This document shows positions 1 through 32,677 of a stretch of DNA of 32,677 bases, piece after piece. The stretch covers positions 1 through 32,677 of the forward strand of contig JABGYD010000087.1 of assembly GCA_018675425.1 (NCBI GenBank), in the 5' to 3' direction. How positions within the stretch are numbered: the stretch's first letter is position 1; each line of letters opens with the position of its first letter. Under the pieces are notes generated by a model. The model made no database searches. It saw nothing but the letters and a program-made list of their open reading frames with translations, and had not been told where the DNA came from. A program made the translations under genes and the position numbers. Source of the DNA: Kordiimonadaceae bacterium (GTDB lineage: Bacteria > Pseudomonadota > Alphaproteobacteria > Sphingomonadales > Emcibacteraceae).

Positions 1-1461
1 ATGGCTGGAGCACTCGGAGAGTCCGCTACTGAAAACCCAGACGCGACAATTTTATTAATTGAACCAGCAAAAAATATCCTAACCCGCCTTGTTGGCGTAA
101 CTAATATACGAACTAGATACTTTGACTTAAATAACGAACTTCTTATAGATAGTCGTGACTTTGATATTAATCGGGTGGAAGTTAAGGACATAATGTCAAA
201 ACAACTTGGTGTCGATAATATCTGGGAGCTTGCAAGTGGTAAAGTCAGAATATTACTTGATAAAATTCAAAAAAGGGATGCTCTTGAGAAGTATTATGAG
301 GTGGAAAATGAAATGGCTACTGATTACCCTGAGGTACTTGAGGCAATTGATGGTGAAATCAGTAGTCGTATAAGACGGTTAGATGAAGATTTAGATATAA
401 TAACTGTTGCGGTACCAATTCAACGGTTTCGCCGAGTATTGGGTGCTTTAATGGTTTCTACCGATACGGGGGATGTCTATGACGCAGTTCAGAACGTACG
501 CATGACTATTATTCAATTTTTTTGTGCATCTTTGATAATCACTTTACTCGTCTCATTATTCCTAGCCAAAACAATCGTGCGGCCCATTCTTAGGCTAGCA
601 CGTTCAGCGGATACTATTAGTTTGGGTGGAAAATCAAATATTCCAGATTTATCTTTTAGAAATGATGAGATAGGAGATTTATCAAGATCTTTCAGGGATA
701 TGACTATGGTACTTGAGAAACAAATTGACGCAGTTGCTAACTTCGCTGCGGATGTTTCCCATGAACTCAAAAATCCGATCACTAGCATGCGTAGTGCTAT
801 TGAAACTATGGATTATGCAAAAACGGAAGAAGATACTAAAAAACTCAAAGCTATTATTGGTCAGGATGTTAAAAGACTTGATCGATTGATTTCTGATATT
901 TCTGATATTTCACGACTTGATGCAGAAATGTCACATGCAAAGATGAAACAAGTGAACCTGACGATGCTTCTCCAGACTATGGTTAATATTTATCTGTCCA
1001 CTCAGAAAAATAATATACCAAACATTATTATGGAATTTAAAAAGCGACGATTTAAACTCAAAAATGGGAATATCTCACCATATTTTGTGAGGGGACTTGA
1101 CGGTCAGCTTAGCCAAGTGATTAGAAACCTTATTGATAATGCTATTTCGTTTTCTAAAATAAATGGTAAAATTTGGATAAAAATGAAACGTCAAAATAAT
1201 ATGGTAGAAATTGTAGTCGAAGACGAAGGAATTGGTATTCCTGAAAATAAACTTGTAAATATTTTTGACCGTTTTTACTCAGAACGTCCAAAAGGAGAAG
1301 CCTTTGGGAAGCATTCAGGGCTTGGGCTCAATATTTGTAAGCAAGTGGTGAATGCGCATGGTGGTGAAATCTACGCTGCAAACAGATATAATAAATCTAA
1401 TAATATAATTGGCGCCCGCTTCGTTGTTCTTCTTCCTTTAACCGGCGATTACGGGGGGTAG
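1..1461 (+). CDS. chvG: ChvG-type sensor histidine kinase, 5' end cut by the window
   Basis: Membrane sensor kinase that would phosphorylate a ChvI-type response regulator controlling envelope, acid and carbon responses in alphaproteobacteria. The visible 486 residues begin inside the extracytoplasmic sensor domain: the opening AGALGESA matches the stretch that follows the first membrane helix in ChvG/ExoS proteins. The ATG at base 1 is therefore probably an internal Met, and the true start and helix 1 lie upstream. Membrane helix 2 spans about residues 168-192, followed by HAMP (193-245), the H-box with phospho-acceptor His254 in SHELKNP, an N-box near 375-388 (RNLIDNA), G1 DEGIGIP, F-box FDRFYSERP and G2 SGLGLNIC (about 439-446). 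The hprK start lies 5 nt after the stop, so the two are co-transcribed. The chvI gene would be expected just upstream. The family call is firm; ChvG specifically rests on the sensor-domain match and on synteny with hprK. Confidence 0.9.
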   Translation: MAGALGESATENPDATILLIEPAKNILTRLVGVTNIRTRYFDLNNELLIDSRDFDINRVEVKDIMSKQLGVDNIWELASGKVRILLDKIQKRDALEKYYEVENEMATDYPEVLEAIDGEISSRIRRLDEDLDIITVAVPIQRFRRVLGALMVSTDTGDVYDAVQNVRMTIIQFFCASLIITLLVSLFLAKTIVRPILRLARSADTISLGGKSNIPDLSFRNDEIGDLSRSFRDMTMVLEKQIDAVANFAADVSHELKNPITSMRSAIETMDYAKTEEDTKKLKAIIGQDVKRLDRLISDISDISRLDAEMSHAKMKQVNLTMLLQTMVNIYLSTQKNNIPNIIMEFKKRRFKLKNGNISPYFVRGLDGQLSQVIRNLIDNAISFSKINGKIWIKMKRQNNMVEIVVEDEGIGIPENKLVNIFDRFYSERPKGEAFGKHSGLGLNICKQVVNAHGGEIYAANRYNKSNNIIGARFVVLLPLTGDYGG

Positions 1462-1466
1462 GCATA

Positions 1467-1877
1467 ATGTCATTACATCATGCTTCGTGTGTTGAAATTG
1501 ATGGTAAGGGTATCGTGATTTTTGGCCCTTCGGGTTCGGGAAAGTCAGACCTAGCATTAAGGTTAATTGATGCAGGCGGAAAATTAGTATCTGATGACTG
1601 TGTTGAAATAACCAATGAAGGAGATGTTTTATACGCATTCCCCTCACCAAATATTGAGGGAATGATAGAAGTGCGGGGTGTAGGCATAATAAAGCTTAGC
1701 TACTTGAAAATATCGACCTTGTCGTTGGCGCTCACGCTTGTTTCTGACGAAAAAATTGAGCGTTTACCTGAACAAAAAAAATTTAGTATAGATGAGGCAA
1801 CAATACCACTCTACAATTTTAATGCTTTCTCTGTTTCTGCTATTGCAAAAATAAAATTAATTTTAAGATCTTTATAA
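1467..1877 (+). CDS. hprK: HPr kinase/phosphorylase, short alphaproteobacterial form
   Basis: Phosphorylates (and in the family dephosphorylates) HPr on its regulatory serine. At 136 residues it holds only the C-terminal kinase domain, as is usual for alphaproteobacterial HprK, and lacks the N-terminal domain of Firmicutes enzymes. A P-loop GPSGSGKS is at residues 20-27, VSDD follows at 41-44, and the family signature loop EVRGVGII is at 68-75. The start is supported by a G-rich Shine-Dalgarno run that overlaps the end of chvG. The target HPr is encoded two genes downstream with an intact SIMGL serine site, so kinase and substrate are together. This is the typical chvI-chvG-hprK-EIIA-HPr order. 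Confidence 0.93.
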   Translation: MSLHHASCVEIDGKGIVIFGPSGSGKSDLALRLIDAGGKLVSDDCVEITNEGDVLYAFPSPNIEGMIEVRGVGIIKLSYLKISTLSLALTLVSDEKIERLPEQKKFSIDEATIPLYNFNAFSVSAIAKIKLILRSL

Positions 1878-1885
1878 AAATAGCG

Positions 1886-1914
1886 TTGACTTACAGTATA
1901 ATTTAAAGCTTACT
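1886..1914 (+). promoter_or_regulatory. possible promoter for EIIA-HPr
   Basis: TTGACT at 1886-1891 lies 16 nt upstream of GCTTAC (1908-1913), a loose match to the TTGAC/GCTANAWC promoters of Caulobacter. A TATAAT hexamer at 1897-1902 is too close to this -35 to pair with it. The 151-nt gap between hprK and the EIIA gene makes a promoter here likely, but the exact hexamers are uncertain. Confidence 0.25.
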
Positions 1915-2028
1915 TTTTTAAGAAAAAATATTTTTAAGTAAACTATCAAGATGAAAATTATCTATATAAAATTAATTTTTTTGAGAAATACTGATAATTG
2001 GAGTTTTAATTAAATTAAAGGAGCAGCC

Positions 2029-2445
2029 ATGATTGGGATGATTGTTGTTACACACGGAAGGCTTGCGGAGGAATTTATAGCCGCAATGGAGCATGTTGTT
2101 GGCCCGCAATCCGCATTACAAGCTATTTCAATCGGGCCAGATGATGATATGGACCAACGACGTAAGGATATACTTCAGGCTGTTACTCTTGTTGACGAGG
2201 GTGATGGGGTTATTTTACTTACAGATATGTTCGGTGGCACACCATCTAATTTAGCTATTTCCGTTATGAATAATAAAAATATTGAAGTTATTGCTGGTAT
2301 CAATCTGCCTATGCTTATTAAGATTGCCAGTGTCAGGAATACTGATTGTACTTTAGAGGAGGCAGTCATTGAAGCTCAGAAATCAGGGCGAAAATATATT
2401 AATGTCGCCTCACATATTCTCTCTGGCGATGCGAATGAGTTCTAA
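2029..2445 (+). CDS. PTS EIIA component, mannose family (regulatory)
   Basis: Cytoplasmic phosphotransfer protein of the mannose-type EIIA family (138 residues). The phosphorylatable histidine is His9 in VVTHGRLAEE, at the same place as His10 of E. coli ManX. The conserved LLTDMFGGTPSN segment with Asp66 sits at 63-74. A strong Shine-Dalgarno (AAAGGAG) precedes the ATG. No EIIB or EIIC sugar-permease gene is in the window, and alphaproteobacteria often keep only this regulatory branch, so it probably relays PEP-dependent phosphorylation state to regulators rather than moving sugar. Its stop overlaps the start of the HPr gene. Confidence 0.92.
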   Translation: MIGMIVVTHGRLAEEFIAAMEHVVGPQSALQAISIGPDDDMDQRRKDILQAVTLVDEGDGVILLTDMFGGTPSNLAISVMNNKNIEVIAGINLPMLIKIASVRNTDCTLEEAVIEAQKSGRKYINVASHILSGDANEF

Positions 2446-2722
2446 AGATAATAAAAATCAATGTAAATTAAAAATTAAAAATCAAAGGGGCCTGCATGCA
2501 CGCGCCTCTGCTAAATTTGTAGCCACTGCAATTAAATTTAATGCAAAAGTAACTGTTTCAAAGGATGGATCTACTGTTTGTGGGACCTCAATCATGGGAC
2601 TTATGATGCTTGCTGCGGGATTGGGTGATGAAATTCTTTTAAAGGTAGAGGGTGCACAAAAAACTGCCCTATTAAGTGCTCTTATTTTACTTGTTGAGGA
2701 TAAATTCAACGAAAAAAATTAA
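2435..2722 (+). CDS. ptsH: HPr phosphocarrier protein
   Basis: Small phosphocarrier that takes phosphate from Enzyme I on a histidine and is controlled by HprK on a serine. With the ATG at 2435 the protein has 95 residues, with the active site GLHARAS (His21) and the regulatory SIMGL segment (Ser52). The start is not certain: ATG at 2429 (two residues longer) is equally possible, and neither has a clear Shine-Dalgarno. Both overlap the end of the EIIA gene by 11-17 nt, implying translational coupling. An in-frame upstream ATG at 2369 would overlap EIIA by 77 nt and is rejected. Enzyme I is not in the window. Confidence 0.92.
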   Translation: MSSKDNKNQCKLKIKNQRGLHARASAKFVATAIKFNAKVTVSKDGSTVCGTSIMGLMMLAAGLGDEILLKVEGAQKTALLSALILLVEDKFNEKN

Positions 2723-2786
2723 TATAAAATTAATATTATGTTGCTAATATTTTTTTATATATAGATATATAAAGATTTCTTTATTG

Positions 2787-2815
2787 TTGCCAATATTGTT
2801 TTAAACGGGTATAAA
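2787..2815 (+). promoter_or_regulatory. sigma70-type promoter of ahcY
   Basis: TTGCCA (2787-2792), a 17-nt spacer and TATAAA (2810-2815), each 5 of 6 to the sigma70 consensus. The predicted transcript would start near 2822, leaving a leader of about 37 nt, too short for a SAH riboswitch before the ATG at 2859. Confidence 0.5.
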
Positions 2816-2858
2816 TTTTTTTTATAATTACTAATCTATTTAGAAAGAAATTGTTCTG

Positions 2859-4154
2859 ATGACTAATTTTGCTGACTATAAAATTGCTGATATTAATGGC
2901 GCTGGATGGGGTCGACGTGAAATCAATATTGCTGAAACTGAAATGCCGGGTCTCATGGCACTTCGTGATGAATTTGGTAAAGAGAAACCTCTGAAGGGTG
3001 CTCGCATAGCGGGTTGTCTTCACATGACAATTCAAACGGCGGTTTTAATTGAAACTCTAATCGCTCTTGGCGCTGAAGTTCGCTGGTCATCTTGTAATAT
3101 TTTTTCTACACAGGACCATGCCGCAGCGGCTATGGCTGATGTGTCCATCCCTGTTTTTGCTTGGAAGGGTCTCACCGAAGAAGAGTTTAACTGGTGTATA
3201 AGGGAAACTATTATAGGTCCAAATGGTTGGCGCCCTAATGTTATCCTTGATGATGGCGGTGACCTTACTGCTATGATATATGATGATTATCCTGAGCTAC
3301 TTAAAGATATTCGTGGTATTTCGGAAGAAACAACAACCGGGGTACTCCGACTTTATCAGATGGAAAAAGATGGTCGCCTAACTGTACCCGCAATTAACGT
3401 TAACGATAGTGTTACTAAATCAAAATTTGATAATCTTTACGGTTGTCGTGAAAGTTTGATTGACGGTATAAAACGCGCCACAGATGTAATGATTGCTGGT
3501 AAGGTGTGTGTTGTGGCAGGGTTTGGTGATGTGGGTAAAGGTTCGGCAGCATCATTGAGAAGCCAAGGAGCACGCGTTTTAGTTACTGAAATAGATCCTA
3601 TTTGTGCTCTTCAGGCCTCAATGGAGGGTTATGAAGTGGTGACCATGGAATCTGCTGCAGCAAAAGGCGATTTATTTGTTACTTGTACTGGAAATTTTGA
3701 CATTATTACAATTGATCATATGAGAGAAATGAAAGATCGAGCTATTGTATGCAATATTGGTCATTTTGATTCAGAAATTCAAATTGATGCTCTTCAAAAT
3801 TACAAATGGGAAGAAGTGAAGCCACAAGTAGACGAAGTTATTTTTCCAGATGGGAAACGCCTTATTATTCTTGCCAAAGGTCGCCTAGTTAATCTTGGCT
3901 GTGGAACTGGCCACCCAAGTTTTGTGATGAGTGCTTCTTTCTCAAACCAAGTACTAGCGCAAATGGAGCTTTTCAATAATAGTAATAATTATGAGAATAA
4001 GGTTTATGTTCTCCCAAAACATCTTGATGAAAAGGTTGCATTATTGCATTTAGATAGACTTGGTGTAGATTTAACTAAACTCAATAAGGAACAGGCAGAA
4101 TACATTGGGGTTCCAGAAAGTGGTCCCTTTAAACCAGACCATTATCGTTATTAG
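2859..4154 (+). CDS. ahcY: S-adenosylhomocysteine hydrolase (adenosylhomocysteinase), insert-less type
   Basis: Cytoplasmic NAD-dependent enzyme that splits S-adenosylhomocysteine into adenosine and homocysteine, removing the product inhibitor of methyltransferases. It has the substrate-site segments HMTIQTA (about 55-61), DDGGD (131-135), SEETTTG (155-161) and [11 protein letters not shown] (182-192, Lys186 and Asp190), the NAD loop GFGDVGKG (221-228), HPSFVMS, and the family-end KPDHYRY. At 431 residues it lacks the roughly 40-residue insert that most alphaproteobacterial enzymes carry between the DDGGD and SEETTTG segments (only about 19 residues separate them here), so it resembles the animal-type length. 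It has its own promoter and terminator. Confidence 0.97.
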
Positions 4155-4175
4155 TTAAGAGTAGACTTTATTTTT

Positions 4176-4219
4176 AAGCCCGTTAATGATTACTTGATCA
4201 TTAACGGGCTTTTCTTTTG
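4176..4219 (+). terminator. rho-independent terminator after ahcY
   Basis: A perfect 15-bp stem (4176-4190 with 4197-4211) around a 6-nt loop, followed by a T-rich run (TTTCTTTT). It begins 22 nt after the ahcY stop. Confidence 0.92.
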
Positions 4220-4294
4220 TTTAAAAACTCTTTAATTAAATAATGGTGTGTGTTTAAAGTAACTTTGGAAAAAAGAGTTATGGGTTTTACTTTA

Positions 4295-4323
4295 TTGAGT
4301 AAAAATTCTTGAGTCTGTAAATT
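4295..4323 (+). promoter_or_regulatory. candidate promoter of the tsaE-amgK/murU-addBA operon, with a GANTC site
   Basis: TTGAGT (4295-4300), 17-nt spacer, TAAATT (4318-4323). The spacer contains GAGTC at 4311-4315, a GANTC site of the kind methylated by CcrM and read by GcrA in alphaproteobacteria. The -10 hexamer is weak (4 of 6). Confidence 0.35.
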
Positions 4324-4379
4324 ATACCGCATAAAAAATTTGTTTACTCACCCACTCTTAAAAATTGATCAGGAAGAAC

Positions 4380-4850
4380 GTGAAAAAATTTTATCTTAAA
4401 AACTTAACAAAAAGTCGTTTATTAGCTGGCCAACTGTCAGAACTATTAAAAACTGGAGATGTTCTAACTTTTGAAGGTAAGTTAGGTTCCGGGAAGACTG
4501 AATTTTGTCGCGCTATTATTCATTCATTAGGCTATAATGAAGATGTTCCCAGTCCTACATTTAATCTTGTTCAAACTTATGAACCAGGCCTGGACGACCC
4601 TTTGATACCTCCAGTATGGCACATGGACCTATTCCGACTTGAAAGCGCTGAGGATGTTATTGAACTTGGTGTTGAAGTGGGTTTTGATACTGCTATAACC
4701 CTAATTGAGTGGCCAGATCGTATGGGAAATTATTTGCCATTAGAGCATCTTAAAATATCACTTTTTCAGGGTGATATAGAAGATTCAAGATATATTTCAT
4801 TTAAAGGTAGTTCCAATTGGGAACAACGTATAGAGAGACTTAATGTCTAA
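4380..4850 (+). CDS. tsaE: TsaE, tRNA threonylcarbamoyladenosine biosynthesis ATPase
   Basis: P-loop ATPase that works with TsaB and TsaD to place the t6A modification on ANN-decoding tRNAs. With a GTG start at 4380 it has 156 residues: Walker A GKLGSGKT (33-40), PTFNLVQTYE (59-68), HMDLFRL (81-87) and LIEWPDR (109-115), all in family order. GTG at 4380 is preferred because AGGA lies 5 nt upstream of it; an in-frame TTG at 4365 would add five residues and has that AGGA inside the gene. The stop overlaps the next start by 8 nt. The tsaE / sugar kinase / nucleotidyltransferase / addB / addA order is common in alphaproteobacteria. Confidence 0.93.
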   Translation: MKKFYLKNLTKSRLLAGQLSELLKTGDVLTFEGKLGSGKTEFCRAIIHSLGYNEDVPSPTFNLVQTYEPGLDDPLIPPVWHMDLFRLESAEDVIELGVEVGFDTAITLIEWPDRMGNYLPLEHLKISLFQGDIEDSRYISFKGSSNWEQRIERLNV

Positions 4851-6570
4851 AATGTCCAGAGCAAATGAAATAAAGAGTTTTTTAATTAGTGCAGGTTGGG
4901 GAACGGCAAAAATTAAGTCACTTGCGGGTGATGCATCATTTAGACGGTATGATCGCATTAACAAGGGTAAGCAAGTTGCTATTCTTATGGATGCGCCACC
5001 TGATTTTGAAAACACGCGCCCATTTGTTGCTTTAGCGGAACATCTTCGCAGTATAGGCCTTGGGGCGCCAAAGGTATATGCACGGGATTATGAGGCTGGT
5101 CTGCTTCTTCTTGAAGACTTAGGTGATGATCTTCTCAAAAGAGTTCTTGATCGGGAACCTAATAAAGAAAAGCTACTTTATCAAAAAGCAGTTGATGAAC
5201 TTGTAAAAATAAATAATGCACCTTTAACTTATCATCTATCTTATGGCGAAGGTACGCATTGTTTACAAGTATATGACATGGAGATGCTGCTAAGCGAGGC
5301 ACTGTTAATTGCCGACTGGTATTATCCGGCAAATACCAACAAACGTCTAACATTTTCTAAAAGAGAGGAATTTATTCAAATTTGTAGTAAGGTGCTAACT
5401 GCTGTCGCCGGTGCCAGAGACTGCCTCACGCTTCGTGACTATCACGCAGAAAATTTGCTAGAAAATGAAAATGGAAGCTTAGGCCTGATTGACTTTCAAG
5501 ATGCTGTTATTGGTAATAGTGCTTATGATTTAGTTTCGTTACTGCAAGATGCTAGGCGTGATGTATGTCCTGATATTGAATTGGAAATGGTTGAATATTT
5601 TTGTAATAAAATTGATAAAGACATTGCAGAGTTTAAAGAACATTACACCATTCTTGGCGCGCAAAGAAATATGAAAATAATTGGCATTTTTGCTAGGCTT
5701 TACCTCCGAGATGGTAAAAATCATTATATAAAGCTAATTCCACGAGTTTGGGGACTTCTTGAGCGCTGTCTTAAGCATCCTGCTTTGAGTGAACTGAAAA
5801 TCTGGTTGGACAAGGAAATTCCAAACAGAAGAAATGAAATTTTTGATCCAAACCCACTTAAACCAAGTCAAGCTATGGTGCTTGCTGCTGGCCTCGGCAA
5901 GCGCATGGCCCCACTAACTGATAACATTCCTAAGCCACTTATTAAAATAAATGGTAAAATGATGTTGGCTCAAACATTAGATTGTCTTACAGAGGCTGCT
6001 GTTACAACCGCTATTATTAATAAACATCATTTTGCAGGGCAAATTGATCAGTTTGTAATTGATCGTAAAGATTGGCGTCCAAAGATAACGCTGTCTGATG
6101 AAACCAATGGTCTTCTTGATAGTGGTGGTGCAGTAAAAAAAGTGTTACCACTAATGGGTAATGAACCCTTCTATATATTAAATAGTGATATGATTTGGAA
6201 AGATAAAGGTCAGGGAGCATTGAATAGGCTTGCAACTGAATGGCGCGATGATATGGATGTGCTACTATTGTTGGTAAAGCGAAGCGAAGCCAATGGACAT
6301 GATGGGGCAGGAGACTTTAATATGGATAACGATGGGCGATTAACATTTAGGAATGAGAATACATTCAGTGATTATTTCTACGGTGGAATTCATATCATTC
6401 GACCTACCTGTTTTGATAGTATTAAGGAAAATAAATTTTCTTTGCGAAAAGTATTCCGTCAAACTGAAGCTACTGGAAGGTTATTTGGTTTACTTCATAA
6501 TGGTTCTTGGTACCATGTAGGCACTCCAGTGTCCGTTCATGAGACGGAGAAACTTCTTAAGGGTAAATAA
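4843..6570 (+). CDS. fused MurNAc/GlcNAc anomeric kinase and MurNAc-1-P uridylyltransferase (AmgK-MurU)
   Basis: Predicted bifunctional peptidoglycan-recycling enzyme. Residues about 1-330 are an aminoglycoside-phosphotransferase-like kinase (AmgK): phosphate-loop region near 29-35, catalytic RDYHAEN (Asp199, Asn204) and metal site IDFQDA (Asp217). Residues about 343-575 are a sugar nucleotidyltransferase (MurU): signature MVLAAGLGKRM (345-355), PKPL, metal site NSDM (Asp449), and WYHVGTP near the end. Known chemistry: AmgK makes MurNAc-1-phosphate and MurU converts it to UDP-MurNAc, bypassing MurA and so the fosfomycin target. The 575 residues equal the sum of two full-length proteins; no stop or start break lies between the domains, only a short linker (about 330-342). 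In Pseudomonas and Caulobacter these are separate adjacent genes. Overlaps tsaE by 8 nt and addB by 1 nt. Confidence 0.88.
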   Translation: MSKMSRANEIKSFLISAGWGTAKIKSLAGDASFRRYDRINKGKQVAILMDAPPDFENTRPFVALAEHLRSIGLGAPKVYARDYEAGLLLLEDLGDDLLKRVLDREPNKEKLLYQKAVDELVKINNAPLTYHLSYGEGTHCLQVYDMEMLLSEALLIADWYYPANTNKRLTFSKREEFIQICSKVLTAVAGARDCLTLRDYHAENLLENENGSLGLIDFQDAVIGNSAYDLVSLLQDARRDVCPDIELEMVEYFCNKIDKDIAEFKEHYTILGAQRNMKIIGIFARLYLRDGKNHYIKLIPRVWGLLERCLKHPALSELKIWLDKEIPNRRNEIFDPNPLKPSQAMVLAAGLGKRMAPLTDNIPKPLIKINGKMMLAQTLDCLTEAAVTTAIINKHHFAGQIDQFVIDRKDWRPKITLSDETNGLLDSGGAVKKVLPLMGNEPFYILNSDMIWKDKGQGALNRLATEWRDDMDVLLLLVKRSEANGHDGAGDFNMDNDGRLTFRNENTFSDYFYGGIHIIRPTCFDSIKENKFSLRKVFRQTEATGRLFGLLHNGSWYHVGTPVSVHETEKLLKGK

Positions 6571-9530
6571 TGCCAAGACGCCTTGGAAAAAATCCTGAAA
6601 TTTATAATATACTAGCCCACCATTCATTTGTTGATGAGCTTGCGAGTGGGATCATGGCTAGGTTCGGAGGTGATCCTCTTTCTTTAAGCAAGGTTTTGGT
6701 TTTATTGCCTAATCGGCGGGCTGTCCGCTCGCTTCGTGAAGCCTTTTTGCGGCTTTCTGACGGAAAATCAATTATCCTGCCAAACATTCAACCAATTGGC
6801 GATGTGGATGAGGATGATTTAGTTATGGGCTCAATTAGTCTTTATGATGATCTTTCCTTAAAACCTGCAATACCAGGTCGCATAAGACAAATTCTACTCA
6901 TGGAAATTATACATTCATGGTATAAAAAAAGTGGTGAGGATATACCGCAAAGTGCAGCACGGGCAGTTCTTGCTGAGGCTCTTGGTCATTTTCTTGACCA
7001 AGTTCATACAGAAGAAATAGATTTTAATGATTTGAAAGATATAGTTCCGCTTGAGTATGCTATTCACTGGCAAAAAACTCTTGAATTTTTGGAAATTTTG
7101 TCAAAAAATTGGCCTAGTATCCTTGCCTCTACAGGTTATATGGACGCCACTAAAAGACGTAATAAACTTTTAGGTGCTTTAAGGGAAAGCTGGTTTCAAA
7201 ATCCACCAGAACATCCTATTATTGCTGCTGGTTCAACCGGATCTTTGAAAACTACATCTGCGCTTCTCGCGGTAATTGCAAGGCTCCCAAAAGGAATGGT
7301 TATTCTCCCAGGTTTAGATACCTATCTTGATAATGAAAGTTGGAATAAAATAGAGGTTAGTCATCCTCAAGCAACAATGAAAAAACTACTTGGAGTAATA
7401 GGCTCTAATCGTGATGAAGTAGTTCGTTGGGATGAGAAAAAAAATCAACCAGATCACCCTAAAACTAAGTTATTTCGTGAGATAATGCGTCCGGCTCAGA
7501 CAACAGACCGTTGGCAAGGCCTAGCCTGGGATAAGAAAAAAGTGCTTAGTGGTATTGATCAGATCGTGACCCCAGGCGTTCGTGAAGAAGCAGGTATTAT
7601 TGCAATGATGATGCGCGAACAACTTAATTTTCCGGGAAAAACAGCAGCATTAGTTACCCCCGATCGTATGTTGGCCAGACGGGTGGCAGGTGAACTTTCT
7701 CGCTGGAAAATATCTATTGACGATAGCGCTGGTACGCCGCTTTTTAATACTGCCGTTGGTGTCTATTTGCGTTTAACCGCTGAAATGGTTTCAGAGCAAT
7801 ACGCACCTATTCCACTTATGAGTACCTTAAAACATCCTTTGATGGGGGGAGGTATGAGTATTGCGAACTTTAGGAAGTGTGTTCGGGTTTTTGAACAGAC
7901 TAACCTTCGGGGCCCGAGGCCAAACCCGGGTCTTTTGGGTATTGATAAACTCTTTTCTGACGAAAAAAAACCTGAAGGTAATATTATTGAATGGTGGCAA
8001 AGTTTAAGAAAAATTATAGAGCCTTTTGATAAATTGATGCAAGAAGAAGCTAATTTTGGAAAGTTGTTGGTTGCGCATGTCGAAATGGCAGAAAAATTAG
8101 CATCTATTAGTGATGAAAAGGGTGATAAAAGACTGTGGAAAGGGGATGATGGCGAGGCCGCGGCAAGCTTAATTGAAGATTTGTTGATGGCTGCACCCTA
8201 TATGAGCCAGTTTAGTTCAGATCAATATGTAGCTCTTTTTGAGCAATTTATGAATTCCGTTACAGTACGTTCAAAGTTTGGACAGCATCCGCGTCTAAAT
8301 ATTTGGGGTCCGTTGGAAGCACGTCTGCAACATTCAGACTTAACGATTTTATCAGGGTTAAACGAAGGTGTCTGGCCACCCGAACCAGCCGTTGACCCAT
8401 GGATGAGCCGTCCTATGCGCCGTGACTTTGGTTTGCCTGAGCTTGAACAGAAAATTGGTTTAAGCGCTCATGATTTTGTTCAAATTGCTTCCGCAAAAAA
8501 TGTTGTAATTACAAGGTCAGAAAAAATTGATGGAACGCCAACCGTAAAATCACGGTGGTTAAACCGGTTGCATGCGATAGTTGGGGCTCATCACTATGAA
8601 AAACCAAGTGAAAAATGGTTAAACTGGTACGAGAAGCTTGATAAGCCAAAGAAATCAATTATTATTCAACCACCCGAGCCAAGACCCCCTCTGGAAGTCC
8701 GGCCGCGTGACTTATCGGTTTCCCGAATTCAGGAATGGATGAATGACCCTTATACACTTTATGCTAAAAAAATATTGCGCTTAAAAAAGATAGATGACCT
8801 TGATCAGGATCCGGGGGCGATGGATAAGGGTATTATAATTCATGAAATTCTTGAAGACTTCATGAACCAATTTAAAAATACTCTTCCAGATGACGCTGAA
8901 GAAAGTTTAATTGGTATTGGAAAGGACTATTTTGATAAAACTATTCATAAGCCAACGGTTAGAGCCTTTTGGTGGCCACGATTTAAGCAAATAGCTAAAT
9001 GGTTTGTTGCTGAAGAACGTAAGCGTAGAAAAACAATAACTACTTTAGCAAATGAAACTAAAGGAGAAATTAGTATAGATTTAGCGGGCGGTAAGTTCAC
9101 CCTGAGCGCCAAAGCTGATCGAATTGATGTTCTGGAAGACGGAACATTGAGTATTATTGACTATAAAACTGGGGCAGCACCAGGAGTAAGTCAGCTAAAA
9201 AGTGGTTTTGCACCACAGTTAACGCTTGAGGCAGTGATCGCGTCCATGGGGGGATTTTTGTCAATTGAGCCAACTCAGGTTAATGAATTATCTTACTGGA
9301 AACTTTCTGGTGGTGAAATAGCTGGTAAGATTACAAACTTTAACGGTACAAAAAAAAGGGATGCCGTAGACCCTATGGAACTTGCGGATAAAGCATACGA
9401 AGGACTTACTAAATTAGTGACTACATTTGACCTTCTACAAACACCGTATTTAAACAAACCTAACCTAGTTTATAATGGATACGGTGAATATGATCATTTG
9501 GCCCGAACTAAAGAATGGGGGGATGACTGA
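6570..9530 (+). CDS. addB: AddB subunit of the AddAB helicase-nuclease, alphaproteobacterial type
   Basis: Partner of AddA in double-strand-break end resection and recombination. At 986 residues it fits alphaproteobacterial AddB. The N-terminal region has LLPNRRAVRSLREAF (about 45-59), a degenerate UvrD-like ATPase remnant; the middle holds the family segment SGLNEGVWPPEPAVDPWMSR; the C-terminal RecB-like nuclease has GIIIHEILEDF, then ADRID and IIDYKTG (the D...DxK motif). The start overlaps the previous stop by one base (TAATG) and its stop overlaps addA the same way (TGATG), so the three genes are translationally coupled. Confidence 0.95.
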   Translation: MPRRLGKNPEIYNILAHHSFVDELASGIMARFGGDPLSLSKVLVLLPNRRAVRSLREAFLRLSDGKSIILPNIQPIGDVDEDDLVMGSISLYDDLSLKPAIPGRIRQILLMEIIHSWYKKSGEDIPQSAARAVLAEALGHFLDQVHTEEIDFNDLKDIVPLEYAIHWQKTLEFLEILSKNWPSILASTGYMDATKRRNKLLGALRESWFQNPPEHPIIAAGSTGSLKTTSALLAVIARLPKGMVILPGLDTYLDNESWNKIEVSHPQATMKKLLGVIGSNRDEVVRWDEKKNQPDHPKTKLFREIMRPAQTTDRWQGLAWDKKKVLSGIDQIVTPGVREEAGIIAMMMREQLNFPGKTAALVTPDRMLARRVAGELSRWKISIDDSAGTPLFNTAVGVYLRLTAEMVSEQYAPIPLMSTLKHPLMGGGMSIANFRKCVRVFEQTNLRGPRPNPGLLGIDKLFSDEKKPEGNIIEWWQSLRKIIEPFDKLMQEEANFGKLLVAHVEMAEKLASISDEKGDKRLWKGDDGEAAASLIEDLLMAAPYMSQFSSDQYVALFEQFMNSVTVRSKFGQHPRLNIWGPLEARLQHSDLTILSGLNEGVWPPEPAVDPWMSRPMRRDFGLPELEQKIGLSAHDFVQIASAKNVVITRSEKIDGTPTVKSRWLNRLHAIVGAHHYEKPSEKWLNWYEKLDKPKKSIIIQPPEPRPPLEVRPRDLSVSRIQEWMNDPYTLYAKKILRLKKIDDLDQDPGAMDKGIIIHEILEDFMNQFKNTLPDDAEESLIGIGKDYFDKTIHKPTVRAFWWPRFKQIAKWFVAEERKRRKTITTLANETKGEISIDLAGGKFTLSAKADRIDVLEDGTLSIIDYKTGAAPGVSQLKSGFAPQLTLEAVIASMGGFLSIEPTQVNELSYWKLSGGEIAGKITNFNGTKKRDAVDPMELADKAYEGLTKLVTTFDLLQTPYLNKPNLVYNGYGEYDHLARTKEWGDD

Positions 9531-12500
9531 TGAACCTTCAAACCCCTGAGCAGCTTAAAGCATCCGACCCTGGTACTTCTGTCTGGGTTGGAGCGTCTGC
9601 AGGTACCGGCAAAACATTTGTTCTTGCAAATCGTGTACTCCGTTTGATGTTGGCTGGTAATAGGCCTAATAAAATTTTATGTCTAACATATACAAATACA
9701 GCAGCTGCAGAAATGTCAAATAGAGTTAATGAGCGTCTCGCAAACTGGATATCATTGGCAGATAAGGAACTTAATAGTGAACTTAGTTACGTACTAGGTA
9801 CTGCTCCAAGTGAAGACCAAAAAGTTGCAGCACGAAAATTATTTGCCGAAGTTTTAGATATACCAGGCGGCCTCAAAATTCAAACTATACACTCCTTTTG
9901 TCAATCTCTTTTGGGCCGCTTCCCTATCGAAGCAGCTATTTCTCCAAATTTTGACCTTCTTGATGAAATTACAATTAATGAACATCTGAGACATTCTCAA
10001 GACGAAATGCTTCTAGATATTGATGGAGGTAAAAACTTACCTTTATATGAAGCTCTCAATTATCTATCCGGTATGCTCGCCGAGGAAACCTTTACAGAGT
10101 TAATGAAAAAATTGTCCAAGGAGCGGGGCGGTATTGAGCAACTCTTTAAGCAAAACTCATCTTCGTTTATGGTTGTATCTAAAAATTTGAAAAACTTGCT
10201 TGGATTTTCTAGTGATGACTGCACTAAAACAATTCTAGACGCTGCTGTAGATGAAAATAATTTTAATAGTACTAGTTTAAAAATAGCCTCGGAGACGCTT
10301 TTAAAAGGCACAAAAACTGATATTGATCGAGGAAAAGTGATCTTAGGATGGCTTAAGGATGTAGAAAAAAGATTAGAATCTTTTGATAGTTATATAAATG
10401 TTTACCTTAAAAAAGATCGAGAGCCTCGAGTACTTCAGATGACTAAAAACTTGGGTCTTGAGTATCCTAATGACTATGATGTTTTATCTGAGGAGGCTGA
10501 TAGAGTTAAAATTGTTTGTGACCGTTTGCGGGCATATGCGCTTTATGAAAATACATTGGCTATTTTACGGATCGGTTATGAGCTCATAAAAAGATATAAT
10601 AAACGAAAAATTAACCGCAATGTTGTTGATTTTGATGATTTAATCTCAAAGGTTAGTGGTCTATTTCATAATGTAAGCGCGAGCTGGATACTTTTTAAAC
10701 TAGATGAGGGGCTTGATCATATATTAATTGATGAGGCTCAGGATACAAATCCTTTACAATGGGGCATAATTAGAAAATTATCCCAGGAATTTTTTGCTGG
10801 TTTTGGTACACGTGGTGAAGATGAATTACTAGAAAACCCAAGGACAATTTTTGCTGTTGGTGATATTAAACAATCAATTTATTCCTTTCAAAAAGCGGAG
10901 CCAAAAAAGTTTGATGAAAATAAAGAATATTTCATAAAGCAGGCAAATGACGCTAAGTTAAAATTTTTAGCTGTTCCAATGAACCTCTCCTTTCGTTCTA
11001 CATCTTCCATATTAGAAGTTGTTGATGCAGTTTTTGATACAGATGAGCATCGTCGTGCAATTTCTTTTGATAATGCTGAAATTAAACATGCTACTCATAG
11101 AAAGGGTGATCCTGGACTGGTTGAGGTTTGGGATCCAATTCTTTTCGACCACGAGAAAGAAGAGAGTGACTGGTCAGTTCCTATTATCCAAAAACCCGTC
11201 CAAAACCCAAAAAGCAAGCTCTCTGAAAAAATAGCCGATCAAATAGCTTGGTGGATTAAAAGTGAAGAAATACTAGCTTCAAAAGGCCGACCTATTAGAG
11301 CAGGTGATATATTAATCCTTGTTCAAAAGCGTAATGAATTCGTTCATTACATAATAAAGGCTTTAAAAAAGAGAGGTATAAATGTTGCTGGTCTTGATCA
11401 AATGGTTCTCATGGACCAACTGGCTATAATGGACCTTGTGGCAATAGCAAATTTTACATTACTTCCCAGCGATGATTTGACGTTAGCAGTTGTTCTAAAA
11501 AGTCCATTTATTGGAATGAGTGAGGAAGATTTATTTGATTTGGCTAATTCGCGTGAAAGAACAAAAACGTTATGGAGCTCAATTTTTAGTCGCCGAGCTG
11601 AGAGGCCATCTTATCAGGTAGCAGTAGATTACCTCACCAAACTTACTAATTATGCAGATTTTCATCCACCGTTTGAGTTCTTTAACTATTTACTTGGACC
11701 ACTTCGGGGCAAAGAAAAGTTAATTGCCCGTCTTGGTGAACAAGTCAATGATCCAATTGACGAATTTCTTAACCAATCTATAAAATATGAACAGAATAAT
11801 ATTTCATCGATGCAGGGTTTCTTAAGTTGGATTGAAAGGGGTGATATTAAAATAAAAAGAGATATGGAACAAGGTGCTGACATGGTGCGAGTTATGACGG
11901 TTCATGGGGCAAAGGGCCTCCAAGCGCCTATCGTTTTTTTGCCAGATACTTGCCAGACTATAACAATGAACGATAAAGTTTTCTGGTTAGAAGAAAAGCG
12001 CAATAGAAATTTACTTTGGGTTAAAAATAAAGAAACTCGTATTGGTGTTGGCAGTAATGCTTATGAAGAGCGTTTATCCGCTATTAAAGATGAGAATAAA
12101 CGCTTGCTTTATGTTGCAATGACGAGGGCGGAAGATAGGTTATATGTGTGTGGCTGGGAAAACAAAAAAAGTCGCAAGAATGACTGTTGGTACGATTTAA
12201 TCCGAAGCCCTTTTTCAAAAATGGATGGTACTGAGGAGATGTTAGATGGTGTTAATAGTTTTTTAAGACGTGAGACTGGTGAAAAAATAATTTTTAATAA
12301 AATGCCTTTTCAAAGTGGAGAACTTAAATCAGGATCAAATTTACCGACCTGGGCATTTGATAACCCAAGTTTAGAGCCAATTCCCAGCAAACCACTTAGC
12401 CCATCCAGGGAAAACTATGAGGAGGAGGTTGTTCGCAGCCCCCTTAAGATAAAACCAAAGATGAAGTTGGATAGACAGAAATATCATCGTGGACTGCTTA

Positions 12501-12970
12501 TTCATAAATTACTCGAAGTACTGCCTGAGAGGGAAGTAGTAATAAGAGACGAGTTAGCTAGACAGTACTTAAGGCAAGATGTTCATGAGTTGTCAGAGCA
12601 TGATGTTGAAATAATTTTAGAAGAAGTATTTGCTATCCTCGATAGTAAATACTTGAAAGAGTTGTTCGGGCCCGGTAGCCGTTCCGAAGTTCCTATGGTG
12701 GGGCAGGTTGGTGGTTTTAGTTTAAGTGGTCAAGTTGATCGCATGGTTGTAAGTGATAACGAGGTTCTAATTATTGACTATAAAACAAATCGTCCTCCAC
12801 CAAGAGGCGTAGAAAATATTCCAAGGATTTATGTAAAGCAGATGGCGGCATACCGTGCTGTAATTAAAGAAATATATCCAGAACATAATGTAAAGACATA
12901 TCTCCTTTGGACTGATGTCACTCGCTTAATGGAAATTCCTGAAGAGATGTTAAATAAAATTCAATTTTAA
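9530..12970 (+). CDS. addA: AddA, helicase-nuclease subunit of AddAB
   Basis: UvrD-family helicase with a C-terminal RecB-type nuclease (1146 residues). Helicase motifs appear in order: Walker A GASAGTGKT (21-29), Ia TYTNTAAAEM, Walker B ILIDEAQDTNP, III GDIKQSIYSFQ, IV LSFRST, V TVHGAKGLQAP, VI LYVAMTRAEDRLYV. The nuclease motif near the C-terminus is GQVDRM followed by IIDYKTNR. With AddB it processes broken DNA ends to single strands for RecA loading. It is the last gene of the overlapping run; trxA follows after 73 nt. Confidence 0.97.
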   Translation: MNLQTPEQLKASDPGTSVWVGASAGTGKTFVLANRVLRLMLAGNRPNKILCLTYTNTAAAEMSNRVNERLANWISLADKELNSELSYVLGTAPSEDQKVAARKLFAEVLDIPGGLKIQTIHSFCQSLLGRFPIEAAISPNFDLLDEITINEHLRHSQDEMLLDIDGGKNLPLYEALNYLSGMLAEETFTELMKKLSKERGGIEQLFKQNSSSFMVVSKNLKNLLGFSSDDCTKTILDAAVDENNFNSTSLKIASETLLKGTKTDIDRGKVILGWLKDVEKRLESFDSYINVYLKKDREPRVLQMTKNLGLEYPNDYDVLSEEADRVKIVCDRLRAYALYENTLAILRIGYELIKRYNKRKINRNVVDFDDLISKVSGLFHNVSASWILFKLDEGLDHILIDEAQDTNPLQWGIIRKLSQEFFAGFGTRGEDELLENPRTIFAVGDIKQSIYSFQKAEPKKFDENKEYFIKQANDAKLKFLAVPMNLSFRSTSSILEVVDAVFDTDEHRRAISFDNAEIKHATHRKGDPGLVEVWDPILFDHEKEESDWSVPIIQKPVQNPKSKLSEKIADQIAWWIKSEEILASKGRPIRAGDILILVQKRNEFVHYIIKALKKRGINVAGLDQMVLMDQLAIMDLVAIANFTLLPSDDLTLAVVLKSPFIGMSEEDLFDLANSRERTKTLWSSIFSRRAERPSYQVAVDYLTKLTNYADFHPPFEFFNYLLGPLRGKEKLIARLGEQVNDPIDEFLNQSIKYEQNNISSMQGFLSWIERGDIKIKRDMEQGADMVRVMTVHGAKGLQAPIVFLPDTCQTITMNDKVFWLEEKRNRNLLWVKNKETRIGVGSNAYEERLSAIKDENKRLLYVAMTRAEDRLYVCGWENKKSRKNDCWYDLIRSPFSKMDGTEEMLDGVNSFLRRETGEKIIFNKMPFQSGELKSGSNLPTWAFDNPSLEPIPSKPLSPSRENYEEEVVRSPLKIKPKMKLDRQKYHRGLLIHKLLEVLPEREVVIRDELARQYLRQDVHELSEHDVEIILEEVFAILDSKYLKELFGPGSRSEVPMVGQVGGFSLSGQVDRMVVSDNEVLIIDYKTNRPPPRGVENIPRIYVKQMAAYRAVIKEIYPEHNVKTYLLWTDVTRLMEIPEEMLNKIQF

Positions 12971-12982
12971 TCACGTTGCCCC

Positions 12983-13011
12983 TTGACGGTGGGGTCAAGG
13001 CTTCCTAAATT
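12983..13011 (+). promoter_or_regulatory. candidate trxA promoter, overlapped by an inverted repeat
   Basis: TTGACG (12983-12988), 17-nt spacer, TAAATT (13006-13011); read as a Caulobacter-style promoter it is TTGACGG, 14 nt, CCTAAATT. The -35 is part of a 7-bp inverted repeat (12981-12987 CCTTGAC with 12994-13000 GTCAAGG). The repeat has no T-run after it, so it is not a good terminator. Confidence 0.45.
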
Positions 13012-13043
13012 CTATCCATGGCAAACAATTTTTTTAGGAATAA

Positions 13044-13364
13044 ATGATGAGCATTATTGCAGTAACAGACGGCGCCTTCGATAAAGAAGTGCTAAAATCA
13101 GATAAACCCGTAATTGTTGATTTTTGGGCAGAATGGTGTGGACCTTGCAAACAGTTTGGCCCTGTGTTTGAGGATGTATCAAATAAAGTAGGAGGCGTTG
13201 TATTTGCAAAGGTAAATATTGATGAAAATCCAGAAGCGCCAACAAAGTACGGCGTACGTGGCATTCCAACTTTACTTATGTTTAAGAACGGCGAAGTTGC
13301 AGCTATGAAAGTAGGCAACACTTCAAAAGGTGATTTTGAAGATTGGATTAAAGAGAACTCTTGA
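13044..13364 (+). CDS. trxA: thioredoxin
   Basis: Cytoplasmic dithiol oxidoreductase of 105-106 residues with the classic active site WCGPC at 31-35 (Cys32, Cys35), the buried Asp26 (VIVDFWA) and the cis-proline loop RGIPTL. No signal peptide. Two ATGs stand back to back (13044 and 13047); AGGA at 13036-13039 is 4 nt from the first and 7 nt from the second, so initiation at 13047 is slightly more likely. It follows addA as in many alphaproteobacteria and is convergent with the aminotransferase array. Confidence 0.97.
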   Translation: MMSIIAVTDGAFDKEVLKSDKPVIVDFWAEWCGPCKQFGPVFEDVSNKVGGVVFAKVNIDENPEAPTKYGVRGIPTLLMFKNGEVAAMKVGNTSKGDFEDWIKENS

Positions 13365-13379
13365 TTTTATTTAATTAAT

Positions 13380-13415
13380 AAGGGGCGTCATTTATAGTGA
13401 AGACCCCCTTTATTT
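13380..13415. terminator. bidirectional terminator between trxA and the aminotransferase array
   Basis: Stem AAGGGG-c-GTC (13380-13389) with GACCCCCTT (13402-13410), one bulged C and a 12-nt loop, flanked by AT-rich runs on both sides (TTTATTTATT on the + side). It lies between the convergent stops of trxA and the last aminotransferase. Confidence 0.75.
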
Positions 13416-13419
13416 ATTA

Positions 13420-14544
13420 TTAGCTAAAAAATTCCTTCTCATAAACCTCTACAAAAAACCTCATATCTTCAGGCCTAGCGGTACTTATACGCATCCAATC
13501 TAGTTTTGGTGGAAAGGGTCTGCCGATTGCAATACCGTGCTTTCTAACTCGATTATATACCTCTCTAGAATTCATGCCGGTTTCAAAGAAAGTGAAGTTA
13601 GCGTTTGATTTTATGTGGCGCATGCCGTGTTTATCAAATAAATCATATAATATTTGTAGCGCTTCCGCATTCTTACGCAAAACAAATTTTTGATATTGAG
13701 TATCCTTGTAACTTTCAATCGCGCCCCACATGGCGGGACCATTTATAGACCCTGTCATTAAGCTTTTAATTTTAGCAAGCATTTCAACAGAACCAAAACC
13801 AAAACCTATACGAATTCCTGCAAAAGCATGTATTTTTGATGCTGTGCGAGTAACTACTATATTCGGATATTCAGTAACCAGTGGCACCATGGTTTGATAA
13901 TTAGGGTCAATTACATATTCGTAATAGGCCTCATCGATAAAAACATAGCATTTTTGCGACATTTCCTTACAAAACTCTTTAAGTTTCTCTCCATGCATGA
14001 CCGTTGGAATAGGGTTGTTTGGGTTGCAGAGATAAATTATTTTCACATCATCCGTATAGGCAGCCCTCATTGCATCAAGATCTATTGATAAATCTTCTGC
14101 AACAGACACCCATATCTTTTCAATACCACGTTGGTTACTATAATCCATAAAGGTATCGTCATATGTGGGGTTTGGAGCAAGAATTTTACCCCCTTCCATA
14201 GCAACCATTAAGGCTATAGTTTTAAGTATTTCTCCAGACCCACCAGCAACCATGACATTTTTGGATGGAACATTTTCCATCTTAGAAATCAGATCTATTA
14301 GTGGTTTTTGTGCTCCGCCTCCGCCATATAAATGACCATGTTTATGGGCATTATGCATTGCTATACTTGCTTTTTTACTTATGCCATAGGGATTTTCATT
14401 CGAACTCATTCTGATAGGGTTTTCTGGCGTTGGTAAGTAACCGTCTATCGTTATGCTTTGTGCGTGAGCGTTTGCTGCAAGAGCTGCACTACCAACTAGG
14501 GCAGTGCTTCCAATGAGCCACTCACGTCTGGTTAATTTAGTCAT
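13420..14544 (-). CDS. Tat-exported HisC-like PLP aminotransferase, copy 1 (AT1)
   Basis: Predicted periplasmic PLP-dependent aminotransferase of fold type I, 374 residues. The Tat signal has TRREWL at 5-10, a hydrophobic stretch and likely cleavage after Ala28 (AHA/Q). The mature part has NENPYG (49-54), the Tyr73 of HLY matching the neighbouring-subunit PLP-phosphate tyrosine of HisC, GGSGE (101-105), NPNNP (174-178), DEAYYEY (Asp204), the PLP lysine Lys237 in TASKIHAFAG, Arg245, and the substrate-carboxylate arginine Arg352 (WMRIS). After Tyr73 comes a glycine run (GGGG). AGGGG lies 8 nt before the ATG. It is last in the array, 113 nt after AT2, with an 18-bp palindrome in that gap. HisC homology does not mean a role in histidine synthesis: export argues against it. 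Substrate unknown. Confidence 0.88.
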   Translation of the reverse strand: MTKLTRREWLIGSTALVGSAALAANAHAQSITIDGYLPTPENPIRMSSNENPYGISKKASIAMHNAHKHGHLYGGGGAQKPLIDLISKMENVPSKNVMVAGGSGEILKTIALMVAMEGGKILAPNPTYDDTFMDYSNQRGIEKIWVSVAEDLSIDLDAMRAAYTDDVKIIYLCNPNNPIPTVMHGEKLKEFCKEMSQKCYVFIDEAYYEYVIDPNYQTMVPLVTEYPNIVVTRTASKIHAFAGIRIGFGFGSVEMLAKIKSLMTGSINGPAMWGAIESYKDTQYQKFVLRKNAEALQILYDLFDKHGMRHIKSNANFTFFETGMNSREVYNRVRKHGIAIGRPFPPKLDWMRISTARPEDMRFFVEVYEKEFFS

Positions 14545-14594
14545 TTGATTTTCCCCTTACATTATTGTAATAATTAGGATAGCAAAATAGATAA

Positions 14595-14612
14595 ATTTTT
14601 CATATGAAAAAT
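14595..14612. repeat. perfect 18-bp palindrome upstream of AT1
   Basis: ATTTTTCATATGAAAAAT reads the same on both strands and is centred about 60 nt upstream of the AT1 start. It could be an operator or a hairpin; in AT-rich DNA chance is also possible. No second copy was found in the other array gaps. Confidence 0.4.
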
Positions 14613-14614
14613 AT

Positions 14615-14644
14615 AAAGGTATTGCTCTACAAAATGATACCTTT
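14615..14644 (-). terminator. weak terminator-like hairpin after AT2
   Basis: Inverted repeat AAAGGTAT (14615-14622) and ATACCTTT (14637-14644) with a 14-nt loop. On the minus strand it begins 14 nt past the AT2 stop and is followed by TATATTTTT, so it may partly terminate before AT1. The stem is A/T-rich and short. Confidence 0.4.
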
Positions 14645-14657
14645 AAATTTATTTCTT

Positions 14658-15782
14658 CTAACTTGTTATAAATAACTTCTGGTAAACTTGAGAGAAGTAT
14701 TCCATGTCTTCAGGTTTACCCATACTCACTCTACACCACTTTGTGAAAGGTGGGAATGGCCGACCAACTTGAACACCATTAGCCCTAAACATCTGTCTAA
14801 CTTTCTGTGCCTCTATACCCGTTTCAAAAAATACAAAGTTCGCATTTGACTTTATATATTTAACGTTATGTTTATCAAAAAGGGCATAAGTAATAGCGAG
14901 AGATTCTTGATTTTTTCGCCGACAATAATTTTGTGTTTCCGTATCTTTATAACTTGCGGCTGCACCAGCAACGGCTAGCTGGTTTGTGGATCCAGTCATG
15001 AACTCACGAAGTTTTTTAATCCATTTCTCCGTTGAATAAGCTATACCAAGACGAACGCCGGCAAAACCATGAATTTTTGAGGCCGTTCTTGCAACCATAA
15101 TATTTTCATTAGCAACAGCAAGAGGTACCATAGTTTCATAATCAGGGTTATTGACATACTCATGGTAAGCTTCATCGATAAATACTAGACATTTTTTTGA
15201 CATTTCAAGACAAAACTTACGAAGTTTATCTTTATGCATTACTGTTGGTAAGGGATTGTTTGGATTAACTATATATATTAGGCTAACATCATCAGTATAA
15301 GCTGCACGCATTGCGTCAAGGTCAATAATCATGTTTGCGTCAACAGGTACACGCGTAACTTTAACGCCGCGGCGTTCTGCATATCTTGTTAGATCATGGT
15401 AAGTTGGGTCAGATGTTAGAATTCTGCCACCTTCTATAGCTGTAATAAGTCCGAGAGTTTTAAGAATTTCGCCTGATCCACCAGAGAAGGTCAAATTTTT
15501 TGCTTCACAGCCCTCAATATTGGAAAGGACACTTATAAGTTCCATATAACGACCCCGGCCATATTCGTGGGCATGATCAAACATTTCTATAATAGCATTA
15601 CGAGCGGTTCTTGATAGACCATATGGATTTTCGTTTGTACCTAATCTAACTGGGTTATCAGCGGATGGTATAAAGCCGGGAACAGCCATATTTTGTGCAT
15701 CTGCACGACTACCTGCAACCATGGCAATGGCAAGAGCAGAGCTACCTTTTAACCAATCTCTTCTTGAAATATCATTTGTCAT
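14658..15782 (-). CDS. Tat-exported HisC-like PLP aminotransferase, copy 2 (AT2)
   Basis: 374-residue paralogue of AT1. The Tat motif SRRDWLKG (6-13) is the closest of the five to the S-R-R-x-F-L-K consensus; likely cleavage is after Ala29 (ADA/Q). PLP-site residues are intact: NENPYG (50-55), Tyr74 (HEY), GGSGE (101-105), NPNNP (173-177), Asp203 (DEAYHEY), Lys236 (TASKIHGFAG), Arg244, and carboxylate Arg351 (CRVS). The loop after Tyr74 is GRGRYM rather than the glycine run of AT1/AT3, and it extends three residues further at the C-terminus (LFITS). AGGA lies 8 nt before the ATG. The 116-nt gap before it may hold its own promoter. It shares a 27-nt identical DNA run with AT3. Substrate unknown. 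Confidence 0.88.
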   Translation of the reverse strand: MTNDISRRDWLKGSSALAIAMVAGSRADAQNMAVPGFIPSADNPVRLGTNENPYGLSRTARNAIIEMFDHAHEYGRGRYMELISVLSNIEGCEAKNLTFSGGSGEILKTLGLITAIEGGRILTSDPTYHDLTRYAERRGVKVTRVPVDANMIIDLDAMRAAYTDDVSLIYIVNPNNPLPTVMHKDKLRKFCLEMSKKCLVFIDEAYHEYVNNPDYETMVPLAVANENIMVARTASKIHGFAGVRLGIAYSTEKWIKKLREFMTGSTNQLAVAGAAASYKDTETQNYCRRKNQESLAITYALFDKHNVKYIKSNANFVFFETGIEAQKVRQMFRANGVQVGRPFPPFTKWCRVSMGKPEDMEYFSQVYQKLFITS

Positions 15783-15898
15783 TATATAGTCCTATCGCAT
15801 TAATTCAGTAAGCTATATTTAACCATAACAAACTTTCTTTAAATGTCACTCATTTCGTTTAAAAGGAAAAGACAGTCGAAATATGAAATTTAGAGTGA

Positions 15899-17023
15899 TT
15901 AATTCACAAACTCTTTTTCATAAACTTCTGCAAAGTAAGCCATATCTTCTGGTTTTGCCATGCTAACTCGTGCCCAAGTAATGAATGGGGGGAAGGGCCG
16001 ACCAATATTTATACCATTCCTTAAGAAACGGTCACGAACTTCTGAAAACTCTATGCCCGTTTCAAAAAATGTAAAATTAGCATTTGATTTAAAGTGACGG
16101 ACGTTATGTTTTTCAAATACTTTATAAACTTCTTGTAATGATTCCTCGTTTTTACGTTTAATAAAATCCATAAACTCATAGTCTTGATAAGCAGCAAGCG
16201 CACCGTATATAGCGGGTGTACCAACTGAACCTGTCACCCTCCGATTAATTTTGGTAAGTGTGGCCGGCGTTGAAAATGCAAAACCAACACGAACACCAGC
16301 AAAACCATGAATTTTTGACGCAGTTCTTGAAACAATAATATTATCATTCGTTGCTGCTATTTTTACCATGGACTCATAATTGGGGTCCGTAACAAATTCA
16401 TGATATGCCTCATCGATAAAAACAATACATTTTTTTGACATTTCAAGACAAAAGTCCTGAAGTTTGCCCTTCTCTAAAATGGTTGGCACAGGATTATTCG
16501 GATTGCAAAGATAAATAAGTTTTACGTCATCCGTATAGGCTGTGCGCATAGCGTCGAGGTCGGTTGTCATGCTTCTCTTATCGAGATCTACCCATGTAAT
16601 ATCCGTACCAACCCAATCACTATATCGAATAAGGTCGTGATAAGTGGGATTTGCTGCCATTACCTTTCCACCCTCAAGTGCAACAATAAGTGCTGCTACC
16701 TTTAATACTTCTTTTGAACCACTAGCAACTAGAATATTTTCTGATGCGACGCCATTTTGATCAGCAACAATTTTTATAAGCTCGCGCCTTCCACCACCCC
16801 CATATAGATGTGATGTTTTAAAACCATCGATCATTGCATTCTGAGCGGACCGCGGAATACCGTAGGGATTTTCGTTAGAGCTCATGCGAATGGGGTTTTT
16901 TGCGGTTGGAATATAGCCCTTTATTGTCAGGCTTTGCGCCTGAGCAGTAGTGGCATATGCCAGGCCTGCAGCTGCAAATGACGATGTGCCTCTTAACCAG
17001 TCACGTCTCGTTAATTCTTTCAT
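15899..17023 (-). CDS. Tat-exported HisC-like PLP aminotransferase, copy 3 (AT3)
   Basis: 374-residue paralogue. Tat motif TRRDWLRG (5-12) with likely cleavage after Ala29 (AQA/Q). PLP residues intact: NENPYG (50-55), Tyr74 (HLY, followed by GGGG), Asp204 (DEAYHEF), Lys237 (TASKIHGFAG), Arg245, NPNNP (174-178) and Arg352 (ARVS). The cofactor-phosphate region reads ASGSKEVLK (100-108), where AT1 and AT2 have GGSGE: a Lys replaces Gly. The C-terminal substrate loop is GRPFPPF as in AT2 and AT5. A good Shine-Dalgarno (AAGGA) lies 7-8 nt from the ATG. It starts the AT1-3 subgroup but is only 15 nt after AT4, so AT5-AT4-AT3 are surely one transcript. Confidence 0.88.
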   Translation of the reverse strand: MKELTRRDWLRGTSSFAAAGLAYATTAQAQSLTIKGYIPTAKNPIRMSSNENPYGIPRSAQNAMIDGFKTSHLYGGGGRRELIKIVADQNGVASENILVASGSKEVLKVAALIVALEGGKVMAANPTYHDLIRYSDWVGTDITWVDLDKRSMTTDLDAMRTAYTDDVKLIYLCNPNNPVPTILEKGKLQDFCLEMSKKCIVFIDEAYHEFVTDPNYESMVKIAATNDNIIVSRTASKIHGFAGVRVGFAFSTPATLTKINRRVTGSVGTPAIYGALAAYQDYEFMDFIKRKNEESLQEVYKVFEKHNVRHFKSNANFTFFETGIEFSEVRDRFLRNGINIGRPFPPFITWARVSMAKPEDMAYFAEVYEKEFVN

Positions 17024-17038
17024 ATTTTTTCCTTTAAA

Positions 17039-18166
17039 TTAAGAGAATTCTTTTTTGTAAACTTTAACCATGTATTCGGTTTCCTCTGGCTTAGCTGTAC
17101 TAATTCGGATCCAGTTAGGAAATGGATCATATTTTCTACCAATTAGAATGCCGGAATTACGCAGTTTAGCCCTTACTTCATTAGCATCACGTCCGGCATT
17201 TGCATAAACAAAGTTTGCATGTGCATTTACGTAAGGCATTTTAAGTTCATCAAACATTTTATAAAGAATGTTAAGAGATTCATAGTTTTTGTCGACAACA
17301 AATTTTTGATAGCCTGCATCTTGGTAACTCTCTATTGCACCCATAAGTGATGGGTGTGTCGTAGTTCCAGATCGAAACATAAGTAGTTTTTTTAAAGTAT
17401 CCGGATGAGCGAAAGCAAAGCCAACTCGAACATTTGCAAAGGCATGTATCTTTGAAGCCGTTCTTAGGACAACAATATTTTTATTATTTTTTACAAGATG
17501 AGCCATCGTTGAATAATTGTCGTCGCGGACATATTCATAATAAGCTTCGTCAATCACAATCATGGCTTTCTTTGAAAATTCTAGGCAGAATTCTTCAAGA
17601 ACATTTTTTTCAATTATACTTGGAATTGGATTGTTAGGATTAGAAAAATAAATACACGTTGTTTTATTGGTAATAGCTTTACGCATCGCTTCCATATCAA
17701 TAGACATATCCTCTGCAACAGGAACACTGATGACATTGGCACCAAAATTTCGTGCACTTCTAAGAATACTACCAAATGTGGGGTGGGGGGCAACTATGTC
17801 TCCTCCAGTTATGCCACAAAGTGCACCCGTCGCGACAAGATATTCACCTGAACCAGCACCAACTGCGATGTGATCTTCTGAAATACCCTCCATCTCAGCA
17901 ATAATCTTTATAAGTTGTCTTCCTGTTGTAAAATTATATGTATGGGCACGTTTGTATGCTTCAATAATCACTTTCATGGCTTTTGGATTTATACCATAAG
18001 GGTTTTCGTTATTAGTCATGCGAATAGGATTTTCTGGAGTAACCGCTTCCCCAAACGCAGAAAAATCAGAAATACTCTGGGCGGAGACATTATTTCCCAA
18101 CACTAAACCGCTAGTAACAGCTCCAGTCCCAACCAACCAGTCGCGTCTTGTTAAATTTTTTGTCAT
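17039..18166 (-). CDS. Tat-exported HisC-like PLP aminotransferase, copy 4 (AT4)
   Basis: 375-residue paralogue with a slightly longer segment after the signal. Tat motif TRRDWLVG (6-13), likely cleavage after Ala29 (VSA/Q). PLP residues kept: NENPYG (53-58), Tyr77 (HTY), GAGSGEY (103-109), NPNNP (176-180), Asp206, Lys239 (TASKIHAFAN), Arg247 and Arg354 (WIRIS). It diverges most where substrate would bind: NFTTGR instead of the glycine run after Tyr77, GRKYDPF in place of the GRPFPP loop of the other four, and Asn244 where the others have Gly after the lysine loop. AGGAG precedes the ATG. Groups with AT5 through shared SIIEKNVL and AHPD segments. Confidence 0.88.
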   Translation of the reverse strand: MTKNLTRRDWLVGTGAVTSGLVLGNNVSAQSISDFSAFGEAVTPENPIRMTNNENPYGINPKAMKVIIEAYKRAHTYNFTTGRQLIKIIAEMEGISEDHIAVGAGSGEYLVATGALCGITGGDIVAPHPTFGSILRSARNFGANVISVPVAEDMSIDMEAMRKAITNKTTCIYFSNPNNPIPSIIEKNVLEEFCLEFSKKAMIVIDEAYYEYVRDDNYSTMAHLVKNNKNIVVLRTASKIHAFANVRVGFAFAHPDTLKKLLMFRSGTTTHPSLMGAIESYQDAGYQKFVVDKNYESLNILYKMFDELKMPYVNAHANFVYANAGRDANEVRAKLRNSGILIGRKYDPFPNWIRISTAKPEETEYMVKVYKKEFS

Positions 18167-18181
18167 TCATTTTCTCCTATG

Positions 18182-19300
18182 TTAGCTATATTCTTCTTTG
18201 TATTTTTCAGCAAAATATTTCATTTCTTCAGGTTTAGTAAGACTGAGCCTTACCCAGTTTTTAAATGGAGGAAAGGGGCGACCTGTTAGGATATGATGTT
18301 TTTTCATAGTCTTTGCCACCTCAGTTGAAGTGCGACCAGCATTGAAGAATATAAAGTTTGCATTACTTTCAATATATTCAAGTCTCATATCATTAAGCAT
18401 TTTTGTAATAATAATCTGACATTCTTTATTCTTATGCTTGAGAAATTTTTGATATTCATAATCCTGATAGCTTGCGTAAGCGCCTCGCATTGCAGGGAGG
18501 TTGAGACTATTAGTAAACATCCCAAAGCTTCTTTTAATGAAGTCTGGATGGGCGTAACAAACTCCAATTCGCATACCTGCAAATGCATGTATTTTGGATG
18601 CAGTGCGTGTAACTATGATATTTTTGTTTTCTTTAACAAGACTAATCATACTTTCATAATTGGGATTATCCACATACTCAAAATAGGCTTCATCTATAAG
18701 GACTGTAGCTCTTTCTGACATTTCATTACAGAATTCCTTGAGAACATTTTTTTCTATGATAGAGGGTATTGGGTTATTGGGGTTGCAAAGATAAATGAGT
18801 TTGGTGTTATCTGTCATTGCCGCCCTCATAGCGTCAAGATTAATATGCATGTCATCGCCTACCGGGACCTCTATAAGTTTTGACCCTAAAGTACGTCCAA
18901 AGCGAGCAAGGTCTCCGTATGTTGGAATAGGTAACAATATATCGCCACCCGCTACGGCATTAAACACAGCAGCTTTTTCCAGAAACTCTGTAGATCCAGC
19001 ACCTAAAGCTACATACTTAGTTGGAATGTCTTCAAGTTTAGCCATAAGAGCTTGCAGGGCAAGTAGGTCACGAAATGCATATTTATGAGAATCCTTAGCT
19101 GAACTGGCAATAGCCTCTCGTGCTTTGTGAGACTGACCATAAACATTTTCATTAAAATGGGCCCGAATAGGATTTTCTGCGGTCGGGTTTACGTTGGGTT
19201 CCATAAAGTTCTGGGCTGAAACGGGTGAGCCAGAAATAAGTAATCCACTAGCAGAAGTAATGCCAGCAAGCCACTCACGGCGAGAGAATTTTATTGTCAT
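18182..19300 (-). CDS. Tat-exported HisC-like PLP aminotransferase, copy 5 (AT5), first in the array
   Basis: 372-residue paralogue and the first transcribed of the five. Tat motif SRREWLAG (6-13), likely cleavage after Ala29 (VSA/Q). PLP residues kept: Tyr74 (HKY), GAGSTEF (100-106), NPNNP (173-177), Asp204 (DEAYFEY), Lys236 (TASKIHAFAG), Arg244, Arg351 (WVRLS). The N-terminal substrate segment is altered: FNENVYG (49-55), with Val where AT1-AT4 have Pro in NENPYG, and it is preceded by AH instead of MSS or MTN. AAAGG lies about 10 nt before the ATG. The 89-nt gap upstream, after the quinoprotein gene, is very AT-rich and shows no terminator, so read-through from that gene is possible. Confidence 0.87.
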   Translation of the reverse strand: MTIKFSRREWLAGITSASGLLISGSPVSAQNFMEPNVNPTAENPIRAHFNENVYGQSHKAREAIASSAKDSHKYAFRDLLALQALMAKLEDIPTKYVALGAGSTEFLEKAAVFNAVAGGDILLPIPTYGDLARFGRTLGSKLIEVPVGDDMHINLDAMRAAMTDNTKLIYLCNPNNPIPSIIEKNVLKEFCNEMSERATVLIDEAYFEYVDNPNYESMISLVKENKNIIVTRTASKIHAFAGMRIGVCYAHPDFIKRSFGMFTNSLNLPAMRGAYASYQDYEYQKFLKHKNKECQIIITKMLNDMRLEYIESNANFIFFNAGRTSTEVAKTMKKHHILTGRPFPPFKNWVRLSLTKPEEMKYFAEKYKEEYS

Positions 19301-19389
19301 GCTTATTATGCCTTTGTTTTCTAATTATTTTTTAAATACAATATAAAGCTTATTATTAATCAATCATAATTACTATTTATTTACTCTTA

Positions 19390-20508
19390 TTATTCAGAAT
19401 ATGTCAGCCTATAAATTGCATTGGCCTCGTCATCGGCTATTAATAAGCTCCCGTCTTTGAGCTCAAGAATATCCGATGGTCGGCCCCAGGCCTTATTATT
19501 TTGCAAGAAGCCAGTAATAAAAGGTTCATAACTAACGGCTTTTCCATTTTGGATAGTAACAAAAGTTAACATATGGCCAGTGTGGCCAGCCTCATCTGTC
19601 CTATTCCAAGAACCATGTTCAGCAATTATAATATTATTTTTATATTTGGAGGGGAACATGTCGCCCTTATAGAATGCCATGCCGATAGCGCCAGCGTGAG
19701 GAGCAAGTTTCTGTGCAGGAGCTATATAGTCCTCGGCTTTTTTTTCAGTACCATAGTTTGGGTCCTGTGTATCACCTTGGTGGATATAGGGATATCCAAA
19801 ATGAAGGCCGCTTTTTGGAGCATGGTTTAGCTCGTCTGCAGGCATTTCGTCACCTAGACCGTCACCACCATTATCAGTAAACCAAAGATCATCTGTTTTG
19901 GGGTCCCAGTCAAATCCTACCGTATTTCGAATGCCCATAGCATATTTAGTTATTCCTAACTCTGGATTGTTAATATCTAAAGTATTTAAGGTAGCAAACT
20001 CTTCCTCCGGCTCGCAGATATTACATGGCGCACCAATAGGTATATAGAGGAGCCCATCTGGGCCAAATTCTAAAAATTTCCAGCCATGGTGTGTTTTGTC
20101 GGGAAGGTTAGAAAAAATTACTTCTGGATCTGGTTTATTACGATAACTGTTTTCAATGTTACTAATTTTGTAGATACGACTTATGGCGCCAATATAGAGG
20201 TCTCCGTTATGATAAGTTAGGCCGGAGGGCCTTTTAAGTCCGCTTGTTATAGTAATTACTTCATCTGCCTTACCGTCCCTATTTGCATCTGGAATAGCAA
20301 AAATTCTCCCACCCGCACGACTTCGGGTACCAACGTAAACGGTGCCATCATCGCCCAATGACATCTGCCTAGCATTTCGAACATTAGCATAAATCTCGAT
20401 GGAAAAACCATCAGGTAAAATCAGTTTATCAACTTCTTGACTTTGGATATGTGGAGCCGTCATCGTTAGGGCTAATAAGGTAAGTGAGGCTAGAATATTC
20501 TTATACAT
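19390..20508 (-). CDS. secreted PQQ-type sugar/sorbosone dehydrogenase-like protein
   Basis: Predicted periplasmic beta-propeller of the soluble quinoprotein glucose/sorbosone dehydrogenase family, 372 residues. The start at 20508 is chosen because AGGAG lies 7 nt before it and it yields a clean Sec signal peptide (MYKNILASLTLLALTM, cleavage near residues 23-24); an ATG at 20544 would add 12 residues and spoil the signal. Family features: LPDGFSIEIYA, RAGGRIFAI, HHGW with candidate catalytic His (140/141), GPDGLLYIPIGAPCNIC with a CxxC (162-165), GIRNTVGFDW (Arg194, Asn195), AEHGSWNR and WGRPSDIL. Whether it really oxidises a sugar is not shown; some members are structural or bind other ligands. 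It lies 40 nt after serB and 89 nt before AT5, same strand. Confidence 0.8.
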   Translation of the reverse strand: MYKNILASLTLLALTMTAPHIQSQEVDKLILPDGFSIEIYANVRNARQMSLGDDGTVYVGTRSRAGGRIFAIPDANRDGKADEVITITSGLKRPSGLTYHNGDLYIGAISRIYKISNIENSYRNKPDPEVIFSNLPDKTHHGWKFLEFGPDGLLYIPIGAPCNICEPEEEFATLNTLDINNPELGITKYAMGIRNTVGFDWDPKTDDLWFTDNGGDGLGDEMPADELNHAPKSGLHFGYPYIHQGDTQDPNYGTEKKAEDYIAPAQKLAPHAGAIGMAFYKGDMFPSKYKNNIIIAEHGSWNRTDEAGHTGHMLTFVTIQNGKAVSYEPFITGFLQNNKAWGRPSDILELKDGSLLIADDEANAIYRLTYSE

Positions 20509-20548
20509 TGTTTGGCTCCTAATAATATTATTAAACAATAGCATAAAG

Positions 20549-21424
20549 TTAGCTATCTACAAAATCACTTAATGTATAACCCTGCAAGTAAAGTAACGCG
20601 GTAAGGTCACCGTGTTTGATTTTAACGTCCGAAGCTTGTGCTGTCGCAGGGTAGGGGTAATAACCGACCCCAATTCCAGCGCCCAGGAGCATTGGGATAT
20701 CGTTTGCGCCATCCCCAATGGCAATAGTTTCACAGTTTTTAAGGTTTCCCTTTTTTTGAAATTGACGCAGAGTTTCTATTTTTGTGTTTGCATCAACAAT
20801 AGGTTTTTTAACTTTTCCTGTTAATTCACCATTTTTATGAAGCAATATATTTGCATAGTTTGCTTTGAAGCCCGTAGCTTTAGATACTCTTTCGGTGAAG
20901 TATGTAAAGCCGCCAGATATAAGAACGGTGTTTGCACCATTAGCGTTCATAGTTCTGACCATAGTGATTGCTCCTGGGTTAAGTTTTACTCGTTCATTAA
21001 AAATAGTTTGAAGGTTGGCTATGTTTAAGCCCTTTAACAAGGAAACTCTCTCGTTTAATGCATCTTCAAAATTAATTTCCCCACGCATAGCAGCTTCTGT
21101 AATAGGGGACACTTTTCCTTTTATGCCAAGGAAGTCAGCGATTTCATCAAGGCACTCTACGTTTATAATAGTACTATCCATATCCGCTATTAAAAGTTTC
21201 TTGCTGCGGGTTAATGGATCCTGAAAAGCATAATCTAGATTTTCTGCTTCAAGCATATGCAGAATTTCACCTGGGGCCTCATCATCAAAGTAAATATCGA
21301 GGGCAATATTTCTATTTAGCCAATTACAATGACTAGCATTTAATAGGCTGACATACTTATCTTTGATTTTATTAGATACAGCAGCATCTTGAGTGTTAGA
21401 AATAAGGGTAAGTACCTGGTTCAT
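20549..21424 (-). CDS. serB: phosphoserine phosphatase
   Basis: HAD-family phosphatase releasing L-serine from phosphoserine, the last step of serine synthesis; cytoplasmic, no signal. 291 residues: an N-terminal ACT-like region (1-70), then catalytic DMDST (Asp81 nucleophile, Asp83), VECLDEIADFLG cap region, LISGGF and the final GDGANDIPML metal motif. It is divergent from miaA across a 72-nt gap, as in other alphaproteobacteria. The quinoprotein gene follows 40 nt downstream, so serB could be first in the transcript that enters the accessory block, though this may just be insertion of the block behind a core gene. Confidence 0.95.
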   Translation of the reverse strand: MNQVLTLISNTQDAAVSNKIKDKYVSLLNASHCNWLNRNIALDIYFDDEAPGEILHMLEAENLDYAFQDPLTRSKKLLIADMDSTIINVECLDEIADFLGIKGKVSPITEAAMRGEINFEDALNERVSLLKGLNIANLQTIFNERVKLNPGAITMVRTMNANGANTVLISGGFTYFTERVSKATGFKANYANILLHKNGELTGKVKKPIVDANTKIETLRQFQKKGNLKNCETIAIGDGANDIPMLLGAGIGVGYYPYPATAQASDVKIKHGDLTALLYLQGYTLSDFVDS

Positions 21425-21496
21425 GTAATTAGCCTATAAAAGTTATGGATTAGTTAATATATTTACAATATCAATAAGTAATAGGGAAATAGAATT

Positions 21497-22384
21497 TTGC
21501 AATTTAAAAAAATATTGATACTTGGTGGACCTACAGCTAGCGGTAAATCTAGTTTAGCCTTAGAGTGGGCATGCGAGCTTGATGGTGAAATAATCAATGC
21601 CGACAGCATGCAAATATATAAAAACTTTAATGTATTAACCGCCTGTCCTTCTTTAGATGAGATGAACTTGGTGCCACACCATTTATATCGTTTACTCAAA
21701 GGTGATGATCCTTGTTCGGCAGAGCGTTGGCGTGATTTGGCCCGAGATGTTATTGACGATGTTTGGTCTAGGGGTAAATTGCCGATCGTCGTTGGCGGGA
21801 CCGGCCTTTATCTTAAAACCCTTGTTTATGGACTTAGTAAAATACCAAAAATAGATGAAGAGATTAGATATAATATAAGAAAAAAAGTAACTGAAGATGG
21901 AGCTGAAGCAAGCCATGAAATACTTAAAAAAATAGACCCTGAAATGGCACTTCGGCTTCCTCCAGGTGATGGTCAGCGAATATCAAGGGCTCTTGAGGTA
22001 TTTCTTTCAACTAAAAAAAGTCTGTCTGATTGGCAGCTTCAACCTTTAACTGGCGGTCTAATAGACGAAGACATTGATATAGGTAAATATTTACTTCTTA
22101 GGGATAGGTCTGAGCTCTATGCAAGGTGTGACCAACGGTTTAATAAAATGATGGAACAGGGAGCTGCTATTGAGGAGGTTAGGAATTTAATGAGCCTAGG
22201 CTATTCACAAGACTTACCAATGATGAAGTCGTTGGGTGTGCCCCAAATTATTAACTATTTACAGGGAAATGTATCCCTCGAGGAGACAATTACTTTATCT
22301 AAAATTGCTACAAGGCAATTTGCAAAGCGACAAATGACTTGGTTTCGAAATCAATTTTCCAATTGGAAAGTTAAAAACTTATAA
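21497..22384 (+). CDS. miaA: tRNA dimethylallyltransferase
   Basis: Transfers a dimethylallyl group to A37 of tRNAs reading UNN codons (i6A). 295 residues with P-loop GPTASGKS (11-18), the substrate segment DSMQIYKNF, GGTGLYLK, and MKSLGVPQI near the C-terminus. The start is a TTG at 21497, supported by AGGGA 9 nt upstream; the next internal ATG would remove the P-loop. Divergent from serB, with both promoters in the 72-nt gap. Confidence 0.95.
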   Translation: MQFKKILILGGPTASGKSSLALEWACELDGEIINADSMQIYKNFNVLTACPSLDEMNLVPHHLYRLLKGDDPCSAERWRDLARDVIDDVWSRGKLPIVVGGTGLYLKTLVYGLSKIPKIDEEIRYNIRKKVTEDGAEASHEILKKIDPEMALRLPPGDGQRISRALEVFLSTKKSLSDWQLQPLTGGLIDEDIDIGKYLLLRDRSELYARCDQRFNKMMEQGAAIEEVRNLMSLGYSQDLPMMKSLGVPQIINYLQGNVSLEETITLSKIATRQFAKRQMTWFRNQFSNWKVKNL

Positions 22385-22434
22385 TATTATTAAAGATATT
22401 ATTCTAATATTGTAATTATATTACAAATTAACCA

Positions 22435-22463
22435 TTGACTTGCTAATATAATTTCGTTAAATT
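22435..22463 (+). promoter_or_regulatory. candidate ilvBHC promoter
   Basis: TTGACT (22435-22440), 17-nt spacer, TAAATT (22458-22463). Read as a Caulobacter-style promoter it is TTGACTT, 14 nt, GTTAAATT. An imperfect operator-like repeat TTCAAATTTTGAA at 22466-22478 sits at the expected transcription start. The 225-nt gap to ilvB implies a leader of about 140 nt. Confidence 0.45.
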
Positions 22464-22516
22464 AGTTCAAATTTTGAAATATAAATTATGAATTTTTTCG
22501 TTTGTGATTAAGGCTA

Positions 22517-22552
22517 TAAAACATTATAAAACTCATCTTTAACATGTTTTAT
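22517..22552 (+). promoter_or_regulatory. possible hairpin in the ilvB leader
   Basis: 9-bp inverted repeat (ATAAAACAT at 22516-22524 and ATGTTTTAT at 22544-22552, 19-nt loop), followed by TATTTG. The short open frames in the leader (for example ATG at 22488, seven codons) are not rich in Ile, Leu or Val codons, so classical attenuation is not supported. The hairpin is A/T-rich and weak. Confidence 0.2.
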
Positions 22553-22609
22553 TATTTGAGCAGTAGCACCTAAATTGAATTAATTAATAACTATGGAAAG
22601 GAAGACACC

Positions 22610-24364
22610 ATGTCTTCAAAAGCAATAAGTGGCGCAAAAATCATCGTAAATTCCCTAGTGGATTTGGGTGTGGAGGTTATCTTTGGATATCCTGGCGGTG
22701 CTGTATTGCCGATTTATGACGAGCTTCATAATCACAAGATAATAACACATGTTTTAGTTCGCCATGAACAAGCAGCTGTTCACGCGGCTGAGGGCTATGC
22801 GCGCTCGACTGGAAAACCCGGCGTAGTTCTTGTTACATCCGGTCCGGGAGCAACAAATGCGATCACCGGACTTGCAGATGCAATGCTCGACAGTATTCCT
22901 GTCATTTGTCTAACTGGTCAGGTTCCTCTTAAATTAATTGGGACGGATGCATTTCAGGAAGCAGACACAGTTGGGATCACTCGCCATTGTACAAAACATA
23001 ACTATCTAATCCGCAAAAGTGACGATGTTTCAAAAGTTATTCATGAGGCGTTTCATGTTGCGACAACAGGTAGGCCTGGCCCAGTTGTTATCGATATCCC
23101 AAAAGATATTCAAATCATGACAAGTAAAGTTCTGCATATAGGTCCAATTGAACACCGGAGTTACCGTCCAGCCTTTAAAGGTGATGATGCAATTATTAAT
23201 GAAGCAGTTAAGCTTCTTGCAACTGCAAAAAAACCAATTTTTTATACTGGTGGTGGCGTTATAAATTCAGGACCCAAGGCATCGGAGTTACTTCGTGAAA
23301 TAGCGCGCCTAGCGGGGGTTCCAGTTACAAGCACACTAATGGGGCTTGGTGCTTACCCAGCATCTGATAAACAATGGCTTGGAATGTTAGGAATGCACGG
23401 CACTTATGAGGCAAATAATGCAATGCATGACTGCGATGTGATGGTTTGTATTGGTGCACGTTTTGATGATCGAGTAACTGGCCGGGTTGATGCATTTGCC
23501 CCAAATTCAAAGAAAATTCATATAGATATTGATCGTTCATCTATTAATAAAATTATTCCGGTTGAAGTCCCTATTGTTGGTGATGTTGGTCAGGTGCTGG
23601 AAGAGTTTTTAAATCAGTGGAAAAATGGTAAATATGCGTTAGATACCTCAGAAATGAAGAGGTGGTGGAAGCAGATTGACGCATGGAGGAGCCGCAAATG
23701 TTTGGCCTTTAAACAACAAGGCGATGTGATTATGCCTCAGCATGCTTGTGAAAGACTGCAGGCATTGACAAAAGATAAAGATGTTTATTTTAGTACCGAA
23801 GTTGGGCAGCATCAGATGTGGGCAGCTCAATACCTTGAATTTGAAGAACCTAATCGATGGATGACATCAGGTGGTTTAGGGACAATGGGGTATGGGTTTC
23901 CGGCGGCAATGGGCGTTCAAATGGCCCATCCTAATTCACTGGTGATTGACGTTGCCGGTGAGGCGTCGATCCAAATGAACATTCAGGAACTTTCAACTGT
24001 AATGCAGTACGGGTTGCCAGTAAAAATATTTATTCTTAATAATGAATATATGGGCATGGTACGCCAATGGCAGGACTTAAATCATGATGGTCGTTACTCA
24101 AACAGTTATACGTCTTCGCTTCCAGACTTTGTAAAGCTTGCTGAAAGCTATGGCGCAACTGGATTTAAGGTTGAACACCCTGATGATCTTGATGCAACAA
24201 TACTTAAAATGATTGAAACAGAAGGACCAGTAATTGTAGACTGTCGTGTCGATAAGCTTGCTAATTGCTTCCCTATGATACCGTCTGGAGCAGCGCATAA
24301 TGAAATGATACTAGCGGAAAGCGAAGAAACAAAAGCATTTGAAGGAGGAGCGGCATTAGTTTAA
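22610..24364 (+). CDS. ilvB: acetolactate synthase (acetohydroxyacid synthase), large catalytic subunit
   Basis: ThDP-dependent enzyme condensing pyruvate with pyruvate or 2-oxobutyrate, the first step to Val, Leu and Ile. 584 residues: [12 protein letters not shown] (26-37), catalytic Glu53 in [14 protein letters not shown], the FAD-domain segment [10 protein letters not shown], and the ThDP/Mg region [10 protein letters not shown] followed by [13 protein letters not shown] strong AGGAAG precedes the ATG. It heads the ilvB-ilvH-ilvC run; the regulatory subunit follows 22 nt later. Confidence 0.98.
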
Positions 24365-24386
24365 TAAACTAACGCTTTAAAATAAA

Positions 24387-24899
24387 ATGGTAGAACAACC
24401 TCATATAGAAAGACATACTATCTCAATCATCGTTGATAACGAAGCTGGGGTGCTTGCTCGCGTGATAGGACTTTTTGCGGGCCGAGGTTATAATATTGAG
24501 CACCTTACCGTGGCTCCAGTTGATATTATTGGCACGGAAAGTCGAATTACAGTGGTTACTACTGGTACACCAAAAATTATTGAACAGATAAAAGCCCAGC
24601 TCGACCGGCTTGTACCTATTCACCGTGTTGGTGATTTGACTGCAGAAGGACCATCTGTTGAGCGTGAATTAGCTCTTGTAAAGGTATGCGGAGACAGGGA
24701 TCAGCGGGTTGAAGCATTACGCGTCGCTGAAGCTTTTAGGGCTAAGCGAGTTGATAGTACAGCAAATAGTTTCGTTTTTGAGGTGACAGGTAAGACAGAA
24801 AAGATTAAAGCATTCATCGAATTGATGGAAAATTTAGGCCTCGTTGAAGTAGTACGCACCGGTGTTGCTGCTCTGCACCGGGGGAAAAAAATATTATAA
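24387..24899 (+). CDS. ilvH: acetolactate synthase, small regulatory subunit
   Basis: ACT-domain subunit that activates the catalytic subunit and gives valine feedback inhibition. 170 residues with the ACT signature NEAGVLARVIGLFAGRGYNI (18-37) and a C-terminal domain starting near ERELALVKV. No Shine-Dalgarno is evident before the ATG at 24387, yet the length and N-terminus fit the family, so the start is probably right and translation may depend on coupling with ilvB. ilvC follows 24 nt downstream. Confidence 0.97.
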   Translation: MVEQPHIERHTISIIVDNEAGVLARVIGLFAGRGYNIEHLTVAPVDIIGTESRITVVTTGTPKIIEQIKAQLDRLVPIHRVGDLTAEGPSVERELALVKVCGDRDQRVEALRVAEAFRAKRVDSTANSFVFEVTGKTEKIKAFIELMENLGLVEVVRTGVAALHRGKKIL

Positions 24900-25943
<1,044 letters not shown>

Positions 25944-25962
25944 ATTTAATATAATTTATTTT

Positions 25963-25997
25963 AAAAGCTCCCGTAAATGCTACGGGAGCTTTTTTTA
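25963..25997. terminator. terminator between ilvC and hslO
   Basis: Perfect 13-bp stem AAAAGCTCCCGTA (25963-25975) with TACGGGAGCTTTT (25981-25993), 5-nt loop, then more T. A-rich sequence on the left also gives a T-run on the minus strand, so it could serve the convergent hslO transcript as well. Confidence 0.93.
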
Positions 25998-26083
25998 TGA
26001 ACGAAATTTAATATTGAAGAATTTTTAAAAGTTAATTTCTAAATTTAGTTATTTAGATTTAGTATGGGAAAAAAGTTGCAGTG

Positions 26084-27001
26084 TTAAACTTGATCTATCA
26101 GTTTCGATAATTCAAATTTATGGTCGATTTTACAGAAATCACAAGTAACGGTTACGGTTCCATCCTCAGACACATCTTTTAATTCCTTAAGATTCAGACT
26201 AGAGAGTACGGTTCTAATTTTATCTTCAGAACAACGACAATTAGCACTCACTTCTGTATGATCAAAAACTCTCAGTCCAGCTTCATGATAAAGTCGGATC
26301 AGTAAGTTTTGAAGACTTAATTTTTTATCTAGAAGCTCTACCTTTTTGATAGTACTGAGCAAGATAGATGAGTTATTCCAATCCTCCTTCGTTTTAGTTT
26401 CGTCGCGTACGTACTCGCCTTCTGCACTCCTGGCATAATGCTGGATCATTATTGCGCAAGCCTGCCAAACACCATACTCATCCTGATCACAAGCAAGAAC
26501 AATTTTTGTGGGTAGTTGTTCCGAACTTCTAAAGTATTCTTCTGCAGCGTGGGTAATGGTGTCGCCTTCGAGTTTTACAATACCCTGATAACGCTCCATA
26601 AAACTTCCTTGGTCAATGGTAATTGCAAGATAAGCATCTTCACCAAACATATTCTGAAGACTGTCACCCTCTTTCATAATATCATCAAATGAAGCATAGC
26701 CACGTATATTTCCGTTTAATTTTTTATTTTCTTTATGAAAATCACTGATAAGCACCCGAAATGGGCCATCACCTTTCATTTGTGTGGTAAGTATTCCATC
26801 ATATTTCATAAGTGAACCGATTAATGCGGTAAAAGCTAGTACTTCTCCCATCAGTTTACTGATATGATTGGGATAATTATGACTAGATAAAATTTCATTT
26901 ACAGAGTGGCCGAGCCGCACGATACGTCCTTTAATATCCTGACCCTCAATTTGAAATGGCAGGCAGGTATCTTCAAGAAGTGGATGCGATTTTTTATTCA
27001 T
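26084..27001 (-). CDS. hslO: Hsp33 redox-regulated chaperone
   Basis: Cytoplasmic holdase chaperone switched on by oxidation. 305 residues with the C-terminal zinc-binding redox switch: CRC (Cys255, Cys257) and CDFC (Cys287, Cys290), the four-cysteine CxC...CxxC pattern. The N-terminal part has the family segments GEVLAFTALIGSLMK and TTQMKGDGP. The start lies 2 nt after the argF stop with only a weak ribosome site, so it is translationally coupled to argF. argD-argF-hslO is a common alphaproteobacterial order. Confidence 0.96.
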   Translation of the reverse strand: MNKKSHPLLEDTCLPFQIEGQDIKGRIVRLGHSVNEILSSHNYPNHISKLMGEVLAFTALIGSLMKYDGILTTQMKGDGPFRVLISDFHKENKKLNGNIRGYASFDDIMKEGDSLQNMFGEDAYLAITIDQGSFMERYQGIVKLEGDTITHAAEEYFRSSEQLPTKIVLACDQDEYGVWQACAIMIQHYARSAEGEYVRDETKTKEDWNNSSILLSTIKKVELLDKKLSLQNLLIRLYHEAGLRVFDHTEVSANCRCSEDKIRTVLSSLNLKELKDVSEDGTVTVTCDFCKIDHKFELSKLIDQV

Positions 27002-27003
27002 CT

Positions 27004-27957
27004 TTATTTACCAAAACACCATAATAGTATTGCTTTTTGAATGTGAAGCCTATTTTCAGCCTCGTGCCAGACTAATGATTGCGGTCCATCAATAATATCC
27101 TCTGTTACTTCCTCACCGCGATGTGCGGGCAGACAATGTAAAAAAATTGCGGATGGTTTTGCACGTTTCATAAGATTTTCATTAATCTGATATGGGGATA
27201 GGTCTTTTAGACGCTTATTAACGTCTTTATCACCCATAGATATGAAAGTATCAGTGATAATACAATCAGCACCTTGAACAGCCTCAATTGGATTTTCTGT
27301 AATTGTAACCCTGCCATTATTATTTTTTATCCAGTCGATGACTTGTTTGGGAGGAGAATAATCTCTATGGCATCCGATAGCAAGTTCACAGTCAAATAAA
27401 GCAGCGGCGTGGATCCAGGAAACTGCTACATTAGTAACATCTCCGGACCAAGCTATTTTCCTTCCTGTTATTGGTCCTAAATGCTCTTCAAAGGTTAGGA
27501 CATCAGCCATTACCTGGCAAGGATGTGAAAAGTTTGTAAGCGCGTTTATAATAGGAACTTGTGATTTTTTTGCCATTTCTAGAAGGTTATCATGATTATT
27601 AGCACGCATCATAATAGCATCGACAAAGCCGGAGAGAACCCGAGCGGTATCGGAAATACTTTCACCACGACTTATTTGCATGTCATGATCTTGTAATACT
27701 ACGGTTTTACCACCAAGTTGATGCATTGCCATTTCAAAGGAGATACGGGTACGGGTACTAGGCTTTTCAAAGATCATAGCCAAGGCTTGATCTTTGAGAG
27801 GCATATCAGGGTGGATAAAACCCTTACTTTGTTTTTTCTCTTTAGCTATGACCTTAAGTACTTTTGCTTTTTCTATAATGTACCGCACATCTCTAGGCAA
27901 AAGGTATGAAAGGTCGAGAAAATGTCTATAGTCAGTTTTTAAATTTAAATTTGTCAT
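27004..27957 (-). CDS. argF: ornithine carbamoyltransferase
   Basis: Makes citrulline from ornithine and carbamoyl phosphate in arginine synthesis. With the ATG at 27957 it has 317 residues, close to family length: carbamoyl-phosphate loop STRTR (67-71), HPCQVMADVLT, and the ornithine-site HCLPAHRGEEV. An in-frame ATG at 27993 would add 12 residues, overlap argD by 29 nt and has no ribosome site, so it is not preferred; the chosen start lies 7 nt past the argD stop. Between argD and hslO. Confidence 0.96.
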   Translation of the reverse strand: MTNLNLKTDYRHFLDLSYLLPRDVRYIIEKAKVLKVIAKEKKQSKGFIHPDMPLKDQALAMIFEKPSTRTRISFEMAMHQLGGKTVVLQDHDMQISRGESISDTARVLSGFVDAIMMRANNHDNLLEMAKKSQVPIINALTNFSHPCQVMADVLTFEEHLGPITGRKIAWSGDVTNVAVSWIHAAALFDCELAIGCHRDYSPPKQVIDWIKNNNGRVTITENPIEAVQGADCIITDTFISMGDKDVNKRLKDLSPYQINENLMKRAKPSAIFLHCLPAHRGEEVTEDIIDGPQSLVWHEAENRLHIQKAILLWCFGK

Positions 27958-27964
27958 TCTATCA

Positions 27965-29152
27965 CTAAATAGTTTTAAATTTTTTAAGTTCATCTAAGCA
28001 AGTCTTATTGAGTTTCTTGCTTGCTTCGTTAATGTCCGCAAGTGTTATATTTAAAGGGGGGAGTATACGAATAGTGTTTTCACTGGCCCCGACGACAAGT
28101 AATTTATTTTCAAACGCTTGTGCTATAAACTCTCTGGGATTTCTATGTAACTTGAGGCCTATCATAAGACCAAGTCCACGTATTTCATCAATTATTTCAG
28201 GATATTTTTTAGAAAGACTAATTAACTCAACTTTTAGTTTTTCCGACATTATTTTAACATTAGATAGAATTTTTTCCTCTTCCAACACATCAAGCACGGC
28301 GTTACCCATAGCCATTGCAAGAGGATTTCCACCATAAGTAGAGCCGTGTGTGCCTAAAGTCATATGCTTAGCAACAGAGTTTTTAGCAAGACATGCACCT
28401 AAGGGGAAACCCCCGCCTATACCTTTGGCAATTGGCATAATATCCGGTGTTACGCCGGCATGTTCATGACAAAATAGTTTACCAGTACGGCCAATACCAC
28501 ATTGGATTTCATCAAAAATGAGCAAAATACCATGTTTGTCGGCTAATTTACGAAGCACAATAAGATTTTTTGTCGTAACTGAGCGAATACCTCCTTCACC
28601 CTGTATTGGTTCGATCATTATACCCGCAGTTTCAGTAGTTATATGATCCTCAACTTTTTTCATGTCCGAGAAAAAAGGCAGTACATCGAAGCCATCCACT
28701 TTAGGGCCAAAGCCTTTGGTTAACTTTTCTGAACCCCCTGCAGCGATGGTTGAGAGAGTTCTACCATGAAAGCTTCCATTAAATGTGATAATTCTGAACT
28801 TCTCTGACTGTCCGTTAGCGTGATGATAACGGCGCGTCATCTTTATGGCGCACTCAACAGCTTCTGCTCCTGAATTTGTAAAAAACATACTATCTGCAAA
28901 AGTAAGGTCTCTTAATCTTTTTGCTAGCTTTTCTTGGCCAGGAATTTGATACATATTTGAAGTATGCCAAAGTATTGATGATTGTTCCTTTAAAGACTTT
29001 ACTAATTTAGGATGGCAATGGCCAAGACAATTCACAGCAATACCACTCCCGAAATCTAGGAATTCAGTATTGGTACTGTCATATAGGTGGGATCCAGAGC
29101 CTCGAACGAAACCCACCCCCATACGTGCATAAGTGGGTAATACAGATGACAT
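27965..29152 (-). CDS. argD: acetylornithine aminotransferase
   Basis: Class III PLP aminotransferase converting N-acetylglutamate semialdehyde to N-acetylornithine (and possibly succinyldiaminopimelate). 395 residues, cytoplasmic: NSGAEAVECAIK (93-104), GSFHGRTL (126-133), EPIQGEGG (181-188), LIFDEIQCGIGRTG (211-224), PLP lysine Lys243 in IAKGIGGGFPLG, and HGSTYGGNPLA. No clear Shine-Dalgarno before the start, though it matches the usual N-terminus (LPTYAR). A 10-bp palindrome CGTTATAACG (29171-29180) sits 19-28 nt upstream. Unrelated to the exported array beyond the cofactor. Confidence 0.96.
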   Translation of the reverse strand: MSSVLPTYARMGVGFVRGSGSHLYDSTNTEFLDFGSGIAVNCLGHCHPKLVKSLKEQSSILWHTSNMYQIPGQEKLAKRLRDLTFADSMFFTNSGAEAVECAIKMTRRYHHANGQSEKFRIITFNGSFHGRTLSTIAAGGSEKLTKGFGPKVDGFDVLPFFSDMKKVEDHITTETAGIMIEPIQGEGGIRSVTTKNLIVLRKLADKHGILLIFDEIQCGIGRTGKLFCHEHAGVTPDIMPIAKGIGGGFPLGACLAKNSVAKHMTLGTHGSTYGGNPLAMAMGNAVLDVLEEEKILSNVKIMSEKLKVELISLSKKYPEIIDEIRGLGLMIGLKLHRNPREFIAQAFENKLLVVGASENTIRILPPLNITLADINEASKKLNKTCLDELKKFKTI

Positions 29153-29252
29153 ATTATTTTGTTTTTCTATCGTTATAACGTATATTATTTTGTTGTTATA
29201 ATTTCTTTTGGCCTAAGTATGTTAAATATTCAAGTAAAAAATACTAATTCTT

Positions 29253-30068
29253 CTAGGAACGAAGTTTATAACCACTTTTAAACATTTTATAACACCATAT
29301 CCAAAGTATTATATTGAGGCTTAGTATATAAAGTACGCCAATCATTGGGTTAGCTTCTGCTTGACCTGTAAAGCCGTAGCGAAAACCATCAATAAGATAA
29401 AAGAAAGGGTTTGCCTGGCTAATTTGATACCAGACACCACTTAGTCGATCTATCGAATAAAATGTACCTGATAGAAATGAAAGAGGCATAATTACAAAGT
29501 TACTTATCGCCGATGTTTGGTCAAACCTTTGTCCCCATACTCCCGTCATAACTCCGAGCAATGAAAGCATCATCGCACCAGAAATACCAAAATAAAGTAT
29601 CGCCCATAAATGGGTTAGAGAAATATCCGTTATAAAACTCATGGATATTGTGACGAAGAAGCCAACCATAAGTCCGCGTGTAATGCCTCCCAAGGCATAG
29701 CCCATTATTATTTCTTTTGCACCAAGCGGTGCAAGAAGAATATCAACAATGTTGCCCATCATCTTTGAACCAATCAGTGATGAGGAGGTGTTGGCAAAAC
29801 TATTTTGAAGTATCGACATGATAATCAGTCCAGGTGCTAAAAATACGGAATAGGGTACATCGCCCATGTATCTGTCAGTGCCACCAAGAGCCAGAGTAAA
29901 TATCATCATGAATATAAGGGTAGTTAAAACCGGGGCACCTACGGTTTGACCGAATACCTTGCAGTATCTTCGTACTTCTTTTTCATATAATGTACGAAAG
30001 CCTAACCAGTTAAAAGAACCAATTCGTTTTGTCCCAAAATCGTTGATGGTTTTTTCTTTCAATGACAT
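29253..30068 (-). CDS. ABC-2 type transporter permease
   Basis: Integral membrane subunit of an ABC-2 family exporter. With the ATG at 30068 it has 271 residues and about six membrane helices, for example around TTLIFMMIFTLALGG, YSVFLAPGLIIMSIL, GLMVGFFVTISMSF, YFGISGAMMLSLLGVMTGV, FVIMPLSFLSGTFYS and the last at GVLYILSLNIILWIWCYKMF. AGAGGG lies just upstream of 30068; an ATG at 30086 is also possible (277 residues, weaker ribosome site). The cognate ATPase gene is not adjacent here, so the substrate cannot be inferred. Members of this subfamily are often annotated as drug, polysaccharide or lipid exporters. It lies 100 nt from argD. Confidence 0.85.
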   Translation of the reverse strand: MSLKEKTINDFGTKRIGSFNWLGFRTLYEKEVRRYCKVFGQTVGAPVLTTLIFMMIFTLALGGTDRYMGDVPYSVFLAPGLIIMSILQNSFANTSSSLIGSKMMGNIVDILLAPLGAKEIIMGYALGGITRGLMVGFFVTISMSFITDISLTHLWAILYFGISGAMMLSLLGVMTGVWGQRFDQTSAISNFVIMPLSFLSGTFYSIDRLSGVWYQISQANPFFYLIDGFRYGFTGQAEANPMIGVLYILSLNIILWIWCYKMFKSGYKLRS

Positions 30069-30145
30069 GGCACCCTCTAATTTCATAATAATTTCTCATG
30101 CTTATAGAATAAAAAATACCTTACTGGCAATGTCAACTTGAACTT

Positions 30146-30174
30146 TTGACCTGAAAATATTTAAATGCTAAGAA
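30146..30174 (+). promoter_or_regulatory. candidate gcrA promoter, Caulobacter-style
   Basis: TTGACCT at 30146-30152, 14 nt, then GCTAAGAA at 30167-30174, a good match to the TTGAC / GCTANAWC pattern of Caulobacter housekeeping promoters. The expected leader is about 65 nt. No GANTC site was seen in this gap. Confidence 0.45.
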
Positions 30175-30244
30175 AATTAAATGGTAATGAGAAGTAAATA
30201 TGATATAACTCGCCTCTGAAGTGTAATTTAAATGAGGACTAAAC

Positions 30245-30700
30245 ATGGCCTGGACAGAAGATCGCGTAGAAAAACTGAGCGAGTTGTGGGATAAAGGTTT
30301 AAGCGCGAGCCAGATAGCCAAAGAGCTTGCTGAAGGTGTTACACGTAATGCTGTGATTGGTAAAGCACATCGAATGGGCCTCGCCTCGCGCCCTTCACCC
30401 GTTAAATCAGACCCTGCAAAGCGTGCTGCAGCTGCAGCAAAGAAAAAAAATGTTGAAAATAAAGAACCTTCAAAAACTACTCCAGTAAGTGGCAAGGTTG
30501 GCATTCTTGACTTAACAGAAAGCTTATGCAAATGGCCAATTGGCCATCCAGACGAACCAAATTTTCATTTTTGTGGTAGGCCTTCACAGCCAGCTTTTCC
30601 CTATTGCGCAAGCCATTGTGTAGAGGCTTATCAAGTACAGCAACCTCGTCGTACACGTCGTAACACACGCCGGCGTATCATGGCTACACCAGTCAAGTAA
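30245..30700 (+). CDS. gcrA: GcrA cell-cycle regulator
   Basis: Alphaproteobacterial transcription factor that binds sigma70 and activates promoters with methylated GANTC sites, working with the CcrM methyltransferase. 151 residues: the N-terminal DNA-binding part MAWTEDRVEKLSELW and GVTRNAVIGKAHRMGL (31-46), a Lys/Ala-rich linker (about 52-80), and the C-terminal sigma70-binding domain with KWPIGHP (96-102), FHFCG and PYCASHC. GAGGA lies 7 nt before the ATG. Divergent from the permease gene. Its presence predicts a CcrM-type methylase elsewhere in the genome. Confidence 0.96.
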   Translation: MAWTEDRVEKLSELWDKGLSASQIAKELAEGVTRNAVIGKAHRMGLASRPSPVKSDPAKRAAAAAKKKNVENKEPSKTTPVSGKVGILDLTESLCKWPIGHPDEPNFHFCGRPSQPAFPYCASHCVEAYQVQQPRRTRRNTRRRIMATPVK

Positions 30701-30793
30701 CCTTTAAAAGTAAAACTATTTGAGTTTACATAGCCGGACTTATTGGTTTAGTGTGAATTTATTATGTTTATGAAATTTTTTAAGGGAAAAATA

Positions 30794-32533
30794 ATGTGTA
30801 AAATGTTTAAACTGTTGTTAATCACCGTCTATGTGGGATCATTTTCTTTTGTGCCTGCAAATGCTCAGGGTGAATATAAATTACCAAGCTACAGTTCACG
30901 GGACGGCTTTGTTCCAGTAGTAGGTAAAAATGGTATGGTTAGCGTCAGAGAAACTATTGCAGCTGAAATAGGTGCTGAAATTCTTGAAAAAGGTGGGAAT
31001 GCGATTGACGCTGCTGCCGCAGTTGGATTTGCTCTTGCAGTTACCTATCCGCAGGCGGGTAATATTGGAGGAGGCGGTTTTATGATCGTCCATACTGCTA
31101 AAAATAATACAACAGTGGCTATTGACTACCGTGAGATGGCTGCAGGTACAGCTCGTCATGACCAATACGTGATTGATGACAAAGTTGACCAAAAGTTGGC
31201 AAAATTTAGCCGTCAATCCTCAGGTGTACCCGGAACTGTTGCCGGAATGGCACTTGCTGTTGAAAAGTATGGAACGATGAGTTTAAGAGAGGTTCTGGAG
31301 CCTGCTTATAAATTGGCAAACAAAGGGTTTAAAATTTACACTCAACTTGAAATGTCACTCGCTCGCAGTAAGGAGCGCCTTGGTGCGGACCCAGCAGCGG
31401 CAAAAGTTTTCTATAAGGCCGATGGGAGCAATTATAAAACTGGTGAAATTTTAAAACAAAAAGACCTTGCTAAGTCACTACGGGCTATTATGCGGCAGGG
31501 GACTGACGCCTTTTACAAAGGGGAAATTGCAGAAAAAATTACAGCTGACATGGCGGCAAATGATGGCTTGATTACAATGGCTGATATGGCTGCTTATAAA
31601 GTATACGAACGTGAACCTGTATATGGAACTTACAAAGGATACAAAATAGCTACTATGCCTCCGCCTTCGTCAGGGGGAATGCATATGATACAAATGATGA
31701 ATATGCTGGAAAATGATGATCTAAAGGCACAGGGACACAATAGTGCGGCCACCCTTCATCTTTATATTGAAGCAATGCGCCAAGCTTATGCTGACCGCAG
31801 TCTTTATGCTGGTGACCCAGCCTTCTTTAATATTCCTGTTGATAAGTTGATTAACAAAGAATATGCCAAAGAAATTCGTGCTCGTATTCCATTAGATCGT
31901 GCCCGGGTAAGCGCTGAAGTTGCTCCAACGAAAAACCTTGCCTATGAAAGCCCAGAAACAACTCATTATTCTGTGATGGATAAGTGGGGGAATGCGGTAA
32001 GCAATACCTATACGCTTAACTTTGGTTTTGGTAATGGTATTATGGCAGAGGGAACAGGTATACTGCTTAATAATGAACTTGACGATTTTGATCATGAGCC
32101 ATACAAGCCTGACGCCAACGGTAATGTTAGTGGTAAAGCTAACGCCCAGGAACCATATAAACGCCCTAGATCATCGATGACCCCAACTATTGTTTTCAAG
32201 GACGATATGCCATTTTTAATCACTGGTAGCCCAGGTGGAGGAACAATCATCAATACCGTCTTTCAAACAGTTATGAATGTGATTGAATTTGATATGAATG
32301 TGGCTGCTGCAAGTAGTAAGCCGCGAATAAATCATCAATGGATGCCAGATATGACTACTATCGAAAGTGGTGTCAGTCAGGATACTCTGAATATACTCAC
32401 TGATATGGGTCATAAATTTAATTCTGGACGTCGGACACTTGGCAGCACAAATAGCATCGTTTATCGTGACGGTTACTTTTATGGTGCCCACGATCCACGC
32501 AGCATGAACGCTGCGACGATTGGTATTAATTAA
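30794..32533 (+). CDS. ggt: gamma-glutamyltransferase (gamma-glutamyltranspeptidase), secreted
   Basis: Periplasmic Ntn-hydrolase that releases or transfers the gamma-glutamyl group of glutathione and other gamma-glutamyl compounds. The ATG at 30794 is chosen because AAGGGA lies 6 nt upstream; it gives 579 residues and a Sec signal ending at Ala24 (ANA/Q). The proenzyme self-cleaves before Thr389 in ETTHYSV, giving the small subunit with a new N-terminal threonine. Also seen: substrate-site DYREMA, PPPSSGG, and the oxyanion/glycine segment GSPGGGTIINTV. An in-frame ATG at 30764 would put ten extra, charged residues before the signal. Terminated by the hairpin just after the stop. Confidence 0.95.
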   Translation: MCKMFKLLLITVYVGSFSFVPANAQGEYKLPSYSSRDGFVPVVGKNGMVSVRETIAAEIGAEILEKGGNAIDAAAAVGFALAVTYPQAGNIGGGGFMIVHTAKNNTTVAIDYREMAAGTARHDQYVIDDKVDQKLAKFSRQSSGVPGTVAGMALAVEKYGTMSLREVLEPAYKLANKGFKIYTQLEMSLARSKERLGADPAAAKVFYKADGSNYKTGEILKQKDLAKSLRAIMRQGTDAFYKGEIAEKITADMAANDGLITMADMAAYKVYEREPVYGTYKGYKIATMPPPSSGGMHMIQMMNMLENDDLKAQGHNSAATLHLYIEAMRQAYADRSLYAGDPAFFNIPVDKLINKEYAKEIRARIPLDRARVSAEVAPTKNLAYESPETTHYSVMDKWGNAVSNTYTLNFGFGNGIMAEGTGILLNNELDDFDHEPYKPDANGNVSGKANAQEPYKRPRSSMTPTIVFKDDMPFLITGSPGGGTIINTVFQTVMNVIEFDMNVAAASSKPRINHQWMPDMTTIESGVSQDTLNILTDMGHKFNSGRRTLGSTNSIVYRDGYFYGAHDPRSMNAATIGIN

Positions 32534-32549
32534 TCTACCGTTGTATGAA

Positions 32550-32590
32550 TTATAAAAGGCGGTCTTAATTGATCGCCTTTTATAATTACC
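32550..32590. terminator. terminator after ggt
   Basis: 15-bp stem with one G-T pair (32550-32564 with 32571-32585, core AAAAGGCGGTC/GATCGCCTTTT), 6-nt loop, followed by an AT-rich run. The long near-symmetrical stem could stop transcription from either side. The remaining 87 bases to the window end show no gene I can support. Confidence 0.88.
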
Positions 32591-32677
32591 CGACGTACTT
32601 TTAATAGACCAGCGTTCCGAGGTATTTTATTTGTATGTGCAGTTAAATTGGGTAAGCTTGCATTGATAATAATCATG

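Follow-up and report, generated by a model that had tools for sequence, protein, structure and literature searches.

The window, i.e. the whole stretch of 32,677 nucleotides of a Kordiimonadaceae contig analysed here, carries between positions 13420 and 19300 five adjacent minus-strand genes, each encoding a complete fold-type I PLP aminotransferase of the HisC superfamily that opens with a presumed Tat signal peptide (Table 1). Arrays of 4 to 8 such copies stand beside the same thioredoxin gene (trx) in all 13 genus genomes searched. Judged from sequence comparison, the array probably specifies a bank of periplasmic transaminases, exported by Tat, that act between alpha-amino acids and 2-oxo acids and have diverged in their substrates.

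Table 1 Features of the aminotransferase array and its immediate flanks in the window.
Feature	Position	Strand	Details
Thioredoxin gene (trx), fixed array boundary; flank, outside the system	13044..13364	+	PF00085
Copy A, Tat-type aminotransferase	13420..14544	-	374 aa, ATG start; group adjoining trx
Presumed Tat signal peptide, copy A	14461..14544	-	residues 1-28; TRREWL, AHA/Q
Copy B, Tat-type aminotransferase	14658..15782	-	374 aa, ATG start; structure modelled
Presumed Tat signal peptide, copy B	15696..15782	-	residues 1-29; SRRDWL, ADA/Q
Copy C, Tat-type aminotransferase	15899..17023	-	374 aa, ATG start
Presumed Tat signal peptide, copy C	16937..17023	-	residues 1-29; TRRDWL, AQA/Q
Copy D, Tat-type aminotransferase	17039..18166	-	375 aa, ATG start
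Presumed Tat signal peptide, copy D	18080..18166	-	residues 1-29; TRRDWL, VSA/Q
Copy E, Tat-type aminotransferase	18182..19300	-	372 aa, ATG start
Presumed Tat signal peptide, copy E	19214..19300	-	residues 1-29; SRREWL, VSA/Q
GSDH-type propeller protein; possible partner only	19390..20544	-	PF07995, 66.1 bits; 89 bp before copy E

The preliminary description of five minus-strand genes of near-equal length, each with a Tat motif, is confirmed by these open reading frames. Its portrayal of the region as otherwise core is sustained as well, as profile matches in the window flanks identify tsaE, trx, serB, miaA, an acetolactate-synthase-like TPP enzyme and ilvC, beside two genes which we take by eye to be addB and addA. 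Copy A is 46–55% identical to copies B–E, which marks them as diverged paralogues and not as recent duplicates. Scanning of the array for promoters and terminators returned no excess over shuffled sequences (25 vs 27.2; 6 vs 6.5).

All five copies match the aminotransferase class I/II profile PF00155 (119–146 bits; cut-off 19.7), with the catalytic lysine at residues 237, 236, 237, 239 and 236 of copies A, B, C, D and E, and the NPNNP, IDEAY and RTASK motifs together with the H-x-Y tyrosine are invariant among them. In copy A numbering, K237, D204, Y207, NPNNP, R245, R342 and R352 are kept in 76/76 members of eight orthologue groups (the 76-sequence residue and identity sets exclude the long-branch copy G007_L106_7 and five of six dispersed copies), which bears out the complete set of PLP-binding residues noted earlier for the five. 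The catalytic-motif pattern was matched by 77 of 82 copies, the five misses being two copies in which APK or TTSK replaces T[AFS]SK and three dispersed ones with NPDNP. R342 and R352 presumably align with the substrate-anion-binding arginines of HisC, a match that fits a carboxylate substrate. The structure model of copy B (mean pLDDT 91.3) finds its best solved match in 3ly1, a putative HisC of Erwinia carotovora (TM 0.84 by query length), followed mostly by HisC enzymes. It can be presumed that the array copies transaminate, rather than catalyse another PLP reaction.

At the level of motifs, each of the five N-termini holds a twin arginine within residues 6–8 in the context [ST]-RR-x-W-L, then a mildly hydrophobic stretch and a cleavage-type site [AV]-x-A/Q, by which the cut would fall after residue 28 or 29. 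None of the 26 other window ORFs of at least 100 aa has a Tat motif in its first 60 residues. Among 82 copies of at least 340 aa across the 13 genomes, 78 hold the RR motif and 74 an A-x-A/Q-like site; the four lacking the former comprise two that start at a contig edge, one with KR and one with RR in a poorer context. A tatC gene was detected by profile in the genome (C56:35569; 228.3 bits), flanked by genes that on inspection by eye resemble tatB and serS. The Tat-type signals previously assigned to all five copies are thereby upheld by motif with tatC in the genome, and the array proteins are predicted to be Tat-exported to the periplasm. Precedents are at hand: PtaA is described as a PLP transaminase that Tat exports and that acts in the periplasm, and PvdN as having to bind PLP in the cytoplasm for its Tat transport (PMC6206403); for PA2531, another P. 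aeruginosa aminotransferase, a table lists a Tat signal identified in the study concerned (PMC6085387).

Comparison across the genus resolved colinear orthologue groups in the fixed order A-B-(B2)-C-(C2)-D-E-(F), of which B2, C2 and F occur in other genus genomes and not in the window. The trx gene adjoins the array in 12/12 other genus genomes, a recurrence of the array in all those searched that is more than chance, and an orthologue of copy A is present in 12 of the 13 genomes (missing in G012). Identity amounts to 41–62% between groups (70% for B/B2) and to 69–82% within groups across the genus. For the single pair covered, the window vs G011, the NG86 dN/dS is 0.06–0.10 for the five copies, i.e. 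strong purifying selection, and 0.07–0.15 for six flanking genes, the window array being under stronger purifying selection than the neighbouring addA and addB. G002 holds two D-type copies, one of which groups with the sole D-type copy of G005, indicating an old split and not a recent duplication (the genus array tree excludes one copy of 179 aa). On these comparisons the array copies are old, intact orthologue groups; recent amplification and an assembly artefact were ruled out by the divergence of the copies and by the same array in 12 other genomes. The search for homologous arrays that had been proposed thus yielded a genus-wide arrangement with 4–8 copies, fixed order and a trx boundary. 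In 19 genomes from other genera of the family there was no match better than E 2e-47, and no other listed genome outside the genus held more than two copies among the best 5 or best 4 candidates scored per genome.

We propose that the five proteins would acquire their fold with bound PLP while still in the cytoplasm, be carried folded across the inner membrane by Tat and shed a signal peptide of about 28–29 residues. A ping-pong reaction would follow in the periplasm, in which an amino compound turns PLP into PMP and a second 2-oxo acid turns PMP back into PLP, so that no cofactor renewal would be needed. The chemistry would be the same in all copies with a diverged substrate range, each copy presumably acting on different substrates, and together the copies would form a bank for transaminating, in the periplasm, amino acids or compounds that bear them.

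The small number of positions at which the groups are fixed for different residues (17 under the filter applied) is counted against diverged substrates and, along with catalytic residues identical in 76/76 copies and a copy number that varies across the genus (4 to 8), would suit a dosage array, in which every copy would catalyse one and the same transamination in the periplasm, multiplication serving quantity or condition-specific expression. Such an array is rather unlikely, as most groups are separated by deep divergence without homogenisation, their order is fixed and each window copy is separately under purifying selection. The transaminase assignment itself has to be weighed against the versatility of the fold-type I fold, which also hosts decarboxylases, cyclases and oxidases; this range counts against it, as do the CobD structures among the solved matches to the copy B model. 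PLP enzymes of the periplasm that consume O2 or decarboxylate, like PvdN or PLP oxidases, would have a parallel in PvdN, a Tat-exported PLP enzyme described with decarboxylating oxygenation (PMC7497351), and would suit the CobD structures as well as the weaker family-profile matches of the array, which include CobD and GntC. They are nonetheless judged unlikely, because the best sequence and fold matches are named histidinol-phosphate aminotransferases (3ly1 only putatively), the HisC-type catalytic residues are retained, and the name PvdN appears neither among 55 solved sequences matched to copy B at E 0.001 nor among the best 60 of 102 solved matches to copy A at E 10.

Ordinary cytoplasmic histidine or aromatic aminotransferases with merely Tat-like N-termini would agree with membership in the HisC superfamily and with matches of 192–208 bits to the NCBIfam hisC profile (TIGR01141). 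This is very improbable, given that those scores lie below the cut-off of 276.55, which the separate hisC of the genome surpasses with 314.7 bits on contig C76, where it adjoins a prephenate/arogenate dehydrogenase gene; moreover, in the tree the five copies fall among other Tat-type proteins and away from HisC, and the Tat motif is widely retained as detailed above. A HisC role was rejected on the scores, the separate hisC and the tree position, in keeping with the preliminary description, which had deemed a part in histidine synthesis unlikely and had suggested finding the true hisC elsewhere in the genome. Least probable of all is siderophore tailoring, as performed by PtaA in pyoverdine maturation: of the exported relatives found that have been characterised, PtaA is the closest, but the NF051461 (PtaA) scores of the copies, 171.4–189.7 bits, stay far under the 500-bit cut-off while the control protein L143 reaches 685.4 bits, PtaA groups with PRK09105 proteins (support 100/100) with the array elsewhere in the tree, and the NRPS condensation domain PF00668 has 0 matches in the genome. 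PtaA membership was ruled out on the same three grounds.

The lack of one consistent neighbour among relatives, whose loci variously show a TonB receptor, DUF885, FAA hydrolase, NHL/GSDH propellers and housekeeping-like genes, is counted against the bank of diverged transaminases. Within the genus, 8 of the 12 other genomes carry the GSDH gene on the copy-E flank of the array, the remaining 4 being cut there by contig ends. Elsewhere, propeller genes (GSDH or NHL) directly adjoin Tat-type aminotransferases in two other alphaproteobacteria (loci L162 and L158), a Gemmatimonadetes MAG (L046) and the Acidobacteria pairs of L059 and L065. An assignment of the gene upstream in L162 to DUF885 was dropped, its profile being that of GSDH with a cytochrome c match. 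For a neighbour tally, 36 loci outside the genus were chosen with the aim of one for each apparent synteny group, and 35 remained once L055, whose aminotransferase ORF has ambiguous residues, was dropped; the near set held 84 ORFs of at least 130 aa within 350 bp, from 33 loci, and the far control 140 random ORFs (27 loci) out of 372 lying 3.5–9 kb away. NHL was matched by 6/84 and GSDH by 2/84 near ORFs, several of the NHL matches coming from related Acidobacteria loci and some ORFs being spurious overlaps. Both were absent from the five far-set families with at least two members (among the best 25 of 127 families, so that a lone far match is possible), one far ORF matched the PQQ propeller family PF01011, and there was no propeller among the scanned gammaproteobacterial neighbours of L028, L033, L040, L042 and L043. 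A beta-propeller gene (GSDH or NHL) may be a recurrent neighbour, which is offered as a weakly supported lead. Genus-specific extracytoplasmic transamination, with a diverged bank, possibly of mixed dimers, coupled to an exported GSDH propeller dehydrogenase that would oxidise sugars or aldehydes into 2-oxo acid acceptors for PMP-to-PLP recycling, is distinctly unlikely as a whole.

Two further sets of neighbours were observed. The dispersed copy L115 is convergent with a gene whose product is a molybdenum oxidoreductase of SoxC-like type, and L037, L038 and L040 carry a member of that gene's cluster a little downstream; sulfur-amino-acid breakdown is weakly suggested by these SoxC-like neighbours, and no array shows one. 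Adjacent DUF885 genes (L113, L039) and, in L043, an adjacent gene weakly matching M20/M28 peptidases give a faint hint at peptide use.

Transamination is usually taken as cytoplasmic. The periplasmic activity of PtaA was presented as a surprise, with cofactor recycling there left open (PMC6206403). Retention of 4–8 such genes in a fixed array would imply sustained amino-group chemistry outside the cytoplasm, and the array is a compact paralogue set for asking what such extracytoplasmic chemistry serves. No description of such an array was found in the open-licence literature, in line with the earlier statement that no characterised system of this kind was known.

With HisC the array shares the fold and the catalytic residues; it differs by its Tat-type N-termini, its sub-cut-off score and the location of the genome's own hisC elsewhere, and position 239 is His in 76/76 array copies vs Tyr in that hisC and in PtaA. 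PRK09105/NF006580 is matched over nearly the full length including the N-terminus (E 5e-56 to 1e-67), but with 190–229 bits against a cut-off of 444; its matches at E 1e-70 number one or two per genome in 21 of 398 Pseudomonadota genomes. In the clade tree, for which the N-terminal trim of row ARR_G007_L106_3 fell at an internal site and rows lacking a motif match stayed untrimmed, the array forms its own clade, whose sister is neither PtaA nor HisC but the single-copy Tat-type proteins of Gammaproteobacteria. These aminotransferases from MAGs (Woeseiaceae, Pseudohongiella and others) are 41–44% identical to copy A (38% for the truncated L045) and differ in having one copy per locus and other neighbours; we know of no characterised member. 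Acidobacteria MAGs (L058, L059 and L065) hold two adjacent RR-motif copies from an old duplication, but in another clade, as pairs only, and with the adjoining propeller gene of L059 and L065 being NHL. PtaA of Pseudomonas resembles the array as a PLP transaminase of the same superfamily, Tat-exported folded with its cofactor and periplasmically active (PMC6206403); it is described for pyoverdine, whereas the array has tandem copies, a separate clade and no NRPS condensation domain.

The preliminary description had proposed five neighbouring minus-strand aminotransferase genes with an RR-x-WL Tat motif in the window, and profile and motif searches bore this out, with PF00155 above its cut-off in all five copies (A–E, see table). 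Copies B–E are 46–55% identical to copy A, and the genes are separated, in transcription order, by gaps of 15, 15, 116 and 113 bp, with a gene of the GSDH propeller family 89 bp before copy E. Each N-terminus carries [ST]-RR-x-W-L with the RR inside residues 6–8, followed by a stretch with a mean Kyte-Doolittle hydropathy of 0.3–1.25 and an [AV]-x-A/Q site with presumed cleavage after residue 28 or 29; none of the other 26 window ORFs of at least 100 aa has the RR motif.

Tat-type aminotransferase ORFs of the window
Copy	Positions	Strand	Remark
A	13420-14544	minus	trx-side end of array
B	14658-15782	minus	
C	15899-17023	minus	
D	17039-18166	minus	
E	18182-19300	minus	

In NCBIfam profile searches the five copies scored 192–208 bits against hisC (cut-off 276.55), 190–229 bits against PRK09105/NF006580 (cut-off 444) and 171–190 bits against NF051461, the profile of the Pseudomonas periplasmic transaminase PtaA (cut-off 500), and by these scores they are akin to all three families while reaching none of the three cut-offs. 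Among solved sequences 3ly1 (Erwinia carotovora, putative HisC) is the closest, and it was also the top Foldseek match (query-length TM 0.84, 2.0 A) of an AlphaFold2 model of copy B built on a 50-sequence alignment (mean pLDDT 91.3, low chiefly in residues 1–33); the matches that followed were mostly HisC enzymes, with CobD lower down. A separate hisC was located elsewhere in the genome (2.2 Mb, 94 contigs, 99.6% complete), in a gene scoring 314.7 bits, above the hisC cut-off, next to a prephenate/arogenate dehydrogenase gene (NF005694, 479 bits). Two more HisC-like genes fall slightly under the hisC cut-off (270.8 and 253.6 bits) and are without an RR motif in the N-terminal stretches inspected. 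The profile search also located tatC, flanked by ORFs that by eye resemble tatB and serS; NCBIfam profiles gave nothing at E 1e-40 for the tatB-like ORF. A search of the genome for NRPS condensation domains yielded none.

Comparison of 60 relatives, the window's genome included, revealed strong matches to the array enzymes in 13/13 genomes of the genus, whereas in the 19 family genomes of other genera the best matches were no stronger than E 2e-47, which is what ordinary HisC proteins give, and three of 28 further genomes from the order had one match each (E 1e-67 to 3e-74). The main array comprises four copies in G012; five in the window's genome (G000), G006, G011 and G003, there cut by a contig end; six in G001, G008, G009 and G005 (3+3 on two contigs); seven in G010, G002 (1+6 on two contigs) and G004 (one copy cut); and eight in G007. 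It is adjoined by trx in all 12 other genus genomes, and GSDH-serB-miaA is visible at the opposite side in eight, the remaining four ending at contig ends. Between array and GSDH lie a peroxiredoxin-like gene (6/9 genomes) and an outer-membrane-barrel-like gene (7/8), counted over genomes with that stretch visible, assignments that were profile-tested in locus L109 only; both genes are missing from the window and G011. In five sister-genus genomes (L125-L129), trx is followed, directly or one gene on, by folC-, accD- and trp-like genes (by eye), and no array follows trx in the 19 kb read. Because this gene set differs, the trx/array/serB/miaA junction (window 13044-21424) appears to have arisen by rearrangement in the window's genus alone.

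An 89-protein tree resolved eight orthologue groups (A, B, B2, C, C2, D, E and F), which keep an identical order along the arrays. Mean identity is 69–82% within groups and 41–62% between them (B/B2 70%). Two D-type copies are present in G002, one grouping with that of G005. G007 has one additional E-like copy (L106:13555-14757), which sits on a long branch, shows a poorer RR context and is perhaps decaying or evolving fast. Between the window and G011, dN/dS (NG86) was 0.062–0.100 for copies A–E; the flanking genes gave 0.069 (trx), 0.099 (GSDH), 0.129 (serB), 0.148 (miaA), 0.139 (addA) and 0.108 (addB).

Genomes of approximately 85,000 species were scanned, and among the best 80 matches (77 loci) arrays occur in the window's genus only; Gammaproteobacteria and other groups have a single copy, and Acidobacteria-type MAGs have pairs. 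Matches at E 1e-60 were found in 5/384 other genomes class-wide (at most five candidates scored per genome) and 15/397 phylum-wide (at most four), never more than two each. In a 75-protein tree the array and the dispersed genus copies, those outside the main array, form one clade (99/95) with a gammaproteobacterial clade as its sister, while PtaA with PRK09105 (100/100) and HisC (100/99) are placed away from it. The tandem Tat-type pairs in the Acidobacteria-type MAGs (L058, L059, L065, L066) represent an old duplication. L066 bears the label Acidimicrobiia but hardly differs in this tree from L059, which is labelled Vicinamibacterales, so that one of the two names may be mistaken. A contig labelled Flammeovirgaceae with an aminotransferase nearly identical to a Gammaproteobacteria-labelled one, and with the same neighbours (L037/L038), is probably a binning error.

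Several neighbouring genes offer leads. The window GSDH protein (66 bits to the GSDH profile; sole solved match a putative oxidoreductase, E 7e-5) has preserved a His residue together with an Arg-Asn motif, which we take to be a feature of PQQ aldose dehydrogenases. Of seven further genomes of the family, one has a GSDH relative (E 1e-136), which is not adjacent to an aminotransferase; outside the family, 2/4 genomes of the order gave weaker matches. Among 84 ORFs of at least 130 aa within 350 bp of aminotransferase genes at 33 non-genus loci, propellers number six NHL and two GSDH. In a control of 140 ORFs drawn at random from 372 lying 3.5–9 kb away, neither family is among the five with at least two members in the 25 of 127 families listed, and one ORF matched the PQQ propeller family PF01011. 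In single loci, an NHL gene starts at most 20 bp after the aminotransferase (L158) and NHL genes adjoin the tandem pairs of L059, L065 and L066; the L162 aminotransferase gene shares 11 bp with a GSDH gene that also matches cytochrome c and is without the aligned His stretch, and in L046 a GSDH gene is convergent at 244 bp. Pseudohongiella-type loci have a TonB receptor immediately before the aminotransferase (profile-tested in L028), and a DUF885 protein adjoins Tat-type aminotransferases in a genus genome (L113:7990-10814) and on a Marinimicrobia-labelled contig (L039:2624-5349). Dispersed copies related to group F in two genomes lie beside an FAA-hydrolase-family gene (L112:8384-9451 with 9454-10572; L116:589-1659 with 1782-2900; PF01557 profile-tested in L112), whose N-terminus resembles a signal peptide. 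At L115:8534-11228 another dispersed copy converges on a gene for a SoxC-like molybdenum oxidoreductase and on a small gene whose haem-binding-domain match is weak and under the curated cut-off. A gamma-glutamyltranspeptidase gene lies at window 30764-32533, 11 kb from the array. PtaA acts on a glutamyl residue whose alpha-amino and alpha-carboxyl groups are free, which makes gamma-glutamyl compounds candidate substrates.

With reference to catalysis, K237, D204, Y207, NPNNP, R245, R342 and R352 are invariant in the 76 aligned array-group members. His239 is likewise shared by the 76 and by four gammaproteobacterial relatives, whereas the HisC of the window's genome and PtaA have Tyr there. The conserved Arg pair, also found in HisC, suggests substrates bearing an acidic group, of which alpha-amino acids would be the simplest, and since the orthologue groups have diverged and are separately conserved, they may well act on different substrates.

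PtaA and PvdN are described (PMC6206403) as exported by Tat with PLP bound. Modelled on these two, the array enzymes would most likely fold with PLP before export, cross the membrane folded through Tat and transaminate in the periplasm, a second half-reaction regenerating PLP. At the level of titles and abstract openings no published account of such an array was found, in agreement with the preliminary description. Periplasmic PLP transaminases are already known; what appears new relative to the literature found is a genus-wide, colinear bank of four to eight putative transaminases in a clade of its own, with a periplasmic site predicted from sequence.
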